A DNA stretch of 64,000 bases from Stenotrophomonas indicatrix (GTDB taxonomy: Bacteria; Pseudomonadota; Gammaproteobacteria; Xanthomonadales; Xanthomonadaceae), in contig CP168152.1 of assembly GCA_041545745.1 (NCBI GenBank), positions 3,656,001 to 3,720,000 on the forward strand, read 5' to 3'. Shown piece after piece: positions 1 to 64,000 of the stretch. Position numbers and translations under genes: made by a program. Within the stretch, counting starts at the first letter, position 1; each line of letters starts with the position of its first letter. The notes under the pieces were generated by a model. It ran no database searches. It was not told where the DNA came from and worked only from the letters and a program-made list of their open reading frames with translations.

Positions 1-1624
1 CACCGGCCTCGGCACCGGCGATGCGTGCCTGCACGTTGTCGGCCTGGCTCATGCCCATCATGCCGCTGCCGCGATAGGTGAACAGGATGTAGTCCTGGAT
101 CTGCCCCGCATAGGCGGAGATCCAGGCCTGCACGCGCGGGCCTTTGTATTGCAGGCCGACGTCGAGTTGGGTGGTGCGTTCGGGCTGGATGCCAGCGAAC
201 GCGTTCACCGCACCTGCCGGCCCCTGATCGGGAGAGAACAGTTCCCAGTAGTCGGGCATGCGCTGGCTGTGGCCAAGGCCGGCATACCAGGTCAGGCCGT
301 CGGCGAGATCCTGTTCGTAGCGCAGGAACCCACTGCCCAGCCATTCCCTGCGGCGCTGGCCGGCGGTGGGATTGGGCATGGCCATCATCATGCCGCCGAT
401 GTCGGCGCGCTCATCGCGCACGCTGGCGCGATCGACACGCAGGCCGCCGATCCAGCGCTGGTCGGTGTCTGCGCCGAGGGTCAGTTCAGTGAACGCACCG
501 TAGCGGCGGAAGTTGGCGTCGGTGTTCCAGTCCGCCTGTCTGTAGGTGTCGCGGCCCATGCCCATGCGGCCGCGATGTCGGCTGTCCTCGCCGTCGACGC
601 CGGCCACCAGCTGCACGTCCTGCCAGCGCCATTCGGCGCTGATGCGGCCACCCTGCGTGCGGCGATCCACGTTCGACGCCATCGGCATCGGCATCATGCT
701 GTGCGGGTTCGGTTCGCGCAGCGTGTAGTTGTCCATCACGTGGTCGGCTTCGTTGTAGTACACGTTGGCCTGCAGCGTGTGCCACGCCCCGGGCAGGTTG
801 CGCTTCTCGAAGCGTGCGGCGTAGCTGGTGCGCTCGAACGCGGCACCGTCCATGCCGCGCCCGGCGTAGCGTGCGATCGCATCGCCGGCACCGGCGGACA
901 CTTCAAGCAGGGTATCGGCATCTGGCGTCCAGCCAACGGCTACGTCGCCATTCCACTTGCGCCATTTCGACGGAACCACATCACCATTGCCGTCCTTGTA
1001 GTCATCGGCTTCGGAGCGATTGCCGCTGGCACGCACATAGCCCGTCGGATTGCCCAGAGTGAGGTCCAACACCTGGTCGTTGCGGTTGCGCGAACCAACC
1101 AGCGTGCTGGCATCGGCACGCAGCCCCGGCTCGTCGAAACGCGGGGTATCACGCTCAAAACGCACGGTGCCCGCAGACGCACCCGCGCCCCAGCGCACGC
1201 TCTGCGGGCCCTTGATGATGGTCAGCCGGTCAAAGCTCTCCGGCGAGATGTAGGACAACGGGTTGTCCATGCGCGAGGGACACGCACCCATCAGATTGCC
1301 ATCGTTGCTGAGGATGTTCAGCCGCGAACCGAACATGCCACGCAGCACCGGGTCGCCGTTGGTGCCGCCGTTGCGGATGGCGGAAAAGCCGGGAACGGTC
1401 TTCAGGTAATCGGCGCCATCGCTGGCCGGCACCGGCTGCCGCGGCAGGCGTGGATCGGTCACCCAGAGCAAGGGTGAGGACGGTGCGGCGGCGGTGACCA
1501 CCAGCGTATCCAGCGTCCGCGCTTCTTCAGCGGGCGCGGCATGGGCGAAGGGCGCGGTCAAGGCAACGCCAAGGGCAAACGGCAGGCGCGCACGGGCGCC
1601 CGCACCGGGGAAAGTCATCTTCAT
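1..1624 (-). CDS. TonB-dependent copper receptor (partial, 3' end outside window)
   Basis: Outer-membrane TonB-dependent receptor of the OprC/NosA copper type. ATG at 1624, signal peptide ending near AHA, then a plug domain with motifs such as LKTVPGFSAIRNGG, GDPVLRGMFGSRLNILSNDG, GACPSRMDNP and LTIIKGPQSVRWG, which are typical of copper receptors. Beta-barrel strands follow, with Met/His-rich loops (HSMMPMPMASN, GGMMMAMPN). About 541 residues are in the window; the family is usually 650-700 long, so the C-terminal barrel is missing because of the window edge. It lies 72 bp downstream of the DUF2946 gene on the same strand, a common pairing in copper loci. Copper as substrate is inferred from family resemblance and Met-rich loops. 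Confidence 0.85.
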   Translation of the reverse strand, partial: MKMTFPGAGARARLPFALGVALTAPFAHAAPAEEARTLDTLVVTAAAPSSPLLWVTDPRLPRQPVPASDGADYLKTVPGFSAIRNGGTNGDPVLRGMFGSRLNILSNDGNLMGACPSRMDNPLSYISPESFDRLTIIKGPQSVRWGAGASAGTVRFERDTPRFDEPGLRADASTLVGSRNRNDQVLDLTLGNPTGYVRASGNRSEADDYKDGNGDVVPSKWRKWNGDVAVGWTPDADTLLEVSAGAGDAIARYAGRGMDGAAFERTSYAARFEKRNLPGAWHTLQANVYYNEADHVMDNYTLREPNPHSMMPMPMASNVDRRTQGGRISAEWRWQDVQLVAGVDGEDSRHRGRMGMGRDTYRQADWNTDANFRRYGAFTELTLGADTDQRWIGGLRVDRASVRDERADIGGMMMAMPNPTAGQRRREWLGSGFLRYEQDLADGLTWYAGLGHSQRMPDYWELFSPDQGPAGAVNAFAGIQPERTTQLDVGLQYKGPRVQAWISAYAGQIQDYILFTYRGSGMMGMSQADNVQARIAGAEAG

Positions 1625-1696
1625 GGAAACAGCTCCAAGGTACGCACGCGCGCACGACACCCTTGCAGGCATCGTGCGACGGATTCGATAGGGAAA

Positions 1697-2149
1697 TCAG
1701 CGGACGGTGGAGATCAACGGCGGGCCACGCGCGGCGTGTGCCGGCCAGTGCAGCAGCGGCAGGCGCAGCTGTGACCATGGGAACACCAGCTTCGGCCGCC
1801 ACAGCAGGGGCAGCAGCAGCACCAGCACTGCCAGCCACGGCAGCAGGCGCATGGCCAGCACGCAGTACTCGCAGGCCTCGCCATGCATGGCGTGCGGATC
1901 AGCGGGCGGGGTCGGATCCCTTTGCCCCGGCAAAGAGCTCTGACCCTCAGCCATATCGCCGTGATGCATATGAGCATGGTCCATGCCGCCATGCATTGTG
2001 GATGGGGTCAGAGCCCTTCCCTGTGGTGAAGGGATCTGACCCTGAGGCGCCTGCAGCGCGCGGCTGACCAGCGGCGCGAGCACCATCAGCAGCGTCGCCA
2101 TGAAGGCAAGCTGGAGCAGGGTTCGATGCAGGCGGAAGGCACGGATCAC
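1697..2149 (-). CDS. DUF2946 family protein, His-rich, copper-locus associated
   Basis: Small membrane-anchored protein (about 150 residues) of the DUF2946 family. The GTG at 2149 is chosen because it adds the N-terminal Arg/Leu segment before the hydrophobic stretch MATLLMVLAPLVSRAL; an ATG at 2101 is the alternative, and neither has a clear ribosome binding site. A His/Met-rich loop (GGMDHAHMHHGDM) and the motif HGEACEYC suggest metal binding; a second hydrophobic segment (LAVLVLLLPLLW) follows. Two copies of the GGGGTC-type hairpin repeat lie inside the frame (1908-1947 and 2004-2043) and encode the flanks of the His-rich loop. Probably co-transcribed with the copper receptor. The exact function of the family is unknown. 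Confidence 0.7.
   Translation of the reverse strand: MIRAFRLHRTLLQLAFMATLLMVLAPLVSRALQAPQGQIPSPQGRALTPSTMHGGMDHAHMHHGDMAEGQSSLPGQRDPTPPADPHAMHGEACEYCVLAMRLLPWLAVLVLLLPLLWRPKLVFPWSQLRLPLLHWPAHAARGPPLISTVR
1908..1947. repeat. GGGGTC hairpin repeat inside a coding sequence (copy 1)
   Basis: Imperfect palindrome GGGTCGGATCCC...GAGCTCTGACCC of the same family as the intergenic copies at 2434, 8282, 12193, 29005 and 63825. This copy lies in frame inside the DUF2946 gene. Confidence 0.75.
2004..2043. repeat. GGGGTC hairpin repeat inside a coding sequence (copy 2)
   Basis: Palindrome GGGGTCAGAGCCCTTCC...GAAGGGATCTGACCC inside the DUF2946 frame, 56 bp from the other intragenic copy, on the other side of the His-rich codons. 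Confidence 0.75.
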
Positions 2150-2295
2150 CGCGCTAGTGTAGAGGTGCCCCCCGGGAGCGCCGTGCGACGAACCGTCGCA
2201 GGAGGGGGTTATCGGCAGGGCTGCGCCCTGCACCCGCAGAGGCAACAGCAACGGCAACGGCCGAAGCAACAACAGAAGCTGGCTTCCTGTGGGAT

Positions 2296-2397
2296 GGCGG
2301 GGTGGGTCCGGTTGCGGGGGACGCCGTAAATACGTCCCTGTAGGCTTGGCCGCGGCATCCATGCCGCGGACACCCCCGCAACCGGACCCACCCCGCC
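2296..2397 (+). repeat. Long-stem element copy A
   Basis: Outer arms 2296-2320 and 2373-2397 are perfectly complementary over 25 bp. The core carries ACGCCGTAAATACGTCC, CTGTAGGCTTGG and an inner hairpin CCGCGGCAT-CC-ATGCCGCGG. Six further copies in the window share the core but have different arms. Confidence 0.85.
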
Positions 2398-2433
2398 TTC
2401 GACAGATTTCCGCGATCTGTTGGAATGGCTCTT

Positions 2434-2473
2434 GGGGTCAGATCCGTTTTCCTACGGAAAACGGATCTGACCC
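2434..2473. repeat. GGGGTC hairpin repeat
   Basis: Near-perfect palindrome GGGTCAGATCCGTTTTCC / GGAAAACGGATCTGACCC between long-stem elements A and B. Confidence 0.8.
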
Positions 2474-2502
2474 AGATTGATTTCGATATCTGAAAGAGAT
2501 TC

Positions 2503-2550
2503 ATCCACGCATGGCGTGGATCTACCGTGTCGACCAAGGTCGACACCTAC
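2503..2550. repeat. Two tandem SMAG (GTAG) hairpins
   Basis: ATCCACGC-ATG-GCGTGGAT followed by CTAC (GTAG on the other strand), then GTGTCGACC-AA-GGTCGACAC followed by CTAC. Both have the GTAG end typical of Stenotrophomonas SMAG repeats. Confidence 0.85.
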
Positions 2551-2574
2551 CAACAGCCATCGGAATCTGTCAGA

Positions 2575-2676
2575 GGCGGGGCGGTGTCGGAGTGCGGGGT
2601 GTCCGCGGCATGGATGCCGCGGCCAAGCCTACAGGGACGTACTTGCGGCGTCCCCGCGCTCCGACACCGCCCCGCC
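2575..2676 (-). repeat. Long-stem element copy B (inverted relative to A)
   Basis: Arms 2575-2599 and 2652-2676 match over 24 of 25 positions but differ from the arms of copy A. The core is the reverse complement of the A core, with the same inner hairpin. A and B face each other tail to tail, 177 bp apart. Confidence 0.85.
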
Positions 2677-2759
2677 ACCCCACGGAATACCCGCTGCTGC
2701 TGTTGCCGTTGCTCCGGCCCGTAGCAGGTGCAGGGCTGCAAGCCCTGCTCGACCACCCC

Positions 2760-3743
2760 TCACACCGTGATCGTCTGCGTCAGCGATTCCCAGGTCGGCG
2801 GCACCGGCCAGGACGCGGCCTGGTTGCCGTCCAGCACCCGCCGCAGATCGCGCGGATCGATCTGCGGGGCCAACACATGCACCAGCTCCAACGCATAGTC
2901 ACGCAGTACACGATCGCGCGGCAGTACCGCCCAGGCGATGCACTCGGTGATCGGTTCCGGTGCCGGCCAGACCCGCAGGTCTTCATCGTTGGCGCTGATC
3001 GCCATCTCGGCCAGCAGTCCCACACCCAGGCCCGTGCGCACATAGGTCTTGATCAGGTCCGCATCCAGCGCCGTCAGCGCCAGATCGGGCACGAGGCTCT
3101 GCGCGGCAAAGGCGCGCTGCAGGGAGGAGTTGGGCCGGGTCGAGGATTCGTAACTGATCAGCGGCTGGCGTGACAATGCCGCCAGGTCCGGTGCGCGCCC
3201 GGCGCGGTCCAGCGGATGGCCCTTGGGTACCACCACCAGCCGCCGCCAGCGGAACAGCGGCACGGCAATGCCGTCGCTGGGTTCGCTGCCAGCGGTACTG
3301 ATGATCGCGATGTCGGCATCGCCCTGGTTCAGCCGGTCCAGCGCATCGGCCTCACCGGCCTGCTGCAGGTGCACGCTGACCTGCGGATAGGCCTGCTTGA
3401 TGCGCGCCACGGCCGGCGGCAGTACAAAGCGCGCCTGGGTGTGGGTGGTGGTCAGGATCAGCTGGCCCTGGCTCTCGCGACGCTGGTTGGCCGCGTAGGT
3501 GCGGATGTTGTTGGCTTCGGACAGTACTGCGCGGGCGCGGCTGATCACTTCGGTGCCGGCCGGCGTGACCGACTCCAGGCTGCGTCCCTTGCGTACGAAC
3601 AGCAGGAAGCCCAGTTCGTCCTCCAGCTGCTTGAGCTGCTTGGACAGGCCGGGCTGGGTGGCATGCACCCGCGAGGCGGCGAGCGTGATGTTCAGCTCGG
3701 CGTCGGCGATGGCAACCAGGTAGCGCAGCTGGGTCAGCGTCAT
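2760..3743 (-). CDS. cysB: LysR-family regulator of sulfur assimilation, CysB-like
   Basis: LysR-type transcription factor of 327 residues, the normal CysB/Cbl length. The N-terminus has the characteristic MTLTQLRYLVAIADAELN followed by a winged HTH (residues about 1-60, ATQPGLSKQLKQLEDELG). The effector-binding half contains TTTHTQARFVLPPAV and DADIAIIST, matching CysB proteins that sense O-acetyl-/N-acetyl-serine. It is divergent from cysM, so the shared 208 bp intergenic region probably carries its binding sites. Role in cysteine and sulfur control is inferred from family and neighbour. Confidence 0.9.
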   Translation of the reverse strand: MTLTQLRYLVAIADAELNITLAASRVHATQPGLSKQLKQLEDELGFLLFVRKGRSLESVTPAGTEVISRARAVLSEANNIRTYAANQRRESQGQLILTTTHTQARFVLPPAVARIKQAYPQVSVHLQQAGEADALDRLNQGDADIAIISTAGSEPSDGIAVPLFRWRRLVVVPKGHPLDRAGRAPDLAALSRQPLISYESSTRPNSSLQRAFAAQSLVPDLALTALDADLIKTYVRTGLGVGLLAEMAISANDEDLRVWPAPEPITECIAWAVLPRDRVLRDYALELVHVLAPQIDPRDLRRVLDGNQAASWPVPPTWESLTQTITV

Positions 3744-3802
3744 GGCAGGCGGGCGATGTGGGGGCGGAGGTCCACTCTAGGGTCAATTGCCGTCACCAGC
3801 TT

Positions 3803-3822
3803 ATAACCAAAGGTTGTTTAAG
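3803..3822. promoter_or_regulatory. Possible CysB operator between cysB and cysM
   Basis: AT-rich stretch with the dyad AACC-AAA-GGTT (3805-3815), followed by TGTTTAAGAAAGG. Position in the divergent cysB/cysM intergenic region makes it a candidate CysB site. The CysB consensus is loose, so this is inference. Confidence 0.35.
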
Positions 3823-3951
3823 AAAGGTATCTGGTCATTTCCGGGCGTCATATGCCGGCGCTACGGTCAGCCGGCAGCCGCTGGCCTGAACAGCCAGCCT
3901 TCTTCCCTTATGCCCGCCGAGCCCGGCGCGGCCTGTTCCTGGAGCGCTCCC

Positions 3952-4911
3952 ATGGCCCTGTACGACTCCATCCTCGACACCATCGGCAACACCCCCATCG
4001 TCAAGCTGCAGCGCCTGGCGCCGCAGGACGTGACCGTGTACGCCAAGGTTGAATCCTTCAATCCGGGGGGCTCGGTGAAGGATCGCCTGGCGCTGGCGAT
4101 CATCCTCGATGCAGAACAGCGTGGCCTGCTCAAGCCGGGCGACACCATCGTCGAAGCCACCTCGGGCAACACCGGCGTCGCCCTGGCCATGGTGGCCGCC
4201 GCACGCGGCTACAAGTTCGTGGCGACGATGGTCGAGACCTTCTCGGTGGAACGCCGCAAGCTGATGCGCTCCTATGGCGCGAAGGTCATCCTGACCCCGG
4301 CCGCCGAGCGCGGCAGCGGCATGGTGCGCAGGGCGCGCGAACTGGCCGAGGAGCACGGCTGGTTCCTGGCCAGCCAGTTCGCCAACCCGGCCAACCCGGC
4401 CTACCACCGCAACACCACCGCCGCAGAGATCCTGCGTGATTTCGCCGGCAAGCGCCTGGACTACTTCGTCAGCGGCTGGGGCACCGGCGGCACGCTGACC
4501 GGCGTCGGCGAGGTGCTGAAGGTCGCACGCCCCGACACCCGCATCATCGCCACCGAACCGGCGGGTGCGGCGCTGCTGAAGGGCGATGACTGGAAGCCGC
4601 ACAAGATCCAGGGCTGGACCCCGGACTTCGTGCCCGATGTGCTCAACCGCAATGTGGTGGACGAGCTGGTGACGGTGGAAGATGACCGCGCGATCGCCAC
4701 CGCCCGCCGGCTGGCCGCGGAGGAAGGCATCTTCGTCGGCATCTCGGCCGGTGCCACCGTGGCCAGCGCGCTGGACGTGGCAGATCGCGCTGAACCGGGC
4801 GCGGTGATCCTGGCAATGCTGCCGGACACCGGTGAACGCTACTTCTCCACGCCACTGTTTGCCGACGTCAATGAAGGTTCCGACGACGACTGGCTGGCCG
4901 GTCTGCCCTGA
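3952..4911 (+). CDS. cysM: O-acetylserine sulfhydrylase B (cysteine synthase)
   Basis: PLP enzyme making L-cysteine from O-acetylserine and sulfide or thiosulfate; cytoplasmic. 319 residues from ATG 3952 (MALYDSILDTIGNTPIVKL). The PLP-binding lysine is K43 in NPGGSVKDRLAL, the substrate loop is TSGNTG (residues 70-74), and GWGTGGTLTGV is the phosphate-binding glycine loop. An upstream in-frame extension to 3787 is not expected for the family. The downstream hairpin at 4940-4966 probably ends the transcript. Divergent cysB supports sulfur-regulated expression. Confidence 0.92.
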   Translation: MALYDSILDTIGNTPIVKLQRLAPQDVTVYAKVESFNPGGSVKDRLALAIILDAEQRGLLKPGDTIVEATSGNTGVALAMVAAARGYKFVATMVETFSVERRKLMRSYGAKVILTPAAERGSGMVRRARELAEEHGWFLASQFANPANPAYHRNTTAAEILRDFAGKRLDYFVSGWGTGGTLTGVGEVLKVARPDTRIIATEPAGAALLKGDDWKPHKIQGWTPDFVPDVLNRNVVDELVTVEDDRAIATARRLAAEEGIFVGISAGATVASALDVADRAEPGAVILAMLPDTGERYFSTPLFADVNEGSDDDWLAGLP

Positions 4912-5234
4912 TCGCCGCGTTGTCGATGACAGCAGGATGACGCCCACCCTCGCGGTGGGCGTTTCCATTTGGGTGATCCTGACTGGGCATTGCCGTTGCA
5001 AGCGGACCGTTTTCTCCCAAGAAATCAAAAGCAATCCACTTCAGGAACTTTCGTTTCGCCCCCGTGCGGCGCTCGCTTCAGCCTGCGTGAAGGCGCTGCC
5101 GGCCATCGTGCATGAACAGCGCGGATCGCAGTGCGTGAGACGGTCATGACGCAGCATCGATGCCCTGTCCCGCAAGATGCGGGTGCAGCCAGCGTGGGCA
5201 CGGCGCGCAACAACTACAGGCAGGAGACGGACGC
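4912..5234. other. Intergenic region cysM to macro gene
   Basis: Apart from the cysM terminator, no gene is seen. The AT-richer segment around 5010-5050 (TTTTCTCCCAAGAAATCAAAAGC) may hold the promoter of the next gene. A GGCAGGAGACGG ribosome binding site precedes the ATG at 5235. Confidence 0.5.
4940..4966 (+). terminator. cysM terminator
   Basis: Stem CGCCCACC-CTCGC-GGTGGGCG followed by TTTCC just after cysM. Confidence 0.75.
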
Positions 5235-5831
5235 ATGAAGATCGAAGTGTGGCAGGGCGACATCACGGCCCTGGCGGTGGATGCGATCGTCAACGCGGCC
5301 AATGAATCACTGCTCGGTGGCGGCGGTGTCGACGGCGCGATCCATCGTGCAGCCGGCCCCGGCCTGCTGGCCGAGTGCGAGCGTCTGCCGGAGCTGCGCC
5401 CCGGCGTGCGCTGCTCGACCGGTGAGGTGCGGGCTACCGCTGCGTATGCGCTTCCGGCACGGTATGTACTGCACACCGCCGGCCCGGTCTGGCACGACGG
5501 CCAGCGCGACGAACCGGCGCTGCTGGCGAACTGCTACTGGAAGTCGCTGCAGCTGGCCGAATCGCTGAACCTGCAGTCGATCGCGTTTCCGGCCATCAGC
5601 TGTGGCGTGTATGGCTATCCGCTGTACCAGGCGGCGCAGATCGCTGTCACCGAAACACTGGCCTGGCAACGCAGCCACGCCCAGCCGATGCGGATCGTGC
5701 TGGTGGCGTTCAACACGGCGACCGCCAAGGCCTACCAGCAGGCGCTGTCGGCCGCAGGCCAGGTCGCCGACAGCGGACGCGGGTCGCTGCTGTCACCACT
5801 GGGCGATACCGGATTCGTGCCGGCGCATTGA
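5235..5831 (+). CDS. Macro-domain O-acetyl-ADP-ribose deacetylase (YmdB-like)
   Basis: 198-residue macro-domain protein. ATG 5235 has an AGGAGA ribosome binding site. The ADP-ribose pocket motifs are clear: VDAIVNAANESLLGGGGVDGAIHRAAG near the N-terminus and FPAISCGVYGYP in the second half. The family hydrolyses O-acetyl-ADP-ribose or mono-ADP-ribosyl esters in the cytoplasm. It stands alone between cysM and a convergent lipoprotein gene and shares a bidirectional terminator with it. The last 20 residues, after a clear fold end, look extra to the family. Confidence 0.88.
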   Translation: MKIEVWQGDITALAVDAIVNAANESLLGGGGVDGAIHRAAGPGLLAECERLPELRPGVRCSTGEVRATAAYALPARYVLHTAGPVWHDGQRDEPALLANCYWKSLQLAESLNLQSIAFPAISCGVYGYPLYQAAQIAVTETLAWQRSHAQPMRIVLVAFNTATAKAYQQALSAAGQVADSGRGSLLSPLGDTGFVPAH

Positions 5832-5883
5832 AACAATGCGGGACGTGGAAGAAAAGAAGGCCGGGCATTGCCCGGCCTTTTCG
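5824..5883. terminator. Bidirectional terminator between convergent genes
   Basis: Small hairpin CGCATTG-AAA-CAATGCG (5824-5840) and strong stem AAGGCCGGG-CATT-GCCCGGCCTT (5857-5879) with TTTTCG on the plus strand and a TTCTTTTCTTCC tail on the minus strand. Confidence 0.8.
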
Positions 5884-5905
5884 TTTACATCCGTCGCGAC
5901 AAGCG

Positions 5906-7018
5906 TCAGTTCGTCACTTCGGCGGCAGCGTCGGCCGCCGCCGTAGCAGCAGCCGATGCCGCAGCGGAAGCAGCGCCGTCAATCTGCACGCGTACTTCCA
6001 CCATGCCCGCTTCATCGCTCAGGCTGGACACGTCCACGGTGTAGTGGCCGGCCGGCAGCGATTCTTCCAGGCGTGCGTTGGTGCCATTGCCACCATCGTC
6101 ATCGACCAGTTCCACGTCGCCGCCGACCACGCGCAGCACCGTATCCACCTGGCTGGAAATCGCATCCAGGCGCACATCGGCCGGACGCGGCAGGCTCAGC
6201 AGGAAGCGGCGACGCCCTTCGCCATCGAGCATGGCGAACACACTGCCGGCATTCGGCAGGGTGGTGCCATCACGCATGACCATGTTGGTCGGCAGCTCGG
6301 TGCGCTTGGCAGTCAGCTTGAAGGCGCCGGTACCGTCTTCGCCCAGGCTGCGCACGCGCAGGGTGTACTTGCCCGGTTCCAGCGGCATGCCGATGCGCGA
6401 ATTGGTGCCGTCGGCGCCGTCGTCGTTTTCCGACTGTGCGCCGTTGCCGTCCAGCTTCAGCACGGTATCGAACGCATCCGACTCCAGGCGGATCTCGTAC
6501 ATGCCGGCCTTGTCCACCTGCAGGGTGTAATCCTGCGACTTGGAGACCAGCAGGTCGACGATCTCGCCTTCAGCCACCATCGGCTTGCCGTCATACGGCA
6601 CCAGCTTCTCGGCGCGCAGGCGGTACGGGCCGAAGGCGGAGGGGCCGTCGGCATTGATGGCCACCTGGTAGCTGCCGGTGCCGTTGGCGCGGAATGCCAG
6701 CGAGACGTCGTCGCCGCGCTCATAGCCCGAGCTGCTGCTGGCCACCAGCACGCCATTGTTGAACACGGCAATCGAGCCGCGCAGCGCACCGGTCAACTTG
6801 ATGCCGACCAGTTGCTTGTCGTCCAGCTTCAACTGGTACAGCTGATGGTGGCTGCCATCGTTGAAATTGACGCCGCTGCGCGAGGTGATTTCGCCCGATA
6901 CCGGCTTGTCCAACTCCAGCGAGGGGGCCTTGCCCACGTCCGTGCTGCCGCCCATCCGGTTGCAGCCGCCGACAGCCAGCACCGTGGCAACGGCCAGCGT
7001 GATTGCGGTAATACGCAT
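5906..7018 (-). CDS. Lipoprotein with pre-peptidase C-terminal (PPC)-like repeats
   Basis: 370-residue lipoprotein. ATG 7018 has an AAGGAGAAAAAC ribosome binding site. Lipobox LAVGGC with Cys19. The mature part contains three PPC-like beta-sandwich units, each with a short Asp-rich turn (SENDDGADGTNSR, LVDDDGGNGTNAR, and a weaker one near the N-terminus). These units usually sit beside secreted peptidases, but no catalytic domain is present here. The C-terminal tail is Ala-rich (AASAAATAAADAAAE). Likely anchored in the periplasmic face of an envelope membrane; specific role unknown. A shared hairpin with the convergent macro gene ends transcription. Confidence 0.75.
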   Translation of the reverse strand: MRITAITLAVATVLAVGGCNRMGGSTDVGKAPSLELDKPVSGEITSRSGVNFNDGSHHQLYQLKLDDKQLVGIKLTGALRGSIAVFNNGVLVASSSSGYERGDDVSLAFRANGTGSYQVAINADGPSAFGPYRLRAEKLVPYDGKPMVAEGEIVDLLVSKSQDYTLQVDKAGMYEIRLESDAFDTVLKLDGNGAQSENDDGADGTNSRIGMPLEPGKYTLRVRSLGEDGTGAFKLTAKRTELPTNMVMRDGTTLPNAGSVFAMLDGEGRRRFLLSLPRPADVRLDAISSQVDTVLRVVGGDVELVDDDGGNGTNARLEESLPAGHYTVDVSSLSDEAGMVEVRVQIDGAASAAASAAATAAADAAAEVTN

Positions 7019-7090
7019 GTTTTTCTCCTTGGCCTTCCATGTATGCCCCACGCACTGGCCTGGCGTGCGGGAGGCGGCAACGATACCGGC

Positions 7091-7119
7091 AAAAGCAAAC
7101 GCCGGCGTGATGCCGGCGC
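7091..7119 (-). terminator. fda terminator
   Basis: GCCGGC-GTGAT-GCCGGC stem downstream of the aldolase gene, followed on the minus strand by GTTTGCTTTT. Confidence 0.75.
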
Positions 7120-7152
7120 TGCCTTGTTCACTTCATGCTGCGAAACGGCGGA

Positions 7153-8157
7153 TCAGCCGTTCCACTTGCCCAGGGCGGCCTGGCCGTTTTCCTTGGCGCG
7201 CTCGTAGACGGTCTTCTGCGCGGCGGCGTAGTTTCCCTTCATGTCCTTGGCCCACAGCTTCAGTGCCGCCTGCTGCATGGCACGGCCATAGGAGAAGCTC
7301 AGCGGCCACGGCAGGTGGCCCATCTGGTTCATGGCATTGAGGTGGGCGGTGGACTGCTCATCGCCCTGGCCGCCGGACAGGAACACCACGCCCGGCAGGA
7401 TCGCCGGCACGGTGCTCTTCAGGCACATCACGGTGGACTCGGCCACTTCCTCGACGTCGGCCTGCTCGTCGCAGCCCTTGCCGGAGATGACCATCGAGGC
7501 CTTCAGGATGGTGCCTTCCAGCAGCACGTTCTGCTGGTACAGCGCGTCGAACAGCGAGCGCAGGGTGGCTTCGGTGACTTCGTAGCAGGTCTCGATGTCG
7601 TGCTCGCCGTCCATGATCACTTCCGGCTCGACCATCGGCACCAGGCCGCATTCCTGGCACAGCGCGGCATAGCGGGCCAGCGCATGCGCGTTGGACTCGA
7701 TGCAGGTGCCCGACGGAATGCTCTCGCCGATGTTGATGACCGCACGCCACTTGGCGAAACGCGCGCCCAGCTTGTAGTACTCCTGCAGGCGCTCGCGCAG
7801 GCCGTCCAGGCCTTCGGTGACCAGCTCGCCCGGGCAGCCGGCCAGCGGGTGCGCACCCTTGTCCACCTTGATGCCCGGAATCATGCCGTGGTCGGACATG
7901 TACTTGGCGAACGGCACGCCGTCCTTGGTCGACTGGCGGATGGTCTCGTCGTACAGGATGGCGCCGGAAATGTGCTCGTTGAGCTTCGGCGTGGTCAGCA
8001 GCAGTTCGCGGTAGGCGCGACGGTTCTCTTCGGTGTTCTCGATGCCGACGCTGGCAAAGCGCTTGGCGATGGTACCGGTGGATTCGTCGATCGCGATGAT
8101 GCCCTTGCCCGGGGCAACCATGGCCTGGGCGGTTTCAGCCAGCTGTTCGATGCTCAT
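7153..8157 (-). CDS. fda: Class I fructose-bisphosphate aldolase
   Basis: Glycolytic and gluconeogenic aldolase cleaving fructose-1,6-bisphosphate to DHAP and GAP. 334 residues from ATG 8157 (MSIEQLAETAQAMVAPGKGI). Schiff-base lysine K219 in LLEGTILKASMV; upstream acid residues are in PMVEPEV (177-179) and the early motif is AIDEST (22-27). This is the animal-type class I enzyme, not the zinc class II enzyme of enteric bacteria. It is the last gene of the minus-strand tkt-gapA-pgk-pyk-fda series and has its own terminator. Confidence 0.93.
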   Translation of the reverse strand: MSIEQLAETAQAMVAPGKGIIAIDESTGTIAKRFASVGIENTEENRRAYRELLLTTPKLNEHISGAILYDETIRQSTKDGVPFAKYMSDHGMIPGIKVDKGAHPLAGCPGELVTEGLDGLRERLQEYYKLGARFAKWRAVINIGESIPSGTCIESNAHALARYAALCQECGLVPMVEPEVIMDGEHDIETCYEVTEATLRSLFDALYQQNVLLEGTILKASMVISGKGCDEQADVEEVAESTVMCLKSTVPAILPGVVFLSGGQGDEQSTAHLNAMNQMGHLPWPLSFSYGRAMQQAALKLWAKDMKGNYAAAQKTVYERAKENGQAALGKWNG

Positions 8158-8281
8158 GTACTTCCTGTGGCGGGTGCGGGAAAAACGTAAGTATAGCCCC
8201 GACGCCCCGTTACCTCGACGTGGAGGCCAGGGTGGAAACGATTCCACGTCCGCACGGGACAGGAAATGTCCTGCACGGCAT

Positions 8282-8343
8282 GGGGTCAGAGCCCCTTCGG
8301 GGATCTGCCCCCGGGGTCGGATCCGCGCAGCGGCTCCGACCCG
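8282..8343. repeat. Two adjacent GGGGTC hairpin repeats
   Basis: First hairpin 8282-8312 (GTCAGAGCCCC-TTC-GGGGATCTGCCCC), second 8313-8343 (GGGTCGGATCCGC...GCGGCTCCGACCC). They lie between pyk and fda and may act as processing or termination structures after pyk. Confidence 0.75.
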
Positions 8344-8356
8344 GTGTGGTCAGCTC

Positions 8357-9823
8357 TTACAGGTCGCCGAGGCCGCTGGCGCGGCCGTCATCGCCCACTT
8401 CCAGCAGGCGCAGGGTATTGGTCGCGCCGTGGGTTTCCATGTGCTCACCGCTGGTGAACACCACACGGTCGCCGGCCTGCAGCATGCCGCCTTCCACCAG
8501 CAGGCGGATGCTGCCGCGTGCGGCTTCGCGCGGGGTGAAGCCACGGCTGTCGAAGTTGATCGGGAACACATCGCGCATCAGCGCCATCTGCCGGCGGGCG
8601 CCGTCGTGGCGGGTAACCGCGAACACCGGTGCCGAGGCGCGGAAACGCGACAGGTAGCGCGCGGTGCCACCGGATTCGGTCATCGCCACGATCGCGCGCA
8701 CGCCCACGTGCTGGGACAGGAACATGGTGGCCATGGCAATGGCCTGGTCGGCACGTTCCAGGTTGCGCGGCGAGGCGCCGAAGTCGGTCTCGGTCTGGAA
8801 CTGGCGCTCGGCGCCCAGGCAGATGCGTGCCATCGCTTCGACCGCCTTGACCGGATACGCACCGGCGGCGGTTTCGGCCGACAGCATCACCGCATCGGTA
8901 CCGTCGATGACCGAGTTGGCCACGTCCAGCACTTCGGCGCGGGTCGGGATCGGGCTTTCGACCATCGACTGCAGCATCTGCGTGGCGGTGATCACCACCT
9001 TGTTCTGCGCCAGCGAGGCCTTGATGATCTTCTTCTGCAGGCCCGGCAGCTCGGCATCGCCGATTTCCACGCCCAGGTCGCCACGCGCCACCATCACCAC
9101 GTCACTGGCATCGACGATCTCTTCCAGGTTCTCGATGGCTTCGGTGCGCTCGATCTTGGACACCAGTGCGGCGTAGCAGCCATGCGATTCGGCGATCTCG
9201 CGCGCATCGTTCATATCCTGCGCATTGCGGCAGAACGACACGGCGATGAAGTCCACGCCGATCTTGGCGACGATGCCGATCAGTTCCTTGTCGCGCTCGG
9301 TCAGCGCGCCCAGCGACAGGCCACCGCCCTGCTTGTTCAGGCCCTTGCGATCGGACAACGGACCATCATTGAGCACGGTGTTGATGATGCGCTCGCCCTG
9401 CACTTCCACCACCTGCAGCTGCATCAGGCCGTCGTCAAGCAGCAGCACGTCACCGGCGGTCACGTCCTGCGGCAGGCCGAGGTAGCTCACGCCCACCTGG
9501 GTAGCATCGCCGGGGCCGGCATTGGTGCTGGCGATCAGGTCGAAACGGTCGCCTGCCTTGAGATGCACCTTGCCTTCGGCGAAGCGCTCGATGCGGATCT
9601 TCGGGCCCGGCAGGTCGGCCAGGATGCCCACTTCCACGCCCACACGCTGCGCGGCTGCGCGCACATCGGCGGCACGCTTGGCCTGGCCGGACGGGTCACC
9701 GTGGCTGAAGTTGAGGCGCACCACGTTGACGCCGGCGCGGAACAGATCCTCCAGCACGCCCGGCGGATCGGTAGCCGGACCGAGGGTGGCAAGGATCTTG
9801 GTGCGACGCTGACGCTCGAACAT
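8357..9823 (-). CDS. pyk: Pyruvate kinase
   Basis: Converts phosphoenolpyruvate and ADP to pyruvate and ATP. 488 residues from ATG 9823 (MFERQRRTKILATLGPATD). Visible motifs: VNVVRLNFSHGDP, the metal and substrate site MVARGDLGVEIG, TATQMLQSM, and the A-domain signature with SAETAAGAYP. Full length for the family. The next upstream genes on the same strand are the HAD phosphatase and pgk, separated by a terminator-like stem at 9964-9995. Downstream lie paired GGGGTC hairpins and then fda. Confidence 0.95.
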   Translation of the reverse strand: MFERQRRTKILATLGPATDPPGVLEDLFRAGVNVVRLNFSHGDPSGQAKRAADVRAAAQRVGVEVGILADLPGPKIRIERFAEGKVHLKAGDRFDLIASTNAGPGDATQVGVSYLGLPQDVTAGDVLLLDDGLMQLQVVEVQGERIINTVLNDGPLSDRKGLNKQGGGLSLGALTERDKELIGIVAKIGVDFIAVSFCRNAQDMNDAREIAESHGCYAALVSKIERTEAIENLEEIVDASDVVMVARGDLGVEIGDAELPGLQKKIIKASLAQNKVVITATQMLQSMVESPIPTRAEVLDVANSVIDGTDAVMLSAETAAGAYPVKAVEAMARICLGAERQFQTETDFGASPRNLERADQAIAMATMFLSQHVGVRAIVAMTESGGTARYLSRFRASAPVFAVTRHDGARRQMALMRDVFPINFDSRGFTPREAARGSIRLLVEGGMLQAGDRVVFTSGEHMETHGATNTLRLLEVGDDGRASGLGDL

Positions 9824-9963
9824 GATGGATGGGCCTCTCCCGTTAAAGGACGGAAATTAGCACATCCTTCACGTCCCATGTATACGGTTACAGCCTTGTG
9901 CTGCCTGACTCTGCGGGACATCGCACGGACATGTTCCGGACATACGCCGGTCGATGGCAGCGG

Positions 9964-9995
9964 AAACGCCGCCGGGCAAGGCCCGGCGCGCGGCG
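9964..9995 (-). terminator. Terminator after the HAD gene
   Basis: GC-rich stem around GCCGGGC-AAG-GCCCGGC (9971-9987), extended on both sides, followed on the minus strand by GTTTCC. Confidence 0.6.
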
Positions 9996-10004
9996 CCGTC
10001 TACC

Positions 10005-10673
10005 TCAGGCCAGCAATGCCAGCAGCTGCGCAGGGTCACGGGCCAACTGCCCTGCACCGGCCTCGGTCAGCTCCTGTTCGCCGCCAAAGCCCCACAGCAC
10101 GCCCACGCTGCGCAGGCCGTGGTGACGGGCGCCTTCGATGTCCATGCGGCGGTCGCCGATCATCCAGCAGCGTTCCGGCGCCAACTGCAGGCGATGCAGC
10201 GCCTCGCCCACCAGTTGCGGCTTGCTGCTGCGCGAGCCATCGGGCGTTGAACCGATCACGTCCTCGAACAGGTCACCGAACGGCAGATGCTCGACGATGC
10301 GGCAGGCATGCGGCTCGTTCTTGGCGGTGACCACGGCCAAACGGTGACCCCGTTCGTGCAGCGCGCGCACCACCGCTTCGATGTCCGGATAGATCGTGTG
10401 CTCGCGCCAGCCTTCCACGTCGAAGCGCTCGCGATAGAAGGCCACGGCCTGCTCCACTCGTTCGGCATCGCCGAACAGCGGCGCGAACGTGGTGCGCAGC
10501 GACGGACCGATCCAGCCCAGCAGCGTTTCCTGCGAAGGCACCGGGTGATCCATCTTCTGCAGCGCATAGGCGATGCAGGTGGTGATGCCCACTTCCGAAT
10601 CGATCAGCGTGCCGTCCATGTCGAAGAAGAGCGTTGCACGCTCTTCTCCATCCATCCGCGGATCGACGCTCAT
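10005..10673 (-). CDS. HAD hydrolase, phosphoglycolate-phosphatase-like
   Basis: 222-residue HAD-superfamily phosphatase. Catalytic motif [12 protein letters not shown] with Asp18 (nucleophile) and Asp20; helical cap domain; motif [10 protein letters not shown]; motif [14 protein letters not shown]. Resembles phosphoglycolate phosphatases (Gph-like). Its ATG overlaps the pgk stop codon (ATGA), so the two are translationally coupled. Position between pgk and pyk suggests it may remove 2-phosphoglycolate or side products of glycolytic enzymes, but the substrate cannot be read from sequence. Confidence 0.82.
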
Positions 10674-11845
10674 GCGCCGCGCGCGGCCAGGGCGGCTACC
10701 GCCGGCAGGGTCTTGCCTTCCAGGAATTCCAGGAACGCGCCGCCACCGGTGGAGATGTAGCTGACCTGCTGGGCGATATCGAACTTGTCGACCGCGGCCA
10801 GGGTATCGCCACCACCGGCGATGGAGAACGCCGGCGAGCTGGCGATGGCACGGGCCAGCGCTTCGGTGCCCTTGCTGAAGGCTTCGAACTCGAACACGCC
10901 CACCGGACCGTTCCAGACCACGGTGCCGGCCTTCTGGATCAGCTGCGCGTACTGCGCGGCGGTCTGCGGGCCGATGTCCAGGATCAGATCATCCTCGGCC
11001 ACCGCATCGACGGCCTTCACTTCGGCAACCGCGTCGGGCAGGAACTGCTTGGCGGTGACCACGTCCACCGGCAGCGGGATGTCCGCACCGCGCGCCTTGG
11101 CGTCGGCCACGATCTTCCTGGCGGTATCCAGCAGGTCCGGCTCGTACAGCGACTTGCCGACCTTGTATCCGGCGGCAGCGATGAAGGTATTGGCGATGCC
11201 GCCACCGACGATCAGCTGGTCGACCTTGCCGACCAGGTTGGCCAGCAGTTCCAGCTTGGTGCTGACCTTGCTGCCGGCGACGATGGCCAGCAGCGGCTTG
11301 GCCGGTGCATCCAGTGCCAGTGCCAGCGCATCCAGCTCGGCCATCAGCAGCGGGCCACCTGCCGCGACCGGGGCGAAACGGATCACGCCATGGGTGGACG
11401 CCTGTGCACGGTGCGCGGTACCGAACGCATCCATCACGAACACATCGCAGAGGGCGGCGTACTTCTTCGACAGGGTTTCATCGTCCTTGCCCTCGCCGAC
11501 GTTCATGCGGCAGTTTTCCAGCAGCACCAGCTGGCCCGGCTGCACGTCGACGCCGTCGACCCAGTCACGCACCAGCGGCACTTCGCGGCCCAGCAGCACC
11601 GACAGGCGCTGTGCAACCGGCGCCAGCGAATCGGCTTCGCTCCACACGCCTTCCTTGGGGCGGCCCAGGTGCGAGGTGACCATCACCGCAGCGCCCTGCT
11701 CCAGCGCGCGCTTGAGCGTCGGCAGGGAAGCGGTGATGCGCTGTTCGGAGGTGATGCGGCCATTCTCGATCGGCACGTTCAGATCCTGGCGGATCAGCAC
11801 GCGCTTGCCGGAGAGGTCGAGGTCGGTCATGCGGACGATGGACAT
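10670..11845 (-). CDS. pgk: Phosphoglycerate kinase
   Basis: Transfers phosphate between 1,3-bisphosphoglycerate and ADP. 391 residues from ATG 11845 ([25 protein letters not shown]). Motifs: [53 protein letters not shown] and the nucleotide loop [12 protein letters not shown] two codons upstream is in frame but less likely as the start. The stop overlaps the following HAD gene by 4 bp. Upstream is repeat locus 2 rather than gapA, so it probably has its own promoter. Confidence 0.95.
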
Positions 11846-12011
11846 GGGCAACTCTTTGGCTCTGGAGATGGGATGCCGGATTGCGGCAGACGGTCATTGT
11901 ATCGGGTGCGGCTGGCGGCCGCGCCGCTGCCTGCGGCAGGCTTCGAAGCAACGGCAACGGCAACAGCAACAGCAACGGCCGAAGCGCTGGCGCTTCGTGG
12001 TGCTGTGGGTG

Positions 12012-12117
12012 GGCCGGGGCGGTGTGGGCCCGCGGGGGACGCCGTGAATCCATCCCTGGAGGCTCGGGCGCGCCATCCATGGCGCTTACGCCCCCGCGAG
12101 CCCACACCACCCCGGCC
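12012..12117 (+). repeat. Long-stem element copy C
   Basis: Arms 12012-12038 and 12091-12117 are complementary at 25 of 27 positions. Core ACGCCGTGAATCCATCCC with inner hairpin GCGCCAT-CC-ATGGCGC, a different inner stem from copies A and B. Confidence 0.85.
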
Positions 12118-12192
12118 TCGACAGGTTCATGAGGCGGAGCGGATGGCAAAGGCGGAAGCAAGAGCGTTTTCTGGTGTCGGATGAAGGAAGAA

Positions 12193-12233
12193 GGGGTCGG
12201 ATCCGTTTTCCTGCGGAAAACGGATCCGACCCC
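12193..12233. repeat. GGGGTC hairpin repeat
   Basis: Near-perfect palindrome GGGTCGGATCCGTTTTCC / GGAAAACGGATCCGACCC between long-stem elements C and D. Confidence 0.8.
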
Positions 12234-12317
12234 GACGGCCGTCGAGCGAAGCGAGCGCTTCTGCTCTTGCTCTTCTTTTTTCTCTTCCGTGGGTGGACGC
12301 ACACGGAAACTGTCAGG

Positions 12318-12421
12318 GGCCGGGCGGGTGGGCTGGGCAGGGGTGTCAGCCGCATGGATGCGGCTGCCAAGCCTCCAGGGACGGATTCACGGCGTCCCCT
12401 GCCCAGCCCACCCGCCCGGCC
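12318..12421 (-). repeat. Long-stem element copy D (inverted relative to C)
   Basis: Arms 12318-12343 and 12396-12421 are perfectly complementary over 26 bp, with a sequence unlike the arms of the other copies. The inner hairpin is AGCCGCAT/ATGCGGCT. Preceded by CTGTCAGGG, the reverse-strand form of the conserved 3' module. Confidence 0.85.
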
Positions 12422-12486
12422 AAGCGCTGCTTTTGCTCTACGCAACCAACCGACCACCCACGAGGGGCTGCGCCGTTCGCCGCAAA

Positions 12487-13863
12487 CTACGCCGAAGGCG
12501 ACGGCTTCTGCTTCAGCAGGCTCAACGCCAGCCCACCGACAACCAGCACGCCCAGCCCGAGCAACGCCCACAGCAGCCACGCCTTCCAGTCGTGCTGCGG
12601 CTTCAGCGCCGCATCACCGGCCAGCGTCTCCGGACTGCCCTCCAAGCGTGCCAGCGTCGGCTGCCACGACGGATCATTGCGCTGGCGCAGTTCCTCGATC
12701 AGCACCGTGATCGGTGCCTCTGCGCGGCGCGCGGTCGTACTGCCCACGGCCAACGCGTAGGGCGCCGCGCCCTGGCTGAGGAACACCATCACTTCCGGTT
12801 GATAGCCCAGGCGCAGGGTCGGGGCGCTGGCGGTCTCCACCGGGCTCGCTACCAGCTTCCAGTAGCGGTCGCGGTACATGCCGCCCAACGGCTGTGCCGC
12901 CGATTGCTGGCGCTGGCCCGGGGCCCCCTGCTGCAGCTGATAGGCAATCCAGGGCGCGCTGCGGCGCTGCCATTCGGCGGCAGCGTCATCGCGACTGAAC
13001 AAGGTCCACTGCACCAGGCTGTTGTCGGTGCTGGCCACGTCGGCGCGGGTCACCGGGAATCGGCCATCCAGTTCAAAGGTGAACTCGCCCTTGCCCTGCG
13101 CGGTCGGTGTCAGCGACAGCCACTCCCACGGCACCGTTGCCGGCGCCGGTGGCAGTTCCGCCAGGACGCTGCGCAGCTCCGGCAGGCGCGCCTCGCCCTG
13201 CGGCAGGATCCGCAGGTAGCGCACGTTGCTGTCGACCTGCAGGCGGCGCTGCAGCAGGCGCTTGCCCGCGCGCTGCAGGTCCACCAGGGGTAAATCGCGG
13301 GCGATCGACTGCCAGCGCTGCAGATCATCGCTGGCATCAAGCTGCACCTGCGCCTGCAGCGGCTGGCTGCTTTCGGCCCAGTCCAGCACCAGCGCTGCCA
13401 ACGGTTGCTGGCCGAGCACGCCGGCATCGATCAACCAACCACCCTGCCCGTTCGCTACCGCACCACCACCGAGGCGAGCTTCGACCCGGCGCACACGGCC
13501 GTCGGTATCGCGCTCGGTCAGCAGTTGCAGGTCGTTGCGCTGGGCCTCGGCCAGCGGCGGCAGCGAGAACCACGGCAGCTCGCGCTGCACCGGCGGCTGC
13601 GCCAACGGCTGGTCGGGCGCCAGCAGCGCCGACGGCAATGCCTGGCCGGCGGCGTTGAACACCTGCAGGTCGCCCAGGTCGGCTGTGCCTGCACGGCGAT
13701 AGATCGCCGGCTCCAGCACCACCCGGTAGGCACCGGACTGCGCGCTGGACAGGCTCAGCGGCCATTGTTCGGCGTACTGCGCGCGGTAGTCCGTGGCCTG
13801 CGCGGCAACCGCACCGGCCACGCCGAACAGGACCGGCAGCAACGCTCGGCTCCACTTCCTCAT
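12487..13863 (-). CDS. DUF3999 family membrane-anchored protein
   Basis: 458 residues from ATG 13863 (MRKWSRALLPVLFGVAGAVAAQA), which overlaps the stop of the upstream DUF2339 gene by 4 bp. Signal peptide, large periplasmic beta-rich region with many short repeats of the LxxWS/LPLVDLQ type, and one C-terminal transmembrane helix (AWLLWALLGLGVLVVGGLALSLL) followed by a short Lys-rich tail. DUF3999 and DUF2339 proteins are regularly encoded together and probably form one envelope complex; the biochemical role is unknown. Confidence 0.8.
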   Translation of the reverse strand: MRKWSRALLPVLFGVAGAVAAQATDYRAQYAEQWPLSLSSAQSGAYRVVLEPAIYRRAGTADLGDLQVFNAAGQALPSALLAPDQPLAQPPVQRELPWFSLPPLAEAQRNDLQLLTERDTDGRVRRVEARLGGGAVANGQGGWLIDAGVLGQQPLAALVLDWAESSQPLQAQVQLDASDDLQRWQSIARDLPLVDLQRAGKRLLQRRLQVDSNVRYLRILPQGEARLPELRSVLAELPPAPATVPWEWLSLTPTAQGKGEFTFELDGRFPVTRADVASTDNSLVQWTLFSRDDAAAEWQRRSAPWIAYQLQQGAPGQRQQSAAQPLGGMYRDRYWKLVASPVETASAPTLRLGYQPEVMVFLSQGAAPYALAVGSTTARRAEAPITVLIEELRQRNDPSWQPTLARLEGSPETLAGDAALKPQHDWKAWLLWALLGLGVLVVGGLALSLLKQKPSPSA

Positions 13864-16544
13864 TGGTTTTCCTCCACGGTTGGCGGCGCGCTCGGCGGCG
13901 CGGGCGCCAGGTAGCCCACCACGGTGCACAGCAGGCCGTAGGCAATGAACGATGCGATTCCCAGCAGGTTACCCAGGTGCTGCCGATCAATCAGCACCAG
14001 CTTGGCCAGCACCACGGCCATCAACACGGCACCGACCATCCACAGCACACGCTGGCCGCGACGTGAGCCCCACACCCAGGCGATCACGCCCAGTACGCTC
14101 CACAACACGGTCAGGCTGGTCTGGGCCAGGCTGAAGCGGGCCATCGTCGGATCCCAGGCAACCCCGCCCCAGTGATGCACGCCATGCAGCACCGTGCTGG
14201 TCAACGCGATGAAACCGGCCACGGCCAGCACCGGCACACGCAACCGCTGCAGCGGCGCCGGGCCCTGCGCGTCATACAGCCAGCGCGCGATCAGCAACAG
14301 GCTGACCCACTGCGCCAGTTCGGCAGGATTGAGCAGCGGCAGCCACGGCAACGGCGTGGCGTCACCTGCCAGGGTCAGGCCGAACAACCAGGCCAACGCC
14401 AGCACCGCGAAAATCACGCTCTGCAGCGGCAGGCGCACCGGATCAAACGCAGCACCCAGCGGCCAGCGCAGCACGTTCCAGCGCCACAGCGACAGTGCCG
14501 CCAGCAGCAACCACGGCAGGGTCACCAGCAGCGCGGTCCAGCCCTGCGCCAGGCGCGCGTCGCCGCCGCCCCACAAGGCCAGCAACGAAAGCAGTGACGG
14601 CCACAACAGCCACCACAGGAACTGCGCGATACGGGCCACGCCGCCACTGCCCTGACGCAGGCACAGCAGGCTGCGCACGCCGAGTACGGCGAACACTGCC
14701 CACGCCAATGCGCCGTAGCCTGCAAACGGCTGCTGGTGTGCATCGCTCTGCAGCAACGCCAACGGGAAGCCCGCTGCCAGCATCACCAGCGCGGTCACGC
14801 CCAGCGCACGTGCCGGCAGGCGACGCTGCACTTCCGACACCAACCAGGCGGTGACGGCGGCCAGCACCAACACCGCGTCGGCCTGCACCGAATGCTGGAA
14901 GAAGCGGCCGATTTCATGCACCAGACCACCCAACCACCACAACAAGCCCCACAGGTAGTACGCCAGGGCGATGTCATGGCGCTGCCTGCGCTGGTAGCTC
15001 CATGCCGCCGCGAAACCCGCCACGGCCAGCAGCAGTGCGCCGATCGCGGTCGGATTGAGCAGGAAGCGCTGGTCTTGGTGCCAATGGTCGGCACCCACCA
15101 CAAACGCGAATGCGGCGGCGAGCTGCAGCAGCGCACCGGTCACCTGCGGCAACCAGCGCTTCTGGCGCAACCCCAGCCACGCCAGACCGGCACCTTCCAG
15201 CGCGAATACCGCGCCGGTGGCACGCGCCGAGAATGCCAACGGCACCGCCAGCGTCGCAAAGCCCACCGCCAGTACCGCATGCGACTGCGCCAGCACCGTG
15301 TACGACGCGCGCGCGATCAGCGCCCGTGCCAGCAGCGCATAGATCGCGGCCAGGCCCAGCGCACACAGGGCCAGCGTCATCGGTTGTTCGTGCAGCATGC
15401 CGGCCTGCAGCGAGAAGGCGATCAGCGGCGTACCGAACACCAGGCTGCCGTCAACCAGATCGCGACGCCCAGCCGGCTGCCGGCGCGCATACAACAGCGG
15501 AATCAGCAGGTAGAAGGCGAAGAACAGCAGCAGGAACGGTTCGGTGCTGGCGAACTTGGCCGCGTCGTACTGCAGCACGCCCCAGAACGTGCCGATGCCG
15601 AAGGTGAACGCGAAACCGAGCAGGTTCAGCACACGCCACGGGCGATACCAGGCGATGACGAAAATGCCCGCGTTGAGCACGGCGTAGTAGCTGAACAGCC
15701 CGACGTGGTTGCCGCTGCCGGTGGACAGCCACAGCGGCGCCATGAAGCCTGCAAGGATGCCCAGCACGGCCAACGTACGCGAGTTCTGCACGACCGCCAG
15801 CACGCACAACCCTGCCACCAGCGCGATCGAGCTGGCAAAAGCGAAACCGGGCGCGAGCAGATCGAAACGCTTGAAGGCTGCGAAGATGGTCAGCAGCAGC
15901 ACGCCGATGGCGCCACCCTGAAGGGCCAGCGCGAACATCCGCCGGCGCTCGCGCTGGTGCCAGCCGAAGGCCAGCAGGCCCAGCGCACCGACGGTGATGC
16001 CCGCCAGCCGCAGCTCGACCGGCACCACCAGCCAGCCCTGGTCGCTGACGTACTTGAGCAGCGCAGCAACGCCGGCCAACAGCACCAGCATGCCGATCTT
16101 CACCGGCACGTTGCCCTGGGTGAACCAGTGTTTGACCGCGCCAATCGCGCGCTCGACCAGGTTCGGCAGGGCCGGTTCTGCCGGCAGCGGCGGCAATGTC
16201 GGCTCCGGTGGCAACGGCGGTGGCGGCAGCGGACGCGCGGGCGGGGACGGCGGCGGCAGCTCCTCGCGGGCGGCGACCGGCGCTGATGCCGGGGTTGCCG
16301 TGGGCCGCAGGAACGAGGGTTCGCTGCTGGGCTCGCGTGTTGCCGCAGGCGCGCGCGGCGGCTCGGCTACTGCCGAGGGCGCACGGCCTGGCGCCTCTGC
16401 CGGAGTGGGCGCGACCTGCACGGTCTGTGCGGCCTCCAGCGCGGCGACCCGCCGGCGCAGGCCGGCAATCATCACCAGCGCCACCACCAGCAGCAGCGGT
16501 ATCGCCAGCAGGACCAGTACTGCCAGGACCAAAAGTGCTTCCAT
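13860..16544 (-). CDS. DUF2339 family polytopic membrane protein
   Basis: 894 residues from ATG 16544, with a GGAAGGCGAGG ribosome binding site. One N-terminal helix (LLVLAVLVLLAIPLLLVVAL) is followed by a Pro/Ala-rich linker (about residues 45-135) and then a very hydrophobic body with over 20 predicted membrane helices. Length and layout match DUF2339. Translationally coupled to the DUF3999 gene. Lies between gapA and pgk on the same strand, but nothing in its sequence links it to glycolysis. Confidence 0.82.
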   Translation of the reverse strand: MEALLVLAVLVLLAIPLLLVVALVMIAGLRRRVAALEAAQTVQVAPTPAEAPGRAPSAVAEPPRAPAATREPSSEPSFLRPTATPASAPVAAREELPPPSPPARPLPPPPLPPEPTLPPLPAEPALPNLVERAIGAVKHWFTQGNVPVKIGMLVLLAGVAALLKYVSDQGWLVVPVELRLAGITVGALGLLAFGWHQRERRRMFALALQGGAIGVLLLTIFAAFKRFDLLAPGFAFASSIALVAGLCVLAVVQNSRTLAVLGILAGFMAPLWLSTGSGNHVGLFSYYAVLNAGIFVIAWYRPWRVLNLLGFAFTFGIGTFWGVLQYDAAKFASTEPFLLLFFAFYLLIPLLYARRQPAGRRDLVDGSLVFGTPLIAFSLQAGMLHEQPMTLALCALGLAAIYALLARALIARASYTVLAQSHAVLAVGFATLAVPLAFSARATGAVFALEGAGLAWLGLRQKRWLPQVTGALLQLAAAFAFVVGADHWHQDQRFLLNPTAIGALLLAVAGFAAAWSYQRRQRHDIALAYYLWGLLWWLGGLVHEIGRFFQHSVQADAVLVLAAVTAWLVSEVQRRLPARALGVTALVMLAAGFPLALLQSDAHQQPFAGYGALAWAVFAVLGVRSLLCLRQGSGGVARIAQFLWWLLWPSLLSLLALWGGGDARLAQGWTALLVTLPWLLLAALSLWRWNVLRWPLGAAFDPVRLPLQSVIFAVLALAWLFGLTLAGDATPLPWLPLLNPAELAQWVSLLLIARWLYDAQGPAPLQRLRVPVLAVAGFIALTSTVLHGVHHWGGVAWDPTMARFSLAQTSLTVLWSVLGVIAWVWGSRRGQRVLWMVGAVLMAVVLAKLVLIDRQHLGNLLGIASFIAYGLLCTVVGYLAPAPPSAPPTVEENQ

Positions 16545-16620
16545 TCCTCGCCTTCCAATGCGATCCCGCGCCACGATGGCGGCGGTCGACGGGCCCATGC
16601 TACGTCAGGCCGGGCCCCTT

Positions 16621-16650
16621 AAACGACGAACCCCGGCCAGGCCGGGGTTC
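16621..16650 (-). terminator. gapA terminator
   Basis: Stem CCCCGGC-CAG-GCCGGGG followed on the minus strand by TTCGTCGTTT, 20 bp after gapA. Confidence 0.8.
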
Positions 16651-16671
16651 GCGCGACGATCTTCGCAGGCC

Positions 16672-17809
<1,138 letters not shown>

Positions 17810-17869
17810 AGCGTTAGCGCCGCGTGAGGCCGACACTGGCCACATCCACCCAGCAACGAGATCACCCCC

Positions 17870-18499
17870 ATGCGCAAGACCTCCCCCCTGATCGTGGCCA
17901 GCCTGGCCGCCGCCCTGTCGCTGGCCGCCGCCCCGGCCATGGCCCAGTCCAAGGGCGACTGGACCCTTTCCGCCGGCGTGCACCAGGTCGCCCCGAAGTC
18001 GAACAACGGCTGGCTGGCCGGTGGCACCCTGAAGGTCGACGTCGACAACGACGTCAAGCCGACCATCACCGGTGAGTATTTCATCGCCGACAACCTGGGC
18101 ATCGAAGTGCTGGCGGCGCTGCCGTTCAAGCACGACATCAACATCAATGGCCTGGGCCGCGTGGGCAGCACCAAGCAGCTGCCGCCGGTGGTCACCCTGC
18201 AGTACCACTTCAACAGCAAGGGCAAGGTGTCGCCGTTCGTGGGCGCCGGCCTGAACTACACCACCTTCTTCAGCGAAGACACCACCGGTGCGCTGGCAGG
18301 CAGCAAGCTGAAGCTGCAGGATTCGTGGGGCCTGGCCGCCCATGCGGGCATCGATTTCGCGATTGGCGAGAAGGGCGCACTGCGCGTGGACATGCGCTGG
18401 ATCGACATCGACAGCAAGGTGAAGCTGGATGGCGAGAAGATCGGCACGGTCAACGTCGACCCGCTGGTCTACGGCGCGTCCTACGTCTTCAAGTTCTAA
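17870..18499 (+). CDS. ompW: OmpW-family outer membrane protein
   Basis: 209-residue porin-like protein forming a small eight-stranded outer-membrane barrel. ATG 17870; signal peptide cut after AMA (about residue 25). Typical OmpW features: GDWTLSAGVHQVAPKS at the mature N-terminus, internal LPPVVTLQYHF and PFVGAGLNYTTFF, and the C-terminal aromatic sorting end (ASYVFKF). A strong terminator follows at 18564. The upstream FNR-type box suggests induction or repression by oxygen limitation. Confidence 0.9.
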   Translation: MRKTSPLIVASLAAALSLAAAPAMAQSKGDWTLSAGVHQVAPKSNNGWLAGGTLKVDVDNDVKPTITGEYFIADNLGIEVLAALPFKHDININGLGRVGSTKQLPPVVTLQYHFNSKGKVSPFVGAGLNYTTFFSEDTTGALAGSKLKLQDSWGLAAHAGIDFAIGEKGALRVDMRWIDIDSKVKLDGEKIGTVNVDPLVYGASYVFKF

Positions 18500-18563
18500 G
18501 GGGTTGATTGGCGGGGGCTGCGCCCCCGCTCCCCCGCTACAGGCAAAACCCTCGCAGCATGTT

Positions 18564-18597
18564 GCCCCGGTATGTGTGTGCCGGGGCTTTTTTGTTT
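18564..18597 (+). terminator. ompW terminator
   Basis: GCCCCGG, a 10-base loop, CCGGGGC, then TTTTTTGTTT. Confidence 0.88.
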
Positions 18598-18629
18598 GCG
18601 CGACGGGCGAAGGTACCGGTGTGGGCCGA

Positions 18630-18723
18630 GGCAGGGGGAGGGGCCGGGACACGCCGTAAACCCATCCCTGGGGGCTCGATGGCGCCATCCATGGCGCCAA
18701 CGGTCCCGTCCCCTCCCCCTGCC
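18630..18723 (+). repeat. Long-stem element copy E
   Basis: Arms 18630-18650 and 18703-18723 are complementary at 20 of 21 positions. Core ACGCCGTAAACCCATCCC with inner hairpin TGGCGCCAT-CC-ATGGCGCCA. Confidence 0.82.
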
Positions 18724-18890
18724 GCGCCCTTCCATTTTCCGCGCGCGCGCAAGCGCAAGCAGAAGCCGGCTCCCGCATGGCGCAGTTGCCATCGGCCGGA
18801 TGCGATTGCGCGCCGCAGGATGTGATCCTGCATTTGACTCTGATTCTGCTTTTGACGTTTGCATCCGCCAGCGCGGCCATGTTGGATGGT

Positions 18891-18994
18891 GGCTGCAGGG
18901 GCAGGCACTGCGGGACCGTCCGCGGCATGCATGCCGCGGCCGAGCCTACAGGGACGTACTTGCGGCGTGTCCCGCAGCGCCTGCCCCTGCAGCC
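18891..18994 (-). repeat. Long-stem element copy F (inverted relative to E)
   Basis: Arms 18891-18915 and 18970-18994 are complementary at 24 of 25 positions. The core is in reverse orientation, with inner hairpin CCGCGGCATGCATGCCGCGG. Confidence 0.82.
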
Positions 18995-19065
18995 AGCTGC
19001 CCAGCGAACAGGAACGCGCCGCTTTCCATCAACCACCCATCTCCCCCGCTGGCTAGAATGAGCGG

Positions 19066-19884
19066 ATGAAAGCACTGCACTCCCTGTTCCTCGCCGCCGC
19101 CCTCGCGCCGGCCCTGCTGTCCGTCGCCGCCCCCGCCCATGCCTGGGGCGCACAAGGCCACCGCCTGGTCGCCGAAGTCGCCGACAGCCGCCTCAACCCG
19201 ACCGCACGCACCGAGGTCGATCGCCTGCTGGCCACCGAACCCGGCGCCACCCTGGCCAGCATCGCGCCATGGGCCGACCAGCTGCGCGCCAAGGACCCCG
19301 GCCTCGGCCGTCGCTCGGCCGGCTGGCACTACGTCAACATCGCCGAAGATGGCTGCCACTACGAGGCGCCGAAGCACTGCAAGAGCGGCAACTGCATCGT
19401 CGAAGCGCTGAAGGCGCAGAGCGCGATCCTCGGCGACCGCAGCCTGACCGATGGCGAGCGCCTGCAGGCGCTGAAGTTCGTCGTGCACCTGGTCGGCGAC
19501 ATCCATCAGCCGATGCACGCCGGCTACGGCCATGACAAGGGCGGCAACGATTTCCAGCTGCAGTTCGGCAACCGCGGTACCAACCTGCACTCGCTGTGGG
19601 ACAGCGGCATGCTCAATACCCGCAAGGTCGACGATGCCGGCTACCTGCCGGTGCTGCGCGCGCTGCCGGCGCCGAAGCTGGCACGCCAGTCCAACCCGCA
19701 GCGCGACCCGGTCAGCTGGGCCGAAGCCAGCTGCCGCATTTCCGTACAACCTGGCGTTTACCCTGCCTCGCGTAAGATCGGTGACGACTACACCACGCGC
19801 TACCTGCCTGTGGCCGAAGCGCAGCTGCGACTGGCGGGTGAAAACCTGGCGCAGTTGCTGAACCGCGTGCTCGCCACACGCTGA
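19066..19884 (+). CDS. Secreted S1/P1-type zinc nuclease
   Basis: 272-residue extracellular or periplasmic nuclease that uses three zinc ions to cut single-stranded nucleic acids. Signal peptide ends at AHA, leaving Trp27 as the mature N-terminus; in S1/P1 enzymes this residue is itself a zinc ligand (WGAQGHR, His32). Further ligand motifs: APWADQLR, GWHYVNI, VVHLVGDIHQPMHAG and GGNDFQLQF. Close in type to characterised S. maltophilia S1/P1 nucleases. Start ATG 19066. The next gene starts 10 bp after its stop, so the two may be co-transcribed. Confidence 0.92.
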   Translation: MKALHSLFLAAALAPALLSVAAPAHAWGAQGHRLVAEVADSRLNPTARTEVDRLLATEPGATLASIAPWADQLRAKDPGLGRRSAGWHYVNIAEDGCHYEAPKHCKSGNCIVEALKAQSAILGDRSLTDGERLQALKFVVHLVGDIHQPMHAGYGHDKGGNDFQLQFGNRGTNLHSLWDSGMLNTRKVDDAGYLPVLRALPAPKLARQSNPQRDPVSWAEASCRISVQPGVYPASRKIGDDYTTRYLPVAEAQLRLAGENLAQLLNRVLATR

Positions 19885-19894
19885 GGAGTTTCCG

Positions 19895-20695
19895 ATGTCG
19901 GTCCAGGTGCAATCGTTCTTCCACCGTGACAGCAATACCTTCAGCTACCTGGTCAGCGACCCGGCCAGCGGCGAGGCAGCGCTGATCGACCCGGTACTGG
20001 ATTACGACCCGGATACCGACGCCAGCAGCGAATCGCCGGTGCGCGCGATGCTCGATGCCATCGCGCAACAGCAGCTGCACGTGCGCTGGCTGCTGGAAAC
20101 CCACGCCCATGCCGACCACGTGTCGGCGGGGCGGCGGCTCAAGCAACGATTCCCGCAGGCGACGTTGGCCATCGGCGAAGGCATCCGCGCGGTGCAGGCC
20201 ACGTTCGCACCGCGCTATGGCCTGCAGCTGCCCGATGAACATGCGGTCTTCGATCACCTGTTCGCAGACGGCGAGACCTTCGCACTGGGTAAGTTGCAGG
20301 GGCGCATCATCGCCGTACCCGGCCACACCAGCGACAGCATCGCCTACCTGATCGACGACGCTGTCTTCACCGGCGATTCTCTGTTCATGCCCGATGGCGG
20401 CACCGCGCGCTGCGATTTCCCCGGCGGCGATGCCGCGCAGCTGTACCGCTCGATCCAGCGTCTGCTTGCCCTGCCCGACGCCACCCGCGTGTTCGTCTGC
20501 CACGACTACGGCCCGGGCGGACGCGATTTCGCCAACGAAACCACCATTGGCGAACAGCGCGCGCACAACATTCACGTGCATGAGGGCGTGGCCGAAGCCG
20601 AGTTCGTCAGCGTGCGGCAGGCGCGTGATGCGACGCTGGCAGAGCCAACGCTGATGCAGCCGGCGGTGAAGGCGAACATCCAAGGCGGAGCGTAG
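19895..20695 (+). CDS. MBL-fold persulfide-dioxygenase-like hydrolase (ETHE1/Blh type)
   Basis: 266-residue metallo-beta-lactamase-fold protein. ATG 19895 has a GAGGAG ribosome binding site. Metal motif THAHADH (His70, His72, Asp74, His75), His144 in VPGHTSD, Asp161 in FTGDSLF and His203 in CHDYGPGG; ARCDFPGGDA is the glutathione-persulfide pocket signature of ETHE1-like proteins. Family members oxidise glutathione persulfide to sulfite, or act as Blh proteins in sulfide detoxification. No rhodanese domain or repressor gene lies next to it, unlike many blh loci. Confidence 0.82.
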   Translation: MSVQVQSFFHRDSNTFSYLVSDPASGEAALIDPVLDYDPDTDASSESPVRAMLDAIAQQQLHVRWLLETHAHADHVSAGRRLKQRFPQATLAIGEGIRAVQATFAPRYGLQLPDEHAVFDHLFADGETFALGKLQGRIIAVPGHTSDSIAYLIDDAVFTGDSLFMPDGGTARCDFPGGDAAQLYRSIQRLLALPDATRVFVCHDYGPGGRDFANETTIGEQRAHNIHVHEGVAEAEFVSVRQARDATLAEPTLMQPAVKANIQGGA

Positions 20696-20736
20696 GGGCC
20701 GCACGGTCGCTTCATCGCGGCGGGAATGACGCGGCG

Positions 20737-21297
20737 TCATTTTCCCTGCGTGCGCACCACATGCTGACCCTTCACGATCTCGAAGGTAAAGGCATACAGC
20801 AGACTCACCGGCACTGGCTCAACGCGCTCGGCGCCTTCGCAGTCGCCACGGTCGCTCGGCACTTTGCCGGGGGCGAAGTGGCAGACCGCGGCCGGCGAAT
20901 ACTTCCACATCGCCACCGCCTCCTGCGCAGCCTGCAACAGCGGCGCGTTCTCGCTCGCCGCGCCTGCCGCGCATTCGCTGCGGTCGACCAGCGCCAGGCT
21001 TCGCTCGACAGCACCTTCGGCATCGATCACCACCTGCAGGCAGATCGTGGTCGGCGCCAGCTCGGTTCGCGGGTCACGATCACCGATCTGCGGATCCGGC
21101 GCTGCATACAACTGCGGCATCCGATAGCCTTCGGTTGCACCCAGCGTGTACGCCTGCACCTGGCCGCTGCCACCTTTCCCTTCCGCCTGCAGACGTTGAT
21201 GGCCGACGCTTTCATTGCGGGTATCGACGGTAGTCAGCCGTTCCTGGGTCGCGCAGCCCGCCAACATCCCCGCTGCCATCAGCAGTGCGAAGCGCAT
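20737..21297 (-). CDS. Lipoprotein encoded after the BlaR1-like gene
   Basis: 186-residue lipoprotein (lipobox AAGMLAGC). ATG 21297 overlaps the stop of the upstream gene by one base; a GTG one codon earlier is also possible. The mature region shows a TonB-C-like pattern: TTICLQVVIDAEGAVERSLALVD and AVAMWKYSPA, as in the C-terminal domain of the preceding M56 protein. Third gene of a blaI-blaR1-like operon; function unknown, likely periplasmic. Confidence 0.7.
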   Translation of the reverse strand: MRFALLMAAGMLAGCATQERLTTVDTRNESVGHQRLQAEGKGGSGQVQAYTLGATEGYRMPQLYAAPDPQIGDRDPRTELAPTTICLQVVIDAEGAVERSLALVDRSECAAGAASENAPLLQAAQEAVAMWKYSPAAVCHFAPGKVPSDRGDCEGAERVEPVPVSLLYAFTFEIVKGQHVVRTQGK

Positions 21298-22511
21298 CAC
21301 CTGGTGGTCTCCGTTACTTCATCGTTCTCATCCATGGCGAAGGTGATCGGAATGCGTACGGCGCCCGCCACCGGCTTGCCATTCTTCAACGCCGGGCGGT
21401 AGGTCCAGCTTCGCGCTGCTGCAATCGACACCGCTTCGAACACGCCCGGATTGGTGGCGCTCACTACACGCACATCGCTGACAGCACCGTGCGCATCAAC
21501 GTCGACCCGGAGCACCACCCCGCCTGTCTGGCTCTGTTCGAACGCGCTCTTCGGGTAGCTCGGCGGGGGCATCTTGTCGACTTGGATCTCGCGATCCATG
21601 ACAGCCGCCACTGGGCCGACCGCCATTGCGCCACTCTGGCTCGCCCACGCCACCGCTCCCATCCCCAGGCACAACCCAACCACCAGCACCTGACCCGACA
21701 CCCACGGCAATGCCTTCCGCTTGGACTGCTTCAACATGGCGATACGCTCCTTCAACACAGGTTGGCTGCGCCAGTGGCAGACCGCTGGCGCAACCGGGTG
21801 GACCAGCTGCGCCTTCAGCAGCGTGCTGGCGTACAGGCCGCGCAGCGCGGGCTGCGGGGCAATGGTGCGGGCATCGCAGGCCAGTTCCTGGTCACGCAGG
21901 AAACGACGTGCGGCCCAGGGCAGCAGCGGGTGGAACCAGAACACCGCGCGCATCAGCAGCAGCAGGCCGTTGGCCCAGTGATCGCCATTGCGACGATGGC
22001 TGCGCTCATGTTGCAGGATCAGGCGCTGCTCCTGCGCGGTGAACTGCTGGTCGAAATCCGGGCCGACCACGATGCGTGGCCGGCACAGGCCCACCAGTGC
22101 CGGCAGCCCGGGATCAGCGCTGGCCTGCCAGCTGCCATCGGCACGTGGCCGCAGGCCGCCCATGCCACGTTCGAAGCGGCGCTGTGCACGCAGGTCGCGC
22201 AACAGGCAGGTGCCTGTGCCCAGCGCCCACACCAGCAGCAGCACCAAAGGCCATTGCAGCGACGCCGTTGGCAGGCTGTCCACGGCTTCCGGCACGACCT
22301 TCAGCGGCAAGGTCGGCACATGCTGCAATAGCGCGACCTGTGGCAGGGGAATCAACAGCGTGACCAACAGCAGCGGCAGCAGCCACCAGCTGCGATACAC
22401 CACTCCAGCGCCGCCCAGCCGCAACAGCAGCGGCCGCACCGTCGCCAGCAGGATTACACCCAGCGCCAGCCACAGGCTGGCACGCCACAATCCGTCGAGC
22501 AGCTCATTCAT
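21297..22511 (-). CDS. BlaR1/MecR1-like M56 membrane metallopeptidase with TonB C-terminal domain
   Basis: 404 residues. Several N-terminal membrane helices, cytoplasmic zinc peptidase site LQHERSH (His168, Glu169, His172) with the third ligand Glu209 in RDQELACDA, one more helix (GQVLVVGLCLGMGAVAWA, about 276-296), then a periplasmic TonB-C-like domain (about 315-404: PPPSYPKSAFEQSQTGGVVLRV). It lacks the penicillin-binding sensor domain of true BlaR1, so the signal is probably not a beta-lactam. Overlaps the blaI-like gene by 8 bp. Expected to cleave or inactivate the BlaI-like repressor when signalled. Confidence 0.83.
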   Translation of the reverse strand: MNELLDGLWRASLWLALGVILLATVRPLLLRLGGAGVVYRSWWLLPLLLVTLLIPLPQVALLQHVPTLPLKVVPEAVDSLPTASLQWPLVLLLVWALGTGTCLLRDLRAQRRFERGMGGLRPRADGSWQASADPGLPALVGLCRPRIVVGPDFDQQFTAQEQRLILQHERSHRRNGDHWANGLLLLMRAVFWFHPLLPWAARRFLRDQELACDARTIAPQPALRGLYASTLLKAQLVHPVAPAVCHWRSQPVLKERIAMLKQSKRKALPWVSGQVLVVGLCLGMGAVAWASQSGAMAVGPVAAVMDREIQVDKMPPPSYPKSAFEQSQTGGVVLRVDVDAHGAVSDVRVVSATNPGVFEAVSIAAARSWTYRPALKNGKPVAGAVRIPITFAMDENDEVTETTR

Positions 22512-22869
22512 CGTCCAGCTCCTGGATCAGCTTCTTCAGTTCGGCGATGTCCTGTGCGCTGAGCTGGCCGCGCTCGCTGAAATGCGCCACCAGCGGCGCC
22601 ACACGGCCTTCAAACACACGACCAATGAAGTCCTGGCTCTGCGTCTCGACCCATGCCTGGCGCTGCAGCAGCGGCCGGTACAGATAGCGCCGGCCGTCGC
22701 GCTCGGCGGCGAGCGCGCCCTTGGTCAGCAGCCGGTTGAGCAGGGTCTTGATGGTCGGCTCGGCCCAGTCGCGGTGGGCCAGAGCGGCCACGACCTCATC
22801 GGCGGTACGCGGTGCCTGCTGCCACAGCACCTCCATCACTACGGCCTCGGCTTCGCTGATAGGCGTCAT
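22504..22869 (-). CDS. BlaI/MecI-type transcriptional repressor
   Basis: 121-residue winged-helix repressor of the Penicillinase_R family. MTPISEAEAVVMEVLW at the N-terminus, recognition region EPTIKTLLNRLLTKGAL, and a C-terminal dimerisation helix rich in Leu/Glu. First gene of a three-gene operon with the M56 peptidase and a lipoprotein. Two overlapping palindromes directly upstream (22881-22911) are the likely autoregulatory operators. Confidence 0.87.
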   Translation of the reverse strand: MTPISEAEAVVMEVLWQQAPRTADEVVAALAHRDWAEPTIKTLLNRLLTKGALAAERDGRRYLYRPLLQRQAWVETQSQDFIGRVFEGRVAPLVAHFSERGQLSAQDIAELKKLIQELDDE

Positions 22870-22880
22870 GGTTTACATCC

Positions 22881-22911
22881 GTAATCGACAATTCGATTAC
22901 GCGCGTAATCG
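22881..22911. promoter_or_regulatory. Overlapping palindromic operators for the BlaI-like repressor
   Basis: GTAATCG-N6-CGATTAC (22881-22900) overlaps the perfect 18 bp palindrome CGATTACGCGCGTAATCG (22894-22911). They lie 12-42 bp upstream of the repressor start, where bound protein would block transcription. Confidence 0.75.
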
Positions 22912-22986
22912 ATTTGGCTGTCAACCCCTCGACCGGCAATTCATCGCAACTGCGCCAGCATGGGGGCTTCCACCGCAGGTACCGGC

Positions 22987-23544
22987 ATGAAACCCTTGCG
23001 CAAACGTGATTTCCCGGTCGAGCAGGCCCGGCGCTTCCTCGAGCCCGGCCCCATCGTGCTGGTCAGCACCGCCTGGCGTGGCCAGCGCAACCTGATGACG
23101 ATGGGCTGGCACATGGTGATGGGCTTCTCGCCCTCGCTGGTGGCCACCTACCTGTGGAACGAGAACCACAGCTTCGGCCTGGCCCGTGGCAGCGGCGAGT
23201 GCGTGATCAACGTGCCGGGGGTCGAACTGCTGGACACCGTGGTCGACATCGGCAACTGCAGCGGCCGCGACGTGGACAAGTTCGAACGGTTCGGCCTGGA
23301 GGCGGTGCCGGCGCGGGACGTGGGGGCACCGCTGGTGGGCCAGTGCCATTCCAGTTTCGAGTGCCGCCTGCATGACGACAGCCAGGTCGAATCGAGCAAC
23401 CTGTTCATCTGGGAAATCGTGCGCGCCCATGTTGCGCCTCGCCCAAAGCTGCCACGGACCGTGCACTATCGCGGCGATGGCCGGTTCATGGTGGCCGGTG
23501 CCGAAGTCTCGCGTCGACGGCGGTTCAAGCCCGACATGCTGTAA
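22987..23544 (+). CDS. Flavin reductase-like domain protein
   Basis: 185-residue FMN-binding split-barrel protein of the flavin_reduct family (MKPLRKRDFPVEQARRFLEPGPIVLVST, then RNLMTMGWHMVMGFSPSLV and a CVINVPG segment). Family members reduce or bind flavins, often supplying reduced FMN to a monooxygenase; no such partner is adjacent. ATG 22987 is preferred over the in-frame ATG 22960 because homologues begin with the KPL(R/K)KRDFP motif. It starts 76 bp from the divergent BlaI-like operators, so that repressor could also affect it. Confidence 0.78.
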   Translation: MKPLRKRDFPVEQARRFLEPGPIVLVSTAWRGQRNLMTMGWHMVMGFSPSLVATYLWNENHSFGLARGSGECVINVPGVELLDTVVDIGNCSGRDVDKFERFGLEAVPARDVGAPLVGQCHSSFECRLHDDSQVESSNLFIWEIVRAHVAPRPKLPRTVHYRGDGRFMVAGAEVSRRRRFKPDML

Positions 23545-23577
23545 TGCCAGCACTCCCCCCAAGCAGGACCGCCCCGG

Positions 23578-25530
23578 ATGACCGAACACCTCACCGACCT
23601 CGACGCCGCCGTTGACTGGCTGTTTGCGCGCGTGGATGGGCCGCTGCGGATCGGTGCGCCGCTGGCGCTGGGTAAACCACACCGCCTGCTCAACGCCCTG
23701 TATGCGCGCGTCGAACAGGACCCGTCGCGGCCGCTGCAGCTGTATACCGCGCTGTCACTAAACCCGCCGCAGGCAAAGGGAGATGGGCTGGAAGCACGCT
23801 TCATGGCGCCGTTCGCGGCCCGCCATTTCGGTGAAGACTTCCCGCGCCTGGCCTATGCCGACGCAATCGCGCGCGATGCATTGCCAGCGCATGTGCAGGT
23901 AGAAGAGTTCTACATGCAGTCCGGTGCCCTGCTCGGCTCGCGGCAGGCGCAGTCCAGCTACACCAGCCTCAACTATACCCACGCTGCCGATGCGGTCGCC
24001 CAGCGCGCACCGCAGGTGATCGTGCAGAAAGTAGCGATGCGCCCGGACGACCGGCGCCTTTCGCTGTCGTGCAACAACGACATCACCCAGGACACGCTGG
24101 ACGCGATGACGGCACGTGGCCTGCCGCGCCCGCTGCTGGTCGCCGAGATCGATCCGCAGCTGCCGTATCTGGGCGGCACGGCCACGGTCGACGTGTCCTT
24201 CTTCGATCTGGTCATCACCCCGCCCCCACCGTATCCGGCATTGTTCGGGCTGCCACGGCAGCCGGTGGCCGACGCCGACTACGCCATCGGCCTGTATGCC
24301 AGCACCCTGGTGCGCGACGGCGGCACGCTGCAGATCGGCATCGGCACCCTGGCCGATGCACTCAGCCATGCACTGGTACTGCGCCACACCGACAACGCGC
24401 GCTACCGGCGCGTGTTGGACGCGCTGGACCCGCAACTGGCCAGCCATCCGCTGGTGCAGGAGATCGGCGGGCTGGAGCCGTTCGAGATCGGCCTGTACGG
24501 CTGCAGCGAAATGCTCAACGAGGGCTTCCGCCGCCTGGTGCAGACCGGCGTGATCAAGCGCAAGGTGCATGATGACCTGGCGCTGATGCAGCGCATCGAG
24601 AACGGCAGCACGCTGTCGATCGACCACGCCACACTGGCCGCCGAAGGCGAATACCTGCACGGCGCGTTCTATCTGGGCTCATCCGAATTCTACGAATGGC
24701 TGCGCACCCTGCCCGAGGACGAATGCGGGGCGATCGGCATGCGCCGCATCAGCGAGATCAACCAGCTGTACGGCGGCAACGAAATACTGGAACGCCTGCA
24801 GCGCCGGCACGCACGCTTCTTCAATTCCTGCATGATGGCCACCGCACTGGGCGCAGCGGTGTCCGATGCACTGGAAGACGGACGCGTGGTCTCTGGTGTG
24901 GGCGGCCAATACAACTTCGTGGCGATGGCACATGCGCTGCCCGAAGCGCGCAGTGTGTTGATGTTCCGCGCCGCCCGCGATGATCGTGGCCAGCGCGACT
25001 CCAATGTGCGCTGGAACTACGGTCACACGACCATTCCGCGCCACCTGCGTGACATCTATCTCAACGAGTACGGCATCGCCGATGTGCGCGGCCTGACCGA
25101 CGACGACTGCGTGCACGCGATGGCGGCAATTACCGAAGCGCCGTTCCAGGGCGCGCTGCTGCAGCAGGCCTTCGCGGCGCGCAAGGTGGCAGCAGCGGCA
25201 CAACCCGATGCGCAGCGGCAGCTGCGCAATACACCGCAGGCACTGGCGGCGGCGCTGGCGCCGTTCCGCAACGATGGCACCCTGCCCGACTACCCGTTGG
25301 GCAGCGACTTCACCGAGATCGAACAGGTGCTGGTGAAGGCACTGGGCTGGCTGAAGGCGAACACGCAGACGCGCGGCAGCAAGCTGCGTACCGTGTGGGA
25401 CGCGCTGTGGCAGCCTGCAGGTGATGGTGACGCGGTGTATCTGCAGCGGATGGAACTGCAGTCGCCCAAGGACTTCGGCGAACGGCTCAATGCACGGTTG
25501 TTGAGGCTAGCCCTGGCGCGTACCGCGTAG
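23578..25530 (+). CDS. Acetyl-CoA hydrolase/transferase family protein, long form
   Basis: 650-residue member of the class I CoA-transferase superfamily, acetyl-CoA hydrolase/transferase type. Visible: LRIGAPLALGKPHRLLNALY at the N-terminus, the GIGTLADALSHAL nucleotide loop, EIGLYGCSEMLNEGF, and the C-terminal block SGVGGQYNFVAMAHALP plus IVP-like LNEYGIADVRGLTDDD. Usual family length is 430-550; the excess is in the N-terminal region (about residues 60-150) and a C-terminal helical tail. Would move or hydrolyse CoA from an acyl-CoA; the actual acyl group is unknown. Starts 33 bp after the flavin reductase gene. Confidence 0.82.
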   Translation: MTEHLTDLDAAVDWLFARVDGPLRIGAPLALGKPHRLLNALYARVEQDPSRPLQLYTALSLNPPQAKGDGLEARFMAPFAARHFGEDFPRLAYADAIARDALPAHVQVEEFYMQSGALLGSRQAQSSYTSLNYTHAADAVAQRAPQVIVQKVAMRPDDRRLSLSCNNDITQDTLDAMTARGLPRPLLVAEIDPQLPYLGGTATVDVSFFDLVITPPPPYPALFGLPRQPVADADYAIGLYASTLVRDGGTLQIGIGTLADALSHALVLRHTDNARYRRVLDALDPQLASHPLVQEIGGLEPFEIGLYGCSEMLNEGFRRLVQTGVIKRKVHDDLALMQRIENGSTLSIDHATLAAEGEYLHGAFYLGSSEFYEWLRTLPEDECGAIGMRRISEINQLYGGNEILERLQRRHARFFNSCMMATALGAAVSDALEDGRVVSGVGGQYNFVAMAHALPEARSVLMFRAARDDRGQRDSNVRWNYGHTTIPRHLRDIYLNEYGIADVRGLTDDDCVHAMAAITEAPFQGALLQQAFAARKVAAAAQPDAQRQLRNTPQALAAALAPFRNDGTLPDYPLGSDFTEIEQVLVKALGWLKANTQTRGSKLRTVWDALWQPAGDGDAVYLQRMELQSPKDFGERLNARLLRLALARTA

Positions 25531-25628
25531 TTGCATCGCCGATAGCAGGACTGCGCTGGCGGGCCGGCTTGGCATTGGCTCGCCATTCCTGTATCACGAT
25601 CGCTCGATCATTTTCCCGATTACGTCTC

Positions 25629-26102
25629 ATGCGCCACCGCATTACAGCCATCCACCACAGAGCGTGCTTCTCAAGCAGCAGTTGCGCCTGGTTGGCTATC
25701 AACGATGTGCCGATCGAGCTGTGGCTGGCCCAGCATCTGGACCATCCCGACCTCGAAGTGCATGGTCTTTCACTGATGTGGTTGATCGACGAGGATGAGG
25801 ATGCGCTGGCCAATCGGCGCATCATCCCTGCCGCGAATGGAACCTCCACCCTGGTGCCGCTGCTGGTGTGTAGTGACGACATGGATTTCGCCTGTTCTAC
25901 GCTGATGACCGAGCAGGTGATCGAGGGCGATGTCGTGCGCTGGCAGCGGTTCGGTCGCAGTGAAACCGGGGGCCTGGAAGTCGGCGCCTCCACGTGCTGG
26001 TATCCAGACAGCAAACCAGTGAGCTTTGCACTTGCCGACTTCAACCAGGCCTTGAGTGAGCATCAAAGGCTCATCAAGGAATCCATCGGCAGCCAAGGCT
26101 GA
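25629..26102 (+). CDS. Uncharacterised protein
   Basis: 157 residues from ATG 25629 (MRHRITAIHHRACFSSSSCA). No family recognised. The sequence is soluble, acidic in the middle (LIDEDEDALANRR), with no signal peptide or membrane helix. Coding character is supported by the frame staying open without a rival frame and by ordinary codon use from about 25700 on. An extension to 25569 is open but Arg-rich and unlikely. The NADAR gene follows on the same strand; its possible upstream ATG codons overlap this gene. Function unknown. Confidence 0.55.
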   Translation: MRHRITAIHHRACFSSSSCAWLAINDVPIELWLAQHLDHPDLEVHGLSLMWLIDEDEDALANRRIIPAANGTSTLVPLLVCSDDMDFACSTLMTEQVIEGDVVRWQRFGRSETGGLEVGASTCWYPDSKPVSFALADFNQALSEHQRLIKESIGSQG

Positions 26103-26202
26103 GCCAAGGAACAACCTAGCACTGACCTGGAACAGCTCCACCGGAGGGCCCCAGGAAAGTGAGCACCAAGGCGTCTGCGTGTTCATGCGCTACGCTGTGC
26201 GG

Positions 26203-26751
26203 ATGAACGACGATTCCCGTTTCCTGCATGACCTGCAACGCCGCCAAGCCGATGGCGAGCACCTGCGTTATCTGTGCTTCTGGGGCCACCAGCCGCCGCG
26301 CATGGGGGTGGCGGCGTCATGTTTCAGCCAGTGGTACGACGCAGGTTTCAACATCGACGGCGTGCACTACCCCACTGCCGAGCACTTCATGATGGCCGGC
26401 AAAGCGCGACTGTTTGGTGCCACCGACATCCTCGAACAGGTTCTCGCCAGCCGCACGCCTGACAAGGTGAAAGCGCTGGGCCGGAAGATCGACGGCTTCG
26501 ACGAGGCTCTATGGGCGCAGGCGCGCTACGCCCTGGTGGTCGAAGGCAATCGGGCCAAGTTCTCGCAGAATGCGGCGCTGGGCGATTTCCTGCGCGCCAC
26601 GGCAGACCAGGTTCTGGTGGAAGCCAGTCCGGTGGATTTTATCTGGGGAATCGGCCTGGCCAAGGATCACGCCGACGCACACAACCCGGCGCAGTGGCGC
26701 GGATTGAATCTTTTGGGGTTTGCGCTGATGGAAGTGCGGGACGCGATGTAA
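26203..26751 (+). CDS. NADAR family N-glycosidase (YbiA-like)
   Basis: 182-residue NADAR-fold protein. FWGHQPPRMG, the core SQWYDAGFNIDGVHYPTAEHFMMAGKA (here in two parts), TPDKVKALGRKI, FSQN and the C-terminal DFIWGIG / NLLGFALMEVRD are all family hallmarks. NADAR proteins hydrolyse N-glycosidic bonds in riboflavin intermediates or remove ADP-ribose from guanine bases; this one could do either. ATG 26203 is the family-like start; an in-frame ATG at 26185 is possible. A SMAG repeat begins 5 bp after the stop. Confidence 0.86.
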   Translation: MNDDSRFLHDLQRRQADGEHLRYLCFWGHQPPRMGVAASCFSQWYDAGFNIDGVHYPTAEHFMMAGKARLFGATDILEQVLASRTPDKVKALGRKIDGFDEALWAQARYALVVEGNRAKFSQNAALGDFLRATADQVLVEASPVDFIWGIGLAKDHADAHNPAQWRGLNLLGFALMEVRDAM

Positions 26752-26756
26752 CGCCT

Positions 26757-26779
26757 ATCCACGCATGGCGTGGATCTAC
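26757..26779. repeat. SMAG hairpin
   Basis: ATCCACGC-ATG-GCGTGGAT followed by CTAC; identical stem to the repeats at 2503 and 37512. Confidence 0.88.
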
Positions 26780-26810
26780 TGGCGCGCGGGCGATTCGTTT
26801 CGCTCCGCAA

Positions 26811-26838
26811 ACGAGAAAGGCCGGCTTTCGCCGGCCTC
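26811..26838 (-). terminator. tkt terminator
   Basis: GGCCGGC-TTTC-GCCGGCC stem, followed on the minus strand by TTTCTCGTTT. Confidence 0.82.
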
Positions 26839-26861
26839 CCCGTATTCCGTTGCAGCGGGGC

Positions 26862-28859
26862 TTACAGCGCCTTGGCTGCTTCCACCACGTGCGCGGTGGT
26901 GATGCCGAAGTGCTGGTACAGCTTGTCGGCCGGGGCCGAGGCACCGAAGGTGTCGATACCGATCACGGCACCGTCCAGGCCGACGAACTGGCGCCAGAAG
27001 CCGGTGATGCCAGCTTCGATCGCCACGCGCTTGCGCACGGCGTTCGGCAGCACCGATTCGCGGTAGGCCGCATCCTGGCGCAGGAACACATCGGTGGACG
27101 GCATCGAGACCACACGGGTCTTCAGGCCGGCCGCATCCAGCTGCGCCTTCGCTTCGGTCGCCAGCGAGACTTCCGAACCGGTCGCGATCAGGATCACGTC
27201 CGGGGTGCCCGCAGCATCGGCCAGCACATAGCCGCCGCGCTCGATCTGTGCGATCTGCTCGGCGTCGCGCGGCTGGTGCGGCAGGTTCTGGCGGCTGAAC
27301 ACCAGGCAGCTCGGGCCGTCCTGGCGGGTGATCGCAGCCTTCCAGCTCACGGCCGACTCGACCGCGTCGCACGGACGCCACACGTCGTTGTTCGGGATGT
27401 AACGCAGCGAGGCCAGATGCTCAACCGGCTGGTGGGTCGGGCCGTCTTCGCCCAGGCCGATCGAGTCGTGGGTGTAGACGTGGATGGCGTGGGCCGGGAT
27501 CAGCGCGCTCATGCGCACGGCATTGCGGGCGTAGTCGCTGAACACCAGGAAGGTGGCATCGAACGGAATGAAACCACCGTGCAGGGCCAGGCCATTGGCG
27601 ATCGCGGTCATGCCGAACTCGCGCACACCGTAGTACACGTAGTTGGCATTGGCATCGTCGGTAGCGACGGACGTGCTGCCCTTCCACAGAGTCAGGTTCG
27701 AGTGCGCCAGATCGGCCGAACCGCCAACGATTTCCGGCAGCAGCGGTGCGAACGCCTCGATGGCCAGCTGCGACGCCTTGCGCGAGGCGATGGTCTGGCC
27801 TTCGGCGGCAACCTGGGCGATGTAGGCGTCAGCCTTGGCGACGAAGTCGGCCGGCAGATCGCCGTGCGAGCGACGGGTCAGTTCAGCGGCTTCGGCCGGG
27901 TACTGCGCAGCGTACTTGTCGAACTGCTGCTCCCACTCGGCCTGACGCAGGGTGCCGGTACCGCCAGCACGCCAGCCGGCGTAGATCTCTTCCGGAATCT
28001 CGAACGGGCCGTAGTTCCAATCCAGCGCCTTGCGGGTGGCTTCCAGTTCGTCCTTGCCCAGCGGTGCGCCGTGGCTGGATTCCTTGCCGGCCTTGTTCGG
28101 CGAACCAAAACCGATCGTGGTGCGGCAGCAGATCAGGGTCGGCTTGCCGTCCTGCGACAGGGCCGCTTCGATAGCGGCCTTGATGCTCTCCGGATCGTGG
28201 CCATCGACGCCCCGGACCACGTTCCAGCCATAGGCCTCGAAACGCTCCGGGGTGTTGTCGGTGAACCAGCCTTCGGTGTTGCCGTCGATGGAGATGTGGT
28301 TGTCATCCCAGAAGCAGACCAGCTTGTGCAGGCCCCAGGTGCCGGCCAGCGAGGCGGCTTCGTGGGAAATGCCTTCCATCAGGCAGCCGTCACCCATGAA
28401 CACCCAGGTACGGTGATCGACGATTTCCAGCTCCGGGCGGTTGAAGCGCTGTGCCAGCAGCTTCTCGGCCAAGGCAAAACCGACCGCATTGGCGAAACCC
28501 TGGCCCAGCGGACCAGTGGTGGTCTCCACGCCCGGGGTCTCATGACGCTCCGGATGGCCAGCGGTGTGGCTGCCCAGCTGGCGGAACGCCTTCAGCTGCT
28601 CGATCGGCAGGTCATAGCCGCTCAGGTGCAGCAGCGCGTACTGCAGCATCGATCCGTGGCCATTGGACAGCACGAAGCGGTCGCGGTTGAACCACTGCGG
28701 GTTGTTCGGGTTGTGACGGTGGTAGTCGTTCCAGAGGACTTCGGCGATGTCGGCCATGCCCATGGGCATGCCGGGGTGGCCGGACTTTGCGGTTTCAACC
28801 GCATCGGCGGCGAGGAAGCGGATGGCGTTGGCCAACTGGCGACGGGTAGGCTGCGTCAT
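26862..28859 (-). CDS. tkt: Transketolase
   Basis: TPP-dependent enzyme of the pentose phosphate pathway that exchanges two-carbon ketol units. 665 residues from ATG 28859 ([21 protein letters not shown]). TPP motif [18 protein letters not shown]...NHISIDGNT, substrate His motifs [18 protein letters not shown] and [15 protein letters not shown], and the C-terminal pyrimidine and Tkt_C domains ([28 protein letters not shown]). Full length. First in the minus-strand order tkt, gapA, pgk, pyk, fda, although separated from gapA by about 9 kb. Confidence 0.95.
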
Positions 28860-29004
28860 GGTTCTGTCGGAATCGGGAGGCGGCCGCGGAACTGCGGGCG
28901 GCCTATTGTCCCACAGACGCCGGGTGGGGTCAGGCCAACAAGGGCGGTCGTGCCGGCCGCTGGCCGGCAACGTCGTGATTTCCGCTGGATTCCGCATATG
29001 AAAA

Positions 29005-29043
29005 GGGGTCGGAGCCCTTTCCTGCGGAAAGGGATCCGACCCC
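29005..29043 (-). repeat. GGGGTC hairpin repeat after the symporter gene
   Basis: GGGGTCGGAGCCCTTTCC / GGAAAGGGATCCGACCC. Placed 19 bp past the symporter stop, where it could serve as its terminator. Confidence 0.75.
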
Positions 29044-29061
29044 GATCAGGTATTGCCTGGG

Positions 29062-30396
29062 TCAGTTGTCCAGACGGGCCGCGGCGGCAGCGGCCTCGGC
29101 CGGAGTGTCCGGCGCTTCACCCTTGGCCACCAGGGTGGTCAGGGCCAGGTCGCCGGTCACGTTCAGCGCGGTGCGGCACATGTCCAGGAAGTGGTTCACG
29201 CCCAGGATCAGGCCGATGCCCAGCGGATTGACGCCGACCATCGCACAGATCATCGCCACCACCGGCAGCGAGCCGGACGGCACACCGGCCGTACCGATGC
29301 CACCGAGGATGCAGACCGCCATCACCATGACCTGCTGGCCGATGCTCAGGTCGACACCGAAGAACTGGGCCAGGAAGATCACCGTCACGCCCTCGAACAG
29401 CGCCGTGCCGTTCTGGTTGGCAGTGGCGCCCACGGTCAGCACGAAGCGCGACACGCGCTGCGGCAGGCCCATCTGGTCGGCCACGCGCAGTGCGGTCGGC
29501 AGGGTGGCATTGCTGGAGGCAGTGGAGAAGGCCATCACCGTGGCCTCCTGGGTCTGGCGGAAGAACGCCAGCGGCGAGCGTCCCGACAGCCACACTGCGG
29601 TGCCGTAGGTCACCACCATGTGCAGGCCCAACGCCAGCACCACCACGCCTACGTAGGCCCCCAGGCGGATGATCAGGTCGAAGCCGAACAGCGCGGCCAG
29701 GTTGAACATGAAGCAGGCCACGGCATACGGCGCCAGGCGGATGACCAGGTTGATCAGGGTCATCGAGATTTCGAACACGCCTTCGATGGCGCGGCGCAGA
29801 GGGGCCACCTTCGCCTCGTCGGTCAGCACCATGCCGATACCGAACATCAGCGCGAAGAACATCAGCGACAGGATCGCGCCATTGTCGGAGGCGGCCTGCA
29901 GCACGTTGCTCGGCACGATCGACAGCAGCATATCCATGCCCTTCGGCGTGCCATGGATGCCAGCAACGATTTCCTTGCTGCGCTCGGCATTCTCCGACAG
30001 CATCAGCGCGGCCACCTGCGGGTCGACGCCGGCACCGGGCTTGAGCAGGTTGACCAGCACCAGGCCGATACCCACTGCGATGCCGGACAGCAGCACGGTG
30101 TAGGCCAACGTCTTCCAGCCGATGCGGCCAAGGGCACGGATGTCGCCCATCTCCGACACGCCCATGATCAGCGCCGAGAAGATCAGCGGCACGATCAGCA
30201 TGAAGATCAGGTTGAGGAACAGGCCCGAGGCCGGGGTGGTGACGTAGTCCATTACCCACTTGGCACCGGTCTGCAGGCCATCCACGCTGCCGCCCAGGGC
30301 ATGCACGATCAGTCCCAGGACCAGGCCGATCGCAAAGCCGATGCCCATCTTCCAATGCAAGGGCAACTTCTTCTTGTCGGCAGCAGCTGCTGTCAT
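29062..30396 (-). CDS. Dicarboxylate/amino acid:cation symporter (DAACS family)
   Basis: 444-residue inner-membrane transporter of the glutamate/dicarboxylate carrier fold. Hairpin HP1 AFSTASSNATLPTAL, TM7 GATANQNGTALFEG, HP2 GGIGTAGVPSG and TM8 VNHFLDMCRTALNVTGD are all present. The usual TM7 motif NMDGT reads NQNGT here, so the acidic residue that helps bind a cation is an Asn; the coupling ion or substrate may differ from GltP/DctA. The C-terminal tail is Ala-rich. Single gene; the hairpin at 29005 probably ends it. Confidence 0.85.
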   Translation of the reverse strand: MTAAAADKKKLPLHWKMGIGFAIGLVLGLIVHALGGSVDGLQTGAKWVMDYVTTPASGLFLNLIFMLIVPLIFSALIMGVSEMGDIRALGRIGWKTLAYTVLLSGIAVGIGLVLVNLLKPGAGVDPQVAALMLSENAERSKEIVAGIHGTPKGMDMLLSIVPSNVLQAASDNGAILSLMFFALMFGIGMVLTDEAKVAPLRRAIEGVFEISMTLINLVIRLAPYAVACFMFNLAALFGFDLIIRLGAYVGVVVLALGLHMVVTYGTAVWLSGRSPLAFFRQTQEATVMAFSTASSNATLPTALRVADQMGLPQRVSRFVLTVGATANQNGTALFEGVTVIFLAQFFGVDLSIGQQVMVMAVCILGGIGTAGVPSGSLPVVAMICAMVGVNPLGIGLILGVNHFLDMCRTALNVTGDLALTTLVAKGEAPDTPAEAAAAAARLDN

Positions 30397-30453
30397 GCGC
30401 GGGATTCCTCGAAAAATGAATCTACTCTAACAAAGCGCGCAAGCCGCGCCGGT

Positions 30454-32154
30454 TCAGGGTTGCCGCGGCGGATACAGCGGCGGCAGCCCAGTGTCGACGG
30501 CACTGCTGGCGGCCGACCAGTGCGGTCCGTCACGGAAGCTTTCGCGCAGACGGGCCCGCAGCGCGGTGACATCGCCCATCCCGCCCCAGCGCGCCTGCTG
30601 CAACGCCTGCAAGGTCTGCTGCTGGGCCGGATCGGCCAACCTCTCGATCACCTGTTCCAGGCGCTTCACGCCCGCCATCGAACACAGCAGTGCCTCCACC
30701 TGGTCGAAACCTTCGCCATCGATGGCCCGGCGCAGCTCGGCCACGCTGGCACGCGACGACGGCGCAGGTGCAATGGCCCCAGGGCGGGGAACGGTACGGG
30801 CATGGGCGACCGCATGGCGCCCACGTCGCCATCCCCATGCCAGGGTCAACAGCCACAGCAGCGCCAGCCCTGCGGCGGCGGCCATCCACGGCCACGGCCG
30901 GGTGCCGGCTGCGGTCGGTGCAAGAGAGGATGCAGCGGCAGGTGCGGCGGTGCCCGGCAGCGCGGAATCGGTATCGATCGGTTGTGCCACGGGCGCGCCG
31001 GCCCGGCCTGCGGCCACGGCCAGTTCCAGGTCCGGCAGGCTGGCCTGCTGGGCACTGCCGTTGTCCACGTTCCACCAGGCCACCCGCGGCCCGGGCACAC
31101 GCAGCGATCCAACCTGCCGCGGCACGATCGAGTAGCGACGGGTGATCTTCAGGCGTGGCGTGCTGCCGTTGAAGGTCTCCTCGTACTGCGCAGGTTCGGC
31201 GAACACCTGTGCGGCGTCGCCGAGGTCGGGCACGGGCAGATCGGTGAACTGGGCCCGGGTGGCGCCGTTGGCGATCGCTTCGACCATCACGGTGGCCGCT
31301 TCGCCCGTGCGCGCACTGCTGGGTGCAGCGGTGTAGCGCAACTGCAGGCTGTGCAGGGGCAGCCACGGCTGCACGGCCTGCGCCGGTTGCGCCTGCACCT
31401 GCAACGTGCGTTCGGCACCGACGGCATTCATGCGGCCATCGCCACCGCTCCCGAAGAAGTCATCGAAGAAGCCACCTGCACTACGGCCGGTGAAGCGCGC
31501 GCCAGGCAGGCGCAACGCCCCGCTGCGCTCGGGGATCAGCAGGAAGCGACGTTCGACCACGTTGTAGCGACGGCCGTTGACCTGGCGCACGTCGCTGCGA
31601 TCCTCCCCCACCCGCTGCAGCGAAGCGCCACTGGGTGTGTCGAGCACCAGTTCGCCCGACGCCAGCTGCGAGGCGAAGTACAGCCGCACCACCACGCCCA
31701 CGCTCTGCTGCACGTAGGGTGTCGGGTCATCCACCTCGGTTTCGATGAAGGCGGTGGCATTGCTCTGCGGGGTGGCCACCGCCGCATCGCTTACCTGCAG
31801 TGGCAAAGGCACCGTGCGTGCACTGCCCACCTGCAACGAGGGCACCTGCAGCGTACCGGTGCGGCGCGGTGTCAATGCAACGGTATAGAGGTTGCGCTGC
31901 TGGACGCCGCCGTTGCTCCACTGCACCTGACGACTGCTGCTCTGCGCACTGAGCACGAAATCGGCATTCAACGGTGCATAGTCCGGTGCACCTTGGTCGG
32001 TCTCGATGTGCAGGGTGACCGCATCACCGGCAGCGATGCTGTCCTGTTCCAGCCAGGCACGCGTCTGCGCCATGGCCACCATCGGCAGCCACAGCAGCAG
32101 CATCGCCAGCACAGGCAAAGGCCACCGGAATTGCCTGCTCGCCATGCCTGTCAT
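30454..32154 (-). CDS. batD: BatD-like oxygen-tolerance protein
   Basis: 566 residues. Signal peptide (LPVLAMLLLWLPMVAMAQ), long periplasmic beta-rich BatD region starting AWLEQDSIAAGDAVTLHIE, and one transmembrane helix (WMAAAAGLALLWLLTLAWGWRRGR, near residue 425) with a cytoplasmic helical end. ATG 32154 overlaps the upstream BatB-TPR stop by 4 bp; it is the last gene of the MoxR-Bat operon. Bat proteins were linked to oxygen and stress tolerance in Bacteroides; their molecular role is unsettled, but they form an envelope complex with vWA partners. Confidence 0.85.
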   Translation of the reverse strand: MTGMASRQFRWPLPVLAMLLLWLPMVAMAQTRAWLEQDSIAAGDAVTLHIETDQGAPDYAPLNADFVLSAQSSSRQVQWSNGGVQQRNLYTVALTPRRTGTLQVPSLQVGSARTVPLPLQVSDAAVATPQSNATAFIETEVDDPTPYVQQSVGVVVRLYFASQLASGELVLDTPSGASLQRVGEDRSDVRQVNGRRYNVVERRFLLIPERSGALRLPGARFTGRSAGGFFDDFFGSGGDGRMNAVGAERTLQVQAQPAQAVQPWLPLHSLQLRYTAAPSSARTGEAATVMVEAIANGATRAQFTDLPVPDLGDAAQVFAEPAQYEETFNGSTPRLKITRRYSIVPRQVGSLRVPGPRVAWWNVDNGSAQQASLPDLELAVAAGRAGAPVAQPIDTDSALPGTAAPAAASSLAPTAAGTRPWPWMAAAAGLALLWLLTLAWGWRRGRHAVAHARTVPRPGAIAPAPSSRASVAELRRAIDGEGFDQVEALLCSMAGVKRLEQVIERLADPAQQQTLQALQQARWGGMGDVTALRARLRESFRDGPHWSAASSAVDTGLPPLYPPRQP

Positions 32155-34016
32155 CGCCCTTCCCTCTTTCTACGTTCGTTTTCCAACTGGAACTTGGCTC
32201 GCAGCAATGCCCCCGGATCATCCGGTACGCGCCGCATCCACGCCTCTACGGCCTGCTGTTCCTCACGCTGTTGCGGCGTGCCGCCATCGCCGCGCACTGC
32301 TGTTTTGCCGGCTTCACCGGCGCGCGCCTGCTGCAGGGCCTGCTGCATGCGCTGACGCTGCTGGGCATCGGCCTGCGCCTGGGCCTGCGGGTCGGCCGCC
32401 GGCGGCGGCTCCTGCTTTGCCCCCTGCTGGCCGGAACCCCCCGATGCCGGATTCTGCTGGCCCTTCTGGTCCTGTGGTTGCTGCTGGCCTTGCTGGCCTT
32501 GCTGGCCTTGCTGGCCTTGTTGGCCTTGTTGGCCTTGCTGGCCTTGCTGGCCTTGCTGGCCTTGCTGGCCTTGCTGGCCCTGTTGATTCTGCTGCTGTCC
32601 CTGCTGCGGCTTCTGCTGCCCCTTGCCCTGCCCCTGGCTGTTGTTCGACGACGACTTGCGCTTGCGCGCGGCGTCGACCACCGCCCGGTTGGCGACGGCG
32701 TCGGCCATCTGCGGGTGGCGCGCCAAGGCCTTGTCGTAGGCGGCGATGGCACCGTCATAGTCGCCCTGGCGGGCAAGCACATTGCCGAGGTTGTACCAGC
32801 CCGCATCGCTGTCAATGCCTTCGAACTGCTTGCGGGCAGTAGCGAAATCACCTTGACGGTAGGCCTGCACACCCGCAGCCAGGCGCGCATGCTCACGCTG
32901 GTCGGCACGTTCCCACAACGTGCCCGCTGGTGCAGGTGTCGGCGCGCGCGGCTGCGCCTGCAGCTGCCCGCTCAAGGGCAGAAGACCCACGGCCAGCACC
33001 GCCGCCAGCACCGCACGGCGGCGGAACGCCAGCAGTGCCAACAGCATCACCGGCGGCAACAACCAATAGCCTTCGTCCTGCCATTGCCGGGCCTGCCCGG
33101 GCCGCTCCAGCGCGCCGCCATCGCTGGCATCCAGCACGTCCAATGCCTGCAGATCGCGATCATCGCTGGCGATGCGCTGGTAACGCCCGCCGCCTGCGGT
33201 GGCGACGGCACGCAGGCTGGTGTCATCCAGCGCGGCCTGTGCGATCTGGCCTTGACCATCGCGGTAGGCGGCGCCGGACGGTGTGCCCAGGCCCAGCACC
33301 GACACCTGCAGGCCGAGACCACGCGCCTGCGTTGCCGCAAGCACCGCTTCGCTGTCGGCCTGGTCGCTGATCAGGAGAATCTGGCCATGCAGGGCACCGG
33401 TCTGCCGCAGCAACCGGACCGCCCAGTCGATGCCACGGTCAGCGCGCTGGCCGTCACGCGGCATCACCTCCGGCGCCAGCGCATCCAGGTACAGCGCCAC
33501 GTTGGCCGCGTCGTCGGTCAACGGCGCCACGGTATAGGCGTCTTCGGCATAGACCACCAGACCCACCTGCCCGCCTTGGCGGGCGCGCAGCAACGCACCG
33601 ATCTTTGCCCGCGCCTGCAGCAGGCGCGAGGGAGGAAGGTCGGTCGCGGTGATGCGGCTGGAGAGATCCAGCACCACCACCAGCGGCGCGCTGGCCTGAT
33701 AGACCGGCTGCGCCTGCTGCCGCCAGCTGGGGCCAGCAAGCGCCAATGTCGCCAGGGTCCAGCCCAGCAGCAGCGCCCATGGCAGGCGCACGCGTCGCTT
33801 TCCCTCGCCAGCCAGCAGGTGCGACAACAGGTGGGCATCGACCGCCTGCCGCCAGGCATCGCTGCGCCGTTGCCGGTATATGGCCACCGCGACGATCAAC
33901 GGCAGTGCCGCCAACATCCACAACCACTCCGGGCGCAGGAAATGCAGCGCGCTCCACTCGAACGTGCTCCACTCGAACGCGCTCCAGTCGGGCATCTTCA
34001 GGAAGGTGGCGCTCAT
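32151..34016 (-). CDS. batB: BatB-BatC fusion: vWA domain protein with TPR and Gln/Gly repeat tail
   Basis: 621 residues from ATG 34016. Two N-terminal membrane helices flank a short loop, then a von Willebrand A domain (about 90-290) and a further helix pair (WLLPPVMLLALLAF, AVLAAVLAVGLLPLSG). Next comes a BatC-like part: TPR motifs (AYRQGDFATARKQFEGID, GWYNLGNVLARQGDYDGAIAAYDKAL), a (QQG)11 tract, and a charged tail. The metal site of the vWA domain reads DLSSR rather than the usual DxSxS, so metal binding may be altered. Overlaps batA by 4 bp and batD by 4 bp. Confidence 0.85.
   Translation of the reverse strand: MSATFLKMPDWSAFEWSTFEWSALHFLRPEWLWMLAALPLIVAVAIYRQRRSDAWRQAVDAHLLSHLLAGEGKRRVRLPWALLLGWTLATLALAGPSWRQQAQPVYQASAPLVVVLDLSSRITATDLPPSRLLQARAKIGALLRARQGGQVGLVVYAEDAYTVAPLTDDAANVALYLDALAPEVMPRDGQRADRGIDWAVRLLRQTGALHGQILLISDQADSEAVLAATQARGLGLQVSVLGLGTPSGAAYRDGQGQIAQAALDDTSLRAVATAGGGRYQRIASDDRDLQALDVLDASDGGALERPGQARQWQDEGYWLLPPVMLLALLAFRRRAVLAAVLAVGLLPLSGQLQAQPRAPTPAPAGTLWERADQREHARLAAGVQAYRQGDFATARKQFEGIDSDAGWYNLGNVLARQGDYDGAIAAYDKALARHPQMADAVANRAVVDAARKRKSSSNNSQGQGKGQQKPQQGQQQNQQGQQGQQGQQGQQGQQGQQGQQGQQGQQGQQGQQQPQDQKGQQNPASGGSGQQGAKQEPPPAADPQAQAQADAQQRQRMQQALQQARAGEAGKTAVRGDGGTPQQREEQQAVEAWMRRVPDDPGALLRAKFQLENERRKREGR
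32481..32579. repeat. In-frame 9 bp tandem repeat (VNTR) in batB
   Basis: Eleven 9 bp units of TTGCTGGCC, with two TTGTTGGCC variants and a CTG-starting first unit, encoding Gln-Gln-Gly on the minus strand. Copy changes keep the frame, so length can vary freely between strains. Confidence 0.9.
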
Positions 34017-35017
34017 CGGCGGCGCTCCGGCCATACCCACGCCAACGCACCCAGCAGCAACGCGACAGCCAGCGGCCACGCATAGCGCTCGTTGCGCGGA
34101 CGCAGTGTCGGTCCCTTCGCGGCGATCGGCTCCAGCCGGTCCAGTTCGGCATAGATGCCGACCAGCTGGTCGGTGTCACGCGCACGGAAGAAGCGGCCGC
34201 CGGTCATCTCAGCGATCCTGCGCAACGTTGCCTCATCCACCGGGTCGCGGTCGGCGGCCACCGGAATGCCGAAGAACCGCGCACTGCCGTCGCTGCCAAA
34301 GGCCACGGTGTGCACGCGCACGCCTTCGGCACGCGCCAGCTCGGCGGCGCGCAGGGGTTCCAGCACACCGGCGTTGCTGACACCGTCAGTCAGCAGGATC
34401 AGTACACGCTGCCCTTCGGGCTGGCTGCGCAGGCGTTTGACAGCCAGCGCGATGGCATCGCCAATGGCCGTCTCGCGTCCGGCAAGGCCGACCACGCTGT
34501 CGCGCAGTTGATCGCGCACGCTGGACAGATCCGCGGTCAACGGCGTGAGAGTGTAGGCACGGTCACCGAACACCAGCAGGCCGACGCGATCGCCGGCACG
34601 ACGGTCGAGGAAATCGGCCAATACTGCCTTGGCAGCGGTCAGGCGCTCCACCGCCTGTGCGCCGAGCACCATGTCCGGCTCGCTCATGCTGCCGGACACG
34701 TCCATCGCCAGCATCATCTGCCGGCCTTCCTGTGGCGGGGTGATCGCCTCACCCAGTTGCTGCGGCCGCGCCATCGCCACGCACAGCGCCAGCCAGCCCA
34801 ACCACAGCAAGCCGCTGCGCAACCAGGAAACCCCGATGCGCCCGCCACCGGCCAATGATTCCAGTTCGGCGGCGGCGTAGGGCACGCGCAGCGCGGCGCC
34901 CGGGTCGGCACGCCGTTTCCACGCGTACATCAGGATCGGCAACGGCAGTGCCAGCAGTGCCAGCGGCCATGCCAGCTGCAGATCCGGCCAGGGCCAGTAA
35001 GCTGCCAGCGCGCTCAT
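34013..35017 (-). CDS. batA: BatA-like vWA domain protein
   Basis: 334 residues from ATG 35017 (MSALAAYWPWPDLQLAWPLALLALPLPILM). N-terminal helices, BatA leader domain, then a vWA domain with a canonical metal site AMDVSGSMSEPD (DxSxS) and LLTDGVSNAG, and a C-terminal helix (WPLAVALLLGALAWVW). Probably an inner-membrane protein with the vWA domain in the periplasm, working with BatB, BatD and the MoxR ATPase. Four-base overlaps on both sides show tight translational coupling. Confidence 0.88.
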   Translation of the reverse strand: MSALAAYWPWPDLQLAWPLALLALPLPILMYAWKRRADPGAALRVPYAAAELESLAGGGRIGVSWLRSGLLWLGWLALCVAMARPQQLGEAITPPQEGRQMMLAMDVSGSMSEPDMVLGAQAVERLTAAKAVLADFLDRRAGDRVGLLVFGDRAYTLTPLTADLSSVRDQLRDSVVGLAGRETAIGDAIALAVKRLRSQPEGQRVLILLTDGVSNAGVLEPLRAAELARAEGVRVHTVAFGSDGSARFFGIPVAADRDPVDEATLRRIAEMTGGRFFRARDTDQLVGIYAELDRLEPIAAKGPTLRPRNERYAWPLAVALLLGALAWVWPERRR

Positions 35018-35463
35018 CGGCGGCGCTCCTGCAGCAACGCCAGGTAGCGCGCCCGTGCCCACGCGCGCACGTCGGCCACGGCAGCGGCATCCACGCTTGG
35101 ACGATACGCGCCCTCGGCCAGCAGGTTGCGCTGCGCAGGCGGCAGGGTGTCCTTGGGATCGACATGCTGCCACCACGCGTCATCGCGCAGTGCTTCGCTG
35201 CCGGGTCGCGCCTGACGCGCCGCACGCCGCAGCAGACTGGCGATGGCCGCCAGCTCCGACGGCGCTCCGTTCACGGCCGCAATCTCCTGATCGAACACAC
35301 GCACCCACTGTTGGCGACGACGACGACGACGCCAGACCACCGCAGCAATGATCGCCAGCACCAGCAGGAACAGGGCGATCAGCATCAGCCAACCGGAAGC
35401 CGGCGGCCACCACGAGGGCGAAGCCGGCAACTGCACATCACGCAGTGGCAGGGAGGCACTCAT
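35014..35463 (-). CDS. DUF4381 family protein
   Basis: 149 residues: N-terminal tail with PLRDVQLPASPSWWPPASGW, one membrane helix (LMLIALFLLVLAIIAAVVW), an Arg-rich stop-transfer run and a cytoplasmic helical domain. DUF4381 proteins are constant members of MoxR-DUF58-Bat operons. Overlaps both neighbours by 4 bp. Function not known; probably a small scaffold in the vWA complex. Confidence 0.82.
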   Translation of the reverse strand: MSASLPLRDVQLPASPSWWPPASGWLMLIALFLLVLAIIAAVVWRRRRRRQQWVRVFDQEIAAVNGAPSELAAIASLLRRAARQARPGSEALRDDAWWQHVDPKDTLPPAQRNLLAEGAYRPSVDAAAVADVRAWARARYLALLQERRR

Positions 35464-36389
35464 GCCGGCACCTCCGTCGCTGCCGGTGCCAGCCAGGCGT
35501 CGCTGGCCGCATCGGTGGACAGCACCTGCACATCGACGCGACGCGCGGCGAGCTGGCTGCGCAGCTGCTGCAGGGGTTCAACAAAATGCGCTTGCCAGTG
35601 TGCCCGTACATCGCTGCGGCGCAGGTCCAGGCCGATGCGCTGCTGTGCGGCGAGAAACTGCAGCGGCGCCGCTGGCGGTTGCAGCTCCAGCGGATCGACC
35701 AGCAGCAGCAGACTCAAGTCATGATGCTGGGCCAATGCGCTCCAGCGCGCTGGCGGAATGCGAAGCGCCTGCTGCGGATCGGCCAGTACCAGCATCCGCG
35801 CGCCCGGGCGCAGCACCCGCCCGGCATGGTCCAGCGCGCGCTCCAGGCCGAGGTCATCGGCCGGTGGCTGCGCGTACCAGCGCGTGAGCGCATCGAGTAC
35901 GCGCAGTACGCCACGTGCACCGCCGGCCGGCGTGATCGGTGCTTCGCGATCACTGCCGCGCAGTGCACCGATGCGGTCGCCGCGCCGCTGTGCAGACCAT
36001 GCCGCAACGGCGCCGGCGCGCGCTGCCTGCACCGATTTGAAGCGCACTCGGGTGCCGAAATACAGCGCAGGCGACGTATCGGCAACGATCAGGGTGACGC
36101 GCTCGCGTTCTGCCTGGAACAGTTTGGTATGCGTGCGACCGGTGCGGGCAGTGACGCGCCAGTCGATGTGGCGCGCGTCGTCGCCCGCCACGTATTCGCG
36201 TGACTCTGCATATTCCATGCCGCGTCCGCGCAGCGGCGACGGCGCTTGCCCGGCGCTGCCCGCTCGCCCTCGACGAGGCGGCGGCGGGCGCTGCGCCAGG
36301 CGGCGCAATGCCACCAGCTCGGCCAGCTGCGGTCGCAGACCATCGCCTTCGCTGGTACCCGGAGCAGGTCCGTTGGTCGTGCCAGTCAT
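35460..36389 (-). CDS. DUF58 family protein
   Basis: 309 residues, soluble. The family signature is clear: GRGMEYAESREYVAGDDARHIDW (in two parts here) and TGRTHTKLFQAERERVTLIVADTSPAL, followed by a degenerate vWA-like fold. DUF58 proteins accompany MoxR ATPases and are thought to be their membrane-proximal partners. Starts 8 bp after the moxR stop and overlaps the DUF4381 gene by 4 bp. Confidence 0.86.
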   Translation of the reverse strand: MTGTTNGPAPGTSEGDGLRPQLAELVALRRLAQRPPPPRRGRAGSAGQAPSPLRGRGMEYAESREYVAGDDARHIDWRVTARTGRTHTKLFQAERERVTLIVADTSPALYFGTRVRFKSVQAARAGAVAAWSAQRRGDRIGALRGSDREAPITPAGGARGVLRVLDALTRWYAQPPADDLGLERALDHAGRVLRPGARMLVLADPQQALRIPPARWSALAQHHDLSLLLLVDPLELQPPAAPLQFLAAQQRIGLDLRRSDVRAHWQAHFVEPLQQLRSQLAARRVDVQVLSTDAASDAWLAPAATEVPA

Positions 36390-36397
36390 GCGCGCAC

Positions 36398-37423
36398 TCA
36401 GGGTGCCGGTACCCGGGCCAGCAGCTCCTGCACCAAGCGCTCACCATCCCACCCTTCGGCGACGGCTTCATAGCTGGGCAGGACCCGGTGGCGCAGCACA
36501 TCGGCGGCCACGGCACGCACGTCGTCGGGGGTGACGAAATCACGCCCTGCCAACCACGCCCGCGCCCGTGCGCACCGTTCCAGTGCGATGGAGCCACGGG
36601 GGCTGGCGCCCCAGGCAATACGGCGCGCCAGCGAGGCGTCGTAGCGCGAAGGGTCGCGCGAAGCCAGTACCAGCTCGATCAGATAGCGCTCCAGCGCGGG
36701 GGCCATGTGCAGCTCCAGCACCTCGCGGCGCGCGTCGAAGACATCCTGCATCGGCAGTTTTTCCGGCGCCGCTGCGGCCTCACCAAGCGCACCCCGGGCA
36801 CGCTCGCGGGCCAGCCGCAGGATCTCCGACTCGGCCGCCTGGTCCGGATAACCAATGCGTACATGCATCAGGAATCGATCCAGCTGCGCTTCCGGCAGCG
36901 GGAAGGTGCCTTCCTGCTCGATCGGGTTCTGCGTGGCCATCACCAGGAACAGCGATGGCAGCGCATAGGTATGGCGACCGACGGTGACCTGGCGCTCGCC
37001 CATGGCTTCCAGCAGCGCGGACTGCACCTTGGCCGGCGCGCGGTTGATTTCATCGGCCAGCAGGATCGGATGGAAGATCGGCCCCGGCACGAACTCGAAA
37101 CGGCCTTCCTGCGGGCGCCAGATCTCGGTACCGGTCAGGTCCGAAGGCAGCAGGTCCGGGGTGAACTGCACACGTGCAAAGTCTGCTTCCAGCCGCGCTG
37201 CCAAGGCCCGGATGGCCGTGGTCTTGGCCAGGCCCGGGGCACCTTCCACCAGCAGGTGGCCATCGGCCAGCAAGGCGATCAGCAAGCGTTCGACCAGCGC
37301 CGCCTGGCCAACGATCTCGGCCGACAGTGCATCGCGCAGGTTGCTGAAGGCCGCATGCAGTCGCGAGGTGACGGGGGCAGGCGGCGGAGAAATGGATTCG
37401 GGCATCGGCGGAGGCAGGTTCAT
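36398..37423 (-). CDS. MoxR-family AAA+ ATPase
   Basis: 341 residues from ATG 37423. Walker A GAPGLAKTT, Walker B LLADEINRAP, sensor-1 MATQNPIEQEGTFPLPEAQLDRF (typical MoxR, given here in one stretch with its Asp/Arg), and a C-terminal lid. MoxR ATPases act as chaperones that load or remodel vWA-domain proteins. First gene of a six-gene overlapping operon with DUF58, DUF4381, BatA, BatB-TPR and BatD. Confidence 0.9.
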   Translation of the reverse strand: MNLPPPMPESISPPPAPVTSRLHAAFSNLRDALSAEIVGQAALVERLLIALLADGHLLVEGAPGLAKTTAIRALAARLEADFARVQFTPDLLPSDLTGTEIWRPQEGRFEFVPGPIFHPILLADEINRAPAKVQSALLEAMGERQVTVGRHTYALPSLFLVMATQNPIEQEGTFPLPEAQLDRFLMHVRIGYPDQAAESEILRLARERARGALGEAAAAPEKLPMQDVFDARREVLELHMAPALERYLIELVLASRDPSRYDASLARRIAWGASPRGSIALERCARARAWLAGRDFVTPDDVRAVAADVLRHRVLPSYEAVAEGWDGERLVQELLARVPAP

Positions 37424-37511
37424 GGGGGCCTTTGACCGGCGCGGGATGGCTCGGGTTCCCCACATCATCGCAGGCCATCCGGCTGCTGGCATCAAGAACG
37501 GCTGAACAGCC

Positions 37512-37533
37512 TCCACGCATGGCGTGGATCTAC
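37512..37533. repeat. SMAG hairpin
   Basis: TCCACGC-ATG-GCGTGGA followed by TCTAC, between the MoxR gene and pilQ. Confidence 0.85.
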
Positions 37534-37540
37534 TGGCGCA

Positions 37541-37570
37541 AACGACGCGGGGCCGCACATGGCGGCCCCG
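37541..37570 (-). terminator. pilQ operon terminator
   Basis: GGGGCCGC-N5-GCGGCCCC stem, then GCGTCGTTTGC on the minus strand, about 25 bp after pilQ. Confidence 0.72.
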
Positions 37571-37594
37571 GTCGGATACAGCAGATGTAATGCC

Positions 37595-39565
37595 TCAGTT
37601 CTGGCGCGCCACGCGCAGAACCTTCGGGGTCACGAACACCAGCAGTTCGGCCTTGTCCTTGTTGCGACCGCGCTTCTTGAACAGGTTGCCGAGGAACGGC
37701 ACGTCGCCCAGGAACGGCACCTTGCTGACACTGTTGCGGTCGGTGAACTCATACACGCCGCCGATCACCACGGTCTGGCCATCTTCCACCAGCACGGCGG
37801 TATTGACCTCGCGGCGGTTGATGGACGGCACGGTACCGTAGCCCTGCAGCTGGATCAGCTGATCGACCTCGTCCTTCTTCACCGCCATGTTGAGGAATAC
37901 GCGGTTGTCGTTGGTGATGGTCGGAGTGACCTTCAGTTCCAGAACCACTTCCTTGAACTGGACGTTCGGGGTGGCTACACCGCCAGCGCCGCCGCCACTG
38001 ATGGTGACATAGCCGATTTCCTTGCCCTGCTTGATCAGCGCCTCGCGCTGATTGGTGGTCACTACGCGCGGATTGGAAATCACTTCACCACGCGACTCTT
38101 CCTGCATGGCGGACAATTCCACATCAAGCAGATAGCCTGCGTTGAGGATGGACAGCGCCAGCGAACCAGGATTGCTGGCCGTTGCCACCGGCAGGTTCCA
38201 GTTCAGGCCGCGGGTGATGGCCGAACCGACCGAAACCGGCGGTGGACCCACGCGGCCACCGGCGATCCAGTCGCGCTCAGCCTTCGCGTTGGTGCTGGCG
38301 GTGTCCACCTGCGATTCGCGGGTCTTCCGATTGGCCTCAAGGTCGCCGCTGAAGTAGACGTTGTCACGGCTGCCGCTGATGCCGAACTTGGCGCCCAGCT
38401 CGCGCGCGAACGTGTCGGTGGCGATGACGATGCGTGCTTCGATCAGCACCTGGTCGACCGGGCGGTCGATCACGTTGATCAACTCGCGCATGCGCGCGAT
38501 CTTCTTCGGAATGTCGCTGATCATCAGCGTGTTGGTGCGCTCGTCAGCGACGATGCGGCCACGTGCCGAGAGGAATCCGCTTTCTTCCTGCGAACTGCCA
38601 CCACCACCACCGCCGCCGCCACCACCACCACCGATGCCCTTGGCCTCGGTCAACGCTTTGAAGATCTGCGTGGCACTGTGGTAGTTGATCTGGACGTAGT
38701 CGGTCATCAGATCTTCGCGGTTCTCGATGGCGATGCGCGCGTCTTCCTTCTCCTGCTCGAACTTGGCCAGCTCGGACTGCGGCGCAACCCATACCACGCT
38801 GCCGTCACGACGCTTGTCCAGGCCCTTGGCGCGCAGCACGATATCCAGCGCCTGGTCCCACGGCACGTTGACCAGGCGCAGGGTCACATTGCCCTGCACC
38901 GAGTCGGAGGCCACCACGTTCAGATTCGACTCTTCGGCAATCAACTGCAGCACGGTGCGCACGGGCACGTCCTGGAAGTTGAAGGTCACCGGCTTGCCGG
39001 CGAAGCCGCGCTGCGGCACGCCCTTGGCGGCCTGGGTCACGCTGCCGGCAGTGACTGCGCCGACGGCGGCCTGCGCCTGCCGTGGGCTGATCTCCACCAC
39101 ATACTCGTTGCCACTCTGGTAAGCCAGAGACTCGACCGGACCACCCGTGCTCAGCACCAGCTGGGTGCCGGCCCCGGACGGCTTGGCGTCGATGCGCTGC
39201 ACCGGGGTGGCGAAGTCGGTGACGTTCATCGGCTTCTGCAGATTGGCCGGCAGGCGTGCGTTGCCGACATCGACAACCACGCTGTTGCCCTGGCTGCGCA
39301 GGTCGGGCATTGCGCCCTGGCCGTCGAACTGCAGGATCAGGCGGCCCGCGCCGTCATCGCCACGCTTGAAGTCGATGCGTGCGACCGAAAGGCCTGCCGG
39401 CGCAGCGGCCGGCGTCGCCGCCAGCGCAGTGCCGGTCGGCTTTTCCGACGGTGCGGCGGCCAGCGCCGGAGCGCAGGCCAGCATCAACGCGACTCCCAGC
39501 GCGCTGATGCGGTTCAAGGTAGAGCGCCGGATGGGACGCAGCCCCTTGGCTTGGTGAAAGGTCAT
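37595..39565 (-). CDS. pilQ: Type IV pilus secretin PilQ
   Basis: 656-residue outer-membrane secretin through which the pilus passes. Signal peptide (LGVALMLACAPALAAA), AMIN domain (about 55-160), STN/N0 domain (VTFNFQDVPVRTVLQLIAEESNLN), N1 domain, then the secretin domain ending VTPKVLRVARQN with VPFLGDVPFLGNLFK. A run of 12 glycines (codons 38597-38632) sits in the N1 loop before the secretin core. Last gene of pilMNOPQ, with a terminator behind it. Confidence 0.95.
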   Translation of the reverse strand: MTFHQAKGLRPIRRSTLNRISALGVALMLACAPALAAAPSEKPTGTALAATPAAAPAGLSVARIDFKRGDDGAGRLILQFDGQGAMPDLRSQGNSVVVDVGNARLPANLQKPMNVTDFATPVQRIDAKPSGAGTQLVLSTGGPVESLAYQSGNEYVVEISPRQAQAAVGAVTAGSVTQAAKGVPQRGFAGKPVTFNFQDVPVRTVLQLIAEESNLNVVASDSVQGNVTLRLVNVPWDQALDIVLRAKGLDKRRDGSVVWVAPQSELAKFEQEKEDARIAIENREDLMTDYVQINYHSATQIFKALTEAKGIGGGGGGGGGGGGSSQEESGFLSARGRIVADERTNTLMISDIPKKIARMRELINVIDRPVDQVLIEARIVIATDTFARELGAKFGISGSRDNVYFSGDLEANRKTRESQVDTASTNAKAERDWIAGGRVGPPPVSVGSAITRGLNWNLPVATASNPGSLALSILNAGYLLDVELSAMQEESRGEVISNPRVVTTNQREALIKQGKEIGYVTISGGGAGGVATPNVQFKEVVLELKVTPTITNDNRVFLNMAVKKDEVDQLIQLQGYGTVPSINRREVNTAVLVEDGQTVVIGGVYEFTDRNSVSKVPFLGDVPFLGNLFKKRGRNKDKAELLVFVTPKVLRVARQN

Positions 39566-39586
39566 CGTGCTATCCCCAGTAAACGA

Positions 39587-40123
39587 TCATTGATCTTCCA
39601 GCGCGAGCGTTGCTGGACGTTCCAGCCAGCCACCCGCGCCATCCGGCACCAGTTCGATCAGCTCCACGCGGTCTTCGAAGACCGCAGTGACCCGCCCGTC
39701 GCTCTGTCCCAGGTAACCGCCGGGACGCACCCGATAGGTCACCTTGTCCGGCCCCATCACCAGCGCCACAGTGCCGGCGCCTGTACCGATGGTGCCGACC
39801 ATGTCCAGCGCGTCCAGCGGGAAGCCTTCCATCGGCTCCTTGCGCCGGTTCGGATCTGGCCGCAGTCCCCCATTCCCCTGCTGCGGGTTGGTCCAGGCAT
39901 CGGTGAACGGATCGCGCATGCCCTGCGCGGAGTATTCGAAGGTCTCGAACTGCTGCATCACCGGCAGCGGCTCCAGCGGCTGCGCCGGTCGCGCACGCTC
40001 GCTCTCGACCCACTTTTCCAGATTGGGTGCATCACCTGGCGTGCTGGTCACGCCGCGGCCACAGGCAGCCAGCAGCAGCACCGTCAACGCCATCCCACCA
40101 CGTGCAATGAAGGAACGGATCAC
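39587..40123 (-). CDS. pilP: Type IV pilus assembly lipoprotein PilP
   Basis: 178-residue inner-membrane lipoprotein (lipobox LLLAAC). The C-terminal HR domain contains GTIGTGAGTVALVMGPDKVTYRV and the typical GGYLGQSDGRV before the last strand. PilP bridges the PilNO complex and PilQ. Overlaps pilO by 4 bp; 21 bp before pilQ. Confidence 0.92.
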   Translation of the reverse strand: MIRSFIARGGMALTVLLLAACGRGVTSTPGDAPNLEKWVESERARPAQPLEPLPVMQQFETFEYSAQGMRDPFTDAWTNPQQGNGGLRPDPNRRKEPMEGFPLDALDMVGTIGTGAGTVALVMGPDKVTYRVRPGGYLGQSDGRVTAVFEDRVELIELVPDGAGGWLERPATLALEDQ

Positions 40124-40776
40124 TTCTTTTCCTCCTTGCCCGCTTCAGCCTTCTGCTGTTCGGCGACCTCGGCCTCGTCCAGGTAACGGTAGGTCTTGAC
40201 CGTACCGGACAGTTCCAGGGCTCCGGCGCGGATGTTGCCGCCGGTCTTGTCCTTGGGCTTGAGGTTGATGTCGTGCATGGTCAGGATCACCACCCGCGGC
40301 AACGAGGCCACGCCACTGACGAAGGCGCCGAACTGGTGGTAGCTGCCCACCATCCGCAGCTTGATCGGCTTCTCGGCGTAGAACTCCTTGATCTGCTCCT
40401 GTTCGGGTTCGAACAACTCGTTGGACAGGCCGCTGGACAGCGCGGTCTGCGAGATGTCGATGATCAGATCAGGCATCTCGGTCTTGCTGGGCAGCTGCCG
40501 CAACATCTGCTGCAGCACCTGCTCCATCTGCGCCAGCTGCTGCTTCAGCGGCTCCAGGTTGACCGCGCGTTCCTGTTCCTTGGTGAATTGGGCACGCAGC
40601 TCGGTTTCCCGCGATTCCAGGCCCGCCAGCTCCTCGCGCTTGCCGCTGATCAGCAGCATCCAGAGCACGAACATGATCACCACGGCAATCAGCGAGCAGA
40701 ACACGATCTTCGCGTTCCTCGGCCAGTTGCCGATGTCGTTGAAGTCCAGGTTCTTGATGTCGACTTTCTTGCTCAT
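40120..40776 (-). CDS. pilO: Type IV pilus assembly protein PilO
   Basis: 218 residues. One N-terminal membrane helix (IVFCSLIAVVIMFVLWMLLI), a coiled coil (about residues 55-100, rich in Glu/Gln/Leu) and a ferredoxin-like periplasmic domain with GSYHQFGAFVSGVASLPRVVILTMHDI. Partner of PilN in the inner-membrane alignment complex. Four-base overlaps with pilN and pilP. Ends with a Lys/Glu-rich tail. Confidence 0.93.
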   Translation of the reverse strand: MSKKVDIKNLDFNDIGNWPRNAKIVFCSLIAVVIMFVLWMLLISGKREELAGLESRETELRAQFTKEQERAVNLEPLKQQLAQMEQVLQQMLRQLPSKTEMPDLIIDISQTALSSGLSNELFEPEQEQIKEFYAEKPIKLRMVGSYHQFGAFVSGVASLPRVVILTMHDINLKPKDKTGGNIRAGALELSGTVKTYRYLDEAEVAEQQKAEAGKEEKK

Positions 40777-41668
40777 GCGCGATCCCCCTGCAGCGGGGCG
40801 TGGAAGGCCTGCGGTGGCTGCGCCAGGCGGCTGCCCTCAGGCTTGGTGGCCGGTGCGGCTGGTACAGGCTTGGTCGGCGCAGGCGTTGCCGCCGGTGCTG
40901 GGACCTGTGCAGGAGCGGTCGCAGGCGTAGCTGCCGGTGCCGGAGTCGATCCCGTCAGCGGCGCGGCGAGAGCCGGTGCTGCGGCGTCCGGCCCGGCGCT
41001 GAGCGGTGCGACCGTCGGTGCCACCGGCGCGGTGCCGGCCACGCTGCCATCCGGATTCAGGCCCGGCGTGGCGCCTGCTTCCTCGCTCTGCGCGGGCAGC
41101 TTGACCTTGACCTTGAACACGTACGGCAATGCCTTGATGTCAGCCACCGGGCCGGTCGCGCGCCCGTCCTTGTCCTTGTCAGGCTCACGCGCCTCGATGA
41201 TCGCCAGCTCCGGATTTGTCATCCAGCCGGAAACTTCGAGGTTGCGCATGTAGGCCGAGACACGCGCGTTGGACTGGGTGCGGCCCTCCAGCGTCAACAC
41301 GTCACCTTCCTGCTGCAGAGCGGTGAGCACCACGCCATCGGGGATGGTGCGGACCAGCGCATCGAACAGGTGGACCATCTGCGAGCGCTTGGCCTGCAGC
41401 TGCTCGATCACGGCCTTGCGGGCCAGCAATCGATTCTTCTGCTCGTCAAGGCGGTCGATTTCCTTGTTCTGCTCCTTGACCTTGTCGATCTCGGTCTGCA
41501 GGTAGGCGTTGCGATCGCTCTGCCCGCTGACCTGCATGTCGTAGTAGAACCAGATCAACAGCGACAGCAGCAGGCCACCCAGGGCGGCCATGCCCAGCAT
41601 GATGCCGAACTCGCGCTGGCGTTGCTTGCGCCGTTCGGCGCGCCAGGGCAATAGATTGATGCGTGCCA

Positions 41669-41669
<1 letters not shown>
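40773..41669 (-). CDS. pilN: Type IV pilus assembly protein PilN with long Pro/Ala tail
   Basis: 298 residues. Conserved N-terminus MARINLLPWRAERRKQRQREF, which binds PilM, a membrane helix (LGMAALGGLLLSLLIWFYY), coiled coil and periplasmic domain ending near residue 190. The last 100 residues are Pro/Ala-rich and probably disordered; PilN is often about 180-200 residues, so this tail is extra. Overlaps pilM by one base and pilO by 4 bp. Confidence 0.92.
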
Positions 41670-45371
<3,702 letters not shown>

Positions 45372-45688
45372 AGGCGCAGGTTCGGTGGGTGCCAACCATT
45401 GGTTGCCGCCGATACATTCGCCGGGCATGGCCCGGCGCTACCACCGTTCGGTGGGTGCCAACCTTGGTTGGCACGATGGCCCGGCGTTGCCCTGGTGGTC
45501 GCCAACCTTGGTTGGCGCCGATGCATCCGCCGGGCATGGCTCGGCCTACCATGCCGCACCCGTCGGGCGCCCTCTCCCGGTAGCGCCGGGCCATGCCCGG
45601 CGAGCGCAGCGGCACCTCCGTGGAATACCCACGCAGATGTCACATGCCTGCGCTAGTCTGTAGCCAGGTCGCAACAGGGAGTCATCGC
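45372..45688. repeat. Cluster of SMAG and CCAACC/GGTTGG hairpins
   Basis: Six hairpins in 230 bp: CCAACC-ATT-GGTTG near 45391, CGCCGGGC-ATG-GCCCGGCG-CTAC (45419-45442), GTGCCAACC-TT-GGTTGGCAC (45455-45474), CGCCAACC-TT-GGTTGGCG (about 45500-45517), CGCCGGGC-ATG-GCTCGGC (45528-45546) and GTAGCGCCGGGC-CAT-GCCCGGCG (45580-45602). No gene seen; the next gene has an ACAGGGAG ribosome binding site. Confidence 0.85.
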
Positions 45689-46333
45689 ATGCACCGCGCT
45701 CACCAGCATGCTGCCAGCCAGACCCGCGAACGGCGTCATCGCCTCGCCCACGAAGCCGCCCGGCTGATGGCCGAGGGCGGAATCCGCGACTTCCACCAGG
45801 CCAAGCTCAAGGCCGCCAGCCGTCTTGGCATCCACGACGATGCCTCGCTGCCCCGCAACGTCGAGATCGAACAGGCCCTGCGCGAGTACCAGCGGCTGTT
45901 CTCCGGCCCACAACACGGCAACGAACTGCAGCGGCGGCGCGAGTCCGCGTTGCGCGCGCTGGAGTTCCTGCACGGCTTCTCGCCGCGCCTGGCCGGCCCC
46001 GTGCTGGACGGCACCGCCGACGCCAACAGCCCCGTGCAGTTGCACCTGCACAGTGACGACCCGGAGGCCGTGCATCGCTTTCTGGACGAGCACCGCATCC
46101 CCGCCGAATCGCGCACGCGGCGCCTGCGGCTGGACCGCGAGCGCAACCTGGATGTGCCGGTGTGGGTGTTCAGTGCCGAAGAACTGACCTTCGACCTGGC
46201 CGTACTGCCCTACGACGCCCTGCGCCAGGCACCGCTGTCGCCGGTGGATGAGAAACCCATGCGCCGGGCGTCGGCCACGCAATTGCGGCAACTGCTGGCC
46301 GAGACGGAGATCACCGCCTATATCGGCGGATGA
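45689..46333 (+). CDS. Uncharacterised protein, possibly nucleotidyltransferase-like
   Basis: 214 residues from ATG 45689 (MHRAHQHAASQTRERRHRLAHEAARLM) with a clear ribosome binding site 8 bp upstream. N-terminal half is helical and Arg/His-rich; the second half alternates strands and helices (SPVQLHLHSDDPEAVHRFLDEH, VPVWVFSAEELTFDLAVLPYDAL), vaguely like small nucleotidyltransferases, but no GS-x-DxD catalytic motif is visible. Cytoplasmic. Convergent with the next gene; a SMAG hairpin lies between them. Function unknown. Confidence 0.7.
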   Translation: MHRAHQHAASQTRERRHRLAHEAARLMAEGGIRDFHQAKLKAASRLGIHDDASLPRNVEIEQALREYQRLFSGPQHGNELQRRRESALRALEFLHGFSPRLAGPVLDGTADANSPVQLHLHSDDPEAVHRFLDEHRIPAESRTRRLRLDRERNLDVPVWVFSAEELTFDLAVLPYDALRQAPLSPVDEKPMRRASATQLRQLLAETEITAYIGG

Positions 46334-46338
46334 CCGGC

Positions 46339-46363
46339 GTAGAGCCGCATGGCTCGGCTCTAC
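46339..46363. repeat. SMAG hairpin
   Basis: GTAGAGCCG-CAT-GGCTCGGCTCTAC between two convergent genes; overlaps the end of the minus-strand gene by a few bases. Confidence 0.8.
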
Positions 46364-47097
46364 GGGAAGATCAGCTTTTCCTCGGACGGGGTCGCCAACC
46401 GTGCCAACCACGGCACCGCGGCACGGTACGGATACTCGGCCATCATGCGTGCATGCATCTTCTGCATGTCATGCAGGTTCCAGGCGTGCGAGTACACGTC
46501 CTGGAAATCATCCGCCCAACCACTGCGCACGCGCATGCGTTCGCCATCAAGATTCGGCACCAGGTACCAGGGCACCTGCAGGATCTCGGCCAGGGCCTTG
46601 TTGCGTACGGCACTCTCGCGTCCCGACCGCTGCAACTGTTCGATGCGGAAACTCACGCGGCGGCAGGGAAAGGGCATGCAGGCACCGGTAGCGTTGATGT
46701 AATCGGCGATGTCCGCGTACATGTCCGCCTGCAGCTTCATCGGTACCGGGTCCTGCAGCGTCTGCCGCACCCGCAGCGTGCGCTGGGTGCTGCCGCGGAT
46801 CTCCGCAGCACTGTAGAAGGGATGACCCGGCGTCGTGCCGCCGTGGCGTACCAGCACCATGCGATGAATCGCTTCGTCGGTCAGCACTTCCACCCGCACG
46901 GCGGCAGCTTCCGGATGGATGCGCGGCTGCGGCACGTTCACCACGCGCCAGAACCCCCACACCATCAGCCCCATGCAGATCATCAACACCAGGCACGCCA
47001 GCGTCCACGTATCCATGTCGTGGGTGACGTAGCGGATGCGGGCACGCCAGACGTAGTAGCGCCGATAGGTCATGAAGCGGCTCATGAAGTTGTACAT
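46360..47097 (-). CDS. Single-pass membrane protein of unknown function next to the autotransporter
   Basis: 245 residues from ATG 47097, preceded by a GAGGAGATTGCA ribosome binding site. Short Arg/Tyr-rich cytoplasmic start, one membrane helix (WTLACLVLMICMGLMVWGFW, about 31-52), and a periplasmic domain of about 190 residues with a CMPFPC pair that may form a disulfide. No family recognised. Begins 69 bp after the giant adhesin gene on the same strand, with no clear terminator between, so it may belong to that operon and assist the adhesin; this is inference. Confidence 0.7.
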   Translation of the reverse strand: MYNFMSRFMTYRRYYVWRARIRYVTHDMDTWTLACLVLMICMGLMVWGFWRVVNVPQPRIHPEAAAVRVEVLTDEAIHRMVLVRHGGTTPGHPFYSAAEIRGSTQRTLRVRQTLQDPVPMKLQADMYADIADYINATGACMPFPCRRVSFRIEQLQRSGRESAVRNKALAEILQVPWYLVPNLDGERMRVRSGWADDFQDVYSHAWNLHDMQKMHARMMAEYPYRAAVPWLARLATPSEEKLIFP

Positions 47098-47166
47098 TGC
47101 AATCTCCTCTGCAATGGCCCCGGCGCGGCGGGGCTCGTTACGCGCACCACACCGGGGCGCCATGGC

Positions 47167-50100
47167 TTACCAGCCGATGCCCACGCCCACGCCCATGCTG
47201 CGTTCACCGCTGTTGGTGAACGCACCATTGAGGCTGAAGGTGGCTGAGCCCTTGTCGTTGAGTACGCGCTGGTAACCCACCGCCATTGCCGACTCGCCCT
47301 CGGCGTAGCCCACGCCCGCGCCGAGGCGGTTGTAGGTGGCCAGGCCAGCGGTGTTCATGGCCATGGCCGTCTGCGCACTGCTCATCGCCGCCATGCGGTT
47401 GAAGCGCTTGTCCATCTTGTCCAGGCGACGCTCGAAGTTGCTGATGGCGCCATCGGTGTATTCGTTGGCGCGGGCCAGCATCTTCTCCAGTTCAGCGGTA
47501 TCGACCTGCGGCGTGGGCGACGGCGTGTCGTCCTGCTTCGACTTCGGCTGCGGCGTAGGTGACGTACCCTCGCCTGCCGAGGCCACCTGCGGCGAATCGC
47601 TGGCTTCCGGCGTTGGCGTGACCTGTTCGGTCGGCGCGGTCGAAGCCGTAGACAGCGCACGCGACTGCGGCTGGCCATCCACGCGCTGCTCCAGCCCGTC
47701 CATGCGACCATTGAGCTGCTGCTGCACGGCGTGCAACTGGCCACCGTTGACCGCCTCGCGGCTGCCGGCGGCGATCAGGCCGTTGGCCACGTTGGAGATG
47801 ACCATGCCGTTGGCGCCGGCCAGGGTGAGCTGGGCGGTGCCGTCGCTGCGGGTGGAGGGGGCTTCCTGGAAGACCGAGCGGAGCTGGGTTTCGACGCGAT
47901 CCATGCGGGAGCCGGTGGTGACTACGGCGGAGTCCAGCGTGGTGAGTGCGTCGTTGACGGTGCTCTGGTGCCGGCCCTGGACGGTGAAGCCTGCGGTGGT
48001 GACGTTGCCGTTGGCGTCGATGTTGCCGCCGAGGGTGGACAGGGCGCCGCGGAGCTGACCGATGGTGGCTGCGTCGTTGGTGTTGCGGCCGTTGGCTACG
48101 TTCGCAATCCGGCGTTTCAACAAGTCATTGCCTAAAGAAACGGTGTCTGCATCATTGGCAATAGATTGATAGCCGATGGCTACCGAATTCCTCGCAGTGG
48201 AACGAACCTCGCTTTCTGCACCGAGAGCAATGCCGCCTCTAGCAGCGACTTGGCTCCTGCCCCCCACAGCGAAACCATCTTCCGCGCGCTCGTGAACGTA
48301 GGAGGCCCGACCCAAAGCCACAGAATTCCTGGCTTTGGCTGTCGCAAACGCACCAACTGCCGTCGCACCTTCGCTTGCCAATGATGCTTCCGCACCATCA
48401 CCAACTGCCAACCCGAAAGCTCCAGAGAAGGCCCCCTGCCCGACCCCCGTATCACCAACTGCTAGATAGCGTCCTTTCCGTTCGACTTCATTAATCCTGG
48501 AGTTCGTTGCAAACAGCTGCCCGCCGTTCACAGCATCTGTGCTCGCTGCAGAACTGATATCTGCCGCCGCCACGCCGGTTATCTGAGCTCCGGCAAAATC
48601 AATCGGTCCCTGGAACCATTCATTGGCGATCCCGCGCCCGCTCCCCATCAATTGGTCTATATTGATCTTATTGCGATCTATTTCCTGCTTGGCTGCATAC
48701 AGCTGGCTACCAGTCACCGCATCGCGACTACCGGCAGCAATACGCCCATCGGCCAGATTCGACAGAACCATGCCTTGCGCACCGGCCAGATTCAGTTGAC
48801 CAATTCCATCTGCCCGGGTTGAGGGCGACTGCTGGAACGTCGCACGCAGCTGACCTTCGAGGCCATCTACGCGACTGTCTGACCTAACCACCGCCCCATC
48901 GAGTGCAGCCAAGGCGTCTCCGACGTTGTTCTGCTTACCACCTTGCACGCTATAGGTAGGCCCAACAACGTTTCCGAAAGCATCCAGGCCTGCACCGCCA
49001 CCGAGTCCAGCAAGAGCTTCGTTGAGCTGCGCAATGGTGGTCGCATCGTGATCGGAAATGCCACGATCAACGTTTACCAGGCGCCGCTTTACAGAGCCGT
49101 TCCCCACTGAAACAGTATTTGCTTCGGTTGCAATTGAATAGGAACCCAGTGCCACTGCGCCATCAGCGCCCGCTACGACACGGCTCAATGCACCAAAAGC
49201 GACGCCTTCTTTTGCATACACGTTGGAACCGACTCCCAACGCAAAGCCTCTTTCTGCGCCCTCTGCGACAACCGCACCTCTTCCTATCGCGACTGAGTTG
49301 AACGCACCTGCAACCGCAAAACTTCCTATTGCCACTCCGCCCTCAGAACCCAACGAGGCTTTTGCCGAATCGCCCAACGCAACCCCAAGCAGACCGGCAT
49401 CTGCATCAATGCTCTCATCGTCATAACCAACGCTCAGGAATCGCCCTTTGCGCTCGAGCTCACTAACTCGGACATTGGTCGCAAACAACTGCCCGCCATT
49501 CACCGCATCCGTACTGGCGGCAGAACTGATATCCCCCGCTGCCACCCCCGATACGCGCGCACCTTCCATGTCCACCAGGCGACGATCAGCACTGAACTTG
49601 ACCACGCCATCCAGATCCGGATCGAAGTTATCGAAGTCCGTACGCAGCGCATCCAGCTCGATCCGGTTGTCGGTGATACGCCCGTCCTGATCCGTCAGCT
49701 GCTGCGCATGCCCTGCCAAAGCCTGCCGCTGCGTCTCCACCGTGGTATTGGTCGCAAACAGCTGCTGGCCAGTCACCGCATCGGTGCTGCCCGCACTCAG
49801 CGTGCCGTTGGCAATGTTATAGATGCGTCGCTTGGCTCCGGTCTTGTTCGCGACATCCACGATGGTCCCAGTGTTCTCCGCACCCAGACGCACGTTGCCA
49901 CTGGCAGACACCTGGCCCACCAGCCCAGCCAACGCATCAGCCTTCAGCACAGCGCCATCAGCTACGCCACGGGCGGCATCGGCCGCCGTCTTCGCCGCGG
50001 TTGCCGCCATGCGCACGCTGGCCACTTCGCTATTGGTGGCATTGAGCTGCTGCCCGGTCACTGCATCCGTGCTGGACGTACTGAGCACGCCATTGGCCAG

Positions 50101-52290
50101 ATTCTGGAGCTTGCGCTTGGCACCACTCTTGTTGGCCACGTCGACGACGGTACCGGTGTTGTCTGCGCCCAGCCGCACGTTTCCACTTGCCGATACCTGC
50201 CCCACCAGGCCATCCAGTACCGCCACGCGCGCCTGCGCACCGTCCGCGGTCGCCTTCACAGAAGCCACGCTGGTGTTGGTGGCATGCAGCTGCTTGCCGG
50301 TCACCGCTTCACTGCTGGACGTACTCAAGGCGGCATCGGCCACGTTGACCACTTTGCGCTTCAACGAGCCATTGCCCACCGAGACCTGATTGGTGGCAGT
50401 CGTGGCTGAGCCATTGCCGAGCGCAACCGCGCCCGCATGTGTCGCACTGGCGCGATCACCGAGGGCCAACGCGCTCTGCGCCGTAGCACTCGCCTGATTA
50501 CCCAGTGCGGAGGCATACAGGCTGCTGGCTACGGCGCCGCGCCCGACCGCCGTGGCCTGGTTGGCCGACGCGTTGCTCTGGAAGCCCAGCGCAGTGGCGT
50601 GCGTGCCCTTGCCGGACGCCTCATGACCGACCGCAATACCACGGTCACCCGTTGCCACAGCGTCCAGTCCAAGTGCCACCGCACCGTTGCCACTGCGGGT
50701 GCCGGCACCAATGGACACACCTGCGTTGCCACTGATCTTGTTACCCGCGTCATCCACCGTCGCGCGAGCGTCCGCGCCCATGGCGACGCTCTTGCCGTTG
50801 TAGGCTTTGGCGTTGTTGCCCAGCGCCGTACTGATGCCGTAGCTGGCCTGCTCCGCGACAGCTCCCGCGCCCAGCGCCACGGCGCTGGCGTTCAGCCGCG
50901 CGGCCGTTGCGTCGGCTGCTGCCTGCGCCTTGCTGACATTCGTATTAGTCGCGTTGAGCTGCTTACCCGTCACCGCCTCGGTGCTGGTCGTGCTCAGCGC
51001 CCCATCCTTCAGGCCGGTGATGCTGCGAACAGCGTTGGACTTGTTGCGCACATCCAACACGGTACCGGTGTTCTCGCCGCCAATACGCACGTTGCCACTG
51101 GCCGAGACCTGGCTGACCAGGCCGCTGACCGCATTGGCCTTGGCCAGTGCAGTACTGGCATTGGTGTTGGCCGTGTTGGCCGTGGACTGTGCTGCCGCGG
51201 CTGTCGTCTTCGCTGCATCGGCAGCGGTCTGGGCTCTGGTCACGTTGGTGTTGGTGGAATTGAGCTGCTTGCCGGTAACCGCATCGGTACTAGTTGTCGA
51301 CAGTCGTGCGTCGGCCAGATTCACGATGCGCCGCTTGGTCGAATCATTGCCAACAGAGATGGAGTTGGCCTCGTTGGCCAGTGAATGTGATCCAAGCGCG
51401 ATGCTTCCGGAGGCTGCTGCTTTCGCACCGTAGCCAACTGAAATCCCGTCGTACTCGGAACTGGCAGAACCACCAATAGCGATGGCTCCTGTGTAGCCGC
51501 CTGTCCCGGCAAACGCTCCACCACCGATGGCAATTCGCGAGATGCCAGCGGAACTGTCTACGGTCTTTGCACTTCGTCCAATTGCGATGGCGTCGTCGCC
51601 AATGGCCGTCGCGTGGTTGCCCACTGCGATTGAGTATGCGCCGAATGCTTTGGCTACTGTTCCCACCGCAGTCGCGTACTTTGCCGTTGCCTGGCTCAGA
51701 TACCCAAGCGCGTGAGCGCTATCTGCAGATGCAACGGCAGAGCTCCCAAGGGCGACCGATGACTGCCCACTGGAGTTGGCCTGTTGGCCAATCGCAACTG
51801 CACTCGAGGCGGATGCTTTTGAATCGTTACCCATTGCTATGGCCGAGAATCCAGTTGCCTGAGCGTTGGAACCTGCAGCAACACTGTAGGATGCACCGGC
51901 AAGCGCCCTCCAGCCGAACGCAGCGGAGTAGAAGTTCTCGGACCTCGCCTCCGGACCCACGGCCGAACTGCCATAGCCATTGGCCTTGGCCTGATAACCA
52001 AGTTCCAACGCAAGTCCGCCTGCACGTGGCGTAGCTGCGAACAACGAGTATGCAGAAGAAGATCCTGCGCGCACCTCCGCGTTCAGGCACAGCGCCTGCC
52101 AGATGGATTCATCGCACTCATCAGCCGCAATGATGTCGCCAGCTTCTGCTGAGGGAACCGCAAGAACAAGCCCAAGCAACACTGCGCCCGCAGCCGTTGA
52201 CCGCGGCTTACCTCCGGTCGACGCCAGTTCGCTGGCAACAACCCAGCATTGACGGGTTCGATTCCACACACGTCTGTAGATACGGTTCAT
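47167..52290 (-). CDS. Trimeric autotransporter adhesin (YadA/Hia type)
   Basis: 1707-residue type Vc adhesin. ATG 52290 has an AAGGAGT ribosome binding site. ESPR extended signal region (MNRIYRRVWNRTRQCWVV) and signal peptide to about residue 50. Four YadA-type head blocks of repeating SxAxGxxA units lie at about residues 100-310, 463-640, 953-1070 and 1278-1400, alternating with neck and stalk segments of the form LSTTSTDAVTGKQL or SSAASTDAVNGGQLFATN. A Pro/Thr-rich linker (about 1555-1595), a coiled coil and the four-strand membrane anchor (LGAGVGYAEGESAMAVGYQ ... GVGIGW) finish the protein. Heads 1, 3 and 4 have less GC-biased codons than the necks. Follows the fimbrial operon by 63 bp. 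Confidence 0.93.
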   Translation of the reverse strand: MNRIYRRVWNRTRQCWVVASELASTGGKPRSTAAGAVLLGLVLAVPSAEAGDIIAADECDESIWQALCLNAEVRAGSSSAYSLFAATPRAGGLALELGYQAKANGYGSSAVGPEARSENFYSAAFGWRALAGASYSVAAGSNAQATGFSAIAMGNDSKASASSAVAIGQQANSSGQSSVALGSSAVASADSAHALGYLSQATAKYATAVGTVAKAFGAYSIAVGNHATAIGDDAIAIGRSAKTVDSSAGISRIAIGGGAFAGTGGYTGAIAIGGSASSEYDGISVGYGAKAAASGSIALGSHSLANEANSISVGNDSTKRRIVNLADARLSTTSTDAVTGKQLNSTNTNVTRAQTAADAAKTTAAAAQSTANTANTNASTALAKANAVSGLVSQVSASGNVRIGGENTGTVLDVRNKSNAVRSITGLKDGALSTTSTEAVTGKQLNATNTNVSKAQAAADATAARLNASAVALGAGAVAEQASYGISTALGNNAKAYNGKSVAMGADARATVDDAGNKISGNAGVSIGAGTRSGNGAVALGLDAVATGDRGIAVGHEASGKGTHATALGFQSNASANQATAVGRGAVASSLYASALGNQASATAQSALALGDRASATHAGAVALGNGSATTATNQVSVGNGSLKRKVVNVADAALSTSSSEAVTGKQLHATNTSVASVKATADGAQARVAVLDGLVGQVSASGNVRLGADNTGTVVDVANKSGAKRKLQNLANGVLSTSSTDAVTGQQLNATNSEVASVRMAATAAKTAADAARGVADGAVLKADALAGLVGQVSASGNVRLGAENTGTIVDVANKTGAKRRIYNIANGTLSAGSTDAVTGQQLFATNTTVETQRQALAGHAQQLTDQDGRITDNRIELDALRTDFDNFDPDLDGVVKFSADRRLVDMEGARVSGVAAGDISSAASTDAVNGGQLFATNVRVSELERKGRFLSVGYDDESIDADAGLLGVALGDSAKASLGSEGGVAIGSFAVAGAFNSVAIGRGAVVAEGAERGFALGVGSNVYAKEGVAFGALSRVVAGADGAVALGSYSIATEANTVSVGNGSVKRRLVNVDRGISDHDATTIAQLNEALAGLGGGAGLDAFGNVVGPTYSVQGGKQNNVGDALAALDGAVVRSDSRVDGLEGQLRATFQQSPSTRADGIGQLNLAGAQGMVLSNLADGRIAAGSRDAVTGSQLYAAKQEIDRNKINIDQLMGSGRGIANEWFQGPIDFAGAQITGVAAADISSAASTDAVNGGQLFATNSRINEVERKGRYLAVGDTGVGQGAFSGAFGLAVGDGAEASLASEGATAVGAFATAKARNSVALGRASYVHERAEDGFAVGGRSQVAARGGIALGAESEVRSTARNSVAIGYQSIANDADTVSLGNDLLKRRIANVANGRNTNDAATIGQLRGALSTLGGNIDANGNVTTAGFTVQGRHQSTVNDALTTLDSAVVTTGSRMDRVETQLRSVFQEAPSTRSDGTAQLTLAGANGMVISNVANGLIAAGSREAVNGGQLHAVQQQLNGRMDGLEQRVDGQPQSRALSTASTAPTEQVTPTPEASDSPQVASAGEGTSPTPQPKSKQDDTPSPTPQVDTAELEKMLARANEYTDGAISNFERRLDKMDKRFNRMAAMSSAQTAMAMNTAGLATYNRLGAGVGYAEGESAMAVGYQRVLNDKGSATFSLNGAFTNSGERSMGVGVGIGW

Positions 52291-52353
52291 TGCTTACTCC
52301 TTAACAGCCAGTTCAAGTGAAAGCCCACCAGCACCGCTGGCGGGGCTGGGTAA

Positions 52354-53061
52354 TCAACCGGCGCCGGGCGCCAGGGTCTGTACGTGCTCGCGATAGCCAT
52401 CGCGGGTCAGCCGGTAACGCATCTGCAGCGTGTGTCCCGGCTGCACGGGGAAAGGCAGTTCCAGCGCACTGCCCGGATACAGGCTTCGCGACACGTCGTG
52501 CGCGGTGCAGCGCGCACCATCGCAATCGGCGATGCTGGTGATGCCCACGCGTACCGTGCCGGTGTTGCGCAGGCGATTGCCTTCCACCTGCACCGCCATG
52601 GCCGGCTGCGCGGGCAGCACATTGACCAGTGCGCCCCATATCAGGCTGACGCCGACATTGGCCTGTGCGCGCTCGCCATCGCCTGCGCGCTCAATGCCGT
52701 CAGGGCCACGCACGCCTTCGAAATACACGCGGTAGGCGGTTTCCTTCTCGACCGGCTGCAGCGGAATCACCCGGATCAGGCGATTACCACCACCAGCCAG
52801 CGCGAATTTTCCTGGCGTGATGGCGATGGCCGCCTCGCCGGGCTCGACCTCAACCTCCTGCTCGTCTGCACCGGCTGGATTGACGATGCGCTTGATCGAG
52901 GCCTGCACATACTGCGGCTGGGTGGACTGCGAATAGATGCGGATCTGCGCGCCCTTCTTCACGTCCACCGACGTGCGCATGGGATGCACCGTGAGGTTGG
53001 CGTGGGCAGGCACCGCCATCAGCAGCGACAGGGGAAGCAGGCAGCGAATGAGAGGCTTCAT
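52354..53061 (-). CDS. Periplasmic fimbrial chaperone (CFA/I / CblB type)
   Basis: 235 residues from ATG 53061 with GGAG upstream; an earlier in-frame ATG (53073) overlaps that site and is less likely. Signal peptide (LLPLSLLMAVPAHA), then a PapD-like Ig domain: LTVHPMRTSVDVKKGAQIRIYS, VQASIKRIVNPAG, and NRLIRVIPLQPVEKETAYRVYF with the conserved RVIP strand, and a second domain. Alternate-chaperone class serving CFA/I and cable pili. Last of four fimbrial genes. Confidence 0.85.
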   Translation of the reverse strand: MKPLIRCLLPLSLLMAVPAHANLTVHPMRTSVDVKKGAQIRIYSQSTQPQYVQASIKRIVNPAGADEQEVEVEPGEAAIAITPGKFALAGGGNRLIRVIPLQPVEKETAYRVYFEGVRGPDGIERAGDGERAQANVGVSLIWGALVNVLPAQPAMAVQVEGNRLRNTGTVRVGITSIADCDGARCTAHDVSRSLYPGSALELPFPVQPGHTLQMRYRLTRDGYREHVQTLAPGAG

Positions 53062-53078
53062 CGGGGGCTCCATGGGAA

Positions 53079-54206
53079 TCAGGGCGTGACAGTGGGAACG
53101 CGCAGTTCCACCTTGAGATCGCCGTCGTAGTAGCCGGGGCGTTTGCTGCTGACCGGCACGCGGGGGGTATCCAGCGTCAAAGGCGTGGGCACGCAGAACA
53201 CCGGCTGCGTCATGCCGGGCAACAGCACCAGGCGCAGCTTTGCGGTATCGATGCCGTGCAGCAGTTGCTCAACACCGTTGCGCATGGGCAAGGCGCTGCC
53301 GTTGTGATCGAGGGTGATGGTGTAGTCCACACGCTGCGTGGCATCACTGCCGCCATCGGTGTGCCAGACCGAGTAGCCGGAAGGCCCTGGAGGACGTGGC
53401 CCGCTGTCGCGCACGGTGACGCCCAGGTACTGGCTCTGCGAGCCCAGTCCGTCGTACAGGCACATGTCGAGTTGGGTTCGCCCTCCCACGGTCTGGGCGA
53501 TCGGGTCGTACTGCAGGTTCAGGCCGACGTGCGGGGTGACCTGGTCGAAGAGCGGGAAGTAGATGGAGACCGCGTTGTAGTCGGTGATGGTGAAGTCGAA
53601 CTTGAATGAGTAGGTCGCAAGCACTGGTCCGTTGACCGCTTCATGCAGGTCGAGGAAGGCAACTGCCTCCCAAGTTCCAGCCACAAGCCTTTCAATCTCG
53701 GAACCCGGCAATTCCAAATGGGCGCCTGTGCCTATCGGCCACTCCTGCCCACACTCAGCTGAAGAGGAAGACCATGGCGGAAGCTCTGCCTGGCCCCAGA
53801 AGTCACCTGAGCAAGCTCGCCCAGGCATTGCTCTCGCGAGAAAACCAAGAAGCTGTATTTCCTCAACCAATCCCGAACGCTTCTCGGTGGCACGAATCGT
53901 CACCGCGCCCCTTCCTGTATCGAGCGCATTGCCGACAGTAGGGCACCGCCCTTGAGCTGCGTCAGTTGACGATCGGCAAGTCAGATGCAGCGATCCGTAG
54001 CGCGTCGAACTTGTCTCATAGCCAAGCACAGTCCTCGGTGCCCACAACTCGATATCCCCGGGCATCGCAGAGCGATCCCAGCTCATCACGATGTCGCGAT
54101 GTTCACTCGTCGGATGCGTCTCCGGCGGCCGCTGCGCCATCGCCCGCGGCGCCAACACCACCAACGCGCACAGCACCGCCATTACCCACCACACCCGGCG
54201 GCTCAC
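53079..54206 (-). CDS. CblD-like minor pilin / tip adhesin (CFA/I class)
   Basis: 375 residues from GTG 54206, which overlaps the usher stop (GTGA) and follows a GGGAGG ribosome binding site. Signal peptide (VMAVLCALVVLAPRAMA). The mature part resembles the CblD/CfaE pilus initiator family: MSWDRSAMPGDIELW, a Cys-rich adhesin half (residues about 40-180) and a pilin half with CLYDGLGSQSQYLGVTVRD and YTITLDHNGSALPMRNG. Predicted to sit at the fibre tip and bind a host or surface receptor. Confidence 0.8.
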   Translation of the reverse strand: MSRRVWWVMAVLCALVVLAPRAMAQRPPETHPTSEHRDIVMSWDRSAMPGDIELWAPRTVLGYETSSTRYGSLHLTCRSSTDAAQGRCPTVGNALDTGRGAVTIRATEKRSGLVEEIQLLGFLARAMPGRACSGDFWGQAELPPWSSSSAECGQEWPIGTGAHLELPGSEIERLVAGTWEAVAFLDLHEAVNGPVLATYSFKFDFTITDYNAVSIYFPLFDQVTPHVGLNLQYDPIAQTVGGRTQLDMCLYDGLGSQSQYLGVTVRDSGPRPPGPSGYSVWHTDGGSDATQRVDYTITLDHNGSALPMRNGVEQLLHGIDTAKLRLVLLPGMTQPVFCVPTPLTLDTPRVPVSSKRPGYYDGDLKVELRVPTVTP

Positions 54207-56926
54207 TGCGCACCTCCCGCGGCCGCGGTCTGCGGCGTGGCCGCAATCAACGCCTGCTCCTGCAGCAGTCGTGTCACCCGTGCCTGATGGCGGATATCCG
54301 CCGGCAACTGGGCCACGGCCAGCGGTTCGCACTGCACGGCGCCCACCAGCATCACCACGCTGCGGCGCTCGCGCACCTGCAGCGGGCAGTGCAGCAGCCG
54401 GTCGTCCTGCAGCAGGTACAGGGTCGTTTCGCGTCGTGGGAAGTCGGCCACGAAGCCTCCGTTGCTGCCGGTGCTAGGCACCGGCGCGTTGAGAATGCGG
54501 GCGCCGCGCAGTGGTGCACCGGCGATGTCGTGGGCGTTGCCGATGAAGGTGTAGGTCACTTCAATCGGCACCGGCATGCGCACCAGCCGCCCAGGCGAGA
54601 GGAACAGCGGACGCGCGCCGCCCACGCCGCTCACACGCACGGCAGCGATGCTGTCCAGTGCGCTGGCGTCCTGCACTTCGGCGCGGTGCGATTGATAGGC
54701 CGACAGCGGCAACAGGCGACGTTCGCCCAGTTTGAGGCGCTGCCGGCGCAGGCCGCCTACCTGCAGTTCGGCAGCTACGCCGGTCAGGTCCAGGTCGTCC
54801 GTGCCATCCACCTGCACCGCCAGCCCGGCATCGGCGCCGATGCCCGCGCCCCAGTACAGGCCACGCGTGCCGATGGCCAGCCCAGAACTGTGCGTAGCGC
54901 TGTACGCCACTTCATTGCCACCCTGGTGCTGGTAGCGCGATACCGTGGCGCCGGTCTGGCCGATGCGGTTCTGCAGCTGCCCGCTCAGCGTGGCGCTGTA
55001 GCGCTCGTTGTTGTTGCCGCGTAGTTCGCCGGACACTTCGCGGTACTGGTCTTCGTATTCCTGGCGCAGGGTCTGGCCGGCGCTGTAATTGATGTCCGGT
55101 CGCGCATGCTGCGGCTGGCGCACATCCAGGCCGTAGCGGCGCTGCGAACTGCCGTGGTCACCGCGCTGCAGACGATTGAGGCTGAAGTTGAAATAGATGC
55201 CGCGGTCACGACCATCGCGCAGGCCGCCGCCACTGGTCTGCTGCCACACGCCGATGCGGCTGGAGACACTGAACTCGCCCCAGCGCTGGCTGCGGCTGTA
55301 GCTGGCCTGCCAGGTGCGGCTGAGCTGCGGCACGCGCGTGGGCTGTGGCAGCCACGGCGGCAACAGCGGGTCCAGCCCCGCCAGCGGATCATCCCCCAGC
55401 CCCGGCTGCACGGTGCCTGCGCGCCAGGTCTGGCGACGGGTGTAGGCCAGATAGGCATTGCCGCCAGCCACCGGCAGCGCCATCGAGGCGCTGAGCGAAT
55501 CAGCACAACCGAGCCGGTCGCGCGCGTCGTCCTCGAACTGGCAGGCGCGGCCACGCATGCGCTGGTGGTACACATTCCACGAGGCGCGGCGACGATAGGA
55601 CAGCTGATGCTGCTGGCCACGGCTGCCATCGCTGCCCTGCATGCCACTGAAGGTGGCGCGGATCTCCTGGGTGGCGAAGACATGGCGCAGGTCCAACCGC
55701 AGTTCGCCATAGCTGAAGCCGCCGAGGTCGGCGAGGCCGGCCGTCACCGCCACGTTGCGCGACACCGGCACGCGCACGCCGCCCATCGCCGCCAGCTCAT
55801 CATCGAAACGATCACTGCGGCGTTCGTTGCGGCGCCCGCCCTGCAGGAACCACTGCACGCTGCTGTCGGTCCAGTCGCCGCCCTTGTCGAACGGCGCGTC
55901 CTCGCTGCGCACCAGCACGCCGTCTTCGTAGATGCGCAGGGTGATGGTGTAGTTGCCCAGCGGGAACCGGCGCGTATCGAGCTGGTTGATGCCGGCCTGC
56001 AGGTAGAAGGTCTGCAGCAGGCGCTCGCCGTCGAAGGCATCCACCCGTGCATCGCGCGCCAGCAGCACGGTAAGTGGCGTGGCCTGCACGGCAGCGGCGG
56101 CATCCACGTAGGCCTGCGTGGTGCCCAGGCGCAGGCCCTGGAAGCGATCCATCGGCAGCATGCTGAAGCTGAAGGTGCCGCCCTGCGGACTGCTCAGGTT
56201 GCGGCGGTCCATGCGCCCGGCCTGCAGGTAGTGCTGCTGCCCCAGATCATGGCGGTAATAGGCGTTGTCCAGCTGGAAGTCGCGGTTGGCGCGGCCGCCG
56301 CGGTAGTGCTGCTGGCTGAAGGTCCAGTCGGCGGACAGATGCCCGCGCTGGAACATGCCCAGCGCACCCATGCCCTGCGCGGCCAGCGACTGGTAGCCAC
56401 GGCCACCACTGACGTTGAGCGTGTGCTGGTGCAGGAAGGCGTTCTCGGCATTGGCGCTGACCTGGTGGTAGAGCTCGGCAGCCGGTTCGCCGGGAATCCA
56501 TTGGCGGGCGACGAACAGGCGCACGGCGCCCTCGCCTTCGTCGTATAGCGCGCGCACGGCGGTGGGCTCCTCGGGGGGATCGATGTAACCGCAACCGGCG
56601 CTGGCGCCACCATAGCGGCAGGCCAGATGGCTGTTGCGCGGCAGCGGCTGCGACAGCGCTGGCAACAACGCGGCCTGTGCCTCGGCGGGCAGCTGCAATG
56701 TCTGCAGCGCCTCGGCCGGGGCTTCCAGCTGCACGTGTTCCAGAGTCACGCGCACGGGTACCAGCCCGGTCGAACGACCGAACAGACGGACCTCGAGTTG
56801 TTCGGTCTGGCCTTCGACCAGATCCTCGAAACCGGCGGGAACGCTGCGCGCTGCGACCAGGGGAATGGCCAACGACAGGGCGAGCGCGACCGCCAGCCGG
56901 GTGACGGCGGGTGCGGGTACTTTCAT
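54203..56926 (-). CDS. Outer membrane fimbrial usher (CFA/I / CblC type)
   Basis: 907-residue usher that secretes and assembles the pilin. Signal peptide, N-terminal chaperone-binding region (GFEDLVEGQTEQLEVRLFG), a TcfC-like beta-barrel with the DRRNLSSPQGGTFSFSMLPM and QAGINQLDTRRFPLGNYTITLRIY motifs, and C-terminal Ig-like domains (GAPLRGARILNAPVPSTGSNGGF). Not the FimD/PapC class. Preceded by a stem-loop that separates it from the major pilin gene, and overlaps the adhesin gene by 4 bp. Confidence 0.88.
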   Translation of the reverse strand: MKVPAPAVTRLAVALALSLAIPLVAARSVPAGFEDLVEGQTEQLEVRLFGRSTGLVPVRVTLEHVQLEAPAEALQTLQLPAEAQAALLPALSQPLPRNSHLACRYGGASAGCGYIDPPEEPTAVRALYDEGEGAVRLFVARQWIPGEPAAELYHQVSANAENAFLHQHTLNVSGGRGYQSLAAQGMGALGMFQRGHLSADWTFSQQHYRGGRANRDFQLDNAYYRHDLGQQHYLQAGRMDRRNLSSPQGGTFSFSMLPMDRFQGLRLGTTQAYVDAAAAVQATPLTVLLARDARVDAFDGERLLQTFYLQAGINQLDTRRFPLGNYTITLRIYEDGVLVRSEDAPFDKGGDWTDSSVQWFLQGGRRNERRSDRFDDELAAMGGVRVPVSRNVAVTAGLADLGGFSYGELRLDLRHVFATQEIRATFSGMQGSDGSRGQQHQLSYRRRASWNVYHQRMRGRACQFEDDARDRLGCADSLSASMALPVAGGNAYLAYTRRQTWRAGTVQPGLGDDPLAGLDPLLPPWLPQPTRVPQLSRTWQASYSRSQRWGEFSVSSRIGVWQQTSGGGLRDGRDRGIYFNFSLNRLQRGDHGSSQRRYGLDVRQPQHARPDINYSAGQTLRQEYEDQYREVSGELRGNNNERYSATLSGQLQNRIGQTGATVSRYQHQGGNEVAYSATHSSGLAIGTRGLYWGAGIGADAGLAVQVDGTDDLDLTGVAAELQVGGLRRQRLKLGERRLLPLSAYQSHRAEVQDASALDSIAAVRVSGVGGARPLFLSPGRLVRMPVPIEVTYTFIGNAHDIAGAPLRGARILNAPVPSTGSNGGFVADFPRRETTLYLLQDDRLLHCPLQVRERRSVVMLVGAVQCEPLAVAQLPADIRHQARVTRLLQEQALIAATPQTAAAGGAQ

Positions 56927-56945
56927 GGGGGTGTTACCGGAAACG

Positions 56946-56968
56946 GCCGGCCCGGCAAGCGGGCCGGC
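56946..56968 (-). terminator. Stem-loop between pilin and usher genes
   Basis: GCCGGCCCG-GCAAG-CGGGCCGGC, 10 bp after the pilin stop. No good T-run, so it more likely attenuates transcription or protects the pilin mRNA end than fully terminates. Confidence 0.7.
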
Positions 56969-56977
56969 GCGGGCGCC

Positions 56978-57484
56978 TTACGGGCTGGTGGTCTTCTGCT
57001 GCATGGCAATGGTGACGATGCCTTCGTAGGTACCGCCCTTGGCGATCGGCGCCTGGACGGTCTGCGCGATACGCAGCGGCATCGGAATCGATGCGCCCGG
57101 CAGCGCACCGTCGAACAGGTCGGATGCGGCGAAGTCCTGCGCGGCCACGGTCAGCGCCTTGCCATTGAGACTGACGGTCAGCGGCACCGGTGTGCCGCTG
57201 CCGTCGGTGTTGAGCAGCTGCGGCGTGCTGCCGACGCGCACTTCGATGTCTTTGTCGATATCGTTGGAGTAGATGCGCACCTGCTGCGACCACGGCACCA
57301 GGCCACTGACCGGGTTGTGGACCATGTTCACCACGGAATCCAGCGCGGTGCCATCGGCCTTGAGCAGGGCCAGGGTCGGGTCGACGTTGGCCCAGACCTT
57401 GATATCGGCATCGAATGCATTGGCGGACAGCGAAACGGTGGCCAGCGCTGCAGCGAGCGTGGCCTTCTTCAGAATGGCGTGCAT
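56978..57484 (-). CDS. CFA/I-type major fimbrial subunit
   Basis: 168 residues from ATG 57484. Signal peptide to ANA (about residue 23); mature N-terminus FDADIKVWANVDPTLALLKADG resembles CFA/I, CS1 and CblA major pilins (the donor strand). The rest fits the alpha-fimbria pilin Ig fold: VRIYSNDIDKDIEVRVGS, and a C-terminal GGTYEGIVTIAMQQ. First gene of the pilin-usher-adhesin-chaperone operon. Confidence 0.87.
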   Translation of the reverse strand: MHAILKKATLAAALATVSLSANAFDADIKVWANVDPTLALLKADGTALDSVVNMVHNPVSGLVPWSQQVRIYSNDIDKDIEVRVGSTPQLLNTDGSGTPVPLTVSLNGKALTVAAQDFAASDLFDGALPGASIPMPLRIAQTVQAPIAKGGTYEGIVTIAMQQKTTSP

Positions 57485-57777
57485 GGTTGTCTCTCTCGGA
57501 CGGTGGGATATGAAAGCTTCCCTCCCCAAGGAGAAAGGGAGGGAAGCGCCGTCCGCAGAGGTGGGTGCGGCCGACGAGAGAATGGTAGGTATGCCGACCC
57601 CGCGCCGGCCATTCAAGCTTTCCTAAATAACTGAACGTTAAGGAGATTCCTTGAAGGCGTTCAATGTTTGAGGGTTATGCAAATTTCCTCATCCGGTCTT
57701 TGCAACAAACCTCATTGCGAGACACGCACTCTTATTGAAACGGGCTACGCTCGACGCACGGGTGCACTACCGCCGCC
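57485..57777. promoter_or_regulatory. Promoter region of the fimbrial operon
   Basis: AT-richer than the rest of the window. Contains the dyad TGAACG ... CGTTCA (57632-57663), whose arms extend as TTAAGGA / TCCTTGAAGG, about 150 bp upstream of the pilin start. No gene seen. Operator role is inferred only from the palindrome and position. Confidence 0.45.
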
Positions 57778-58143
57778 TCAACGCGTGCCGACGATCCGCA
57801 CATGATCCACGTCGATGTCGGTGGGCTTGAAGCGGTGCGTGTCCACTTCACCGTGCAGCTCCACCACGGTGGTCGCGCTGACGGCCTGGTGGCTGGGCAG
57901 ATCCTTGTCGTCGATTTCCACATCGATCTCGCCGGTGGCGTCCTTGAAGCGGTAGCGCTCGTGGCCGATCTTGGCCACCAGCGTGCCCTGCAGCACCACC
58001 GGCTGGTCGTCACGCTGGTCGCGCGCCTCGGCAACCGTGGTGACGGCACTGGTTGCGCCCGGGCCGGTGTACTGGGCAAAGGCGCCAGCGCTGAGCAGGC
58101 TCAAGGAGGTGGCGAGGAGTGCAAGGGTGAGTCGTCGGTTCAT
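57778..58143 (-). CDS. YgiW/YdeI-family periplasmic stress protein
   Basis: 121 residues from ATG 58143 with GGAG 6 bases upstream. Signal peptide (LALLATSLSLLSAGAFA), then a small OB-fold (BOF) domain: YTGPGATSAVTTVAEARDQRDDQPVVLQG (family start), KIGHERYRFKDATGEIDVEIDD and VELHGEVDTHRFKPTDIDVDHVRIV. Members of this family respond to oxidative or antimicrobial-peptide stress; the ligand is not known. Single gene on the minus strand. Confidence 0.85.
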   Translation of the reverse strand: MNRRLTLALLATSLSLLSAGAFAQYTGPGATSAVTTVAEARDQRDDQPVVLQGTLVAKIGHERYRFKDATGEIDVEIDDKDLPSHQAVSATTVVELHGEVDTHRFKPTDIDVDHVRIVGTR

Positions 58144-58252
58144 GGTGTTCTCCATGCAGGGATAAGTACCTTCAGGTTCTATCGCCTCGAATGTGATGCC
58201 CATGCAATAACTCCGAAAAGATGTGAAAACGACATCCAATGTCAGAAACCAT

Positions 58253-58757
58253 TCATCCCAGACCCGACGCCTCTTTCAGGAACGATTCCATGGCCGCCAC
58301 CAGGGCCAGCGGCGTCTCGTTCATCGGGTAATGCCCGGCATCCTGCAGGACCTCCAGCGTGGCCTGCCGGTAGCGGCACAGATAGGTATGCTCCATCAAT
58401 GCACGGTTGAAGGTGGGATCGTGCCCACCCACCAGCGCCTTCAACGGCTGCCGCTTCAAGCAGGCTTCGCGTCGCGGCGTCGTAGGCAATGCCGCCGCAG
58501 GGCGCCGGCGCAATGGCCACCATGCCGCGTATCCGTTCCGGCGCAAGCACCGCCATGCGTTCTATGGCCATGCCGCCCATCGAATGCCCTGCCACGCTGA
58601 AGCGCTCATGGCCCAGGGCGGTCATCAGATCCAGTGCGTCGGATGCAATCTCGTCGATGGTGTAGGCGCCGGGCGCATCGCGCATGCCGCCGTAACCGCG
58701 GCAGTCCATGAAGAGGTAGCTGAAGTCTTCGCGCGACAACCATTGCTCGATGGGCTC
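58253..58757 (-). pseudogene. Remnant of an alpha/beta hydrolase (N-terminus lost, internal deletion)
   Basis: The frame up to about 58445 encodes WLSREDFSYLFMDCRGYGG, the nucleophile elbow VAGHSMGGMAIERM and MVAIAPAPCGGIAYDAATRSLLEAAA. Homologous C-terminal sequence (LVGGHDPTFNRALMEHTYL, LEVLQDAGHYPMNETP, with the acid and catalytic His) continues in another frame to the stop at 58253. The 50-80 residues normally between these parts are missing, and the family N-terminus is replaced by the membrane protein remnant. Not expected to be functional. Confidence 0.8.
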
Positions 58758-59458
58758 GGGCGGCGGCGGCGGTGCGGCAGGGTCCATCGGGCCGTTGCCC
58801 GGTGCTGCACCCGCTGCCGGCGGAGCCGGAGGTGCACCGGCGGCGTCCGGGCCCGGGGTGGTGGCGTTGCGGAACAGCGAATCCACCCAGTAGTTGAGGT
58901 CGCCTTCCGGCGCAGCCGACACAGCGCTGCCGACGCCCGCCGCGGCCGCACCTGCCGTGGATGCAGCGGCGCCTGCGGTGACACCAGCCACCTTTGCACC
59001 GGCGCCCAGCACGCCACCGATGGCGGAGGTCAGCAGACCGGCAGTGAGCAGCGTGGCCACAGCCCACGACACAAAGCCGTGCGCGGTATCGCGGAAGTAG
59101 GTTTCATCGCCGTGGATCCGTGTCCACCTGGTGCGCAGGCGGCCTGCCAGATAGCCGCCCAGACCGGAAGCGGCCAGCGCGGTGAAGGTGAGCCACGCGG
59201 CGCTGGTCCAGCCGAAGGTCTCCTTGGAAACGCCCTCGAACGACCACGGCGATATCGAGGACAGACCAAAGGCCTACACCCAGGATGAGCAGGATGAGCA
59301 GGATGAGGGACAGTGCAGCAGCGGCAACGGCGCCGGCCAGAATCGCGCCCCACGACACTGCACTTTCGCTGGTGGGCGGCACGATGGGGGCTGGTGACGA
59401 CAGTAGCGACGTCGTGACCAAGCGGGCCGCGCTCGGGCAGGTCGAATCGGGTACTCAT
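58758..59458 (-). pseudogene. Remnant of a small membrane protein with two frameshifts
   Basis: Reads MSTRFDLPERGPLGHDVATVVTS, then after one extra base in a C5 run (near 59392) VPPTSESAVSWGAILAGAVAAA, then after one extra T (near 59265) GLSSISPWSFEGVSKETFGWTSAAW and helix VSWAVATLLTAGLLTSAIGGVLGAG. The 9 bp unit CTCATCCTG occurs three times in a row just before the second shift. The usual C-terminal Ala/Lys-rich region is absent; the frame runs directly into the hydrolase remnant. Confidence 0.78.
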
Positions 59459-59593
59459 GGGGTCGAACGCTCTGTATCAGGTGCTGCGGGTGCAGCTGGC
59501 GTCCTGAGGCTGCGCGAGCGCTTGCGAAGCTGATGAGACCCTTGAATCACGCGCTCCTGGCACGGCGAACATCGTGCCAAGAGCCGGGGCGCA

Positions 59594-59664
59594 GTAGATC
59601 CACGCCATGCGTGGATGGTTTTCTGCGGATGTCCAAAGCTTGCCAACCAAGGTTGGCATCTACC
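59594..59664. repeat. SMAG hairpin and CCAACC/GGTTGG hairpin
   Basis: GTAGATCCACGC-CAT-GCGTGGAT (59594-59616) and TGCCAACC-AA-GGTTGGCA followed by TCTAC (59641-59663). The remaining DNA of this 270 bp gap holds nothing recognisable before the gltA terminator. Confidence 0.85.
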
Positions 59665-59675
59665 AGAAGCGAAAC

Positions 59676-59706
59676 AAAAAAAACGCCCCGCAATCGCGGG
59701 GCGTCT
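59676..59706 (-). terminator. gltA terminator
   Basis: Stem ACGCCCCGC-N3-GCGGGGCGT followed on the minus strand by TTTTTTTGTTTC. Confidence 0.92.
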
Positions 59707-59729
59707 TCAGCACAATCTACGCAGGGCGA

Positions 59730-61007
<1,278 letters not shown>

Positions 61008-61253
61008 TGTGTGCGCTCCTTCATGGGAAGGCGCCTGCCCAAGCGCATTGGTCAGGCACGTGAATGACGTCCTCGGCCTGTGCCGGGGATCAGGTCATTA
61101 TCGCACAGCAGCATTTGCCGGGCGCTAGACAGAAGTCGTAGACGACAGGCAGCCGGCACCCTGCCAGCGAGCGGCCGGGATCGGCAAACGCGTTGTCACA
61201 AGGACGCAGTGTTCCGTCCATCCAAACGCCCGTTGGGTAGGCGCCGGACAAAA

Positions 61254-61281
61254 ACAAACGGCCGCGCAGAGCGCGGCCGTC
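61254..61281 (-). terminator. rpmE2 terminator
   Basis: Stem ACGGCCGCGC-AGA-GCGCGGCCGT then TTGTTTTTG on the minus strand. Confidence 0.88.
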
Positions 61282-61303
61282 GGTTCGAACCGGGTACGAC
61301 GTA

Positions 61304-61546
61304 TCAGCGCGCGTAGCGCTTCTGGAACTTGTCGATACGGCCCGAGGTGTCGATGACCTTGTGCTTGCCCGTGTAGAACGGATGCGAAGCCGAGGAAATT
61401 TCAACCTTCACCAGCGGGTAGTCGTTGCCGTCTTCCCACTTGATGGTTTCCTTCGTGCTCATGGTCGAGCGGGTCAGGATCTTGAAATCGGAGGTGACGT
61501 CATGGAAGACGACGTCGCGGTAGTTCGGATGGATATCGGCCTTCAT
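61304..61546 (-). CDS. rpmE2: 50S ribosomal protein L31 type B (zinc-independent)
   Basis: 80-residue ribosomal protein. Begins [17 protein letters not shown] and ends DKFQKRYAR. The zinc-binding Cys residues of the standard L31 are absent, which defines the type B (C-minus) paralogue, used when zinc is limiting in species with both forms; whether a second L31 exists cannot be seen here. A consensus-like promoter lies just upstream. Confidence 0.94.
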
Positions 61547-61584
61547 GGGCTCACACCGTAAATGGGCTGGTGGTCAAGAGCGGC

Positions 61585-61614
61585 ATTATAAGCACTGGTT
61601 GCCGCCTGGGGCAA
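61585..61614 (-). promoter_or_regulatory. rpmE2 promoter, overlapping the iunH terminator stem
   Basis: Minus-strand TTGCCC (61609-61614), 18 bp spacer, TATAAT (61585-61590), 39 bp upstream of the rpmE2 ATG. Confidence 0.65.
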
Positions 61615-61621
61615 CCAGTGC
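61592..61621 (-). terminator. Nucleoside hydrolase gene terminator
   Basis: GCACTGGTTGCC-N6-GGCAACCAGTGC, followed on the minus strand by TTATAATG. The same bases carry the rpmE2 promoter. Confidence 0.7.
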
Positions 61622-61633
61622 CGGAGACGGATC

Positions 61634-62572
61634 TCAGTCCGCGCCCAGGGCCTGGCGTACCAGGGCCTCGAAACGCTCCTGGTCGTAGGCCATCAGCAGG
61701 TCGCAGTTGTCCGGCTGGCCGCTCTGACGGTTCCAGTCCACGATGGTCGCGCCACGGCTGAACGTTCCGTTCAGTTCCACATTCACCGGTCGCGACTCGA
61801 CCTGCAGCTGCCCTTCCGGGTTCAACGCCCAGGCCATGGCCAGCGCATCGGCGGTGTACCAGCGCCCGCCCTTGCTGTCTTCAGACAGGCCACGGGTCTT
61901 GCGCGAGATCAGCTCGTAGAAGCGCGCACGATCAGAATCGGCGCCCAGCCACTGCTCGGCTTCGGCCAACGGCAGGCCGTGGGCAACGGTGGCTTCCCAG
62001 TCCGACACCAGCAGGTGCGGGAACGCGGTGAACACCACATGCGCTGCTTCCGGATCGAAGGCGATGTTGAATTCGGCGGCGGGGGTGATGTTGCCGTGGC
62101 AGGTGACTGCGCCGCCCATCACCACGATGCGCTTGATACGCTGGGGCAGCGTCGGGTCGAGCTTCAGCGCCAGCGCCAGGTTGGTCAGCGGGCCGAGCAT
62201 CACCAGCATCAGTTCGCCGGCATGTTGGTGCGACAAACGCAGGATCGCCAATGCGGCGTGTTCGGCGTCGGCCTGGCGGCTCGGCGGCGGCAGGTCGACG
62301 TCGCCGTAGCCATCGCGGCCATGCACGTGGGCGGCGTCAACGGACGGATGCAGCAGCGGATCGGGGCTGCCGGCGAACACCGGCACGTCGGTGCGGCCGA
62401 CGATGTCGCAGAGCTTGAGGGCGTTGCGGACGGTGTACTGCAGGCCTACGTTGCCGGCGGCGATGGTCAGGGCGACCACGTCATGCCGTTCATCGGCGAA
62501 GGCCATCAGCAGGGCCAGTGCGTCGTCGACACCGGGGTCGGTATCGATCAACAGCGGGATCTTCTTGGTCAT
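61634..62572 (-). CDS. Inosine/uridine-preferring nucleoside hydrolase
   Basis: Calcium-dependent enzyme that splits ribonucleosides to base and ribose. 312 residues from ATG 62572. Metal site LIDTDPGVDDALALL (Asp10, Asp12-adjacent, Asp16/17), AITIAAGNVGLQ-like ALTIAAGNVGL, MLGPLTNLALAL, and the His-Asp loop near the C-terminus (YTADALAMAWAL). The frame stays open upstream through repeat DNA to 62974, but homologues start at TKKIPLLIDTDPG. Confidence 0.9.
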   Translation of the reverse strand: MTKKIPLLIDTDPGVDDALALLMAFADERHDVVALTIAAGNVGLQYTVRNALKLCDIVGRTDVPVFAGSPDPLLHPSVDAAHVHGRDGYGDVDLPPPSRQADAEHAALAILRLSHQHAGELMLVMLGPLTNLALALKLDPTLPQRIKRIVVMGGAVTCHGNITPAAEFNIAFDPEAAHVVFTAFPHLLVSDWEATVAHGLPLAEAEQWLGADSDRARFYELISRKTRGLSEDSKGGRWYTADALAMAWALNPEGQLQVESRPVNVELNGTFSRGATIVDWNRQSGQPDNCDLLMAYDQERFEALVRQALGAD

Positions 62573-62715
62573 CGTTGCCGTCTTCAGATCGGCAACGAAG
62601 TGTGGACCGGGAAGATGACCGTTGCAAGTATGGGAGTTCGGGTTCGGCAGGGCGGCGCCCTGCACCCTCAGAATCGACGGCAACGGCAACGGCAGAAGCT
62701 GGCATTCCGTGGGAT

Positions 62716-62817
62716 GGCGGGGTGGGTCCGGTGGCGGGGGGCGCTGCAAGTACGTCCATGTAAGCTCGGTCGCGCCATCCATGGCGCTCACGCCCCCGCA
62801 ACCGGACCCACCCCGCC
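62716..62817 (+). repeat. Long-stem element copy G (unpaired)
   Basis: Arms 62716-62740 and 62793-62817 are complementary at 24 of 25 positions and nearly match the arms of copy A. The inner hairpin GCGCCAT-CC-ATGGCGC is like copy C. No inverted partner is present nearby. Confidence 0.82.
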
Positions 62818-62845
62818 TTCGACAGTTGTCCACTGCTCTTGGTGG

Positions 62846-62889
62846 GTGTCGACCTTGGTCGACACGGTAGATCCACGCCATGCGTGGAT
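62846..62889. repeat. Two adjacent SMAG-type hairpins
   Basis: GTGTCGACC-TT-GGTCGACAC (62846-62865) and GTAGATCCACGC-CAT-GCGTGGAT (62867-62889). The same two stems occur side by side in reverse order at 2503-2550. Confidence 0.85.
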
Positions 62890-63080
62890 GGACGTCGGCG
62901 GGATCGGGAAAGATGACGTAATCGGCGTGCCGGGCGGGGCCACGCTGCAATTGCAGCGTTTTCGACTTTTCCAATGATTCTCATTGAAGCGACGAGGGCT
63001 GTCGTGGACATCATGAGGGGCCATCGACAACGGATGGCACGGGCTTGCAATCCCGTTTGACTGCCTTGTTGTTTACGCTT

Positions 63081-63266
63081 GCCTGCCGGCGTTGCGCGCG
63101 TGTTCCTGCGTGGCGTCCGGCAGGCAATCCGTCCGTGCGTTCTATGGCGGGCGGTGCGTGGGGGCTTCGCGCCCGCCGGCGTTCTTGAGGTAGTCACCGG
63201 TATTGCAACCACTCACCGCCCGCCACCCTCGCCTTCGAGTGGGTGGCCCCTTGCCTTGCGCACAAG
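63081..63266 (+). ncRNA. Structured leader or small RNA upstream of a small unknown gene
   Basis: Nested stems: GCCTGCCGG/CCGGCAGGC (63081-63089 with 63117-63125), a 15 bp stem with one mismatch (63146-63160 with 63210-63224, inner part GGCGGGCGGTG/CACCGCCCGCC), a small GGGC-TTCGC-GCCC loop inside it, CCACCCTCG/CGAGTGGGTGG (63224-63247) and CCTTG/CAAGG (63252-63267). The long stem encloses TGAGGTAGTCACCGG. Not matched to a named RNA; leader or sRNA nature is inferred. Confidence 0.5.
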
Positions 63267-63276
63267 GACTGCCGAC

Positions 63277-63687
63277 ATGACCGCATCCCGCTATCCCTTC
63301 CTGTTCGCCACTCTGGGCGACGCCGCCACCAGCATCCCCGATGAGCTGGCGCAGGCACTGGAAACCACCCTCGCCGCCCCCGCGACCGGACCGACGGACG
63401 ACGGCTTCACCCTGCTGGGTTGCCTCAAGCGCATCCGCCAGGGCGAAGGCGCCGATGGTCAGCAGTGGCCGAGCCGGTGGCACACCCCGGGGCAACGCGT
63501 GGCGCTGGCCCGTATCGACCGCGCCAATGCAGGGTTGAGCCTGCTGCTGGAAATGCTGCACGCCACTGAGCGCGTGCGCGTGGACGGCGAAGAAGCGCAG
63601 CAGATAGGCGATGACATCCGCGAAGGACTGCTGCTGGCCTGCCGTGGTTTGTCCGAATACATGGGTACGCAGTTGCCGGCCGTCTAG
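63277..63687 (+). CDS. Small uncharacterised protein
   Basis: 136 residues from ATG 63277 (MTASRYPFLFATLGDAATSIPDEL). Mostly helical, no signal peptide, no cysteine pair. The C-terminal half (ARIDRANAGLSLLLEMLHATERV, IREGLLLACRGLSEYM) looks like a four-helix or dimerisation unit. No family recognised. The reading frame continues upstream to 63079 through the structured leader, but that part is Arg/Pro-rich and unlikely to be translated. Confidence 0.6.
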   Translation: MTASRYPFLFATLGDAATSIPDELAQALETTLAAPATGPTDDGFTLLGCLKRIRQGEGADGQQWPSRWHTPGQRVALARIDRANAGLSLLLEMLHATERVRVDGEEAQQIGDDIREGLLLACRGLSEYMGTQLPAV

Positions 63688-63696
63688 CAGATGCCA

Positions 63697-63796
63697 GTAG
63701 ATCCACGCCATGCGTGGATAGGCTTTTGTGGAATCGAGCCATGCTCGACTCACGCGCGCAGCGCGAACAGCAGCCGAGCATGGGCTCGGCTCTACC
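63697..63796. repeat. Three SMAG-type hairpins
   Basis: GTAGATCCACGC-CAT-GCGTGGAT (63697-63719), TCGAGC-CAT-GCTCGA (63734-63748) and GCCGAGC-ATG-GGCTCGGC followed by TCTACC (63773-63796). Confidence 0.8.
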
Positions 63797-63824
63797 AATC
63801 CGCGGCGGACGTCCTGGCCCTTGC

Positions 63825-63863
63825 GGGGTCAGAGCCCTTTGCTCGGCAAAAGGATCCGACCCC
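63825..63863 (-). repeat. GGGGTC hairpin repeat after recG
   Basis: GGGGTCAGAGCCCTTT / AAAAGGATCCGACCCC, 10 bp after the recG stop; may also terminate recG. Confidence 0.75.
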
Positions 63864-63873
63864 AACCGGTCAG

Positions 63874-64000
63874 TCAGGCCGAGGCGTACCGCACGGCGGT
63901 GCCGATCCAGCGCTGCACCACGCGATCTGCAAGCGCCGGTTGCTGCGCCAGCAGGCGTTCGGCCAGCTCATGCACTCCCGGCAGCAGGCCCGCATCGCGG
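63874..64000 (-). CDS. recG: ATP-dependent DNA helicase RecG (C-terminal fragment)
   Basis: Only the last 41 codons are in the window. The end LAERLLAQQPALADRVVQRW followed by IGTAVRYASA aligns with the RecG C-terminus (E. coli ends ALIERWMPETERYSNA). RecG remodels stalled replication forks. The rest of the gene lies beyond the window end. Confidence 0.65.
   Translation of the reverse strand, partial: RDAGLLPGVHELAERLLAQQPALADRVVQRWIGTAVRYASA

Follow-up and report, generated by a model that had tools for sequence, protein, structure and literature searches.

A dispersed TwoAYGGAY-like element with two GGA hairpins in Stenotrophomonas, predicted to bind RsmA

The stretch of Stenotrophomonas indicatrix DNA analyzed here (the window: 64 kb, G000:C1:3656001-3720000 of the 4.66 Mb source genome, G000) contains a long hairpin whose arms differ strongly from copy to copy and still pair within each copy. 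What sort of element is this, which of its strands is under selection, and for what? An earlier note on this DNA placed seven copies in the window; all seven were confirmed (Table 1). When up to three mismatches are allowed, the core pattern matches the window exactly seven times, 0.01 matches being expected, and none of 100 shuffles reaches that number. The loop of the inner hairpin is CATCCATG in six window copies and CATGCATG in copy F. The window also includes a phage-type C4 antisense RNA.

Table 1. Positions of the copies in the window, of the enlarged copies and of neighboring features; positions are those of the window unless a locus or contig is given.
Feature	Position	GGA (RNA-like) strand	Remarks
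Copy A	2296..2397	-	Arms 2296-2320 and 2373-2397; P2 core 2321-2346; P3 2347-2372
Copy B	2575..2676	+	Partner of copy A
Copy C	12012..12117	-	
Copy D	12318..12421	+	Partner of copy C
Copy E	18630..18723	-	
Copy F	18891..18994	+	Partner of copy E; P3 loop ATGCAT, one GGA lost
Copy G	62716..62817	-	Without partner within 1 kb
Motif GACAG(N)TTCC	2400-2407		Example, beside copy A
Repeat GGGGTCAGA...TCTGACCCC	~2437-2477		Between copies A and B
Repeat GGGGTCAGA...TCTGACCCC	~12195-12235		Between copies C and D
Repeat GGGGTCAGA...TCTGACCCC	L031:1293-1335 and 2073-2115		Flanks a 282-aa Y1 tyrosine transposase
C4 antisense RNA (RF01695)	63140-63230		67.4 bits
Closely spaced pair L024	G000:C1:1857003-1857080		Two opposed copies
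234-aa frame in pair L020	L020:1710-2414		Frame on minus strand
Enlarged copies			L001, L046, L064, L097 (G000); L427, L445 (G021); L246 (S. maltophilia E301); L137 (G020)

In the whole source genome the core pattern gives 164 matches, and the reversed-pattern control a single one. At least 160 copy positions are listed and 161 copies were extracted; they lie at 105 sites, 53 of them with two copies, 51 with one and one with three. The earlier note had found the copies of the window without seeing that pairs in the source genome are always opposed: at 53 of 53 two-copy sites, the + copy is on the left and the - copy on the right (in the orientation of the core pattern), the cores being 50-997 bp apart (median 305 bp). 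In loci of other genomes this order is found in 28 of 39 two-copy clusters, with a spacing of 162-330 bp, and a direct orientation in 11.

Several copies and regions deserve a separate mention. At site L024 two opposed copies with cores about 50 bp apart have one hairpin stretch in common, and the pair looks as if a deletion had collapsed it. In the widest pair (L020, cores 997 bp apart) the copies bracket a 234-aa frame which we take to be a KDPG-aldolase-like enzyme; a cargo transposase, considered for this pair, was discarded on that reading of the frame. Roughly 450 kb of G000:C1 (~2.14-2.58 Mb), possibly the terminus region, are without a listed copy, compared with several per 200 kb elsewhere. 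Just 3' of the second arm, on the strand that carries the core pattern (hereafter the core-pattern strand), the motif GACAG(N)TTCC follows many copies in spite of their differing arms, so that what is inherited extends somewhat beyond the hairpin.

On the core-pattern strand, a copy consists of an arm of 20-29 nt, two bases (mostly AC), a hairpin termed P2, a second hairpin termed P3 and the complementary arm. The shared core had been recognized earlier, but neither its own hairpin nature nor the GGA loops of the opposite strand described below. The ACGCC...GGCT core is itself the covarying hairpin P2 (TAC/GTA, TCC/GGA or CCC/GGG; GCC/GGC or GCT/AGC), laid out as GCC-bulge-TAC-loop-GTA-GGC and in covarying forms, and each copy is therefore a long stem with two hairpins at its top. 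The arms pair at 14 or more positions in 156 of the 161 extracted copies, with a length of 20-29 bp and a complementarity of 96.7%, and 147 of these 156 share one inner layout. These 147 standard copies (135 distinct), obtained upon removing five copies without arm pairing and nine without the standard layout, are the set of own copies on which the arms and loops were counted.

When the standard copies are reduced to 22 unlike arm clusters, arm pairing amounts to 96.5% within copies, compared with a mean of 51.6% and a maximum of 63.6% over 2000 partner shuffles, in agreement with the previous claim that arms unlike between copies are self-complementary. The stems also covary, as had been claimed. 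Among 36 diverse copies, two-sided changes occur in 29 of 34 pairs, 95.6% of the cells are paired, and the covariation score is 0.679, a value which none of 500 shuffles reaches, versus 0.180 upon shuffling. Minimum-energy folding of eight RNAs recovers the long stem and P3 in seven, and P2 as drawn in only two; the evidence for P2 is therefore its covariation. In other genera the arms are wholly different, and in many copies pairing runs on into the flanks.

Conservation of the loops is apparent on the strand opposite to the core pattern (the GGA strand). There, an ANGGA loop closed by a C-G pair is present in 145 of 147 P2 and in 145 of 147 P3 hairpins, that is, about 290 GGA loops in the standard copies, and the two GGAs of a copy are 20 nt apart as counted on the layout. 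The P2 loops are AGGGAC (54), AUGGAC (42), AUGGAU (16), AAGGAC (15), AGGGAU (13) and, more rarely, ACGGAC (4), AACGAC (2) and AUGGAA (1); those of P3 are AUGGAU (141), AAGGAU (3), ACGGAU (1) and others (2). The strict form AYGGAY is thus found in 62 of 147 P2 loops and in 142 of 147 P3 loops. For distant copies, from other genera and families, seven of 73 matches were left out, and loops were counted on the 62 of the remaining 66 that have the standard length: ANGGA occurs in 59 of 62 P2 and in 59 of 62 P3 loops with U, G, A or C as N, and P3 loops of the form ANGGAU have U in 33 cases, G in 17, A in 5 and C in 2. In the enlarged form (Table 1) the P3 stem keeps its base, and its loop gives way to a domain of about 85 nt. 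This domain comprises three hairpins with two GGA loops on the same strand; hairpin loops reading AGGAC and AGGACA were seen in both of the examples that were folded, and one lost GGA loop is therefore replaced by two.

Which strand is constrained can be read from the mismatches in the outer stem. On the core-pattern strand, 66 of 2970 cells are A.C or C.A, 6 are G.T or T.G and 36 are other mismatches; an A.C or C.A on this strand is a G.U on the GGA strand. Strand-symmetric mutation would give equal numbers, and the asymmetry of 66 versus 6 speaks against it. Counted as distinct events, wobble pairs number 39 on the GGA strand and 6 on the other in own copies (p=5e-7), and 21 versus 1 in distant copies. 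Among orthologues with the same arms the numbers are 37 versus 4. The bias persists where a copy runs antisense to its upstream gene (14 versus 2, in a count leaving out 15 unplaced copies and 21 without a called upstream gene), and is hence independent of read-through from that gene. Since almost all of the tolerated wobble is found there, selection acts on a single folded strand, be it RNA or single-stranded DNA, namely the GGA strand. The earlier proposal of selection on the fold is thus supported both by covariation and by the strand asymmetry of wobble. Constraint acts on this strand in its folded, single-stranded form, and the wobble pattern fits RNA and single-stranded DNA alike.

The element had been described as neither SMAG nor any other named repeat. 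The first part of this statement proved correct. Like GTAG REPs, SMAG and REPINs, the element is intergenic, high-copy and arranged in inverted doublets avoiding divergent promoters. In contrast to the 20-40 nt hairpin of GTAG REPs and SMAG, it has a three-helix fold of about 100 nt and ends in its paired arms of 20-29 bp without an unpaired terminal GTAG, this tetranucleotide being found only inside P2 of the TAC/GTA subtype. The second part is weakened by a resemblance to TwoAYGGAY (RF01731), one mostly below cut-off and lacking for copies A and B.

Above its outer stem the element does have two hairpins whose loops, both on one strand, resemble AYGGAY. With permissive Rfam filters, the GGA strand of one copy (L170) scores 45.6 bits against RF01731, whose curated gathering cut-off is 43, and aligns with the outer stem and both loops in register. 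Nine RF01731 matches at E<=0.01 were obtained in the source genome, all on copies and on the GGA strand, one of the nine exceeding the cut-off; 14 control genomes gave none. Permissive filters also found RF01731 in one of four loci in one set and in three of eight in another. Default filters gave no RF01731 match in the window or in 35 other loci, L170 among them, and copies A and B stayed without a match under permissive filters and a threshold as loose as E<=10. As scores are mostly below cut-off and A and B are without a match, we refer to the element as TwoAYGGAY-like and not as a member of the family. Both have an outer stem and then two hairpins, first the longer and then the shorter, each with a GGA loop. 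The present element differs in having ANGGAY instead of AYGGAY loops, a shorter total length, scores mostly under the curated one, and about 160 dispersed copies in inverted pairs. On the GGA strand, columns 3/22 and 4/21 of P3 are G.A and A.G in 43 and 65 of 135 copies, respectively, and Watson-Crick or other pairs in the remainder; tandem-GA pairs in one stem are mentioned for TwoAYGGAY by Gardner and Eldai (PMC4333381).

TwoAYGGAY was presented in 2010 as probably an RNA and probably not cis-regulatory, occurring in human gut, gamma-proteobacteria and Clostridiales (Weinberg, PMC2864571), and it is also named in PMC11701678. Binding of CsrA to it was proposed in 2014, as an idea left untested in the text concerned (Gardner and Eldai, PMC4333381). 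In Rfam, RF01731 is of type Cis-reg and belongs to clan CL00106, which includes RsmY. An RsmY match below cut-off was found beside L066. Rfam matches to miRNA families and to Ysr224 were all below their own cut-offs and were taken as generic long-hairpin scores. No description of the high-copy repeat was recognized in the main text of open-licence PMC articles. The fold is thus of a known kind, and within that literature no prior account was found of the high-copy inverted-pair repeat, of its enlarged form or of the hairpin exchange reported below.

Taking the loops and the likeness to TwoAYGGAY together, we consider it probable (about 0.6) that this is a dispersed TwoAYGGAY-like RNA element of the GGA strand, high-copy in Stenotrophomonas and in parts of the Xanthomonadaceae, with a predicted capacity to bind RsmA. 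The source genome has a single csrA gene. ANGGA in paired hairpin loops, as in RNAs that bind CsrA/RsmA, is present, also in the enlarged form. The RNA would consist of a 20-30 bp stem of free sequence with two hairpins on top, each presenting C-ANGGAN-G. The 20 nt between the GGAs would suit the spacing preferred by an RsmA/CsrA dimer, with one dimer per copy. As the two copies of a pair face opposite ways, transcription across a pair would yield one copy in its GGA form, whichever side it starts from. Such a copy would bind one RsmA dimer via its two loops, and bound copies may titrate RsmA or modulate the end of the mRNA; transcription, RsmA binding and an effect on RsmA or on mRNAs are all predictions from sequence. 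In presenting multiple GGA motifs in hairpin loops the element resembles the small RNAs CsrB/C and RsmX/Y/Z. These have many sites within one or a few sRNA genes, whereas each copy of the element presents a pair of sites on a long stem of variable sequence, the copies are scattered chromosome-wide, and binding is predicted. Speaking against this reading, a GGA-containing RNA of Xanthomonas that binds RsmA is reported not to lose its binding when the GGAs are changed (PMC7694677). A stronger version, which we hold to be possible and rather doubtful, is that a transposon-like repeat acts as an RsmA/CsrA decoy array, with one usable copy per transcript and with loops and stems kept by selection amid hairpin exchange.

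Regarding gene context, the 53 own pairs lie between convergent (17), tandem (26) or divergent (4) genes, six being uncalled, and the two-copy clusters of other genomes are distributed likewise (11, 19 and 1, n=31). Among own singles with a called upstream gene, this gene is sense to the GGA strand in 25 of 31 (20 of the 51 are uncalled); elsewhere the figure is 49 of 75 called singles. In tandem contexts, sense and antisense orientations of the GGA strand number 12 versus 4 in own copies, 13 versus 19 elsewhere and 25 versus 23 in total. A sense preference relative to genes was accordingly rejected, and the upstream-sense excess is ascribed to location at 3' ends. The strand caller was correct in all 154 cases that it called out of 180 tested, a check made in the window only. 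A replication-strand bias of singles was likewise rejected (p=0.09, with the terminus position guessed).

Model R1 finds the element in 28 of 37 sampled genomes of the genus, source genome included, and not in the other nine, and in 4 of 24 sampled genomes of other families of the order. At the family level it is present in 57 of 198 genomes and in 18 of 54 genera. Carriers among the matches listed include Xanthomonas, Stenotrophomonas, Thermomonas, Luteimonas, Microbulbifer, Oceanisphaera, Zobellella and Chromatocurvus. Carriage by phages or plasmids was rejected on a search with copy A, the sole copy tried, which had no match in phage or plasmid records.

Comparison of orthologous sites, as suggested in the earlier note, showed both occupied and empty states. 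At the L066 site the element is kept in 10 of 29 relative loci examined; three loci (L321, L322 and L325) share a three-base block change that is mirrored on the other arm, and of seven other loci aligned, L327 and L328 look like hairpin deletions and the rest are without the element. Several element-free loci of this site have REP-like palindromes. At the L045 site the element is present in two of 29 loci, the other 27 being shorter (seven of these were aligned); the two relatives, with 92% and 85% identity over the locus, have an arm sequence in common that differs from the one in G000, and within every copy the two arms match. The comparison was extended to G021 and G273, which have at least 150 matches each and 102 and 77 copies, respectively, available for comparison. 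Upon leaving out 30 of 144 copies with weak flanks, the arms of the remaining 114 are the same in 63 (up to 3 of 25 pairs differing), intermediate in 10 and replaced in 41, in an ungapped comparison in which a length change counts as replacement. Twenty-eight of the 63 same-arm orthologues have five or more core differences, and 13 isolated two-sided changes were found among them; in replaced arms, 380 of 530 pair differences are Watson-Crick on both sides. Since arms are either the same or wholly replaced, with few intermediates, hairpins or cores seem to be swapped whole, through a process such as conversion or template switching, while selection seems to filter point changes. Part of the covariation is then whole-hairpin exchange and not stepwise compensation. 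Selection on the fold and a copying process that rebuilds one arm from the other had been offered as alternatives. Each is supported, the mirrored blocks and the wholesale replacement pointing to a mechanism that changes both arms together, and as both seem to occur the choice between them was not kept.

The strongest rival to an RsmA-binding RNA, though in our view an unlikely one, is that the GGA strand does its work as single-stranded DNA, in folded form. A copy would then serve as a recognition hairpin, and an inverted pair would mark both ends of a non-autonomous transposon that depends on an HUH/Y1 or other enzyme for its movement, as proposed for REPs and TIR repeats; the loops would be contacts of this enzyme and not RsmA sites. 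The tightly spaced, invariably inverted pairs, the presence and absence of copies at orthologous sites, the lack of an orientation preference in tandem genes (25 versus 23) and the wobble bias of antisense copies (14 versus 2) are all consistent with it, and hairpins of DNA tolerate G.T as well. TIR repeat families tied to tyrosine transposases are known in S. maltophilia (Di Nocera 2013, PMC3733652), and these repeats and TIRtrons resemble the element in being self-complementary, in forming many doublets and in the genus that hosts them. The element, set apart here from TIRs on the description in that text, differs from them in that none of the four Y1 transposase (Y1_Tnp) loci of the source genome has it within ~1.5 kb, and a tyrosine-transposase partner was rejected on this ground. 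The free N within ANGGA and the extra GGA loops of the enlarged form also fit CsrA sites better. A second self-complementary repeat, GGGGTCAGA...TCTGACCCC, which lies between the copies of two window pairs and beside the 282-aa transposase (Table 1), differs from the present element and fits the GGGGWSAS motif of TIR repeats as given in the text of PMC3733652.

Less probable still is a REP-like element of 3' ends, a terminator or mRNA-stabilizing hairpin whose fold is selected as RNA without any role for RsmA. Depletion between divergent genes (4 of 53 own pairs, 1 of 31 clusters elsewhere) and the very stable folds of all eight RNAs (z -6.9 to -13.2) would suit such an element, which leaves unexplained why only A..GGA is conserved in the loops while stems and N vary. 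That no selection acts, palindrome-correcting template switching alone keeping the arms complementary and the repeat being mutational debris, would account for mirrored block changes and for arms near-identical or wholly replaced (63 and 41 of 114, with 10 intermediates), but is very improbable and disfavoured as sole cause, as it does not account for conserved loops amid covarying stems and, correction treating both strands alike, would not yield wobble counts of 66 versus 6 or 37 versus 4.

Counting wobble pairs by strand offers a simple way to tell on which strand of a palindromic repeat selection acts, and a single genome offers 161 natural copies of a TwoAYGGAY-like element. If the copies bind RsmA, the scattered repeats would together soak up a global regulator, their number serving as a heritable dial; and if the decoy array is true, lineages gaining or losing it would shift their RsmA set-point.
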